Part shown: one piece after another, positions 1-45,141 of the stretch
How positions within the stretch are numbered: the stretch's first letter is position 1
Layout: every line of letters starts with the position of its first letter
Assembly (NCBI GenBank): GCA_013044265.1
Contig: JABEUQ010000033.1
Coordinates: 1-45,141, forward strand
Source: Acidimicrobiaceae bacterium
GTDB lineage: Bacteria; Actinomycetota; Acidimicrobiia; Acidimicrobiales; RAAP-2
Direction: 5' to 3'
DNA: 45,141 nt
Made by a program: the position numbers and the translations under genes
The notes under the pieces: generated by a model
The model's database searches: none
Told to the model about the DNA's origin: nothing
What the model saw: only the letters and a program-made list of their open reading frames with translations

Positions 1-53
1 GTGGCGAACGCCAGGAACATGATGATGGAAAGAATGCTGGCAACTGCTCTCAT
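1..53 (-). CDS. 5' end of a truncated minus-strand gene, putative membrane or secreted protein (MRAVASILSIIMFLAFA...)
   Basis: Reverse complement from 53 reads ATG AGA GCA GTT GCC AGC ATT CTT TCC ATC ATC ATG TTC CTG GCG TTC GCC with AAGGAGT just upstream; hydrophobic N-terminus; runs off the window edge. Confidence 0.55.
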   Translation of the reverse strand, partial: MRAVASILSIIMFLAFA

Positions 54-150
54 GGCTACTCCTTGTTGACCCGACAACTGTACTGGAGGTCGCCACACTC
101 GCGACGACGTCGTGAGATATGAGAAAAGTTTTCATTGGTAGCCTGGCTAC

Positions 151-1305
151 GTGCCGGGAACCACATCACCCGTTTCTCGCGTGGGCGTCGTAGGGGGTGG
201 GCAACTAGCGCGCATGATGGGCGAGGAATCTCACCACCTCAATATCGAATTGGTGGTGCTTGCGACGTCCAATGAGGACTGCGCGATTTCAGTAGCGGAT
301 CACGTCATGCTCGGCGCTGCGAACGATGAGAGCGCTCTGTGGGCATTGAGCCAAGAAACTGATGTGCTCACCTTCGACCACGAGCTCGTTGACCTCGACG
401 TGCTCGCACGCCTCGAGACGCAGGGCGTGACCCTGAGGCCGAGTTCCTCCTCCTTGCGGTACTCCGTTGACAAGTCCTACCAGCGCGAGCGCTTTGCTGC
501 GGCGGGATTCCCCCTCCCTGGCTTCGCGGTGCTTCGTGACGCGAATGATCTTGCGGTTCTCGAGGGCTGGACTAGCCGCTTCGGGTCGGGACCAGTCCTC
601 AAAGCCGCACGCGGTGGTTACGACGGACGCGGAGTGCTCTTTCCAAAGGATGATGACGAGGCGAGAAACCTGGCACGCGAACTGCTCGCCTCCGGCACAG
701 TCGTGGTAGAGGAGCGAATGCTGCTGCAGAGCGAAGTGTCCCAACTGGTGGTGCGCTCGGTGCGAGGCGAAATGGAGTTATATCCTCTGGTGACGACGGT
801 CCAATCTGACGGTATGTGCGCCGAAGTACGCTTCCCCTGCGAGCTACCCCCTAGCCTGCACGCCTTCGCCGATGAACTCAGCCGTGACATTGCCGAAGCC
901 ATCGGTCTCGTCGGCGTAATGGCCGTTGAATATTTCGTAACCACAGGGGGTCTTTTGATCAATGAACTAGCCCTGCGCCCACACAATTCAGGACACTGGA
1001 CGATTGAGGGTTGTGCCACGAGTCAATTCGCCAATCATCTGCGCGCCGTGACGGGTCAAGATCTCGGTGCATGCACCCCTCTCTACCCAGCTGCAGTTAT
1101 GGTGAACGTGGTCGGAGCACAATCCCCCGGCTCCCTCGACGCGGCGCGGCGAGTTCCCGGGGTGCGTGTGCACGACTACGGGAAGGCTTGGCGTCCCGGT
1201 CGAAAACTTGGTCACGTGACTGCGTTCGGCGATCATGTCGATGAGCTTCACGTGACAGCATGGCAAAGTGCCCGTGCCTACGGGACGAATACACAGGAGG
1301 CATGA
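151..1305 (+). CDS. purK: N5-carboxyaminoimidazole ribonucleotide synthase (PurK)
   Basis: ATP-grasp protein with [14 protein letters not shown]-terminus; stop overlaps the purE start (ATGA). Confidence 0.93.
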
Positions 1306-1793
1306 TGGATCCAGTAGTGGGCATCGTGATGGGCAGTGCCAGCGACCTCGAAGTCATGGAGGGCGCCCGCGCCATCCTGGAACGCTTCGATATTCCTCAC
1401 GAGGTACACGTCGTCTCCGCGCACCGTACTCCCGAAGCCATGATTGCCTACGGGACCCAAGCCCAGGGGCGCGGCCTGCGGGTCATCATCGCCGGCGCGG
1501 GCGGGGCTGCGCACCTACCTGGGATGCTGGCCGCAGTCACCACCCTGCCAGTCATTGGTGTACCGGTAGCACTCGCCCGCCTGGACGGACTTGATTCCCT
1601 CCTCTCCATTGTCCAGATGCCTCGCGGCGTACCGGTGGCGACGGTGGCCATCAACGGCGCGACCAATGCCGGTCTGCTCGCCGCACGCATCTTGGGGGTC
1701 GCCGATACCCGGATTAGTGAACGACTCGTGGCCTATCGCGAGGAAATTGCCCGCGATGCCGCCGAGCAGGACCGGTCTCTCTCCAAGAAATAG
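1302..1793 (+). CDS. purE: N5-CAIR mutase (PurE)
   Basis: [21 protein letters not shown] and [11 protein letters not shown] motifs; AGGAGG RBS at about 1295-1300; ATG at 1302 or 1305. Confidence 0.95.
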
Positions 1794-1879
1794 TGCGCTT
1801 TCTTATAAACCGGCGAACCTTCGAGAGTGCAAGCCACCTGTGAATGCCAATAGTCTGAGAGAACACCAAGGAGGCCCTC

Positions 1880-2626
1880 GTGGGTATTGCCAAGCGTATT
1901 TCTTCCATCTTCCAGGCCAAGTCCAACGCCGCTCTCGACAAGATCGAAGACCCGCGCCAGACTTTGGACCTTTCCTATGAGCAGCAGCTCGAGAACCTCA
2001 CCAAGGTCAAGCGGGCCGTGGCCGACGTCGCCACCGCGCGCAAGCGCGTTGAGATTCAGGCCGAGCAGCTCAAGAGCCAGGGTGACAAATTGGCCGACCA
2101 GGCCAAGCAGGCGCTCGCTCAGAACAACGAACCCTTGGCGCGCGAGGCCCTGACACGTCGTGAAGCCATCGCCACGCAGTTAAAGGATCTCGACACCCAG
2201 CACGCCACCATTGTCGAGCAGGAAGACAAGCTCACCGCCACTGCCCAGAAGCTCCAAACCGAGGTCGAGGCCTTTCGCACCAAGAAGGAGACCATCAAGG
2301 CGACCTACACCGCAGCTGAGGCATCGGCTCACGTCTCAGAAGCCGTCAGTGGTATCTCAACGTCCATGAACGATGCGGGTGCCGCAATGCAGCGCGCACA
2401 GGACAAAGTCGCTCAAATGCAGGCCCGCAGTGGGGCACTCGACGAGCTGCTGGCGTCGGGGGCCCTGACCGACCTCACGGCAAGTCCCGGCGATGACATC
2501 CAAGCGCAACTCGACAAAGCGGGCGGGGGCTCGAGTGTCGACGTCCAACTCGCCGCTCTGAAGGCCCAACTGTCAGCGAGTGACGCCCAGGCGAGTCTGC
2601 CGACCAGTACTGGTGAGGAGGCCTGA
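1880..2626 (+). CDS. pspA: PspA/IM30 (ESCRT-III-like) family protein
   Basis: Coiled-coil PspA-type sequence (MGIAKRISSIFQAKSNAALDKIEDPRQTLDLSYEQQLENL); AAGGAGG RBS before GTG. Confidence 0.88.
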   Translation: MGIAKRISSIFQAKSNAALDKIEDPRQTLDLSYEQQLENLTKVKRAVADVATARKRVEIQAEQLKSQGDKLADQAKQALAQNNEPLAREALTRREAIATQLKDLDTQHATIVEQEDKLTATAQKLQTEVEAFRTKKETIKATYTAAEASAHVSEAVSGISTSMNDAGAAMQRAQDKVAQMQARSGALDELLASGALTDLTASPGDDIQAQLDKAGGGSSVDVQLAALKAQLSASDAQASLPTSTGEEA

Positions 2627-2627
2627 A

Positions 2628-3542
2628 ATGGCCAAATCCAAGATTGAGACCGACCATGGTCTCAACGTTCGCATGTTCATCACCGGATTGGCGCTGGTAG
2701 TCCTCTATCTCATCATCACTACCCTGTTGATCTACATTGGCCTGGGCTACGGCTTCGTGATCGTCATCGTGGCGGGTTTGATCTTCTCGCAGTACTACTT
2801 CTCCGACAAGATAGCGATGTTCTCGATGCACGCGCACGAGGTGACACCGGCGCAGGAACCGAAGCTGCACGAGATCGTGGACCGTCTCTGCCTGCTCGCC
2901 AATATGCCCAAGCCGCGAGTCGGTGTCGCGGATATGGACATCCCAAATGCTTTCGCCACTGGTCGCAGCCCGAGTCACGCGGTGATCTGCGCTACGCGCG
3001 GCATCATGAACCGACTGAGCGACGAAGAGCTCGAAGCAGTGCTCGCACACGAACTCAGTCACGTGGCACACCGCGATGTGGCAATAATGACGATTGCTTC
3101 GGGCGTAGGGATGCTGGCCGGACTCGTCTCTCGCATGGCGATGTGGGGAGCGATGTTGGGCGGCGGCGGAGGCGGGCGTGGCGGCAACAACAACGACAAC
3201 GCCGCACTGGTGGAGATGGTGACCTGGTTGGTGTCGATCGTGATCTATGTCGTGGCCTACATGTTGACGATGGCTCTTTCTCGCTACCGCGAACTTTCGG
3301 CCGACCGTTCTGGAGCGATCCTCATCGGCAAACCCAGCGTGCTCGCGAGCGCCCTGGTGCACATCACTGGCGACATGGGACGCATCCCGCGAACCGACCT
3401 GCGTAAGGCCGAGACAATGAATGCCTTCTTCTTCGTTCCCGCACTCGCCGGTGGCACTGCAGCCTCGTTGTTCTCCACTCACCCCTCGCTCGAGACGCGC
3501 CTGGCGGCGTTGAACAAGCTTGAGAAGGAACTCAACGGCTAG
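2628..3542 (+). CDS. htpX: Zinc metalloprotease HtpX (M48 family)
   Basis: HELSHVAHRD zinc motif, flanking TM segments, NAFATGRSPSHAVICATRGIM; RBS GAGGAG and ATG at 2628. Confidence 0.93.
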   Translation: MAKSKIETDHGLNVRMFITGLALVVLYLIITTLLIYIGLGYGFVIVIVAGLIFSQYYFSDKIAMFSMHAHEVTPAQEPKLHEIVDRLCLLANMPKPRVGVADMDIPNAFATGRSPSHAVICATRGIMNRLSDEELEAVLAHELSHVAHRDVAIMTIASGVGMLAGLVSRMAMWGAMLGGGGGGRGGNNNDNAALVEMVTWLVSIVIYVVAYMLTMALSRYRELSADRSGAILIGKPSVLASALVHITGDMGRIPRTDLRKAETMNAFFFVPALAGGTAASLFSTHPSLETRLAALNKLEKELNG

Positions 3543-4117
3543 TGGGTCTACGCGACGCGCTCTTCGGGCGAACCAAGCAAGTAGCTCCGCAACTCGATAA
3601 CATCTTCGCTTTGCCGACCGCAGCGTTGACCCTGCAAAGCGAGCTCGACCTCGTCAGCTCAGGACAAGCGGGGCTCTGCTTCAAGGCCGGCAGTGGTGAA
3701 TCGTCGTTGTTGACCGATGCTGACATCATGGAGTTGCTCAACTTTGAATCCGAGAAGAACTCAGTGTCTCTCAGTACTGACGATTTGGGTTTCAAGTGGC
3801 TGGTGATCAACGACCCCACCGTCGACGGTCTGGTCACCAAGATCCACGCGGCCAACACCTCGATGGTCGAACATGAACTCGGACCGCGACTCCTGTGCGC
3901 AGTGTTCGGTTTCGTGCCCCAGACCCTTCCCGGCGAGGGTGCCGTGCGACTGGTCTACCTACTCAAACAAGGTACCTTCTATCCCTTCGCTCCCACCGGA
4001 GCTAATCAGCGTGACAACGAACTCGAACTGCGCGTGAAGTCATTCTTAGGAACCGATCTAGTGATGGAACAAGATCTGTCGCGTTGGATGGCTCTGTGGA
4101 ACTTGCCGGTCTCCTAA
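3542..4117 (+). CDS. PspA-associated protein PspAB-like
   Basis: MGLRDALFGRTK...LDNIFALPTAALTL start and location directly after pspA-htpX; stop/start overlap TAGTG with htpX. Confidence 0.75.
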   Translation: MGLRDALFGRTKQVAPQLDNIFALPTAALTLQSELDLVSSGQAGLCFKAGSGESSLLTDADIMELLNFESEKNSVSLSTDDLGFKWLVINDPTVDGLVTKIHAANTSMVEHELGPRLLCAVFGFVPQTLPGEGAVRLVYLLKQGTFYPFAPTGANQRDNELELRVKSFLGTDLVMEQDLSRWMALWNLPVS

Positions 4118-4118
4118 T

Positions 4119-6014
4119 TCAGCCCTGAGCAGAGGCCACCGAGTGCGCCAAGGATTGCGCGTGGAACCATACGTTCACCCCCCCTTCATTGCGTGCCGGC
4201 CCCATTGCGGCGACGAAGAGGGGCCGCACCTTGTCCGCGTTCGCCGCGTTCGGGTCCAGAACGACCGTACTCACATTGTTGATGTAGAGGAACTCACGCA
4301 TTCGTACTACGAGAACTTGATTGAAGTCGGGAAGTCGCGTTCTAGCACCGGCGTAGTGCCAAAGAAATTGCTTGACCGCCACCGGGCGCAAGTCGGCCGG
4401 CGGGCCATTGACGATACCGTGCTGCCCGGGGATTATGGCATCACCGCCAATCATCTTCCAACGTAGGCCGCTGAGGATCTGCCAGTACATCGAGGTATTT
4501 GAAGGTGAAGAGCTCAGGGGGAAAGCGAGTACGACGCTGCCCCCGGGTATCTGACGCACGTCACTGGAGGTGAAGAATGCGGGCACCTTCGGTAGGGGTG
4601 AGGTGGGGATGCGAAGTCGCGGGACGTACAGCGCCACCGAAAGCACGGCGAGCATACTCAGCGCAACATTGACTACGCGCCGGACGTCGCGACCGGGCGC
4701 TCGTGGTTGTGACGCGGCCCAGGCGATCCATCGCGCCACGCCTAGGGCCACGAGCACCGCCACCCAGAAGGACGCGAACAACGCCAACCGATTCGGCAGG
4801 TCGGACTTCAGCAGAGGAAGTTGCGCCAGCACCGCCCAGGGCATTGGCAGGTTGATGGTGTGATTGGCTACCGTCAACCATCGACCCAATGAGAGTACTT
4901 CGCTGACCACGAGCAACAGGGCAACGTAGAGCACCCAACGTTGGCGTCGCAACTTCCAAACGATTAATGCCAGGGCCGCCACGAGCGGCACCCCAAGATA
5001 GCCACCATTCTCGGCGTAGAAGCCACCCACGAACTGATTACCCACGTGCGTCAAGAACGATGGAGCCAGGAGTTGGAGTCGCGTGGGAACGAGCGTTCCT
5101 AGAACGTCGAGTTTGAATGGGCTCTGCGATGTGCCGTGCGTGGCCGTGTAGACCGCCTGGGGTCCAAAGACCTCGAAGTACACGGGATACGCGAGTACCA
5201 GCATCGAGACGCCCGCCGCGTAGCGTGCGGCGCGACCGACGTAACGTATTCTCTTTGCGTCGAGATAATGGCGTTGGGACACGCCAAGAATCACCAGGCC
5301 AATGAACCCTATGATCAACACGTCGGCGGCCAGTTCTTGCGACACGAGGAATTGCATGATCACCAGGGCTGCCAAGATCAGCCCCCATTTGCGCGCACTG
5401 GCACCCTGTGTCACACAGATTCGAAATAGCGCGTAAAAGATGAGAGGTGGCAGTGGCACGAACAGTAAGAACAGGTGACTGTACCCCTGACCGATCATGT
5501 AGGGAGAGAATCCGTAGATCGCACCACCCCAGAAGGCGCCTATGTTCGAACCACTCAGACGACGAACCACGTAGAAGCAGGCCAAGGCCGAGATCGGAAA
5601 TGACAGCCACATCAAGAGGTTGTAACTCGAGACGGGCCCCAGTAACCAAGTCCAGGGAGCGACCAGTATCGCGAGACCCGGCATAAAAGTGTTCGACGCC
5701 AGGTCCACGCCCGTGGGATAAGCCAGCCAATTGGTGAACATCGGATTGTGGCCGTTCACGATAGCCCACGGGGTCCACTTGAGAAACCACACTTCTTGCA
5801 TGACGTCACCGCAGGGACATCCCACTACCGAGTGGGTCGCACCGGGTACTTGGGGCCAATAGATGCTCAGTGAAATGAGTGCGAACACACCCAGGGCGAA
5901 CCACGCAGAACGCGTGAGGGGCATCGCTTCAATTTTGGCAATCAGTTCGCGAACGCGCATTCGCGCTGGCGCGCTGGCACGCTGGTGAATTCGATCGTCC
6001 GCCTGCTCAATCAT
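4119..6014 (-). CDS. Polytopic membrane protein, GT-C glycosyltransferase-like
   Basis: 631 aa with many TM segments and a large C-terminal non-TM region; overall GT-C/PMT-like architecture. Confidence 0.6.
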   Translation of the reverse strand: MIEQADDRIHQRASAPARMRVRELIAKIEAMPLTRSAWFALGVFALISLSIYWPQVPGATHSVVGCPCGDVMQEVWFLKWTPWAIVNGHNPMFTNWLAYPTGVDLASNTFMPGLAILVAPWTWLLGPVSSYNLLMWLSFPISALACFYVVRRLSGSNIGAFWGGAIYGFSPYMIGQGYSHLFLLFVPLPPLIFYALFRICVTQGASARKWGLILAALVIMQFLVSQELAADVLIIGFIGLVILGVSQRHYLDAKRIRYVGRAARYAAGVSMLVLAYPVYFEVFGPQAVYTATHGTSQSPFKLDVLGTLVPTRLQLLAPSFLTHVGNQFVGGFYAENGGYLGVPLVAALALIVWKLRRQRWVLYVALLLVVSEVLSLGRWLTVANHTINLPMPWAVLAQLPLLKSDLPNRLALFASFWVAVLVALGVARWIAWAASQPRAPGRDVRRVVNVALSMLAVLSVALYVPRLRIPTSPLPKVPAFFTSSDVRQIPGGSVVLAFPLSSSPSNTSMYWQILSGLRWKMIGGDAIIPGQHGIVNGPPADLRPVAVKQFLWHYAGARTRLPDFNQVLVVRMREFLYINNVSTVVLDPNAANADKVRPLFVAAMGPARNEGGVNVWFHAQSLAHSVASAQG

Positions 6015-6049
6015 TAACTACAGCCCCCGTGGCCATCCGCGTACTCGGG

Positions 6050-6099
6050 GTCTCGGACCACGCGCTGACCCCGGGCAACTGTAGCAACGGCCGAGACCG
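6050..6099. promoter_or_regulatory. Dyad-rich segment: GGTCtcgGACC (6050-6060) and the pair GGTCTCGG (6050-6057) / CCGAGACC (6092-6099)
   Basis: Perfect inverted repeats read directly. Confidence 0.4.
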
Positions 6100-6125
6100 C
6101 GGGAATCGATTCACTCGCGCATCGA

Positions 6126-6174
6126 CAATCCTTGGTCCACTTGGGTGACCGAAAGGACCGAGGATTGAAAATCC
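6126..6174. promoter_or_regulatory. 13-bp hairpin CAATCCTTGGTCC / GGACCGAGGATTG with a competing hairpin GGATT-GAA-AATCC
   Basis: Arms 6126-6138 and 6155-6167 (one G-U pair); the right arm can also pair with AATCC at 6170-6174. Confidence 0.45.
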
Positions 6175-6351
6175 ACCGTGTAACCTGAGAATGCGCAGTT
6201 GATAGTGCGGCACGCAAAAACGCATCGGACAACGTCCCTATGGTTCTCCGCGACGCCGAACAACCAACCGCGCCGCCGCGGCCGCGGTGATTACCAGCAG
6301 CACCCTGCCAGCACAGCAATCAACTGGTGGGAACCACAATGGAGGCGCCTC

Positions 6352-7716
6352 ATGTCCGTAGACGAGTCAATCTCGGGAGTCAATTCTTCCTTCGGATTAC
6401 CTATTACGGGCCACGGTCCCTCCTCGCTCATCAAGCGCATCACCGCCAAGTTCATCTGGCCATTCCTTCGCCACCAGGTCGACCTCAACCACGTACTCGT
6501 CGCTGAGATCCGCGAACTCCAGGCCCGCCAGGCGGTGCTGAGCGCCGTGGTCGAGCACCAACTCTCCCCCACTGGCCAGACCACCGTCACACTGGGACAC
6601 TTGGGCAGCCAACTGGAATTCATCGAAGACGGACTGCACAACGTGGAAAACGCCCTCCACATTCTTGAGGGCCAATACACCTCGGTCGTGATGCAGCGAG
6701 AGAGCCACCTCGCCGACGTCCAGACCCACCTCACCACGCGCACCCAGCAACTCGAGAATCAGATCGACCTCAGCCACCGCCAACTGTTGGCACGTTTCTA
6801 CGACGGATTCGGCGCCCTGCAACGCGACGTCACCGACATCGTGAGCCAGTTCGCGGACTTGGCGACCCTCGTGGGGGAATACGAAGCGCGCACCCACGTC
6901 GAGTTGGACGTCGAGCGTCGCCAGATCGCCGGTGCGTTGGCGCGTATGGCTGAGGTCGACCACTTCTTGACCGAGGTCAAGCGATCGTACCCAGAACTGG
7001 CCAAACCCGAACAGCTCGTCAAACTCTCCACAGGGTTCGACGCGGTGTCGCGCGCGCACGCGTTGCGCTTTCGCGGCTCCTTCGACGAGGTCAAGGAGCG
7101 CGTGAGCATCTACCTACCCGAACTCAAGTCCATCGCCGCCCTGGGTCCGGTGCTCGACGTCGGATGCGGCGGCGGCGAACTGTTGACCGTGCTCAAGGAG
7201 AACGATCTCGACGCCTACGGCATCGAGATCCTCGGCTCGGCCGTCGATGAGTGCGTGGCCGCCGGACTCGATGCGCGCGTCGACGACGCCCTGCACCACC
7301 TGGCCGCCGTGCCTAAGGCCTCGCTCGGCGCGGTCACGGCGATCCACGTCGTCGAACACTTGGGCATGGACACGCTCATCGAGATGATCGACCTCGCCCT
7401 ACAGGCGCTCAAGCCCGGCGGGATGATCATCTTCGAGACACCCAATCCGGGCAATGTCATGGTGGGGGCCGACAGCTTCTATATCGACCCCACCCACGAC
7501 CACCCCATCCCTAGCGCTCTGCTCGAATTCCTGGTGTCGATCCGGGGCTTCACCGACGCGCACGTCGTGCCACTCAAGCGTGCACCCAACCTCTTCACCA
7601 ACGTCATGCCGACCGAGGGAGTCTGGGCTAACGACGTGTCGCGCGTCGCCCAACACGTGGCGAACGTGTTCCTGGGTGCCGAAGACTACGCCGTGGTCGC
7701 GCGACGAGCGGTCTGA
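6352..7716 (+). CDS. SAM-dependent methyltransferase with long N-terminal coiled-coil region (polysaccharide type)
   Basis: LDVGCGGGELL motif I and HVVEHLG; N-terminal about 200 aa heptad-like; GGAGG RBS before ATG 6352. Confidence 0.82.
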   Translation: MSVDESISGVNSSFGLPITGHGPSSLIKRITAKFIWPFLRHQVDLNHVLVAEIRELQARQAVLSAVVEHQLSPTGQTTVTLGHLGSQLEFIEDGLHNVENALHILEGQYTSVVMQRESHLADVQTHLTTRTQQLENQIDLSHRQLLARFYDGFGALQRDVTDIVSQFADLATLVGEYEARTHVELDVERRQIAGALARMAEVDHFLTEVKRSYPELAKPEQLVKLSTGFDAVSRAHALRFRGSFDEVKERVSIYLPELKSIAALGPVLDVGCGGGELLTVLKENDLDAYGIEILGSAVDECVAAGLDARVDDALHHLAAVPKASLGAVTAIHVVEHLGMDTLIEMIDLALQALKPGGMIIFETPNPGNVMVGADSFYIDPTHDHPIPSALLEFLVSIRGFTDAHVVPLKRAPNLFTNVMPTEGVWANDVSRVAQHVANVFLGAEDYAVVARRAV

Positions 7717-7718
7717 CG

Positions 7719-10085
7719 ATGCGCGTCGCCGTCTGGACGCCACTACCTCCCGAACCTTCCGGCATCGCGGACTACAACGCGCAACTCCTCACCCTCATGG
7801 CGCGCAGTCCCGGCGTCACGCTCACCGCGATCGTCCGCGACGAAGTCGCCGCCACCGCGCGTGCGCCCCGGGGAGTGGCGCTGCGTGCGCTCAGCGACTA
7901 TCGCGCCGACGACTTCGACATCGACCTGTACCACCTGGGCAACAACCCCACCTTTCATAGCTACATGTTCCAGCCCCTCCTGCACCGTCCCGGAGTGGTC
8001 GTGCTGCACGACCCGGCGATCGCTGATTTCGTGGAGGTATTGCTGGGCGGGCGCTGGCGGCGGATCTTCGAACTCGAGGCCGCCTACAACCTGGGAGTCT
8101 CGGAGTTCGACGAGAGCGTCGCCGGGAATATCGGCTTCTGGGACCGCACCGAGATCCTGATGTCACGTCGCGTCGTGGAGTCGAGCATCATCACCCTCGT
8201 GCACAGCACCTGGGCAGCCACCTACTTGCGCGAGCGTTTCGCCGCGACCAACATCGTCGAAGTGCCCTTCGCCGTCACGATCGATCCCACCCGCCTGCAC
8301 TCAAGGAGCACACGGCGCCTCACCTTCGGGGTGTTCGGCAACATCAGTTTTCACAAGCGCGTGCCCGAGGTGGTCGAGGCGTACCTCGAGGCTCGGCGCC
8401 AGGGCCTCGACGCCGACCTCGTCGTCGCCGGACGCCGCGACAGCGTGGGCGCCGAGGCGCAGATCCAAGACCTCATCGAACACTCTCGCTTCGGTGGAGA
8501 CGTGACCCTCGCCATCGACGTCGACCAGGCGGACTTTCGTTTGTTACAGGAGAGTTGCGACGTGATCGTCGGCCTGCGCTGGCCCACGGCGGGCGAGACC
8601 AGTGCGTCGCTCCTAGAGTGTTTCGCCCTCGCCAAGTCGGCCATCGTCTCCAACGTTCCCCAGATGAGCCAGTTCGCCGACGACTTCTGCGCCAAGGTGA
8701 GCACCGACCCCGAGCGCGAACACGACGAACTGGTGACCGCGATGCTGGCGGTGGGCGCCGATGTCGGGGCCGCGCGCGCGGCGGGACAACGGGCCCTCAC
8801 CTACGTGAGCAAGAACTGTCGCATCGAACACGTCGCCACCACCTACCTCGACCACTTGCGTCAAGCAATCGACGCAGCACGCGCCTCGAAGGACAACACG
8901 GCACACGGCTCGCACTCCGCGCCCCTGGGCATCAACGCCATCGCCTCGTGGGCCGGGGCCACCGGTCTGGCCGAAGCGGGCCGGCGTGCCGCCGTGGCCC
9001 TGCTGAATGAGGGTGTGGCGATGGCCATCGAGGACGTCAACCTGTGGGCCAAGGTCGACCAGAGTCGCGTGCCCGACCAGATCGCCTCGCTCCCCCACGG
9101 CCACCCCTATCCCATTGGTCTCTCCTTCCTCAACATCAATGAATTCCACGTTGTCGAAGGTTGGCAGTTACGCGGTCACGGGACGCCCTATCTCATCGCA
9201 ATGTGGTACTGGGAACTACCCGCCCTACCCGAGGACATGGTCAAGGAGATCGACCGAGTTGATGAGATCTGGGTGGCCAGTGAGTTCGTGCGCGACGTCT
9301 TCTTGCGCTACACCGCCAAGCCCATCATTGTGATGCCCTGCGTCGTCGAGCCCGAGGCCGACGCGTCACTCTCGCGCTCGGACCTGGGCCTGCCCGAGGA
9401 CGCCGTTATCTTCCTGGTGACCTTCGACGCGAATTCCACCATTGCGCGAAAGAACCCCTACGGGGCCATCAGGGCCTTCGAAGAGGCCTTCGGCGTCGGA
9501 CGAACCGACGTCGTGTTGGTGGTGAAGGTGGTCAACCTTTCGAGCTACCCGGTCGTGCAGCGCGACTTGCGTCAGCACATGGCGCGGCTCGGGGGCATTC
9601 TGATCGAGACCAACATGGCTACCGGCGAGATCGCAGCCCTGATCAAGCACTGCGACGTCTACGTCTCGATGCACCGTTCCGAGGGCTTCGGTCTCGGCCT
9701 GGCCGAAGCGATGTACTTCGGTCGCCCCGTCATCGCGACGGGCAACTCGGGCAACATGGACTTCATGAGTGCCACCAACTCCTGCCTCGTGGGGTATCAG
9801 TCAATGGTCGTACACCACAACGAACTCAGCGACAACCCCAATGCAATGCTCCTTTACCAGCCCGGGAACCTCTGGGTGGACCCCGACGTGCACCAGGCGG
9901 CCCACCTCATGCGCTGGCTCTTTGAGAATCCCGCGGAGCGCGCGCGTATTGGGGCCAAGGCGTCAGCCGACATCAAAGTGGGCTACAGCCTCGAAGCCGC
10001 TGGACGCGCCATGCACGCGCGACTCATCGAGGTCGCGGGGCATCTTGAGAGGACCCACCAGCTGGACGCGCCTCAGCTGGTGTAG
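7719..10085 (+). CDS. Tandem-domain glycosyltransferase (two GT4/GT-B-like units)
   Basis: 788 aa; domain 1 with FGVFGNISFHKR; domain 2 with MHRSEGFGLGLAEAMYFGRPVIATGNSGN; starts 2 nt after the methyltransferase stop. Confidence 0.85.
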   Translation: MRVAVWTPLPPEPSGIADYNAQLLTLMARSPGVTLTAIVRDEVAATARAPRGVALRALSDYRADDFDIDLYHLGNNPTFHSYMFQPLLHRPGVVVLHDPAIADFVEVLLGGRWRRIFELEAAYNLGVSEFDESVAGNIGFWDRTEILMSRRVVESSIITLVHSTWAATYLRERFAATNIVEVPFAVTIDPTRLHSRSTRRLTFGVFGNISFHKRVPEVVEAYLEARRQGLDADLVVAGRRDSVGAEAQIQDLIEHSRFGGDVTLAIDVDQADFRLLQESCDVIVGLRWPTAGETSASLLECFALAKSAIVSNVPQMSQFADDFCAKVSTDPEREHDELVTAMLAVGADVGAARAAGQRALTYVSKNCRIEHVATTYLDHLRQAIDAARASKDNTAHGSHSAPLGINAIASWAGATGLAEAGRRAAVALLNEGVAMAIEDVNLWAKVDQSRVPDQIASLPHGHPYPIGLSFLNINEFHVVEGWQLRGHGTPYLIAMWYWELPALPEDMVKEIDRVDEIWVASEFVRDVFLRYTAKPIIVMPCVVEPEADASLSRSDLGLPEDAVIFLVTFDANSTIARKNPYGAIRAFEEAFGVGRTDVVLVVKVVNLSSYPVVQRDLRQHMARLGGILIETNMATGEIAALIKHCDVYVSMHRSEGFGLGLAEAMYFGRPVIATGNSGNMDFMSATNSCLVGYQSMVVHHNELSDNPNAMLLYQPGNLWVDPDVHQAAHLMRWLFENPAERARIGAKASADIKVGYSLEAAGRAMHARLIEVAGHLERTHQLDAPQLV
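10056..10082. terminator. Candidate hairpin terminator CACCAGCTG-N9-CAGCTGGTG between convergent genes
   Basis: Perfect 9-bp arms at the 3' end of the glycosyltransferase, followed by TAGTTTCC. Confidence 0.4.
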
Positions 10086-10091
10086 TTTCCT

Positions 10092-11477
10092 CTAGGGGTG
10101 CGTCATGTCCTCGGGCACGATGGCCGCATCAAACTCCTGCGCTGTCAAATACTCCAGCGCCAGAACCGATTCACGTAGTGTGAGTCGCTCCTTGTGGGCC
10201 TTCTTCGCGACTTTGGCCGCCTTGTCGTAGCCGATCAATGGATTCAGCGCCGTCACCAGCATGAGCGAATTCGTCAGGTGGTGATTGATCTGTTCGTAGT
10301 CAGGCTCGAGACCCTCGACGCAGAACTCGCGGAAACGGTCACAGGCATCGGTGAGTAAATCAATCGAATTACAGAAGTTATGGATAATCACCGGCTTACA
10401 GACGTTGAGTTCCAAATTGCCCCGCGAACCCGCCATCGCCACTGCGGTGTCATTTCCAAAGACTTGGATGCTGACCATGATCATCGCCTCGGACTGCGTG
10501 GGGTTCACCTTGCCGGGCATGATCGAACTTCCGGGTTCGTTTTCGGGCAGTTGCAACTCACCGAGCCCCGAACGCGGTCCCGAACCCAACCAGCGCAAGT
10601 CATCGGCAATCTTCACCAAGCTGGTCGCCAGAGTCTTGATCGCTCCGTGAGCGAAGACCAACGCGTCGTGAGCGGCCAAAGCGGCGAACTTATTGGGCGC
10701 GGTCACAAAGGGTTCACCGGTCAGTCCAGCGATCTTCTCCGCCACGCGCTCGGCGTACTCGGGGTGGGTGTTCAACCCCGTGCCCACCGCGGAGCCACCC
10801 GCCGCGAGTTCGCACAGACCCGGCAGGACCAGACGCAGGCGATCGAGGTCGGCGTCGAGTTGAGCGACGTACCCTGAGAATTCTTGGCCCAGCGTGAGCG
10901 GTACCGCATCCATCAGGTGGGTGCGGCCGATCTTGACGATAGTGGCGTAGGCCAGAGCCTTCTCGTGCAGGGCGTCACGCAAACGCGTCACCGCGGGTAT
11001 CAGGCGGTCGGTGATCTGCATCACCGCGGCGATGTGCATGGCGGTGGGGAAAGTGTCATTGGAAGACTGCGACATATTGACATCGTCGTTGGGGTGCACG
11101 GGGGTCTTAGAGCCCATCACGCCTCCCGCCATCTCGATCGCACGATTCGAGATGACCTCGTTCACGTTCATATTGGACTGCGTGCCCGAACCGGTCTGCC
11201 AGATGCGTAGCGGAAACTCGGCGGCGAGCGTACCGTCAATGACCTCGAGCGCAGCTCGCTCGATGAGCCCCGCCTTCTCGACGTCAAGTTTGCCGAGCTC
11301 GTGGTTCACCAGCGCCGACGCCAACTTCAAAATACCGAAGGCCTTGATGAGCGCCACCGGCATGGTTTCGTTGCTGATAGCGAAATGGTGCAGACTGCGT
11401 TCAGTCTGAGCTCCCCAATAGTGCTCCGCGGGCACCTCGATCTCACCCATCGTGTCGGACTCAAGACGAACGGCCAT
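10092..11477 (-). CDS. fumC: Class II fumarate hydratase
   Basis: [16 protein letters not shown] signature; [12 protein letters not shown]. Confidence 0.96.
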
Positions 11478-11659
11478 GTCATGTCACTTTCTACGCAATG
11501 TGTCGCCCGACGTACCTCGGACGCCGAATACACGTTAGTCATCTAGCGCACCAACGCGGAGTCCCTTGGGGTGTCCTTCGTCCCTTTTGACTAGTCGGAA
11601 TCTTTCCAGCAATGATCCACTCCGCGCATCCTCGAGCGACGCTGACGCGGCGAGCGCTG

Positions 11660-11671
11660 AGTGATATCACT
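11660..11671. promoter_or_regulatory. 12-bp perfect palindrome AGTGATATCACT between fumC and the PPOX gene
   Basis: Read directly from sequence. Confidence 0.3.
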
Positions 11672-11772
11672 AGTTGGACCCCTCCCGTCCCCCAACGAAG
11701 TCACGCCGACGTGGCAAGGAACGTCATTTTCAAATTAGAGTCACTGGCAACCTATCTACGAACAGGAGCCTC

Positions 11773-12174
11773 ATGACCGCCACTTTCACTCCGGCCGCTC
11801 GAGCAATCTTTGACAAGCAGGTCCTCGCGCACGTGGGCTGTCTCGACCTCAATGGGGGGCCCCACGTCACTCCGGTATGGGTGGGACTCGATGGGGACGA
11901 CGTCATCATCAACACGGCCCTCGGACGAGCCAAGGCCCGCTTCCTCGCCAACGACTCTCGGGTGGCGGTCTCCTTGACCGATCCCGATAATCCCTACGTG
12001 TGCGTCGCGCTGCGAGGCACGGTCACCGGATTTTCTACTGAGGGCGCCGACGAAGTGATCGACGCCTTCGCCAAGAAATATTTAGGAGTGGACTCCTACC
12101 CGATGCGTCGCGAGGGTGAAGTGCGCGTCACCGTGCGCATCACGCCCGAACACATCGGCGTGCAGCCTGAGTAG
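11773..12174 (+). CDS. PPOX-class (pyridoxamine 5'-phosphate oxidase-like) probable F420-dependent protein
   Basis: Split-barrel pattern LDLNGGPHVTPVWVGLDGDDVIINTALGRAKARFL...DPDNPYVCVALRG; ATG at 11773. Confidence 0.8.
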   Translation: MTATFTPAARAIFDKQVLAHVGCLDLNGGPHVTPVWVGLDGDDVIINTALGRAKARFLANDSRVAVSLTDPDNPYVCVALRGTVTGFSTEGADEVIDAFAKKYLGVDSYPMRREGEVRVTVRITPEHIGVQPE

Positions 12175-12184
12175 GGCGCAACGA

Positions 12185-12204
12185 GAGGCTCGAGAAAGCC
12201 TTTT
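12185..12204 (+). terminator. Weak intrinsic terminator-like hairpin GAGGCT-CGAGAA-AGCCTTTTC
   Basis: 5-6 bp stem and short T-run after the PPOX stop. Confidence 0.35.
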
Positions 12205-12251
12205 CAATCCGTCGTTCACCCACGGCACCTTCGCGAAGTCTCGTCGTCACG

Positions 12252-12731
12252 CTATTCACGAAAGATGGTGATTTTCCCTCGTGATTCACTGCGGTGCAGG
12301 ACCCTCTCGGCGTGCACCAAGGTATCTTCTTCGACGCTCCAGACGCAGACCGGACGCGGTGGAGCCGGTCGGTTATAGGCGCCCGTGATCGTGGCGACCG
12401 AGTTGTGCACGGTGACTTCGTCGTCGCTCAGCATCGCTGTAACGATCTCAGCGTGCGCGTGCGCGTCGTGGGCGGCTTCGATGACCACGTGGTCGATCTC
12501 CATGAGCGCCGCGAGCGTCTTAACGTCACGGGCGATCAACGAAGCGGGGTAGTCGTCGCTGGCCCGTAACCACACGCCCCACGAACCCGCCCACTCAGCA
12601 CTCACCCCGGCGAGGATGGTCACGGCATCGGCGTCGCTGACGCGAATCACCAGAGGGCGGTCCTCCTCTGAAACCAACACGGGCAGGTCCTCTAATTCTG
12701 TCGAGGTGACGTCGAGTCTGGCGAGTTGCAT
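12252..12731 (-). CDS. Hypothetical protein (159 aa)
   Basis: Intact ORF between the PPOX gene and DUF2469, co-directional with rplS; no family recognised. Confidence 0.65.
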   Translation of the reverse strand: MQLARLDVTSTELEDLPVLVSEEDRPLVIRVSDADAVTILAGVSAEWAGSWGVWLRASDDYPASLIARDVKTLAALMEIDHVVIEAAHDAHAHAEIVTAMLSDDEVTVHNSVATITGAYNRPAPPRPVCVWSVEEDTLVHAERVLHRSESRGKITIFRE

Positions 12732-12743
12732 GGGGATGGTGCC

Positions 12744-13040
12744 CTAGGGCTGCAAATCCTCTTTGGGCAACTTCTCAACGTTCACGTCACGAAAAGTCAG
12801 CACGCGCACGTGGGGCACGAAACGTGCCGAACGATACATGTCCCAGACCCAGGCATCGGTGAGGGTCACTTCGAGCATCACTGGAGTCGTGGACTTCACA
12901 TCGACATCAACGAAATTAGCCAGGTAAAAACGACGGTCGGTCTCCACGGCGTAGTCGAACATGCCGACCACCGCTTTGTATTCCTGGACCAAGGCCAGTT
13001 CGAGGGTCGACTCGTAGTCGTCGAGCTCTTCTTCGCCCAC
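12744..13040 (-). CDS. DUF2469 family protein
   Basis: EYKAVVGMFDYAVETDRRFYLANFVDV...TDAWVWDMYRSARFVPHVRVLTFRDVNVE matches my recollection of actinobacterial DUF2469. Confidence 0.85.
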   Translation of the reverse strand: MGEEELDDYESTLELALVQEYKAVVGMFDYAVETDRRFYLANFVDVDVKSTTPVMLEVTLTDAWVWDMYRSARFVPHVRVLTFRDVNVEKLPKEDLQP

Positions 13041-13046
13041 GGGCGA

Positions 13047-13403
13047 CTACGGACGCTCGGTGACGCGGAGCTCCTTGATCTTGGCGGCCTTTCCACGCAG
13101 ATCACGGAGGTAGTACAACTTGGCGCGACGCACGTCACCGTACGAGTCAACTTCGATCTTGGCGATCGTCGGGGCGTGCACTGGGAAGGTGCGCTCGACA
13201 CCAACACCGAAACTCACCTTACGCACGGTGAAGGTCTCCTGCAGACCAGCACCCTGGCGACGGATAACGGCGCCCTGGAAGACCTGGATACGCTCACGGG
13301 TGCCTTCGACCACGCGCACGTGCACCTTCAAGGTGTCGCCGGTGCGGAAGTTCGGAATGTCGTCACGCAACGAGTCGCGGTCAATAAGGTCAGTCGGGTT
13401 CAT
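13047..13403 (-). CDS. rplS: 50S ribosomal protein L19
   Basis: [35 protein letters not shown]. Confidence 0.97.
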
Positions 13404-13441
13404 GAGAGCGGTCCCTTTCGGATCACTAGGGATTTACTACT

Positions 13442-14194
13442 TTAGCCGTTTTCGCCTGGCGTTTCCAACACACCCAGTTCATCGAGGATTTCCTGCTCTT
13501 CGCCACTCAAGCCGCCGCGACGCTCGATCAGATCGGGGCGACGGCTCAGTGTGAGCGCCAGCGCCTGGGCCCGACGCCAGCGCGCGATCACCGCGTGATT
13601 ACCCGATCGCAGGATTTCGGGCACTTCGAGGCCTCGCCACGTGGCCGGCTTGGTGTAATGCGGGTACTCCAGTAGCCCGTCTCCGAAGGATTCTTCAACA
13701 CTCGACTGGTCGTTACCCAATCCCCCCGGGACTAATCGCACCACGGCCTCGATGACGCACAGGGCCGCGAGTTCCCCTCCCGCGAGCACGAAATCGCCCA
13801 ACGAGAGTTCCTCGTCGACCACCGTGTCCAGAATTCGCTGATCGAAGCCTTCGTATCGCCCGCACAGCAAAGTGAAGCCCTCGAGTTGCGACAATCGCGT
13901 GGCGACCGCATGGGTGAAAGGTTCGCCCGAGGGAGTGAGCGCAATCACCGGTCGTCGCAGCCCCGGGGTCTCTTCGATGGTCCGTACAATCGGCTCGGGG
14001 GTCAAGACCATGCCCGCTCCCCCGCCGTAGGGAGAATCATCGACGCTGCGGTGCACGTCGCTCGCGGCATCGCGGAAGTCGTGCACGAACAGTTCCCACA
14101 CGCCACGTTCACGCGCACGCCCGAGTACCGACGTGTCGGCGTACGAGCTGACGGCCTCAGGAAAGAGACTGAGTACATCGATGCGGATCGTCAT
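13442..14194 (-). CDS. trmD: tRNA (guanine-N1)-methyltransferase TrmD
   Basis: DDSPYGGGAGMV, CGRYEGFDQRI, YPHYTKPATWRG. Confidence 0.97.
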   Translation of the reverse strand: MTIRIDVLSLFPEAVSSYADTSVLGRARERGVWELFVHDFRDAASDVHRSVDDSPYGGGAGMVLTPEPIVRTIEETPGLRRPVIALTPSGEPFTHAVATRLSQLEGFTLLCGRYEGFDQRILDTVVDEELSLGDFVLAGGELAALCVIEAVVRLVPGGLGNDQSSVEESFGDGLLEYPHYTKPATWRGLEVPEILRSGNHAVIARWRRAQALALTLSRRPDLIERRGGLSGEEQEILDELGVLETPGENG

Positions 14195-14673
14195 TCGAAG
14201 AGTCCCTCGGGAACTTCGACCTCGATCAGGGTATTAGCTTCGACCGAGGTAACGAAGGTGAGGGGAATGAGCGCTCCTGAATCGAGAACTAGAAGATCGC
14301 TCGCCGGATTGGACTCAACGTCGACCACCACACCACGGAGCACGCCTTGTTCATCCACCACCGAAGCGCCGAAGAGCTCGTCGATCCAGATGACGTCGTC
14401 GTCGTCGATTTCGAGCTTTGGTGCAGAAAGAACAGTCCCTCGCGCGGCGTCTGCTTCTTCACGGGTAGATATTTCCTCAAACCACACAAGAAATCGCTCC
14501 TGGTGCGGCGCCGCGCTACGAACCGTCAGAACACCTCGGGGCGTCGTGAGTTTCGTCCCTGGTTCGCGGCGTTCGCGGCGATCAGTCCAGAAATCCACGA
14601 TGACCTGGCCCTTGAGCCCATGGGCCTTGACGATGCGCCCGACTTCGAGCGAGGGGCGCTCAGGGGCGCTCAC
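14191..14673 (-). CDS. rimM: Ribosome maturation factor RimM
   Basis: VGRIVKAHGLKGQVIV; ATGA overlap with trmD. Confidence 0.92.
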   Translation of the reverse strand: MSAPERPSLEVGRIVKAHGLKGQVIVDFWTDRRERREPGTKLTTPRGVLTVRSAAPHQERFLVWFEEISTREEADAARGTVLSAPKLEIDDDDVIWIDELFGASVVDEQGVLRGVVVDVESNPASDLLVLDSGALIPLTFVTSVEANTLIEVEVPEGLFE

Positions 14674-14675
14674 GG

Positions 14676-15011
14676 CTAGTCGACGATGTCGACGGTGGCG
14701 TTGACGCCATCACGCGAGCCCGCGGCCGCCACCAGCGAGCGAATCGCCTGAGCGGTACGACCACGGCGACCAATCACGCGACCCATGTCGTCGGGACCAA
14801 CCTGCAGAGACAAAACCACCTTGCCCTGACGCTCACTTACCTCGACCGACACGGCCGAGGGGTCGTCCGCGAGGGACGCAGCTATGAATTCCAAGACCGC
14901 CTGGGCCGTTACGGCTGAAGCGGCCGCGTCAGTGTTGACGTCGTCAACAACGGTGTCGTCATCAATCGTATTGATGTCGCCGTCGACGTAGTCGTCGTGC
15001 ACGTCGCTCAC
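14676..15011 (-). CDS. khpA: KH-domain RNA-binding protein KhpA-like with acidic N-terminal extension
   Basis: DDMGRVIGRRGRTAQAIRSLV KH GxxG motif; between rpsP and rimM. Confidence 0.88.
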   Translation of the reverse strand: MSDVHDDYVDGDINTIDDDTVVDDVNTDAAASAVTAQAVLEFIAASLADDPSAVSVEVSERQGKVVLSLQVGPDDMGRVIGRRGRTAQAIRSLVAAAGSRDGVNATVDIVD

Positions 15012-15295
15012 TTGGCGACCTTCGCCGCCTCGAAAGCGTCCAGCGCACCACTGGCCTTGAGCAATTTTGCTACGCGTTCAGTCGGCTGAGCACCCTGGCT
15101 CAACCACGCTACGGCGCGATCATTGTCAATCGAGATAATGGTCTCGGGCTCGGCGATGGAGAGTCCACGAGGCTGATACGTACCCACGATTTCGAGGAAG
15201 GCACCAGAACGGGCGCGACGCGCGTCCGTCGCCACGACACGATACGTGGGTTGCTTCTTCTTGCCCATCCGCACCAAACGAAGTTTCACAGCCAC
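15008..15295 (-). CDS. rpsP: 30S ribosomal protein S16
   Basis: MAVKLRLVRMGKKKQPTYRVVATDARRARSGAFLEIVGTY. Confidence 0.97.
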   Translation of the reverse strand: MAVKLRLVRMGKKKQPTYRVVATDARRARSGAFLEIVGTYQPRGLSIAEPETIISIDNDRAVAWLSQGAQPTERVAKLLKASGALDAFEAAKVAK

Positions 15296-15364
15296 GTCGT
15301 ATTTCCCTTCAAACCTTTTGTTCTACATTCAACAGAACTGGGCGATATACCCGAGCGCACAAGT

Positions 15365-16855
15365 TTAGCGGTTTTTAGGAGGGGTTACCCTCCCACCCTT
15401 CTTCTTCTTGCCCTTGCCCCCCGTCGACGGGGTCACCGTGGGCGCAGCGCCCCTCATCCCACTGGCCATTGCCTCGAAACCCGGGGGCAGTGCGTCACCA
15501 CGTTGGGCGGCCGCACGACTAGCCATCTGGGCCATTTTGCCCATACCGCCAGGTAATTGCGGCATTCCCCCACCGCTCATCTGCTTCATGGTCTTCTTCA
15601 TCAACTCGAACTGTTTCAAGAGCTGATTCACTGCGGCCACGCTCGAACCCGAACCCTTGGCGATACGCGAGCGCCGTGATCCGTCAATGATCTGCGGCTC
15701 ACGCCGCTCGCGGCGAGTCATCGAATGGATGATGGCTTCGATCTTGTTGAGTTCGCCATCGTCGACGTTCTCAGCGGCTTTGCGCATGTCCTTGGTCATC
15801 CCGGGCATGAGGCGCATCAAACCGCCCAAGGATCCCATCTTGCGAATCTGGTTGAGTTGCGCCATGAAGTCGTCCAGGGTGAAGGCCCCGCTCATCATGC
15901 GCTGGGCCGAATCGGCCATGACCTCGGGGTCCATTGTGCGCTCGGCCTGCTCGATCAACGAGAGGATGTCGCCCATGCCCAAGATACGCGAGGCCATCCG
16001 ATCGGGGTGAAAGAGGTCAAAATCGGCCAACTTCTCGCCCGTCGAGGCAAAGACCACCGGACGACCCACCACGCCGCGAGCCGAAAGCACGGCGCCACCG
16101 CGAGCGTCGTAGTCCAGCTTGGTAACGATGATGCCCGAAAGCTCCAGCGAATCATGGAAGGCTCGCGCGGTGTGCACGGCGTCTTGACCCGTCACTGCGT
16201 CGATCACCAAGAAGGTGTAGTGCGGAGTGGTCGCCGCACTAATCTCGCGCACCTCGGCCATCAGGGCTTCGTCAATAGCGAGTCGTCCCGCGGTATCGAT
16301 GATCACCACGTCGCGCCCGAGGCGCAACGCCTCGGCCACGCCGGCGCGCGCCACCGAGACTGGATCGGTGCTTTCGGAGTACACCTCGACACCAATCTGA
16401 CTACCCAGCACTCGCAATTGCTCCACTGCAGCGGGACGCTGCAAGTCGGTACCCACCAGGTAGGGCTGGCGCCCCTGCTGCTTGAACCACGAGGCGAGCT
16501 TGGCCGCCGTGGTGGTCTTACCGGCACCCTGGAGACCGGCCAGGAGGACCACGGTCGGGGGCTTCGAGGCGTAGGTGACCTTGAGGGTGGTGCCCCCCAA
16601 CACCTCAATCAGTTGGTCGTGCACGGCCTTAATGACATGCTGGCCAGGCGTCAAACTCTGTGCGACATTCTCGCCCCGCACACGTTCACGCACTGCGTCG
16701 AGGAACGCGCGCACCACCGAGAGCTCAACGTCGGCTTCGAGGAGGGCCCCACGGACCTCTGCTAACGCCTCTTCGAGGTCCGCGTCGGTAAGTCTCGCAC
16801 GCGAGCGCAGCGAGGTGCCAAGGCGCTCCAGTCGGCCACTCAGGGAGTCAAACAT
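15365..16855 (-). CDS. ffh: Signal recognition particle protein Ffh
   Basis: GLQGAGKTTTAAKLA G-domain and Met-rich M domain. Confidence 0.97.
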   Translation of the reverse strand: MFDSLSGRLERLGTSLRSRARLTDADLEEALAEVRGALLEADVELSVVRAFLDAVRERVRGENVAQSLTPGQHVIKAVHDQLIEVLGGTTLKVTYASKPPTVVLLAGLQGAGKTTTAAKLASWFKQQGRQPYLVGTDLQRPAAVEQLRVLGSQIGVEVYSESTDPVSVARAGVAEALRLGRDVVIIDTAGRLAIDEALMAEVREISAATTPHYTFLVIDAVTGQDAVHTARAFHDSLELSGIIVTKLDYDARGGAVLSARGVVGRPVVFASTGEKLADFDLFHPDRMASRILGMGDILSLIEQAERTMDPEVMADSAQRMMSGAFTLDDFMAQLNQIRKMGSLGGLMRLMPGMTKDMRKAAENVDDGELNKIEAIIHSMTRRERREPQIIDGSRRSRIAKGSGSSVAAVNQLLKQFELMKKTMKQMSGGGMPQLPGGMGKMAQMASRAAAQRGDALPPGFEAMASGMRGAAPTVTPSTGGKGKKKKGGRVTPPKNR

Positions 16856-16871
16856 GAAAGAAAGGCTACTG

Positions 16872-17921
16872 TCAGGCGCTCAGGAGAGAATCAACGAACG
16901 CCGCCGGCTCGAACGCCAAGAGGTCTTTGGCCCGCTCGCCCACGCCGACGAACTTGACCGGAATGCCCAGTTCGCGCTCGATGGCGACCACTATGCCGCC
17001 GCGAGCAGTACCGTCGAGTTTGGTCAGCACGATGCCGGTGACTTCGGCCGCGGCAAGGAACTCCTGAGCTTGGCTCAGGGCGTTCTGACCAGTGGTGGCA
17101 TCGAGCACCAGGAAGGTCTCAACAACCTGGCCAGGTTCGCGATCAGCCACGCGACGAATCTTGGCGAGCTCGTCAAGGAGGTTGGCGTTGTTCACCCGGC
17201 GTCCAGCGGTGTCGGCCAACACCAGGTCGGCGTGATGCGCTTGGGCCCGTCCTAAGGCATCATGCACCACCGAACCCGGATCGGCACCCTCGGTGGCGCG
17301 CACGATGTCGGCTCCGGTACGGTCTGCCCAGAGTTGCAACTGGTCACTCGCCGCGGCGCGAAAAGTGTCACCCGCGGCCAACACCACAGATTTCCCGGCC
17401 TGAGTCTCGTGCCACGCCAGCTTGCCAATAGTGGTGGTCTTGCCGACGCCGTTTACGCCCACGAACAGCCACACCGGCACCCGGCCCTCGTCAGCGCTCG
17501 TGCGCACCGAGCGATCTGCGCTAAAGGACGACATCAGCGCCGCCCGGATCGCAGCCGCCACCCCGTCAGGGGCACCGTTGGCCCGCAGCTCCTCGAGCAG
17601 CGCGGTGGTCGTGGCCACTCCCACGTCCGAGCGCAGCAGCACCTCTTCGACGACATCGAGTTGTTCCGGGGCGAGGGCGCCGTGCACGCTAATCGAGCGC
17701 ACACGCTCAAAGATCGAGCGCGAGGATGCCAGGCGACGATCCAACCCAGGGCTGTCATCGATTTCCGGTCGCGGGGCAATCTGTGTCACCAGGACTTCGG
17801 GCATCGGAGCGCGTTCGGGCTCGAGCACGACGTGAGAAAGTCGACGTTGACGTCGCGAACGCACCACCAACGCAATGACACCCAGGGCGATTACCGCCAG
17901 GACAATCCACCAAACAATCAC
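16872..17921 (-). CDS. ftsY: Signal recognition particle receptor FtsY
   Basis: GVNGVGKTTTIGKLAW, DTAGR, TKLDGTARGG; N-terminal TM anchor. Confidence 0.96.
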   Translation of the reverse strand: MIVWWIVLAVIALGVIALVVRSRRQRRLSHVVLEPERAPMPEVLVTQIAPRPEIDDSPGLDRRLASSRSIFERVRSISVHGALAPEQLDVVEEVLLRSDVGVATTTALLEELRANGAPDGVAAAIRAALMSSFSADRSVRTSADEGRVPVWLFVGVNGVGKTTTIGKLAWHETQAGKSVVLAAGDTFRAAASDQLQLWADRTGADIVRATEGADPGSVVHDALGRAQAHHADLVLADTAGRRVNNANLLDELAKIRRVADREPGQVVETFLVLDATTGQNALSQAQEFLAAAEVTGIVLTKLDGTARGGIVVAIERELGIPVKFVGVGERAKDLLAFEPAAFVDSLLSA

Positions 17922-20900
17922 GCCGACGCCTCCTGGGGTGTCTTCTTGACCCGCTGCGAAACTACCTTGCTCGATGCGCCAGGGACCATGGTTACACCAT
18001 AAAGGGCGTCAGCCGCCTCCATGGTGCGCTTTTGGTGAGTAACGATCAACAGTTGCGCCTCGTCTCGGAACTCGTTCACCAACGACAAGAAGCGCTGCAG
18101 GTTCACGTCGTCCAGAGCCGCCTCGACCTCGTCCATCATGTAGAAGGGTGAAGGGCGCGAACGGAACACCGCGAAGAGAAAGGCCAGCGCCGCCATCGAG
18201 CGCTCGCCACCCGACAGCAGCGAGATGCGCCGAACATTGCGACCCATAGGACGAACTTCAATCTCCACGCCAGTGTTCAAAGGATCATCCGGCTCGGTCA
18301 GGATGAGTCGACCCTGCCCGCCGGGGAACAGCATCGCGATCAATGTCGAAAAATGTTCGTTCACGTCGGCGACGGCCGAGGAGAACGTCTGCATAATCTC
18401 TTCGTCGAGTGCGCGCACGACCTCTTGGAGTTCTCGACGCGCGTGGCGCACGTCGGCCACCTGCGTGTCGAGTTCCTGGTAACGCACCTCCAGTGCGGCG
18501 AGCTCTTCTAGCGCGAGGGGGTTGATCGGTCCGAGTGAGGTGATTCGCGCCTCGAGGTCTCCGACGTGGCTCTCGAGACTAATTCCTTCAGCTAGTTCCG
18601 GCGCTTCGACCACGTCAAGTTGATCGGGCTCGACACCGAGGTCGCGACGAATCGATTCGTGCAGATTAGTGACCTTGACTGCGAGTTCAGCGTGTTCGAT
18701 CTGTCCGCGGTGAGCACGCTCAGCCACTTGGTTCAGGCGTTCATCGGCACTCTGGCGCGCGCGTCGAACTGTTTCGAGCCGCTCGGCGCTGGCGCGTGAG
18801 GCTTCGAGTTGCTCGCGATAGGTCGAGTCCATGGTTTCTTGAGACAGGCGAATATCCTGCGCGGCGTCAGTGACGATCGTGGTGAGCCGCGCGAGAACTC
18901 TCAAATCGGATTCGAGGGACTCTCTTCGCTGTGCCGCCTCGGCCCGCTCTAGGGAACGGCCTTCGAGACGCTGCTCGATCTCACCACGGCGCTGCTCGAT
19001 GAGACGGCGGCGTTCGGCGAACTCCGCCTCGCGTCGCGCCAGCTGCGCGGTGGCGACCTGCACGTCCGAGCGCAGAGTTTCGACGTGTCGTCGACTCTCG
19101 TCGGCTCGGGCCTGGCGCGCCGTCGCCTCAGCAACCGCGCGTTCCAGGGCTGGCAGTTGATCACGCAGTTCGCTCAACTCACTCTCGAGGATCTGGCGTT
19201 CGAGTACGACGCCGTCGACCTCGGTGCCCAGAGCCTCGACCCGCGACTGCGCGTCGGTGATCTGTTGGAGCAACCGGGTAATTTCACGATCGCGTCGCTC
19301 AAGTTCGGACTCGCCCTTGGTCGCGGCATTGGTGAGGGCGTTCACGCGCTGGCGAGCGCTGGCGGCGGCACTGGCGGCGGCGCCACGGCGTTCGCGACAA
19401 GGGATGAGGGCGTGGGCGGCTTCCTGGGCGGCGCGCTGAGCGTCGTCCACCGTAGCGCGAGTGACCAATGCGCGACCCGAGGCCACGCGCCATCCTGAAG
19501 CAGCGAAACGGTCCCCGTCGCGGGTCACCACCACCAACTCGGGATGCGCCACCGCGACGTCGATACCAGCCTGCCACGACTCGATCACGAAGGCGCGCGA
19601 GAACAACGCATCGAGCACTCGCGTGACGTGCGCTGGAGCACCCGAGCGCGCTCGCACGAGTGAGCGAAGGGCAACGCAGCCCTCGGGAACGGCCACCGGC
19701 GGAATCTGGTTCTCGGCGACGGGCAAGATGAGTCCGGCTCCCCCCTCACGACGCAGTGCCTCCAACGCCGCCTGGGCCGAGCGGCGCCCGTCGACGACCA
19801 CGGCACCCACTGAAGCACCCGCGGCGGACTCGACGGCCCGCTCCCATCCCTCATCGACTTCGATGAGATCGAGGAAAGCTCCCAGAACACCTTCGAGATC
19901 GCCAATGATCGCGCGTCCACCCGAACCCGATAGCTCCTCGAGGGCGCGCGCCAACGCTTCGGCTCGGGCCTGGGTACGTGCGGCCACGTCCGAAGCTTGT
20001 GCGAGGGCCTCATCGGCATTCTCGCGCTCTAGTTCGGCACTGGTGGCATCAGCGACCGCCTCGGCGAGTTGAGCGCTGGCTGCGCTCATTTGCACAGTCG
20101 CTTCATCACGCGCGCTGGTGACGCGTGCGAGAGCCGACGTCGACTCCTCGATACTGGCCCGCACCTCAGAAAGTCGCTGCGCGGAACGTCGCTCGCTCTG
20201 CGCCGCGGCGCCCAACGAACGATCGAGTAGCGCAGCACGCTGCGAAGCGGTGCGCAGAGCGGCCTGATCGCTCTCGAGTGAGACCGCGGCCCAGGTCTCC
20301 TCGTGGGTGTGCTGAGCATCATGAAAGAGGGCCTCGGCGCTCTGGAGCGCGTCACGCATCTCGCGCAGCGTCTCCTCATCGGCTTGCACCAAAACCAAAT
20401 CGGCGGCGAGCTTCGCGGCGTCGGCCTCCAGAGTGGCAATCACGTTCTCGTCGGCCGAGGCCACCAGCGCCGCGCGCAAACTGCGTTCGCGTTCGGCGAT
20501 GACCGACAAGGTCCCGCGCGCGCGTTCAGCGAGTCCCTGGAGCGTTCCCAGGGTGGAAGCAAGCATCTCCTCGCGACGAGAAGCCATCTCTGCGGCGGCG
20601 GTCGTGGCTTGAGCATCGAGGGTCACGAGCTCGGTACGCAGTTCACGTTCGAGTACGCCCGAGGAACTAATCATCTCTTCGAGGTCGCGCTTGCGCTCAT
20701 CGAACGCGTCGAGTCGCTGACGAAAGAGTGATTGACGCGCAATGCGCAACTCCCGTTCGACGTCGGCGTACGTACGTGCCGAGACCGCCTGGCGTTCAAG
20801 AGGTCGCATCTGGCGGCGCACTTCTCGAACGAGGTCACCCAGGCGCTCGAGGTTTTCCTGTGTCGCAGCGAGTCGGCGTTCGGCTCGTTCCTTGCGGCGT

Positions 20901-21412
20901 CGGTGTTTCAGGACCCCCGCCGCCTCTTCAATCACGGCGCGGCGGTTCTCCGAGGAGGAATTCAGTATTGAATCGAGCTGGCCCTGGCCAATAATCATGT
21001 GTTGTTGGCGCCCGACGCCGGAGTCGCTCAACAATTCTTGAATGTCGAGCAGTCGACACGTGGTGCCATTGATGGCGTACTCAGAGTCACCATTGCGAAA
21101 GAGAGTGCGAGAAATTGTTACTTCGGCGCCATCGACTGGCAACTTTCCCGAGGAGTTGTCTAAGGTCAGTGCGACTTCGGCACGCCCGAGAGCCGCCTTG
21201 TGCGCCGTCCCGGCGAAAATGACATCGTCCATCTTGGCGCTGCGCAGCGCGCGGGTGCTCTGTGCACCGAGCACCCACGTCACCGCGTCGACGACATTCG
21301 ACTTTCCCGAGCCATTAGGACCCACGACCGCCGTCACACCTGGCTCGAATTCGAGAACGGTGTTGTCGGCAAAGGACTTAAAGCCCTTCATGGTCAATCG
21401 CTTAAGAAACAC
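17918..21412 (-). CDS. smc: Chromosome segregation protein SMC
   Basis: GPNGSGKSNVVDAVTWVLG Walker A, hinge region, LLSGGERSMAALAFLFAVF signature. Confidence 0.97.
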   Translation of the reverse strand: MFLKRLTMKGFKSFADNTVLEFEPGVTAVVGPNGSGKSNVVDAVTWVLGAQSTRALRSAKMDDVIFAGTAHKAALGRAEVALTLDNSSGKLPVDGAEVTISRTLFRNGDSEYAINGTTCRLLDIQELLSDSGVGRQQHMIIGQGQLDSILNSSSENRRAVIEEAAGVLKHRRRKERAERRLAATQENLERLGDLVREVRRQMRPLERQAVSARTYADVERELRIARQSLFRQRLDAFDERKRDLEEMISSSGVLERELRTELVTLDAQATTAAAEMASRREEMLASTLGTLQGLAERARGTLSVIAERERSLRAALVASADENVIATLEADAAKLAADLVLVQADEETLREMRDALQSAEALFHDAQHTHEETWAAVSLESDQAALRTASQRAALLDRSLGAAAQSERRSAQRLSEVRASIEESTSALARVTSARDEATVQMSAASAQLAEAVADATSAELERENADEALAQASDVAARTQARAEALARALEELSGSGGRAIIGDLEGVLGAFLDLIEVDEGWERAVESAAGASVGAVVVDGRRSAQAALEALRREGGAGLILPVAENQIPPVAVPEGCVALRSLVRARSGAPAHVTRVLDALFSRAFVIESWQAGIDVAVAHPELVVVTRDGDRFAASGWRVASGRALVTRATVDDAQRAAQEAAHALIPCRERRGAAASAAASARQRVNALTNAATKGESELERRDREITRLLQQITDAQSRVEALGTEVDGVVLERQILESELSELRDQLPALERAVAEATARQARADESRRHVETLRSDVQVATAQLARREAEFAERRRLIEQRRGEIEQRLEGRSLERAEAAQRRESLESDLRVLARLTTIVTDAAQDIRLSQETMDSTYREQLEASRASAERLETVRRARQSADERLNQVAERAHRGQIEHAELAVKVTNLHESIRRDLGVEPDQLDVVEAPELAEGISLESHVGDLEARITSLGPINPLALEELAALEVRYQELDTQVADVRHARRELQEVVRALDEEIMQTFSSAVADVNEHFSTLIAMLFPGGQGRLILTEPDDPLNTGVEIEVRPMGRNVRRISLLSGGERSMAALAFLFAVFRSRPSPFYMMDEVEAALDDVNLQRFLSLVNEFRDEAQLLIVTHQKRTMEAADALYGVTMVPGASSKVVSQRVKKTPQEASA

Positions 21413-21493
21413 GGGTAGACGCTAGCAACCTTCTCGGGTGTGCTCGAGTCAGTCCAACGACCTTGGCGCGGCCAGAAAGTCGCGCCGGGGCGC

Positions 21494-22396
21494 TCAACCC
21501 TGACACTTGAGGCAGAAGTAGGTAGCGCGTTGATGAAAGATGACCTTGGAGACCGGCGTTCGGCACTTAAAACAGGGCTGACCCTCTCGCGTGTGCACCT
21601 GCAAGAGATCTTGATACGTCCCCATCTCTCCGTCGGGATTAACGAACATCTCATCGGACAATGTGGTGCCACCATGCTTAATCGCCTCGGTGAGCACTTC
21701 GGGGATGGTTCGATGCAGCCGCCGGATCTCGATGGTCGAAAGAGATTCACAGACCCGGTCGTACATCAGACCCGCGCTAAAGAGAATCTCGTCGGCGTAG
21801 ATGTTCCCAATACCGGCCACAATGTCCTGATCCGTCAGGAGGGTCTTGAGGGCTACGGTGCGCGATCGCAGCACCGCCGCGAAACGGTCCCACCCCACTT
21901 GGTCTTCGAAAGGATCGAGCCCGAGGTGCGCGAGTTCGGGCACTTGGCGGCGAAGGCTCAAACCATCACCACCGATGGACAGGCGTGCGAACTTCGAGAT
22001 CTCGACCTCTTCACCCTCGGCGGCGGGGGTCGAGACGTAGAGCTCGCCGAAGGTGCGTTGATCGACGTAGCGCAACTCTTCGCCCGTGGTCAAGGCAATC
22101 ACCACGTGGGTGTGTTTGGGTTTGGGCTCCTTAGTGTTCGTGACGTGCAGCACTTGACCGGTCATCCCGAGGTGAATGATCAGGTGGTGGCCATTATCTA
22201 AGCCCACCACGATGTTCTTACCGAGTCGTTCCACGGACTTGATGGTCCGACCTTCGAGTTCGTCGCGAAAATCCTTGGCATTCTTATGCCGGCGCACCGC
22301 GCGACCGTCGGTCACGTGCACCAATTTGATCTTCTTCTGGACCACTTCACGAGCCAGCACACTGCGCACGGTCTCGACTTCTGGAAGTTCAGGCAT
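21494..22396 (-). CDS. mutM: Formamidopyrimidine-DNA glycosylase
   Basis: MPELPEVETVR N-terminus and C-terminal CFKC...CLKCQ zinc finger. Confidence 0.97.
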   Translation of the reverse strand: MPELPEVETVRSVLAREVVQKKIKLVHVTDGRAVRRHKNAKDFRDELEGRTIKSVERLGKNIVVGLDNGHHLIIHLGMTGQVLHVTNTKEPKPKHTHVVIALTTGEELRYVDQRTFGELYVSTPAAEGEEVEISKFARLSIGGDGLSLRRQVPELAHLGLDPFEDQVGWDRFAAVLRSRTVALKTLLTDQDIVAGIGNIYADEILFSAGLMYDRVCESLSTIEIRRLHRTIPEVLTEAIKHGGTTLSDEMFVNPDGEMGTYQDLLQVHTREGQPCFKCRTPVSKVIFHQRATYFCLKCQG

Positions 22397-23063
22397 CGCT
22401 CAATTCCTCCCAGGCCGCTAACGCGGCGTTGACCTCGGCACGCTTCTTCGAAGGTCCCGCCGAACTGGCCAGCAGACTTCCCACGCTCACCGTCGCCACG
22501 AAGGTGACGTCGTGGGAAGGACCACTCGAGTTCACCTCGTAGACCGGCACGTCGAGACCGTGCTCCTCGGCCCAGCGGCGAAGTCTCGTCTTCGCGTCGA
22601 GGGTGTCTCCCGCCTGGCTCGCGATCACGATGCTCTCCTCGAGTTGGTGCACGACCACGTCGCGGGCGGCGTCGTAGCCCGCCTCGAGATACACGGCGGC
22701 CACGACCGCCTCAAAAGCGTCGGCGAGGAGGGAGGATCGTTCGCTTCCACGTTCCTTGACAACACCACGGCCGAGCAGCAACATTTCACCCAGATCGAGG
22801 CAGCGCGCGACGTCGGCCAGAGAGTCCTCATTCACGACACGACTTCGAATCACTGACGCGGTACCTTCGTTGATCAAAGGAAAACGTCCGACAATGTAGT
22901 CCGCGACCGCCAGATCGACCACGGCGTCGCCAAGAAATTCCAATCGTTCGTTGGACTCGAGATCATGTTCTGCGGCGTAACTCGAATGCGTGAGGGCTTG
23001 ACGCAACGCGCTCGATCCCGGCGCCAGTCCCAATTGGACAGCGAGGGCAGCCACGTCAGGCAC
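22389..23063 (-). CDS. rnc: Ribonuclease III
   Basis: ALTHSSYAAEHDLESNERLEFLGDAVVDL plus dsRBD. Confidence 0.97.
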   Translation of the reverse strand: MPDVAALAVQLGLAPGSSALRQALTHSSYAAEHDLESNERLEFLGDAVVDLAVADYIVGRFPLINEGTASVIRSRVVNEDSLADVARCLDLGEMLLLGRGVVKERGSERSSLLADAFEAVVAAVYLEAGYDAARDVVVHQLEESIVIASQAGDTLDAKTRLRRWAEEHGLDVPVYEVNSSGPSHDVTFVATVSVGSLLASSAGPSKKRAEVNAALAAWEELSDA

Positions 23064-23078
23064 CTCGTTCGAACCTCG

Positions 23079-23369
23079 CTAAGCCAGTTGCAATTTGGCG
23101 GCGACGTAATCAACGGCGTCGCGAACGGAACTGAGTCCTTCGAGATCCTCGTCGTCAATGTGAAATCCAGCGACCTGAGTCGCCAGCGACTCTTCGAGAG
23201 CTTCCACCAATTCAATCAACGCCAGCGAGTCGGCACCCATGACGTCGAAGGGAATATCCTCGCCAATGTCATCAGGGGTAACTTCGAGAATCTGCGCGAG
23301 TTGATCACGGACCAGGACGAGAATCGCCGAGCGGTCGAGTGACGACGTACTGCCCACATCTGAGGTCAT
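23079..23369 (-). CDS. acpP: Acyl carrier protein
   Basis: DVMGADSLALIELVEALEE phosphopantetheine motif; AAGGAG RBS before ATG 23369. Confidence 0.93.
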   Translation of the reverse strand: MTSDVGSTSSLDRSAILVLVRDQLAQILEVTPDDIGEDIPFDVMGADSLALIELVEALEESLATQVAGFHIDDEDLEGLSSVRDAVDYVAAKLQLA

Positions 23370-23426
23370 GCCAACTCCTTTATCGAACGAGTCCAGAGTA
23401 CTCATCACCGAGACGCCACGTGGGAA

Positions 23427-24413
23427 CTATTGCTCCCCATCAGGTCGAATAGCACTTCTCATTTTCTGAACCACCCCCGCTGCGTCCATTTCACCCGCTA
23501 CACGCAGCGCGTTCATGATGGCGGTGGCGTTGGACGCGCCGTGCGAGATCACGCAAATGCCATTGAGCCCCAGGAGCATGGCGCCGCCTTGATATTCGGG
23601 GGTCAGCGTGGTGACCATCGGCATCAGATGCTCCGCGAGGACGCGACCCGCCGCGCGTGTCTCGTCGTTGGTGTCAATCGCTCCGAGTACCGTGGCGAAC
23701 ACGAATTTGAGGGCCCCCTCGAGGGTCTTCAGGGCGACGTTACCGGTGAATCCGTCAGTCACGATAACGTCCACTGGCGCGGGGATCAAGTCGCGACCCT
23801 CAACGTTGCCAATGAAGTTAATGGCCTGGTCGGCGGCGAGCAACTCGTGCGTACCCTTCACCAGTGATGAACCTTTGGTAGATTCCTCGCCAATCGATAA
23901 CAACCCCACACTCGGGCGCGCAATACCAAAACGCGCTGATGCGAAAGCGCCGGCCAATTTGGCGAACTGCACCAGCATCTCGGGTGAACACTCTGCGTTC
24001 GCGCCTGCGTCGACCATCGTCGACGGGGCCCGGCCGGGATTCGGGATTGGCGTAGCGATGCAGGGGCGCAACACCCCAGGCAAACGACCCATGCGCAAGA
24101 GGGCGGAGGCCATCGTGGCACCGGTATTACCCGCGGAGACGAAGGCGGAGGCCTTGCCGTCACGGACCAGCTCGGCGGCGCGTACGAGTGAAGAGTCCTT
24201 CTTCTTACGCACGCTCGAGCCGGGCTCATCGTCCATCTCGATCACTTCAGAGCAGGCGACGACCTCGAGACCGAGGGGGTCGCCCATTCGCTCGGGAACG
24301 CCGACGAGGGTGACGCGCAACCCCAGTTCATCGACGGCGCGACGCGCGCCCTTGATGATTTCACTGGGTGCGAAGTCACCACCCATCGCATCTAAGGCGA
24401 TGGGCAGCGTCAA
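23427..24413 (-). CDS. plsX: Phosphate acyltransferase PlsX (TTG start)
   Basis: IALDAMGGDFAPSEIIKGA; TTG start 1 nt after the rpmF stop. Confidence 0.96.
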   Translation of the reverse strand: MTLPIALDAMGGDFAPSEIIKGARRAVDELGLRVTLVGVPERMGDPLGLEVVACSEVIEMDDEPGSSVRKKKDSSLVRAAELVRDGKASAFVSAGNTGATMASALLRMGRLPGVLRPCIATPIPNPGRAPSTMVDAGANAECSPEMLVQFAKLAGAFASARFGIARPSVGLLSIGEESTKGSSLVKGTHELLAADQAINFIGNVEGRDLIPAPVDVIVTDGFTGNVALKTLEGALKFVFATVLGAIDTNDETRAAGRVLAEHLMPMVTTLTPEYQGGAMLLGLNGICVISHGASNATAIMNALRVAGEMDAAGVVQKMRSAIRPDGEQ

Positions 24414-24414
24414 C

Positions 24415-24594
24415 TTACTTGACCTCGACCGCTACGCGACCCTTGTACCAACCACAGTTGGGGCACACGATGTGTGGTCGCTTCGCCGTCGCGCACTGCG
24501 GGCAGATGCTACGTGAGGGGCGGGCCAGTTTCCAGTTAGCCGCAATACGACTGCGGGACTTGGCCTTACTGGTTTTGCGCTTAGGGACTGGCAT
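24415..24594 (-). CDS. rpmF: 50S ribosomal protein L32 (zinc-ribbon type), not in supplied ORF track
   Basis: Manual translation: [59 protein letters not shown]. Confidence 0.96.
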
Positions 24595-24627
24595 CGTTCT
24601 TCACTTTCAACTGAACGGGGGGTCCCG

Positions 24628-25182
24628 TCACGCTTCGTTGGATTCCGCGGACGTTCCATCCGCGAATCTAAGTCCATCCAGTGTAGCCCAGCGCGGGTCC
24701 ACTGGCGCGGCGCAGTCACAACTCGCCTCGTTGCGATCGATTCCACAGTATGGACAAAGACCCTGACAGTCCTCTCGACACAGCGGAGCGAGGGGTAATT
24801 CCAGCAAGATTGCGTCGTGCACCATGGGGGCCAGATCGATGAAGTCATTCTCGATCCGGTAGGCCTCTTCGTCACCGGCCTCGGGGTGATCGACGAATCG
24901 TTCGTCGACTCCAACGTTCGCCTCCCCGTGCACCGTGATCGAGCAGCGTCGACAAATACCGACCCACGGCGCCGCAACCCGGCCCTTAGCCCGCAGTCCT
25001 CCGCTAAAGGATTGCAGCACCAGGGCGACGTCCACGAGTGTCTCGGGGGCCACGTCGGTCTCAGCGGGTCCGCGCGGCGCGAATTCGTGTTCGGCATCAA
25101 AGGGCGCTTGGAACACCACCTCGGTGGTGGAGGGTACGTCGCGCATCAACTGCGCCACCGGGACGAGGTACGACGAGTCCAC
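24628..25182 (-). CDS. DUF177/YceD family protein
   Basis: CRRCS...LCREDCQGLCPYCGIDRNEASCDC; immediately upstream of rpmF. Confidence 0.88.
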   Translation of the reverse strand: MDSSYLVPVAQLMRDVPSTTEVVFQAPFDAEHEFAPRGPAETDVAPETLVDVALVLQSFSGGLRAKGRVAAPWVGICRRCSITVHGEANVGVDERFVDHPEAGDEEAYRIENDFIDLAPMVHDAILLELPLAPLCREDCQGLCPYCGIDRNEASCDCAAPVDPRWATLDGLRFADGTSAESNEA

Positions 25183-25836
25183 CTAGTGGGCATCCTGATC
25201 GAAGAAGAAGTCTTGGGGCTCCTCACCGGTGGGTTCCTCCCCGTCGTATTCCTCTCGAGGCGCGGGCGCCTCGAGCAGGTTGGCCGGCAGATTCTGTGTG
25301 CTCAAACGTTCACGACCCGAATGGGTGGTCTTGATGAGCCGCTCGAGAACTATCTCGAACCCAGCGAGTTTGCCGTCAATGAAATCCTCGGACTGGTTGA
25401 TGATCTGGCGGGCCCTGGCCTGGGCGTCGGCGATAATTTGATCAGCGCGCAAGTGCGACTGGCGAACGATCTCGGTCTTATCGACCATGCGAGCCGCCTC
25501 GGCGCGCACTTGGTCCATCAATTGCATGGCCTTGATTTGCTCGGCTTCCATCAGTGCCTCGCGGTCGCGCAAGGCCCACCGTGCTTCTCGTACCTCATCG
25601 GGGACGTTGTGCACCGCCTGCTCGAGCAGTGAGAGTACCTCCTCGCGCGAAATCAAAGCCGAGGCCGACAAGGGCATCTGTTTCGCGTTGGAGATGATTT
25701 CGATCAGGTCACGCAAATCTTGTTCGATGTCACGGCGCGAGTGACGACCCGCGGCGGGATCTTGCTCGTCGTAGGCGTACTCCTGTTCATAGGGTTGATT
25801 CGGATCGAAATCGTCGTATCCGTCAAACACGCTCAT
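25183..25836 (-). CDS. Conserved actinobacterial coiled-coil protein (DivIVA/ATP synthase-b-like), next to coaD
   Basis: Long helical C-terminal part and acidic N-terminus; ATGA-type overlap with coaD. Confidence 0.65.
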   Translation of the reverse strand: MSVFDGYDDFDPNQPYEQEYAYDEQDPAAGRHSRRDIEQDLRDLIEIISNAKQMPLSASALISREEVLSLLEQAVHNVPDEVREARWALRDREALMEAEQIKAMQLMDQVRAEAARMVDKTEIVRQSHLRADQIIADAQARARQIINQSEDFIDGKLAGFEIVLERLIKTTHSGRERLSTQNLPANLLEAPAPREEYDGEEPTGEEPQDFFFDQDAH

Positions 25837-26321
25837 GAGCCACCTCCGGGGTACAGGGTCACCAGTCGCTGCGCGACGGGTGCTGGGACGAATGGAGTGA
25901 CGTCGCCACCAAAGCGCGCCACTTCGCGCAAGAGGCGCGAGGCAATGAAGGAGTGACGTGAACTCGAGGGGATGAAGAGCGTCTCGACACCCGACAGAGA
26001 CCGGTTCATCTGGGCCATCTGCAACTCGTTCTCAAAATCCGAGACGGCACGCAAACCCTTGACGATGGCGGTGGCGTTGACGTCGCGCGCCACATTCACC
26101 AGCAGTGTCGAGATCGAGACGATTCGCACACTCGGAATATGCGCGCAACTCTCGGCGATCATCTCACGGCGCTCGTCGAGCGCAAAGAGGGGTTCGGATT
26201 TTTGGGGATTACGAATCGCGGCCACCACGATCTCGTCGAAAATACGCGCGGCGCGTTCGACCACTTCGAGATGCCCGTTGTGAAAAGGATCAAAGGATCC
26301 GGGGATGAGGCCGATGGTCAC
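25833..26321 (-). CDS. coaD: Phosphopantetheine adenylyltransferase
   Basis: IGLIPGSFDPFHNGHLEVVERAA; SSSRHSFIASRLLREVA. Confidence 0.97.
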   Translation of the reverse strand: MTIGLIPGSFDPFHNGHLEVVERAARIFDEIVVAAIRNPQKSEPLFALDERREMIAESCAHIPSVRIVSISTLLVNVARDVNATAIVKGLRAVSDFENELQMAQMNRSLSGVETLFIPSSSRHSFIASRLLREVARFGGDVTPFVPAPVAQRLVTLYPGGGS

Positions 26322-26842
26322 GAATCCCCCTCGTCAGGTTCCAACATCGTTACGAGCGTAGTGCCGTAGCGCTTGGTCTTCGTGACCCGCCATCCACTGG
26401 GAGCCTCCATATGACGGTCATTTTCCACCACCACACGCTGCGCGCGCACCCCCTTGAGCAGCGACGCCAGATCGAGGGGCCCATAGGGCGGATCACAGAG
26501 CACTAGGTCGAGGTCCGTCGGCGGACTCCAGACCGGCAACGTTGCGCGCATGAACACGGCTTCGCCGTGCAATTGCAATGGTTCGAGGTTGGCCTTGGCC
26601 GCCGCCAGACACACCGCATCGGCATCGAAGAAGTAGGCCTTAACGGCCCCGCGCGACAGCGCCTCGATACCCATGGCGCCTGAACCACAGTAGAGGTCGG
26701 CGACGACCAGGTCGTTCAACCCACCGCGGCTTTCGAGCATGGAGAAAATTGCCTCGCGGGCGTAATCCGTCGTCGGACGCACCGTGGCGGGTAATTTGGC
26801 CTTCAGTGGTCGACCTCGGGCACTGCCACCAATTACTCGCAC
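26318..26842 (-). CDS. rsmD: 16S rRNA (guanine(966)-N(2))-methyltransferase RsmD
   Basis: MRVIGGSARGRPLKA; LVLCDPPYG. Confidence 0.94.
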   Translation of the reverse strand: MRVIGGSARGRPLKAKLPATVRPTTDYAREAIFSMLESRGGLNDLVVADLYCGSGAMGIEALSRGAVKAYFFDADAVCLAAAKANLEPLQLHGEAVFMRATLPVWSPPTDLDLVLCDPPYGPLDLASLLKGVRAQRVVVENDRHMEAPSGWRVTKTKRYGTTLVTMLEPDEGDS

Positions 26843-26912
26843 GTCTCAAGGGTAGGCGCTGGGTGGAGCCTCACAGTACCGCGGACGTCGAAAGTTATCC
26901 GGAGAAGCCACC

Positions 26913-27506
26913 ATGCGCAGCAAAATTCCACCCGAAGAGTTGCCCCGAGTAGTACTCGTCACGCCTCGTGAGAGCGACGCCGACTTCCTCGCCCGACTCA
27001 ATTCACCCGATGTCGCCGGCGAGTTCGACACCTTCGACGACCCGGCCGACGACTTCCTCGACGCTCAAAGTTACGCGGGTGACAAGCGGATCGTACAAAC
27101 AACCGATGCGACACGGGTGGGTTCGGTCTCGTGGATCCAGGTGCCCTACGGACCCAACGTGCGCAGTCTCGCGTGGAGCATTGGTGTCACCATCCACCCA
27201 GACTTTCGCGGTCGTCGCCTGGGCGCGGCGGCCCAGCGTCACCTCGCCGAGATGCTGTTCGAGGGCTCCGACGCCAACCGCGTCCAGGCCGATACCGACG
27301 TGGACAACGTGGCCGAGCAACGTTCCCTGGAGCGTGCGGGGTTCACCCGTGAAGGCGTAGCACGCCAGGCGCAGTGGCGTCAGGGGCGTTGGCACGACCG
27401 CGTCGTCTACAGCATCGTGCGATCCGAGGCCCTCGTGGCGAAGAAAATCGACCACGACGAGGGCGCCGGTGCGACTACGCGAGTGGAAAAGGGAACGTCG
27501 TCGTAG
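26913..27506 (+). CDS. GNAT family N-acetyltransferase
   Basis: GVTIHPDFRGRRLGAAAQRHLAEML and ERAGFTREGVAR. Confidence 0.85.
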   Translation: MRSKIPPEELPRVVLVTPRESDADFLARLNSPDVAGEFDTFDDPADDFLDAQSYAGDKRIVQTTDATRVGSVSWIQVPYGPNVRSLAWSIGVTIHPDFRGRRLGAAAQRHLAEMLFEGSDANRVQADTDVDNVAEQRSLERAGFTREGVARQAQWRQGRWHDRVVYSIVRSEALVAKKIDHDEGAGATTRVEKGTSS

Positions 27507-28212
27507 GAATCGGTGTATGTGGATTGTGTCCCCACGACGTCCACGTCGTCAGCATCGTGACGTTTCCTCGCACCTCCTTGAGCGCAACCGGCAACAAAGT
27601 ACCCGTCGCACTGACGTAGAGTTGACCGGCTCCCGCAGGTAGTCCGAGGTTGGCCGGAACCGCGCCAGTGATGGTGCGCACCGGTATTCCCGCGAGTTTG
27701 GAGACGGCACCTTCGCTCAGGGTGCCGGTGAAACGAACCGTCAGGGAGAAATCTGACGCCAACGTGGTTCCCGACACCACGGTTTTGAACTTGGAGTTAT
27801 TGGACTTCATCAACAACCACTTGTTGGCGAAGCGAGTGGCCAGGGTGCTCGAGAATCCCAATTGCTTCGTGAGACCCAACGCCGAAGAATTCACGTACGC
27901 CAGGCCCTTGGAGGGAAATGTGATGATGCTCACGGTGCCCGATCCACCGACTTCGGTGACCTGGACACCTTCGTTGGTCCCAATATCGCCCTCCTCGAGA
28001 CCGACCACCGCGCCCTTGTAGGTGATCTTCGAGGTCTCGTGGGTCCATCCCGCGTGGCTCGCATTGGTCAGGGCCGCTTCGAGCGTGGCCACGGCAGTAC
28101 TCGAAGAGCCCCCGGCCTCGTGCGACCACATCACCATCGGCAACGTGAAAATCGCGACGGCCACAATCGCGCACCGGGGGCGTCCTCGCACAAGCTGAGT
28201 CGTACGCATCAT
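27475..28212 (-). CDS. Secreted protein, LppX/LprG-like fold suspected
   Basis: Signal-like N-terminus MMRTTQLVRGRPRCAIVAVAIFTLPMVMW; IPVRTITGAVPA...QLYVSATGTLLPVALKEV; GGAGAGGAG RBS. Confidence 0.6.
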   Translation of the reverse strand: MMRTTQLVRGRPRCAIVAVAIFTLPMVMWSHEAGGSSSTAVATLEAALTNASHAGWTHETSKITYKGAVVGLEEGDIGTNEGVQVTEVGGSGTVSIITFPSKGLAYVNSSALGLTKQLGFSSTLATRFANKWLLMKSNNSKFKTVVSGTTLASDFSLTVRFTGTLSEGAVSKLAGIPVRTITGAVPANLGLPAGAGQLYVSATGTLLPVALKEVRGNVTMLTTWTSWGHNPHTPIPTTTFPFPLA

Positions 28213-28344
28213 TGCTCCTCTCCTCAAGTGCAATGAACGTCACGCGCGAGGATTCTCTTGCATCCTAGGGGACCTCGACTCGTCTCTTATTGCCACGTCG
28301 CTCTCTGAAGGTGACTTCTATTGGGCGCGTCGATGTGGCGGCCC

Positions 28345-30555
28345 TCATGATCGGAACAAGAACTTCGCCTCCTCCTCGTCGACGAACAACCGCAACTCAT
28401 CGATCAACTCCGCGTGCGAAACGAGCGCGTCGCGTGCCACCAACTGAAGGGCCAGAGTGCGCGCTTGGTTCAAAATCTCCTCATCGCGACGCAGGTCGGC
28501 CAGTCGTAGGTCGGAGCGTCCGCGCTGTCGAGCGCCTAGGAGCGTGCCTTCGCCTCGCAGGCCCAGGTCGATCTCGGCGAGCGCGAAGCCGTCGTGGGAG
28601 TCCACCAGTGCCTGGAGTCGTTGACGTCCGTCGTCACTGGGCGCCTCACCCAGTAGATAGCAGTAACTCTGTTGGTCGCTTCGTCCGACGCGACCACGCA
28701 ACTGATGAAGTTGAGCCAAGCCGAAACGCCAGGCATCCTCGATGATGATCACTGAGGCTTGCGCGACGTCGACGCCTACTTCAATAACCACCGTCGCCAC
28801 CAGTACCTGAATCTCACCGGTGCGGAACTGGGCCATCACCTCGTCTTTCTCCGAGGACTTCATCTGCCCATGTAACAGACCCACACTCAGGCCTCGCAGT
28901 TCGTGAGTCGCCAGTCGCGTGCGCTCGGCCACCGCACTCGTGGCCTCGATGCGCTCCGAATCCTCCACCAACGCACAGATCACGTAGGCTCGTCGACCCG
29001 CGGCCACCTCATCACGCACCCGCTGCCAGGCCCCCCCGACATCGAGGGGCGACTGTGCCCACGACGTTTCGATCGCGCGTCGACCCGCGGGCATCTCGTC
29101 GAGCACGCTGCGGTCGAGGTCGCCGAATACCACCATCGCCGCGGTACGCGGGATAGGCGTTGCGGTCATCACCAACAGATCGGGGTCCAGTACTTCGATC
29201 GAGTGCGCGCGACCCTTGTCGCGTAGCTGTGCGCGTTGCTCCACGCCGAAACGGTGTTGTTCATCGATCACGACCACGCCGAGTGACTTGAAGCGCACCT
29301 CGTCGCTGAGTAGCGCGTGCGTGCCCACCACGATGTCGACGCCCCCGTTCACCAGGGCGCTCAAGATCGCCTGACGTTCTTTGCCCTTGACGCGGCCAGT
29401 GAGCAAATGCACCACCACGCCGCGTTCACCACCCAACACCGCGGGGTCGGCGACGCGCAGTGCGGCCACGTCGGCGCGCAGTGCGGCGGCGTGCTGCTCG
29501 GCCAGCACCTCGGTCGGCGCCATGAACGCCCCTTGTCGCCCCCCGTCGATAGCCATCAGAAGCGTCGAGAGCGCTACCACGGTCTTGCCCGATCCGACGT
29601 CACCTTGCAAGAGCCGGTGCATGGGCAGAGTTGAGGCCATGTCGTGACCAATCTCGTGAAGTACGCGACGTTGTGCAGTGGTGAGAGCGAAGTGATGCGC
29701 TCCGAGGAACTGACGCACCAACGAAGATCTCTCGTCGCGCAGCGAGCCCGGCGAGACATCGAGGTCGCGCTCATCAAAGGTGTGGCTCACCCCGGAGGAA
29801 CTCTCTTCGAGGCGCCGACGGCGCAGGGCCAAGAGGAGTTGGAGCCGCAGGAATTCGTCGAAGACCAGTCTGCGCCGTGCCGGGGGTACGTCGCTCATAT
29901 CACGGGGCAGATGGATACCCCAGAATGCCGCGGTCCGGTCCACGAGGGAGAAGTCACGACGCAGTCGCTCTTCGAGGGGATCGAGGAGTGGTCCGGCCCG
30001 CTTCAAAGATTCTTCGATGAAGCCACCCATCTCCCAACTCGTGACTCCCGCTTTGCCCGACGCCGGATAGAGGGCCACGATGCCCCCGACCCGGCTGGCG
30101 TCACGTTCCTCACCCGACGCGCCGACCACGACATCGACCACGGGATTGGTCATCTGTCGGACGCCGCGAAAATCACTGACTTTGCCAAAAAATATTGCCT
30201 GGACCCCGGCGACGAGTTGCGCGCCACGCCAGGGTTGGTTGAAGAAGGCGATTTTCATCGTCTCGCCGTTGTCAACGACGCTCACGTCCACCAGGGACTT
30301 GCCTTGACGGGTGCGACGAGATGTTGACGACTTCACCTCGGCGAAGACCGCGGCCTCTTCTCCCACCATGAGGTCCGATAGGTCCACGCGTCGAGTGCGG
30401 TCGATGTAACGACGCGGGTACAGCGTCACCAAGTCCAAGACGTTCTCGATGCCGAGCGAGGCGAGGGCCTCGGTACGCTTGGGACCGACGTGGCGCAACT
30501 GGCTCACCGTTATCTCGCCGAGTGCACGCAGGCGTCGAGGAGCGACTTCGCCCAC
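28345..30555 (-). CDS. recG: ATP-dependent DNA helicase RecG
   Basis: LLQGDVGSGKTVVAL, DEQHRFGV, MTATPIPRT, QLRGRVGR motifs; GTG start. Confidence 0.97.
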   Translation of the reverse strand: MGEVAPRRLRALGEITVSQLRHVGPKRTEALASLGIENVLDLVTLYPRRYIDRTRRVDLSDLMVGEEAAVFAEVKSSTSRRTRQGKSLVDVSVVDNGETMKIAFFNQPWRGAQLVAGVQAIFFGKVSDFRGVRQMTNPVVDVVVGASGEERDASRVGGIVALYPASGKAGVTSWEMGGFIEESLKRAGPLLDPLEERLRRDFSLVDRTAAFWGIHLPRDMSDVPPARRRLVFDEFLRLQLLLALRRRRLEESSSGVSHTFDERDLDVSPGSLRDERSSLVRQFLGAHHFALTTAQRRVLHEIGHDMASTLPMHRLLQGDVGSGKTVVALSTLLMAIDGGRQGAFMAPTEVLAEQHAAALRADVAALRVADPAVLGGERGVVVHLLTGRVKGKERQAILSALVNGGVDIVVGTHALLSDEVRFKSLGVVVIDEQHRFGVEQRAQLRDKGRAHSIEVLDPDLLVMTATPIPRTAAMVVFGDLDRSVLDEMPAGRRAIETSWAQSPLDVGGAWQRVRDEVAAGRRAYVICALVEDSERIEATSAVAERTRLATHELRGLSVGLLHGQMKSSEKDEVMAQFRTGEIQVLVATVVIEVGVDVAQASVIIIEDAWRFGLAQLHQLRGRVGRSDQQSYCYLLGEAPSDDGRQRLQALVDSHDGFALAEIDLGLRGEGTLLGARQRGRSDLRLADLRRDEEILNQARTLALQLVARDALVSHAELIDELRLFVDEEEAKFLFRS

Positions 30556-30559
30556 TGAG

Positions 30560-32185
30560 TTACTCCACGCCGAAGAGGTACGGATAGAGGGGTTGACCGC
30601 CGTGGTGCACCTCGATGTCGAGTTGAGGGAAGTGGGCAGTGGCGTACTCTCGCAGTGCCCGGGTCACGCCTTTGGACGATCCCTCACCCTCGATGATGGT
30701 GAGCAGTTCGTGCTGATTCTTCACGAGCTGCTCCAAGAGTTTCTCGTTCACACCCTCGAGGGTGTCGGAGATGGCCAGCACTCCCCCCGCGCCCAGTCCA
30801 ATCCAGTCACCGGTGCACACGTCGCCCGCGTCCGTCTGGGTGCCACGCACCGCCCGCGTCACTTCGCCGGCCGTGACGTGCAGGGCCGAGACCGACATCG
30901 TGCGGTAGTTCTCGTCGACGCTGGCGTCGGGGTCGTAACTCAACAGCGCCGCGAAACCTTCCACGATCGAGTCCGTCGCCACTACGCGTACCTCCGCGTC
31001 GACCAGTGCATTCACTTGTTCGGCCACGCCACGAATGTTGTGATTATTGGGCAAGATGATTACTTCGCTCGAACCACTGGCACGGACCGCGTCGACGAGT
31101 TCCGCGGTAGAAGGATTCATCGATTGGCCCCCCTTGACTAGAGCGCGCACCCCGAGTGTCTCGAAGATACGTCCTACGCCCTCACCCACCACCACCGCGA
31201 CCACCGCAGTCGTGGGCGCGGGAGTCTCGGGCACCTCGGGTAGTACGTTGGCCTCGCGCACCCAGCGCTCCTCGAGGACCTGTTCACTCAAATCAGTCAC
31301 GCGAATCTGGCGAGGACGTCCGGCGTCGAGTGCCACCTCGATCGAGGCCCCCACGTTGTTCGAGTGAATGTGACAGTTGTACAGTCCCTCGCCGCCAACA
31401 ATGACGATGGAATCACCCAGCGTTTCCCACGCCGAACGAAATTCCGGCATTTTTTCATCATCGGCGTCGAGCAGGAACATCACCTCGTACTTGAGTTCAC
31501 CCACGTTGCCCTCAAGGCTCTCATGCAGTTCCGGCAGAGTATTGATCGATGCGATGGTGGGTGTGACCGGTAAGGGGTCGCCCGCCACTACGTGACAAAG
31601 TGCGTCGAACCACAAGACCAGCCCGGTACCCCCGGAGTCGACCACCCCGGCCTGCTTCAAGACCGCGAGTTGTTCGGGAGTCTTCGCCAGCGCCACTCGG
31701 GCCGCGTCGCGCGCACCGTGGACGACGGATTCGAGTGACGAGGCGTCTTGAGCACCTTCGGCCGCAGCACGAGCGACTGACAAGATCGTCCCCTCGACGG
31801 GGCGCGCGACCGCCTGGCGCGCCAGTACGTCGGCGCGCACGAGTCCGGCGGCCAACTGCGTCGCGTCGACACGGTCGTCCCCAAAGCCCTGGATCAGACC
31901 ACGCAGCATCTGGGACAAGATCACGCCGGAATTACCCCGTGCGCCCATCAGCGAACCCTGGGCGATGGCACGGCACACTTCGCCCATCGAGACTTCGGTA
32001 CCCAGCGCGTTCACATCGGCGACGACTGACTCTAGGGTCAAGGTCATATTCGTCCCGGTATCCCCGTCAGGAACCGGATAAACATTGAGTCGGTTGATGA
32101 ATTCGCGCTGGGCGCGCAGTAGTCCGGCAAAGGTCGTGACGGCGCGGGTCAAGTCGCGAGCTGAGAGAGTGGTGAGAGAGGCCAT
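30560..32185 (-). CDS. DAK2 domain / fatty acid kinase A-like protein
   Basis: [19 protein letters not shown] and [16 protein letters not shown] motifs; adjacent to recG and rpmB. Confidence 0.9.
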
Positions 32186-32264
32186 CGGTAGCGATGCTAC
32201 AATGGTCATTCGGTTTATCGAGGCGTCGCAACGGGCGACGTCTGTGACGAAGGAGAAGTTCATC

Positions 32265-32477
32265 ATGGCATCAGTCTGCGAAATCTGCGGCAAGAAGCCG
32301 TCCTTCGGCATGAACGTCTCTCACTCGCACCGTCGCACCAAGCGTCGTTGGAATCCGAACATCCAGCGCGTGCGTGCCCTGGTCGGAGCCACCCCCGTTC
32401 GCATGAACGTGTGCACCGGCTGCTTGCGTTCGGGCAAAGTCACCAAGCCAGCTCGCCGTAGCGGTACCACCGCCTAG
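32265..32477 (+). CDS. rpmB: 50S ribosomal protein L28 (Cys-containing)
   Basis: [37 protein letters not shown]...[10 protein letters not shown]. Confidence 0.96.
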
Positions 32478-32662
32478 TCCCACCAACTCGGCCTCGGCCA
32501 GTGAGACCAGGATTCCTGTCGTACGTTGACTAGAGTCGACACCAGTCCCCGACCCTCACGGAGCGTCGTTTTCACCGTGGCCAGAGTGGATGTACTTCTG
32601 CCCGTGACCGCTCTTCATAACTGAGCCAACGTGAATTCGCGCCAATTCCGGGCTGGCGAGAC

Positions 32663-32779
32663 TCAGAATTCGCGGAACTGGATGCGGCGTCCGCGGGTGA
32701 ACTCAGGATTACTCACGAGATAGGACCTCTCCCAAGCCTGCTCGTCGTGCAATACATCAGAGTTGGTGCTGCCACCCAT
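32663..32779 (-). CDS. Possible 38-aa small protein overlapping the 3' end of thiL
   Basis: MGGSTNSDVLHDEQAWERSYLVSNPEFTRGRRIQFREF*; RBS-like GGAG lies in a hairpin upstream. Confidence 0.3.
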   Translation of the reverse strand: MGGSTNSDVLHDEQAWERSYLVSNPEFTRGRRIQFREF

Positions 32780-33683
32780 CACGCGCGAAACGCTCCCCGC
32801 GGAGCGTTCTTTCTTCGACGTTGTCGACAATTCGACCAATACTGATCGGCTGACGAAGTCCTCGATCGGCAAAGACCATGCGTAGGCGCTCCACGTTCGG
32901 AGTGACGATCAAAAGTTCGTAGTCCTCACCTCCGCTCGTCGCCTCGGACTCGGTGGCCCCCTCCGCAACCGGCACGCGGTCCAACACGAATCCCACGTTC
33001 GATGCATCGGCGAGTCGATGCAAATCGAGACCGAGTCCGTCACTCAGGTCCATCATGGCACTCACTCCCGCGCCACGCGCCGCGATGCCTTCGGCAATGC
33101 GCGGCCACGGTCGTCGATGAGCCACGACCAATTCATCCTGCAGTGGAGCACCCGCCCGACGACGACGCAGACCCGCCGAGGACCTCCCCAGTGGTCCACT
33201 CACCAAAATCTTTTCACCCGCTCGTGCCCCGCTGCGCAGTACCGCGTCGCCCCCTGGGCACTCGCCGAACACCGTGACCGCTATTGAGACATCGTTGCCT
33301 CGAGTCAGGTCGCCCCCGACAATTGGGCACGAAGTGATGACCGCCGCGTCGGCAATGCCACGGTGCAGTTCTTCGAGATCGGTGCCGGGGGGTGAGGAAA
33401 CCGCAATAACGGCACCGCGCGGACGCCCACCCATTGCCGCGAGATCCGACACGGCTGACGCCACGGCTTTAAATCCGAGGTCCTCCAACGGAAAGAGCGA
33501 ACCGTCGAGGTGCACGCCGAGCACGGCGACATCGGTAGAGATCAGCGCTTGGCCCACGAAGGGTGCGAGGATGGCTGCGTCGTCGCCGATATGACGTTCG
33601 CCTCGGGGAATCGGACTCCGCCCGAGTATCGCAGCGATACGCTTGATGATGTCGTCTTCCCCTCGAGTCGACTCTCCGATCAT
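32757..33683 (-). CDS. thiL: Thiamine-monophosphate kinase
   Basis: GEDDIIKRI, HIGDDAAIL, STDVAVLGVH, DLSDGLGLDL; start taken at MIGESTRGEDD (33683), since the longer ORF would overlap pckG. Confidence 0.92.
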   Translation of the reverse strand: MIGESTRGEDDIIKRIAAILGRSPIPRGERHIGDDAAILAPFVGQALISTDVAVLGVHLDGSLFPLEDLGFKAVASAVSDLAAMGGRPRGAVIAVSSPPGTDLEELHRGIADAAVITSCPIVGGDLTRGNDVSIAVTVFGECPGGDAVLRSGARAGEKILVSGPLGRSSAGLRRRRAGAPLQDELVVAHRRPWPRIAEGIAARGAGVSAMMDLSDGLGLDLHRLADASNVGFVLDRVPVAEGATESEATSGGEDYELLIVTPNVERLRMVFADRGLRQPISIGRIVDNVEERTLRGERFARDGWQHQL

Positions 33684-33772
33684 CGAAGGGTCAGCGGAAT
33701 TTGACACGGTATTGAACAGGTTGAACGCGCACGCACGAATGCGGCGCGGCGAGAGTAATGGAGGCATTACTG

Positions 33773-35563
33773 GTGACGTACCCGACATCAAATAAGCAAC
33801 TCATTGACTGGGTCGAAGAAATAGCGCAACTCACAACCCCCGATCGTATCCACTGGTGCGACGGCTCGGAGCGTGAATATGACGAACTCTGTCAGTTACT
33901 CATCGATCAAGGGACTTTTCTGAAGCTCTCAGACGTGAAGCGCCCCAATAGCTACTACGCGGTCTCGGATCCGAGCGACGTCGCTCGCGTCGAAGATCGC
34001 ACCTACATTTGCTCGACACTCGAGATTGACGCGGGTCCGACGAACAACTGGCGCGACCCCGTCGAAATGCGCGCGACACTCAATGGACTTTTTCAGGGGT
34101 CGATGAAGGGGCGCACCATGTACGTGGTGCCCTTTTCCATGGGTCCGCTCGGATCAGACATTGCCCACCTCGGTGTCGAGATCACCGACTCCGCCTACGT
34201 GGCGGTATCGATGAAGATCATGACTCGCATGGGCCAGCCCGTCTTGGACCTCCTCGGTGAGGATGGCTACTTCGTACCCGCCCTTCACTCGGTGGGCGCT
34301 CCGCTCGCCGACGGCCAATCCGACGTCGCGTGGCCCTGCAACGACGAGCACAAGTACATCGTGCATTTTCCTGAGACCAAGGAAATCATGTCCTTCGGCT
34401 CGGGCTACGGCGGCAACGCGCTCCTGGGCAAGAAGTGCTTCGCACTGCGCATCGCGAGCGTGATGGCGCGCGAGGGCGGCTGGCTGGCTGAACACATGCT
34501 GATCTTGAAGCTCACCAGTCCCGCGGGCGTGTCACGCTACATTGCCGCGGCTTTCCCGTCGGCGTGCGGCAAGACCAACCTCGCCATGTTGGTCCCCACT
34601 TTGCCGGGCTGGAGCGTCGAGACCATTGGCGACGACATCTGCTGGATGAAGCCAGGGACCGACGGTCGCCTCTACGCGATCAACCCCGAAGCGGGATTCT
34701 TCGGCGTGGCGCCGGGCACTAATTACGAGACGAACCCCAACGCCATGAAGAGCGTCACGAAGAACACCATCTTCACCAACGTCGCCCTCACCGCCGACGG
34801 GGACGTGTGGTGGGAGGGGATGCCGCTGCCCGATACCGCCATCACCGACTGGCGTGGCCAGGCCTGGAGCCCCGACTCGGGCACTCCCGCGGCGCACCCC
34901 AACTCGCGCTTCACGTGCCCGGCAAATCAGGACCCCGCCATTGCGCCCGAATGGGAGGATCCCGCCGGTGTGCCCATCGACGCCATCCTCTTTGGTGGAC
35001 GTCGTGCCAGTGTGGTGCCACTGGTGACGCAGTCACGCGACTGGGCCAATGGTGTCTTCATGGGATCGATCGTCGCTTCGGAGACCACCGCCGCGGCCAC
35101 GGGCGCCGTCGGCAATCTGCGCCACGACCCTTTTGCCATGCTGCCCTTTTGCGGGTACAACATGGCGGACTACTTCGGTCACTGGTTAAGTTTCGCCCAG
35201 AACCACGATGAATCCAAGCTGCCCAAGATCTTCTACGTGAACTGGTTCCGCAAGGGTGACGATGGTCGCTGGCTGTGGCCGGGCTTCGGCGAGAACAGCC
35301 GCGTCCTCGAGTGGATCTTTAACCGCGTCGCCAACGATGCGGACGCGGTCGAAACACCGATCGGCTTCGTGCCAACGCTGGACTCGCTGGACGTCTCTGG
35401 GGTGAACGTGACCCCCGCCGATATGGCCGAGTTGCTCAACGTGAACGTGGAGGAGTGGCGAGCCGAGGTGCCCGGTATCCGTGAGTACTTCGCGAAGTTC
35501 GCCGAACGACTCCCCCAAGACCTTCACGCTCAAGTCGACCAGCTCGAGGCTCGTCTGCACTAG
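33773..35563 (+). CDS. pckG: Phosphoenolpyruvate carboxykinase (GTP)
   Basis: [30 protein letters not shown] (33760-33764) is 8 nt before GTG 33773; ATG 33758 is an alternative start. Confidence 0.95.
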
Positions 35564-35573
35564 GACCTCACGC

Positions 35574-35612
35574 ATAACCCGGCTCTCGACGATCACGTCG
35601 GAGCTGGGTTAT
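35574..35612. terminator. Long imperfect hairpin ATAACCCGGCTC-t-CGAC-gatcac-GTCG-GAGCTGGGTTAT after pckG
   Basis: 16 paired bases with one G-U and a 1-nt bulge; no U-tract. Confidence 0.5.
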
Positions 35613-35620
35613 CGTCGTTC

Positions 35621-36136
35621 ATGGCTCTGGTGCTTCGATCATTCACTCACGACGACGAAGTGACGGGTCGCCGGGCGCACGAGGAACTCGCCGCTGATGA
35701 TTTCGTCTTTCTCTGGGGCTACGAGCCCTCGATGGGATGGGACGATTATCTGACAATGCTCGCAGACTATGCCGCGGGGCGAAACATCTCCGCCGAGCAT
35801 GTCGCGTCCACGCTCCTGGCCGCTGACGTCGACGGAGAAATAGTGGGTCGCGTCTCGATCCGATTCTCCCTCAACGACTTTCTCTTCGCCCGCGGCGGCC
35901 ACATTGGCTACGCCGTGCGACCGGCGTTTCGCCGGCGCGGCTACGCCACCACGATCCTTCGCCAGGGGCTCGCCATTGCTCACGCCCACGACGTCGACCC
36001 CATCCTGGTGACCTGCAATGACACCAATATCGCTTCGGCGAGCGTCATCGAACGCTGCGGCGGCATCTTTGAATCCATGTTCATCGACGACGATGGCACG
36101 CGTATTCGGCGCTACATGATGGCGCTACCCGACTGA
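35621..36136 (+). CDS. GNAT family N-acetyltransferase
   Basis: HIGYAVRPAFRRRGYATTILRQGLAIAH; NIASASVIERCGG. Confidence 0.88.
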   Translation: MALVLRSFTHDDEVTGRRAHEELAADDFVFLWGYEPSMGWDDYLTMLADYAAGRNISAEHVASTLLAADVDGEIVGRVSIRFSLNDFLFARGGHIGYAVRPAFRRRGYATTILRQGLAIAHAHDVDPILVTCNDTNIASASVIERCGGIFESMFIDDDGTRIRRYMMALPD

Positions 36137-36181
36137 GGTCGCGAACGTTTCGTGAGTCGCCGCCTCCTGAAGTCGTGTGAT

Positions 36182-36616
36182 TCAGCCCGCGTGGTCGTCA
36201 ATGAACATGGTCAACTCATTCACTTCATACTGCAGCGTGCCCAGCAGCGTCGTGCGGTATCTCATCTCCTCGCGCACGGCGCGCGACGCGACGTCCGCGA
36301 CGTCCGCGAGGGTCTTCTTCTGGTCCTTCGCGGATAATCGTGCCCGTTCGGCGAGGTCAGTACAACACATCGCGTAGGCCACGTCGCTGTGCACTTCGAG
36401 CTCGAGCACTTCGGCGAGGGCGCGCTCGCCTCGAGCGACACGATGCTCGACAAAATGCTGCGACGTCGTGTCGTGGTGGCCACTCGCGCGCCATCTCGCA
36501 ATGGCGTCGTCGCGAAGACTGGTGAAGTGCACCCGGCGATACGATTCGGTGACGCGCAAGGCGTTGCACTCGACCAGTAATTGCTCAGTGGCGATCGCGT
36601 CGTGTTCGAGGTCCAT
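36182..36616 (-). CDS. Hypothetical helical protein
   Basis: Intact 144-aa ORF between neighbours; no family recognised. Confidence 0.55.
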   Translation of the reverse strand: MDLEHDAIATEQLLVECNALRVTESYRRVHFTSLRDDAIARWRASGHHDTTSQHFVEHRVARGERALAEVLELEVHSDVAYAMCCTDLAERARLSAKDQKKTLADVADVASRAVREEMRYRTTLLGTLQYEVNELTMFIDDHAG

Positions 36617-36671
36617 CGTGTCCTATCCGTTGGGAGTGCGCATCTCGCGGGACCGGTTGTCGCGGTGGTTG

Positions 36672-37988
36672 TCAGTCCGCCGTTTCAGCGTCGGCCACGA
36701 TTAGGCGAGGGCCCGAGGGCCAGTCGAAGTAGCGCCAGGTCCAGTTGATCATGACGCGCAACTTGTTGCGAAAACCCACCAAATACCACAGGTGCAGACC
36801 CAACCACGCCAACCACCCCAGAGTCCCCTTCACCGTGGGGCCCTTGGGGAGTGTCGCGACAGCGGCGTGACGTCCGATGGTCGCCATGATGCCCTTGTCG
36901 CGGAATTTAAAGGGCACGACGGCCTTACCGTCGAGCTGGCGCGCAATCTGTGCCGCCACGTGGCGTCCGGACTGCATCGCCACGGGTGCGAGTTGAGGAT
37001 AGAAAGTGTTGTCACCACTGGGAATGGCCGCGGAGTCGCCTACCGCCCACGCGTTGGTGCGGTCGGCGATCTGCAGGAACTCGTTCACCCGCACTCGTCC
37101 GCCCGGTCCGGTCTTGTCTTGCACGTCCGAGGCCAGCGTCCCATTGGCGGTCACGCCAGCGGCCCAGATCACCGCGGCAACCCGCAAACGTTCACCATCG
37201 GCAAAGCGAATGGCGTGTTCTTCAACTTCAACGACGCTACGACCGAACTCGACCTCGACACCCATGCGTTCGAGCTCCTTCAATGCGTAGGCACTGGCCT
37301 TCTCCGGGAAGGGGGTGAGTAGGCGCGGTGCCATGTCGACGAGAATCACTCGAACACGAGTCGGATCGAGCTTGAGACCATCACGCTTGATGACTGTCTT
37401 AATCAACTCAGAAAGTGCGCCCGAGGTTTCGACCCCCGTTGGGCCACCCCCGACGATGACGAAGTTGAGCCCGATCGGAGCAGTATCCGCCACCGCGTCA
37501 GCGTGCTCCAGGGCTGAGAGTAAGCGATTGCGCAGGCGACGCGCGTCAGCCAGGGAGTACAGGGGAATAGCGTGCTGCGACGCCCCGGGGATGCCAAAAA
37601 AGGCCGCCGTCGCACCAGTAGCGATAACCAAATGGTCGTAGGCGAGTTCGGCGTCGTCACTGAGCACCACGACCTGGCGCTCATGATCGACGTGACTCAC
37701 CTGACCGTGGCGAAACCGCACGTTCGGTGCCTTACCAAAGACCGTACGGATGGGGTACGCAACTTCGGCGGGTTCGAGCATCGCGGTGGCGACCTGGTAG
37801 AGCAGGGGCAGGAATGTGTGGAAATTGTGACGGTCAATGATGGTGACTCGAACGTTCTTGTCGACGAGACCACGCGCAACCTCTAAGCCACCGAATCCAC
37901 CGCCCACGATGACCACGTGGGGCCAGTGAGAGAGATCAGGTTGCACCGGAGCGGGTTTGGTCGAAAGGGCCATATCCAAATTAATCAT
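36672..37988 (-). CDS. NAD(P)/FAD-dependent oxidoreductase, type II NADH dehydrogenase-like
   Basis: VVIVGGGFGGLEVARGL, NFHTFLPLLYQVA, VIVGGGPTGVETSGAL, AWAVGDSAAI. Confidence 0.9.
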   Translation of the reverse strand: MINLDMALSTKPAPVQPDLSHWPHVVIVGGGFGGLEVARGLVDKNVRVTIIDRHNFHTFLPLLYQVATAMLEPAEVAYPIRTVFGKAPNVRFRHGQVSHVDHERQVVVLSDDAELAYDHLVIATGATAAFFGIPGASQHAIPLYSLADARRLRNRLLSALEHADAVADTAPIGLNFVIVGGGPTGVETSGALSELIKTVIKRDGLKLDPTRVRVILVDMAPRLLTPFPEKASAYALKELERMGVEVEFGRSVVEVEEHAIRFADGERLRVAAVIWAAGVTANGTLASDVQDKTGPGGRVRVNEFLQIADRTNAWAVGDSAAIPSGDNTFYPQLAPVAMQSGRHVAAQIARQLDGKAVVPFKFRDKGIMATIGRHAAVATLPKGPTVKGTLGWLAWLGLHLWYLVGFRNKLRVMINWTWRYFDWPSGPRLIVADAETAD

Positions 37989-38004
37989 ACTTCAGGCGAA
38001 TTAA

Positions 38005-39306
38005 TTACATTTCGTGATGGCTGAGCCTTCGACCCGCGAAATACGTCACGCCGCCCACCACCATCACCAGGGCCAGGAACTGATCCCCCACTCCAAAACC
38101 CAAGTTGATGGCGACAGGAATCAAGGCCCCCACCACCCAAGCAAGTTGCTGTCGCACGGCGAAGCGCGCGAAGGTGCGCCCCTGTGCGCCGGTGGGCACG
38201 AGACGTTGAGTGATCGCGTCGAAGCTGGGCTGAGCCACCGCAGCGCAGAGCCCCAGCCAGCCCGCGAGCAACGATTGGGTGGTGAGGGTCGGGTGACGCG
38301 AAGCGACCCCTGCCCCGACGCCGGTGCTGAGCACGGCGAGGGCGAGTAACGACGACTCGGCGAGGGCGTTACGCATGCGAGTGACGAGGCCCAGTCCGAG
38401 TAGTGAACCCAGGGCGCTCGCCGAGAGAGCGAAGGCGAACCACTGTAGTCCGGCGTGATCACGACGCAACCCGAAGGCGAGGAGGAAAGAGCCGAAACCC
38501 ACGCCGAAGCGCATCAGCGCTGATGCGCTCAGGCTCCAGGTGACCTCACCCACCCCCAAAGGAATGAGTGCGTGCAAATCGCGCTCCTCGGGGGTCATAC
38601 TCACCTCGTCACGCAGAACTTTCACTGGTCGCTGGAGTCGCAAACTCGCAACCGTGCCGACGGCGAACACGACGGCGGCGAACACGAGGACGCTGGTCGC
38701 CCCCAGCGTCTTTAGTATCGCTGCACCGAGAGAACCGGCAACTAGTCCGCTGAGAGTACCCAGCAGCGTGAGTTGAGCGTTGAAGCCAGCGAAGCCTCGA
38801 CGCTCCCTCACGCCTTCGCTCGGCCAACCCGACTGTCCCACGCTGGTCGCGTGCTCGCGGAACTGATCGGTACGGGCCATCTCGGGCACCAGGGCGCCAC
38901 GTGTGACACCGTAGAGCTTGGAGGAGACCAGGACCGCGAAAGCCTCAGGAAAGAGCCACAGAGAGTTGAGATGTTGGCTCATCGACCAGCACAGCAGGAC
39001 GCGTGACGACGCTGAGAGGGCAACCAGGATCCGGCGACCGTTCGCCGAACGGTCGATGAGAGGACCCAGAATCGGTGAAACTACGGCGAAGGGTGCGATG
39101 GTCAATAGCAGGTAGGCCAGTACCTTGGATTTGGCTTCAGTAGGTGACACCGAAAAAAATAAGGAACCCGCGAGCGATACCGTGACGAGCGTGTCACCAG
39201 CCATCATCACTACGTGCACGAGAGCGAGTCGACCGAAGGCGGTGCCCTGATCGAAGAGGTCCTGTAGGGACGCCCACGCCAGTGAGGCCAGTCCACGTCG
39301 ACGCAC
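38005..39306 (-). CDS. MFS transporter
   Basis: 433 aa, about 12 hydrophobic segments with MFS-like loops. Confidence 0.75.
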   Translation of the reverse strand: MRRRGLASLAWASLQDLFDQGTAFGRLALVHVVMMAGDTLVTVSLAGSLFFSVSPTEAKSKVLAYLLLTIAPFAVVSPILGPLIDRSANGRRILVALSASSRVLLCWSMSQHLNSLWLFPEAFAVLVSSKLYGVTRGALVPEMARTDQFREHATSVGQSGWPSEGVRERRGFAGFNAQLTLLGTLSGLVAGSLGAAILKTLGATSVLVFAAVVFAVGTVASLRLQRPVKVLRDEVSMTPEERDLHALIPLGVGEVTWSLSASALMRFGVGFGSFLLAFGLRRDHAGLQWFAFALSASALGSLLGLGLVTRMRNALAESSLLALAVLSTGVGAGVASRHPTLTTQSLLAGWLGLCAAVAQPSFDAITQRLVPTGAQGRTFARFAVRQQLAWVVGALIPVAINLGFGVGDQFLALVMVVGGVTYFAGRRLSHHEM

Positions 39307-39561
39307 GCCACTACCCTAGTGAAACGAGCCAGTCGGCCCAGACTTCGGACCTCGAAAAATTATTTCGCTGTTGTAGCTGGCCGAGTCACGCGCCTGCGCA
39401 GATCAACTGCACGAGCGATTCGAGTTATCCGAGTGACCAAGGCCCTAGTGTGCGTCCTTTCACGGGTATGGCCCAACGACTGATGGTGACACCAACCGCG
39501 TCACCTTCTGGATGGGGTTCGTTTCATGAGGTTTGCACAACTTTCGACGACGCGTTCTCGC

Positions 39562-39963
39562 CTAGGAGTACTCGTCGTCGTCTCGATCGAAGAGTCCTCC
39601 ATGGGCTTCGCCTCTCAGCGTGAGCGTGGGTTTCTTAGTGTTGAAGTTATAGGCGTTGAGATGGTCGTTCTCACGACTGTACTTTCCGGCTTTGACGTCC
39701 TTCATATATTGTCGCTCTCCCGACATCACCCGTCGCGTCAATAACATCGCCGAGAAGACTAGGAGAGCCCCTAGAACAAGAAAGAGGAATCCCTCGGCGT
39801 AGGGCCAGATGATATCGATGCACTGCGAGGTAGTCGAGGTACTCTGCGTGGAATGAGCGACGTCGTCGTTGCAACGGGCGTTGAGAACCCCCTCATGATG
39901 CAATAGCCAACCGCCGAGCGCTGCGGACCCCAGGCCCAGAATGAACAGCAAGCGTCGACCCAT
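39562..39963 (-). CDS. Hypothetical two-TM membrane protein
   Basis: MGRRLLFILGLGSAALGGWLL... and second TM GFLFLVLGALLVFSAMLL; polar C-terminal tail. Confidence 0.55.
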   Translation of the reverse strand: MGRRLLFILGLGSAALGGWLLHHEGVLNARCNDDVAHSTQSTSTTSQCIDIIWPYAEGFLFLVLGALLVFSAMLLTRRVMSGERQYMKDVKAGKYSRENDHLNAYNFNTKKPTLTLRGEAHGGLFDRDDDEYS

Positions 39964-40016
39964 AAGGTCAAAATACGACCGCTTTCTCGCAAACGTCGAG
40001 ACCAAAAGACATCTCT

Positions 40017-40409
40017 ATGACAACAACAGAGCAAATCTTGATTTTTGATGGCGAGTGCGGTTTTTGCACCGCGTGCGCCCAGTGGATTGAGCGGCGCTGG
40101 ACGCGCACGCCGATACCGCGCAGCATTGCGTGGCAATCAGTGGAGCACGAACTGCCCGATTACTCAACACCGACGCCACGACAGATGAGCGAATCGGTGT
40201 GGTGGATTAGCGGCGATCAGCGAGACGCCGGTGCACGCGCCGTCGCCCGAGCACTCCTGGCTACTTCATCGCCGTGGCGACTCGTGGGCCGAGCGCTACT
40301 CAGTGCGCCCCTCTCGTGGCTCGCCGAACCCGCCTACCGCGTCGTGGCACGCCACCGTCACCGATTCCCGGGGTCGACGAGTGCGTGCCACGTGCGCGAC
40401 GATGGATGA
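40017..40409 (+). CDS. DCC-type thiol-disulfide oxidoreductase (DUF393)
   Basis: ILIFDGECGFCTACAQWIERR; C-terminal HRHRFPGSTSAC. Confidence 0.88.
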   Translation: MTTTEQILIFDGECGFCTACAQWIERRWTRTPIPRSIAWQSVEHELPDYSTPTPRQMSESVWWISGDQRDAGARAVARALLATSSPWRLVGRALLSAPLSWLAEPAYRVVARHRHRFPGSTSACHVRDDG

Positions 40410-40410
40410 T

Positions 40411-41184
40411 CTACACGTTCCACCATATTGTGGCGAGTTCACGCTGTAGCAACGGCGGATTTGCTTGCATGTACTCCAGTACTTCGCCCTCTCGCTCCTC
40501 GGGTAGACACAATCGCACCCGGTTGAAGTGAGCGGCTTGCTCAAGGTCCTGCTCAACGCGCATCGGACCATCCCAGTGCTCGATGGACGCTTCGATGTCC
40601 ATCTCTCTCAAAACGGCCATCAGGTCCTCGGGGGTGGGGGTCGAAGGACGTTCGAGCTGCCAGAAGTGACGCCACGCTCCCGAGAGAGTAACCAGGGGGT
40701 GATGACGGGGTAGCTCGAGCACCACGCGCTGGGTGGCGTGATCGCTGAGAGCGCGAAGGAACGGCACGATATCGGACACGTTGTAGACCACGTGGTGAGC
40801 CGTCACCACGTCGGCACGAGGCACTGCACTCGCCACCGCCGGCCAGAACCCAAGGTGCGTCTCAGCACTGAGCCCGCGAGCGGCAGCATTCGCCGCGAAC
40901 ATTTCGAGCATCTCACCCTGGTGATCCACTCCGATGACGCGCGAGGCGGGCGGGGTCAGCGCAAAGGCCGCGATGCCCCCGCCGCAACCGACGTCCAACA
41001 CCGAAGCGGACTCTCCCAACACTTCGCGCGCGCGACCGTGCGATGGATTGTTGGGGACCACCTCGGGCACGTTAAAGAGAACGGGCGGATGGATCCAGGG
41101 ATCCTCGCTGGCGAGTGCGAGAATCCCTGGAGGAATTGCCCACGCTTCTAGAGCATGGGCCCAAGCGGTAGCGGCGGAACTCAC
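40411..41184 (-). CDS. Class I SAM-dependent methyltransferase
   Basis: VLDVGCGGGIAAFAL; probable GTG start at 41184 overlaps the upstream sORF stop (GTGA). Confidence 0.82.
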   Translation of the reverse strand: MSSAATAWAHALEAWAIPPGILALASEDPWIHPPVLFNVPEVVPNNPSHGRAREVLGESASVLDVGCGGGIAAFALTPPASRVIGVDHQGEMLEMFAANAAARGLSAETHLGFWPAVASAVPRADVVTAHHVVYNVSDIVPFLRALSDHATQRVVLELPRHHPLVTLSGAWRHFWQLERPSTPTPEDLMAVLREMDIEASIEHWDGPMRVEQDLEQAAHFNRVRLCLPEEREGEVLEYMQANPPLLQRELATIWWNV

Positions 41185-41342
41185 CGATTGAGTAGCCGCG
41201 AGAAGAAACCGCCGGTAGAGGGCTCGGCGACACACGCACAACGATCAGCCTTGGCGACACCCTTGAGGGCTTGTTCGATGTGGTTGCCACAGCCCGCCCA
41301 AGTGGGCTTACCGCAACGACGACAAGTGGTCCGGTGACACAT
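41181..41342 (-). CDS. 53-aa Cys-rich small protein, not in supplied ORF track
   Basis: Manual translation MCHRTTCRRCGKPTWAGCGNHIEQALKGVAKADRCACVAEPSTGGFFSRLLNR*; GGAAG RBS; coupled to the downstream methyltransferase. Confidence 0.8.
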   Translation of the reverse strand: MCHRTTCRRCGKPTWAGCGNHIEQALKGVAKADRCACVAEPSTGGFFSRLLNR

Positions 41343-41399
41343 ACTTCCTACTTTCCTAGTTGGTTTTTGTTATTGGTGAAACACACAATCTCGTGATTC

Positions 41400-43049
41400 T
41401 CAGTGGCTGAGTGTCTCGAGTGTCGGGCTGAATGCGGGTGAGTGACTCCAGGTGGCGTATCCACCGTCGAGGTTGCGCACGTCCAGGCCCCATTGGTTGA
41501 GGATCTGAGTGGCGACGTGACCACGCTGACCGACCTGACAAAAGACCATGACTGGACCCTGAGCGATCTCGTCGCGTCGTTCGCGCAATTCATCAACGGG
41601 GATGTTGACGGCGTCGGGCAGCGATCCACGTTCGAATTCGCCACGGCTGCGCACGTCAAGAATTGTCACACCGCGAGAACGCAACTCCTCCACCTCGTGC
41701 CACTGTGCAGTGCGCTCCAGGCCCGAAAGGACGTTGCCCGCAACATAACCCAACATGTTGACTGGGTCCTTGGCCGAGCCGAAGGGCGGAGCGTACGCTA
41801 ATTCGAGGTCAGCGAGCTCCGCGGCACCAATACCCCCGCGAATCGCGGTGGCGAGCACGTCAATGCGCTTGTCAACGCCCTCGGTGCCAACACCCTGGGC
41901 GCCCAAAAGAGCTCCCGAGGTCGGATCAACGAGAATCTTCAGTGACATCGGCCGCGCACCCGGATAGTACCCGGCGTGCGAACTCGGGTGGGTGTGAATG
42001 GCGATAGCCGAACGCCCCGCAGTCGCCAGCCGCTTCTCATTCCACCCGGTCGTGGCGACCGTGAGGTCAAAAACCTTGACGATAGCGGTGCCTATAGTTG
42101 TCCGCGGCCGCACTGGCACCCCGGCGATGTGGTCCGCCACCAGTCGACCGTGGCGATTCGCGATATTGGCTAGTGGCACCAACGTGGCACTTCCGTCCAG
42201 GGCGTCCATCTTCTCAGCCGCATCGCCCAGGGCGTAAATAGTCGGATCACTCGTCTGGTTGAAACCGTTGACCGCAATACCGCCGCGTGATCCAATATCG
42301 AGTCCCGCCTCGCGCGCCAGAGCGGTATCTGGTCGAACGCCAATGGCCAGTACCACCAGGTCGGCATCAATCACTTCGCCCGAGGATAAATGCACTGAGG
42401 TCGGCCCAATCGTGCTGACACTGGTACCTAGATGTAGCTCTACGCCCTGTCGCACGACCTCTTCAGCCACTAAGGCCGCCATTTCCGGGTCGAGGGGGGC
42501 GAGTAGTTGCGTCGAGGCCTCGACAATTCGCGTCGCAATACCACGGTGCACGAGGTTCTCCGCAATCTCAAGTCCGATGAAACCGCCCCCGATGACGACG
42601 GCGTGTCGCGGAGCGTCCTGCACCACTGAAGTGAGTCGCTCCACGTCTTCGACAGTGCGCAACGGGTAGGCACGCTCAATACCGGGAATCGGTGGTACCA
42701 CCGGAGAAGCGCCCGGACTAAGGACGAGGGCGTCGTACGCCAACTCGTACTCCTCATCGCTGTCGAGGTTGCGCACGCGCACGCGACGGGCCTTCGCGTC
42801 GATGCTGAGCGCCTCGCTGTGCACCCGCACGTCAATGCGGAAACGTTCGTGCAACGACTCGGGTGTTTGCAGCAACAACGCGGCCTCGTCCTCGATGACG
42901 CCGCCCACGTAGTAGGGCAATCCGCAATTCGCGTACGAGACGTGCGCGCTGCGTTCGATCACCACGATCGAGGCGTCCTCGATCAGACGGCGCAATCGTG
43001 TCGCCACGGACATCCCGCCGGCCACTCCACCAATAATGACAACATTCAT
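41400..43049 (-). CDS. CoA-disulfide reductase-like FAD-dependent oxidoreductase with C-terminal rhodanese domain
   Basis: VVIIGGVAGGMSVATRLRR...SYANCGLPYYVGG; C-terminal rhodanese with VMVFCQVGQRGHVATQIL. Confidence 0.92.
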   Translation of the reverse strand: MNVVIIGGVAGGMSVATRLRRLIEDASIVVIERSAHVSYANCGLPYYVGGVIEDEAALLLQTPESLHERFRIDVRVHSEALSIDAKARRVRVRNLDSDEEYELAYDALVLSPGASPVVPPIPGIERAYPLRTVEDVERLTSVVQDAPRHAVVIGGGFIGLEIAENLVHRGIATRIVEASTQLLAPLDPEMAALVAEEVVRQGVELHLGTSVSTIGPTSVHLSSGEVIDADLVVLAIGVRPDTALAREAGLDIGSRGGIAVNGFNQTSDPTIYALGDAAEKMDALDGSATLVPLANIANRHGRLVADHIAGVPVRPRTTIGTAIVKVFDLTVATTGWNEKRLATAGRSAIAIHTHPSSHAGYYPGARPMSLKILVDPTSGALLGAQGVGTEGVDKRIDVLATAIRGGIGAAELADLELAYAPPFGSAKDPVNMLGYVAGNVLSGLERTAQWHEVEELRSRGVTILDVRSRGEFERGSLPDAVNIPVDELRERRDEIAQGPVMVFCQVGQRGHVATQILNQWGLDVRNLDGGYATWSHSPAFSPTLETLSH

Positions 43050-43058
43050 GTCTGCCTC

Positions 43059-43346
43059 CTAGGCCAGGCTCAAGAAGAGCTTCTGCAACTTCTTCGAAAC
43101 GACTTCAGAATCGACACTGGGGTCAGCAATGCATTCGCGCAGCGATGACGAGATCAGCATGAACGCCGCAGTGTGCACGGCCTTGGAGACTGCCGCCATT
43201 TGGGTTACGATCTCGTCACAGGAACGACCTTCTTCGAGCATGCGTACCACGGCACCCATTTGACCGTGTGCTCTCTTTACGCGCAGAGTGATCTGGTTGA
43301 GCTGGGCCTCGTCATCCAAAATGTGAACAGGTTCCGAATTAGCCAT
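43059..43346 (-). CDS. CsoR/RcnR-family regulator (DUF156), CstR-like
   Basis: RVKRAHGQMGAVVRMLEEGRSCDEIVTQMAAVSKAVHTAAFMLISSSLREC; AAGGAGG RBS. Confidence 0.9.
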   Translation of the reverse strand: MANSEPVHILDDEAQLNQITLRVKRAHGQMGAVVRMLEEGRSCDEIVTQMAAVSKAVHTAAFMLISSSLRECIADPSVDSEVVSKKLQKLFLSLA

Positions 43347-43371
43347 GCATCCTCCTTCAATTCGAATTTGT

Positions 43372-43387
43372 ATACCCCCTAGGGTAT
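43372..43387. promoter_or_regulatory. Candidate CsoR-family operator ATACCC-CCTA-GGGTAT
   Basis: Perfect 6-bp arms with 4-nt spacer, about 26 bp upstream of the regulator start. Confidence 0.75.
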
Positions 43388-43478
43388 CAAACATCTACAC
43401 CATCGTGACGTATCCAGGACTTTGGTCCTGGTGAGACCCCCTCCGCGATACCGTGCGCCCTAGTCCGAAGGGCTCGCC

Positions 43479-44511
43479 ATGCAACAACGTGGTGTTATCG
43501 TCACCGCGATGACTGAGTCAGCGAAACGCTCCTCCGTGTCGCGACGAGTGCACTTCGTCTTTCTGTGGTTCGTGCTCGCCGTTGTCGTAGACCTTGGTTT
43601 CTGGCGCCGCCATACGTGGGCAGACCGTGTACCCCTCAGCGTGATCGTCGCACTCGCCGCGCTGGGCATCTCACGCACCCGCGACGCCGGTCACCTCGAA
43701 CGCAGTCGAACAGAGGACCCCCTGCCCAGTCTGGCTGGGTGCACTGCGGCCCTGGTACTGATCCGTGGCGCCGGCCTCGCGCCCATTGTCGCGGCCACCC
43801 TCACGGGCCGTCGGCGGCGGAGTGTTCGTGCGGTGGATGAAGGGTGCGCGCGACTACCACGGGGCTCCGATCTACGTTGGGGCTTTCGTCGGAATCACCT
43901 CGCAACAGGTTTTTCACAACATCTGGTGGGTACTCGGCGCCGGACTCCTCGCCGGCACGTTGTGGTCGGTGAGCCGTGACGCGTGGGTCGGAGTAGGCGG
44001 CAAAATGGGAACGATGGCCCTGATGGCCATCATCAGCGTCTCGCTCGTCGCTCGAACTCTTCACCAACGCGGACCCGCAGGGCACGCCCTCGACGCCCAC
44101 GGAGTGGTGTTGCTCGCATACGGCGTGGGGCTCGCGGCCGCGCCCCTGACCTATTATTTATCGCACCCGCGACGGTGGGGAGCAGTTCTCGGCTCCGCGG
44201 TGCCGTCCGCGGCCTTTGCGCTGACGATGACTCTCACTTCACCGTCGTGGCACATCCACGCCGACGCGCTGTCCTACCTCTGGTACGGATCGAGCTTCGT
44301 GGGTATGACGACGCCGGCGCGAGTAGCGCGACCCGCCATATCGATACCTCTGGCGGGCGCACTCTTTACGTGGTTAGCCGTGCGCTTTGGACCCGACTTC
44401 ACCGGATTGGGAGGTACGGCCGGTCTCACTGCGTTGATATCAGTCTTCGCGATACGCGGCGTGCAAGCCTCCTTCGCGCACGGCAAAGTGCCGACGATAC
44501 TCAGTCGCTAG
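43479..44511 (+). pseudogene. Polytopic membrane protein split by a frameshift near 43800-43815
   Basis: Frame starting 43479 is hydrophobic to ...LAPIVAATLTG; the frame containing 43765 continues AVGGGVFVRWMKG...VGAFVGITSQQVFHNIWW to 44511. Confidence 0.6.
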
Positions 44512-44517
44512 ACCATC

Positions 44518-44868
44518 TCAGCGACGCCGAGTGGCCAGTGCGTTCATCACGCGCCATCCCACGAGAAACAATGTCAAGAATGCCAGTGCCACCACCACGA
44601 AGGCGAGCGCCGTTCCTTGTCCCGACAGGACACGCAGCGTCATGCCCAGCGCCACCGTGACGAGTACGATTACCAGTCCGTTGACTGGAGTTGACGCTTC
44701 GCGTCGAGTACGCCGCACCATGAGCCAACCCAGCAAAAGTCCCGCCGCGAAAGGCCACGTCGTAGAGAACATTCCGAGTACCGTCATGCCGTGCCGGTGC
44801 GCCGCCCGACCGATTCCGACGAAGAGCAACACACTCAGTACGTCGAGGGCGAGAGCGTACTTCTTCAT
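44518..44868 (-). CDS. DUF3054 family membrane protein
   Basis: MKKYALALDVLSVLLFVGIGRAAHRHG...TTWPFAAGLLLGWLMVRR. Confidence 0.75.
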   Translation of the reverse strand: MKKYALALDVLSVLLFVGIGRAAHRHGMTVLGMFSTTWPFAAGLLLGWLMVRRTRREASTPVNGLVIVLVTVALGMTLRVLSGQGTALAFVVVALAFLTLFLVGWRVMNALATRRR

Positions 44869-44884
44869 GACAGGTCAATGTTAG

Positions 44885-44910
44885 GCGTGAACGTCAAATG
44901 ACGTTCACGC
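44885..44910. promoter_or_regulatory. 26-nt near-perfect palindrome GCGTGAACGTCA-AA-TGACGTTCACGC
   Basis: 12-bp perfect arms, 17 bp upstream of the DUF3054 start. Confidence 0.55.
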
Positions 44911-45141
44911 GCGCAATGGCTATTGTCTCATCCACCTTTTAGAAAAACCAGGACCTAGCGAAGGTAACGACTCTTTGGAGTTCCAATTGTGACGGGATAC
45001 TGGTTGCCAGTTCAAAACATCGCAAGATCGAAGAAGGCGTCCCCGAATATGTTCTGGCGACGGAAATATATATTAATTCGAGTATTCACCTAACGCCGCG
45101 TTGGATAGAAGTTGCGTACTTATCGCTCAGTAGAAAGATCA

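Follow-up and report, generated by a model that had tools for sequence, protein, structure and literature searches.

Which signal controls an operon in which a CsoR-family regulator precedes a CoA-disulfide reductase, and what do the small Cys-rich protein and the methyltransferase encoded behind them contribute? The window, by which we mean the whole 45,141-nucleotide stretch of an Acidimicrobiaceae contig (JABEUQ010000033.1) that was analysed, holds these four genes as tightly spaced open reading frames on the minus strand. They encode a CstR-like CsoR-family repressor of 95 aa (43059–43346), a 549-aa CoA-disulfide/CoA-persulfide reductase that carries a rhodanese domain (41400–43049), a Cys-rich protein of 53 aa whose family has no name (41181–41342) and a class I SAM-dependent methyltransferase (MTase) of 257 aa (40411–41184). 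The regulator and reductase genes are 9 nt apart (43050–43058) and the reductase and small genes 57 nt (41343–41399), whereas the small gene and the MTase gene overlap by GTGA (41184–41181), the GTG start of the latter lying over the stop codon of the former. The co-directional order, both gaps and the overlap had been described in an earlier sequence-only reading and are confirmed by the coordinates of the reading frames. The interval given there, 41181–43387, takes in the three upstream genes and leaves out the MTase, which reaches 40411. Chance can be excluded as the origin of this arrangement, because many other genomes show the same gene order. No sigma-70-type promoter or terminator was seen in the intervals separating reductase, small gene and MTase, in a scan that also misses the operon's own promoter and so carries little weight. 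Just past the end of the MTase gene, the opposite strand encodes a DCC1-like thiol-disulfide oxidoreductase (PF04134; 40017–40409, plus strand).

The regulator is a member of PF02583 (DUF156; E 4.7e-19, residues 34–103 of the longer frame). Its most likely start is the ATG at 43346, since this codon is preceded by GGAGG and a length of 95 aa is common among related regulators; the ATG at 43394 is disfavoured because the operator would then fall inside the gene. Aligned in register with CsoR, the CsoR-type Cys-x24-His-x3-Cys reads C43-S68-C72. The copper-sensing Cys-His-Cys site is therefore absent, with Ser68 instead of His, in agreement with the earlier observation that Ser replaces the copper-ligand His and both Cys are kept. 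Related regulators from homologous loci likewise keep both Cys and have Ser, Ala, Gly or Asn at the ligand position, with His in none; one odd match in this residue list is a misread frame position. The closest solved relative, 7mq1, is labelled copper-sensing, yet it has Asn at the position of the His ligand, and we take it to be pneumococcal CstR. By itself, the replacement of His by Ser is a weak argument, and it is the content of the regulon that carries the case for reactive sulfur.

The operator, ATACCCTAGGGGGTAT (43372–43387, a palindrome without strand), lies 25 bp before the regulator start codon and is a perfect fit to ATACCn6GGTAT. This equals the published operator of the sulfane-sulfur sensor ScCsoR from Streptomyces coelicolor (PMC7533328). 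In the source genome, ATACCNNNNNNGGTAT was found at ten places, and seven of these fit the stronger form ATACCCN4GGGTAT. These seven strong sites precede a rhodanese gene; the CsoR-family/CoADR operon itself; a sulfide:quinone oxidoreductase-like (SQR-like) gene followed by that for cytochrome bd subunit I (CydA); an MMPL transporter gene with a divergent YgaP-like membrane protein; a second YgaP-like gene with a DsbA-like gene on its other side; a thioredoxin gene; and two paralogs of the small protein. Copper efflux or binding genes adjoin none of the seven. The genome contains one PF02583 gene, although a second CsoR could be missing from the assembly, which is a draft of about 90% completeness (2.8 Mb, 246 contigs). 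Since a single CsoR-family gene coexists with seven strong sites, none of which stands before a copper gene, the regulon is best read as one for reactive sulfur and not for copper.

A CsoR-family regulator could also control a response to copper, as in the RicR/MymT regulon of mycobacteria, where a copper metallothionein is under CsoR-family control. The regulator would then be a copper-sensing CsoR and the small protein a copper metallothionein. Membership of PF02583, a small Cys-rich gene inside a CsoR-family operon and a weak NCBIfam similarity to RicR, far below the cut-off, are compatible with such a scheme. It is contradicted by the Ser at the ligand position, by a CoADR-rhodanese as the partner gene and by the count of zero copper genes behind seven strong operators. 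We rejected the copper reading on Ser68 and on the operator sites without copper genes, and regard it as extremely improbable. The CstR-type assignment combines the PF02583 fold, two Cys without the His, and a ScCsoR-type operator with a reactive-sulfur regulon. As far as sequence can tell, operator and regulon thus support the earlier proposal that a CstR-type sensor would suit this regulator better than a Cu(I) sensor, and a reactive-sulfur regulon that includes all four genes is very probable.

Some features of these regulons deserve mention in their own right. On contig 162 of the source genome (L147 in G000), the operator, the SQR-like flavoprotein and cytochrome bd subunit I are accompanied by a divergent TIGR04053 radical SAM gene, which places sulfide oxidation beside a terminal oxidase. 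The tandem paralogs of the small protein, 45 and 61 aa long, are found on contig 243 of the same genome (L030/L152). Strong ATACCCN4GGGTAT sites are unusually numerous in three other Actinomycetota with one CsoR-family gene each, G080 (33 sites), G045 (15) and G069 (12); a profile search found no match to the small protein in these three.

The reductase comprises PF07992, PF02852 and PF00581 and matches over its full length the Npsr/CoADR-RHD structures 3icr and 3nta and the CoA-persulfide reductase 8a56. Its score against TIGR03385, 452 bits, is below the cut-off of 578.8. In the reductase, C42 and C504 are the counterparts of C42 and C508 in CoAPR from Enterococcus faecalis. The protein therefore has what characterises CoA-persulfide reductases and Npsr, namely a CoADR domain joined to a C-terminal rhodanese, with a flavin-side Cys and a rhodanese Cys, and the rhodanese domain noticed in the sequence-only reading is borne out by both PF00581 and the structure matches. 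In this class, the rhodanese Cys takes up sulfane sulfur and CoA carries the sulfur to the flavin-side Cys (PMC7969121).

Do the small protein and the MTase belong to this system? We scanned about 85,000 species genomes and compared 80 homologous loci; as only best hits were taken, this set is biased towards close relatives. Within 3 kb of the small gene, 51 of the 80 loci have a CsoR-family gene and 51 have a CoADR gene. The reductase directly precedes the small gene in 35 of the 80, and in 17 of these 35 the MTase comes next. A less biased picture is given by an even sample of 247 genomes of the phylum Actinomycetota, 27 of which encode the small protein according to a profile search. Here, one of the searched sulfur-family genes or the MTase lies within 1.5 kb in 14 of 27 small-gene loci, four further loci have the operator directly upstream of the small gene, and the remaining 9 of 27 have neither searched sulfur gene nor operator nearby. 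A pooled Pfam and NCBIfam scan of the neighbours in this sample returned mixed families, sulfur-related only in part.

In 1.29 Mb of homologous loci we counted 82 copies of the operator, compared with at most 5 for permuted half-sites, and it lies within 300 bp upstream of 38 of 126 small genes, where permuted sites are never found. Across the 247 genomes, 17 of 27 that bear the small gene have a strong operator versus 52 of 220 others (Fisher p 6e-5, phylogeny ignored). Of the 27, 20 have a CsoR-family gene, and 17 of these 20 carry the strong operator, which is found in 0 of the 7 others (p 1e-4, phylogeny ignored). Because the operator tracks the CsoR-family gene in this way, the small protein is placed in the regulon where the regulator exists, yet it also occurs outside it; the seven genomes that lack both CsoR-family gene and operator indicate that it has a life beyond the regulon. 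The small protein and the MTase are found repeatedly next to these sulfur genes across Actinomycetota, and synteny and operator evidence uphold, at the level of genome comparison, the suggestion that the small protein and the MTase would be members of such an operon.

Four acidimicrobial genomes (G211, G167, G070 and G124; loci L007, L012, L010 and L020) encode the small protein without CsoR-family gene or operator, and in L012 its neighbours include thioredoxin and a DsbA-like gene. Several freshwater-type genomes encode a second version of the protein, shorter at 37–39 aa, from a gene that stands between the operator and the regulator gene; it was seen upstream of CsoR in L044, L046, L050, L053, L054, L056, L057, L061 and L102. 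In L153 (GenBank MT835623.1, labelled Bacteriophage sp., from human faeces), the small protein accompanies a TauE-like exporter, a metallo-hydrolase with rhodanese domains and a rhodanese, gene families judged by eye; this record looks like mislabelled bacterial DNA. Plasmid records that carry the small protein mostly list no gene for it.

The small protein matches no family in Pfam (searched up to E 10; best E 0.39) and has no match in NCBIfam. The family is nonetheless sharply bounded, since every profile match has an E-value of 4.4e-16 or better and nothing weaker appears. The window protein reads MC(x4)C(x2)C(x7)C(x2)H(x13)CxC and ends in FFSRLLNR. The sequences were selected on C2, C7, C10, C18 and H21 but not on C35 or positions 37/38, and Cys35 is present in 129 of 129 distinct sequences. 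Cys37 is found in 75 of these, His38 replaces it in 53, and one sequence has the His one place further on. This exchange suggests a metal ligand, and the sequence pattern as a whole suggests that the small protein binds metal. The predicted model (pLDDT 75) is a β-hairpin followed by a helix, with CxxC and CxxH positioned as in zinc-finger proteins. A fold search against the PDB gave no significant match, and zinc-finger folds are among the non-significant ones. We consider it somewhat more probable than otherwise that the protein folds around zinc with its Cys/His set.

Would such a protein simply hold metal? A metallothionein-like buffer for zinc or another metal, neither partner nor sulfur relay, would account for the interchange of Cys37 and His38, for the predicted hairpin and helix with CxxC and CxxH, and for the zinc-finger folds among the non-significant matches. 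However, the strict Cys/His spacing together with the conserved Trp15, Gly17 and Gly19 looks like one defined fold and not like a loose metal sponge, and a C-terminal hydrophobic/basic motif resembling FFSRLFGR, kept in 89 of 106 longer members, suggests a binding partner. A pure buffer is therefore rather unlikely in our view. As its preferred role, to which we give low confidence, the small protein would act as a partner, or a sulfur or thiol relay, for the reductase and the MTase.

The MTase belongs to Methyltransf_25, has the glycine-rich motif DVGCGGG and is predicted as a class I SAM-binding fold (pLDDT 93), the fold of MddM1/MddH-type enzymes. Solved relatives and fold neighbours are generic class I matches and give no clue to the substrate; the best weak NCBIfam match is UbiG-like. 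MTases from the operon share 49–67% identity with the window protein. On the tree they group away from scattered homologs, whose identity is 47% or less, although support for the whole cluster is modest (85/74). The wider homologs have no link to sulfur genes. In several genomes, the MTase gene starts at most 3 nt from the small gene or overlaps it. The association also persists in rearranged loci. In L059 the MTase is relocated, and an operator stands 15 bp before it; L110 contains a separate unit of operator, small gene and MTase; and in L075 (1–350) a decayed small copy, missing the first two Cys, stands before an intact MTase. In L020, from a genome without a CsoR-family gene, the order is reversed to MTase-small.

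Arsenite is one substrate that we rejected. ArsM enzymes have at least three conserved arsenic-binding Cys, and the MTase has only two invariant Cys, C67 and C226. A separate observation concerns L051, L053 (10243–10620), L071 and L102, where a membrane methyltransferase of the ICMT/PEMT/NnrU type lies immediately behind the small gene (confirmed with Pfam in L053 and L071, assigned by similarity in L051 and L102). In some of these loci, it precedes a thioredoxin and the soluble MTase, so that two unrelated methyltransferases share one operon.

Actinomycetota own sulfide-induced S-methyltransferases for H2S and methanethiol (PMC12904073), and it is this precedent that leads us to H2S or a thiol as the candidate substrate. 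On this analogy, the MTase may S-methylate H2S or a small thiol and so convert it into something volatile and less reactive, a tentative assignment to which we give clearly less than even weight. It may equally reside in the operon to act on another substrate, for instance a metabolite that reactive sulfur has damaged, or a protein, the small one included. The generic class I fold, for which no specific relative has been solved, the wide family outside sulfur loci and the pairing with the small gene even in reversed order and without a regulator (L020) all speak for this alternative. Linkage to H2S-producing and sulfide-oxidising genes and to a sulfur operator speaks against it, as do the second, ICMT/PEMT-type methyltransferase in some of the same operons and the known S-methylation of H2S in Actinomycetota (PMC12904073). 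Another substrate is a real possibility, if slightly short of an even one.

Taking H2S or a small thiol as the working candidate, the operon may function as follows. By analogy with ScCsoR and CstR, the repressor at 43372–43387 would hold the operon off until sulfane sulfur modifies C43/C72 and releases it. The reductase, if it works like its solved homologs, would take sulfane sulfur onto C504, transfer it via CoA to C42 and release H2S upon reduction by NAD(P)H. Other products of the regulon would then clear the H2S, chiefly the SQR-like protein encoded next to cytochrome bd. The MTase would perhaps remove H2S or a small thiol by S-methylation, and the small protein, probably zinc-bound, might serve the reductase and the MTase. 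In its most far-reaching form, which we offer as speculation and think improbable, a zinc-thiolate small protein, the most portable member of Actinomycetota sulfane-sulfur regulons, would take sulfur or H2S from the CoA-persulfide reductase and deliver it to S-methyltransferases of a new class, and persulfide sulfur would exit as methanethiol or dimethylsulfide under CstR-type control. If the MTase does act on H2S or thiols, the operon would connect the sensing of persulfides with the emission of volatile methylated sulfur from Actinomycetota, and such an activity would gain a regulator and an operon context. Since the small protein falls into no Pfam or NCBIfam family and yet in many genomes stands immediately behind the operator, it is a good marker of, and a biochemical question for, bacterial persulfide handling.

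A search of the open literature found no description of this set of four genes, and its parts resemble several known systems. The cst-like operon of E. faecalis (CstR, RhdA/RhdB, CoAPR; PMC9405070) also places a CoA-persulfide reductase under a CstR-type repressor; its reductase, like ours, ends in a rhodanese domain and has both catalytic Cys, and sulfurtransferases belong to both regulons. Neither a small Cys-rich protein nor a methyltransferase is described there, and here the operator is borne by SQR-like and cytochrome bd, MMPL, YgaP-like and thioredoxin genes. The S. coelicolor circuit of ScCsoR, persulfide dioxygenase, rhodanese and sulfite exporter shares the CsoR-like sulfane-sulfur repressor and the ATACCn6GGTAT site. 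Whereas that circuit is oxidative, through its dioxygenase, the one in the window is reductive, and the accessible part of PMC7533328 reports neither the small protein nor the MTase. Our reductase is a full-length homolog of the Npsr/CoADR-RHD proteins of Shewanella loihica (3nta), Bacillus anthracis (3icr) and Archaeoglobus (6pfz), which were studied as single enzymes outside such an operon (PMC7969121). The MTase shares with the H2S and methanethiol S-methyltransferases MddM1 and MddM2 its SAM dependence, its occurrence in Actinomycetota and a sulfide-response setting, and the soluble MddM1 is UbiG-like, as is the best weak NCBIfam match of the MTase. MddM1 is shorter, however, with 210 aa compared with 257 aa, and the consulted sections of PMC12904073 describe no regulator or operon link. 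Set against these systems, the sensor and the reductase are already known, and the small protein and the MTase are uncharacterised, recurrent additions to the CstR/CoA-persulfide-reductase operon.
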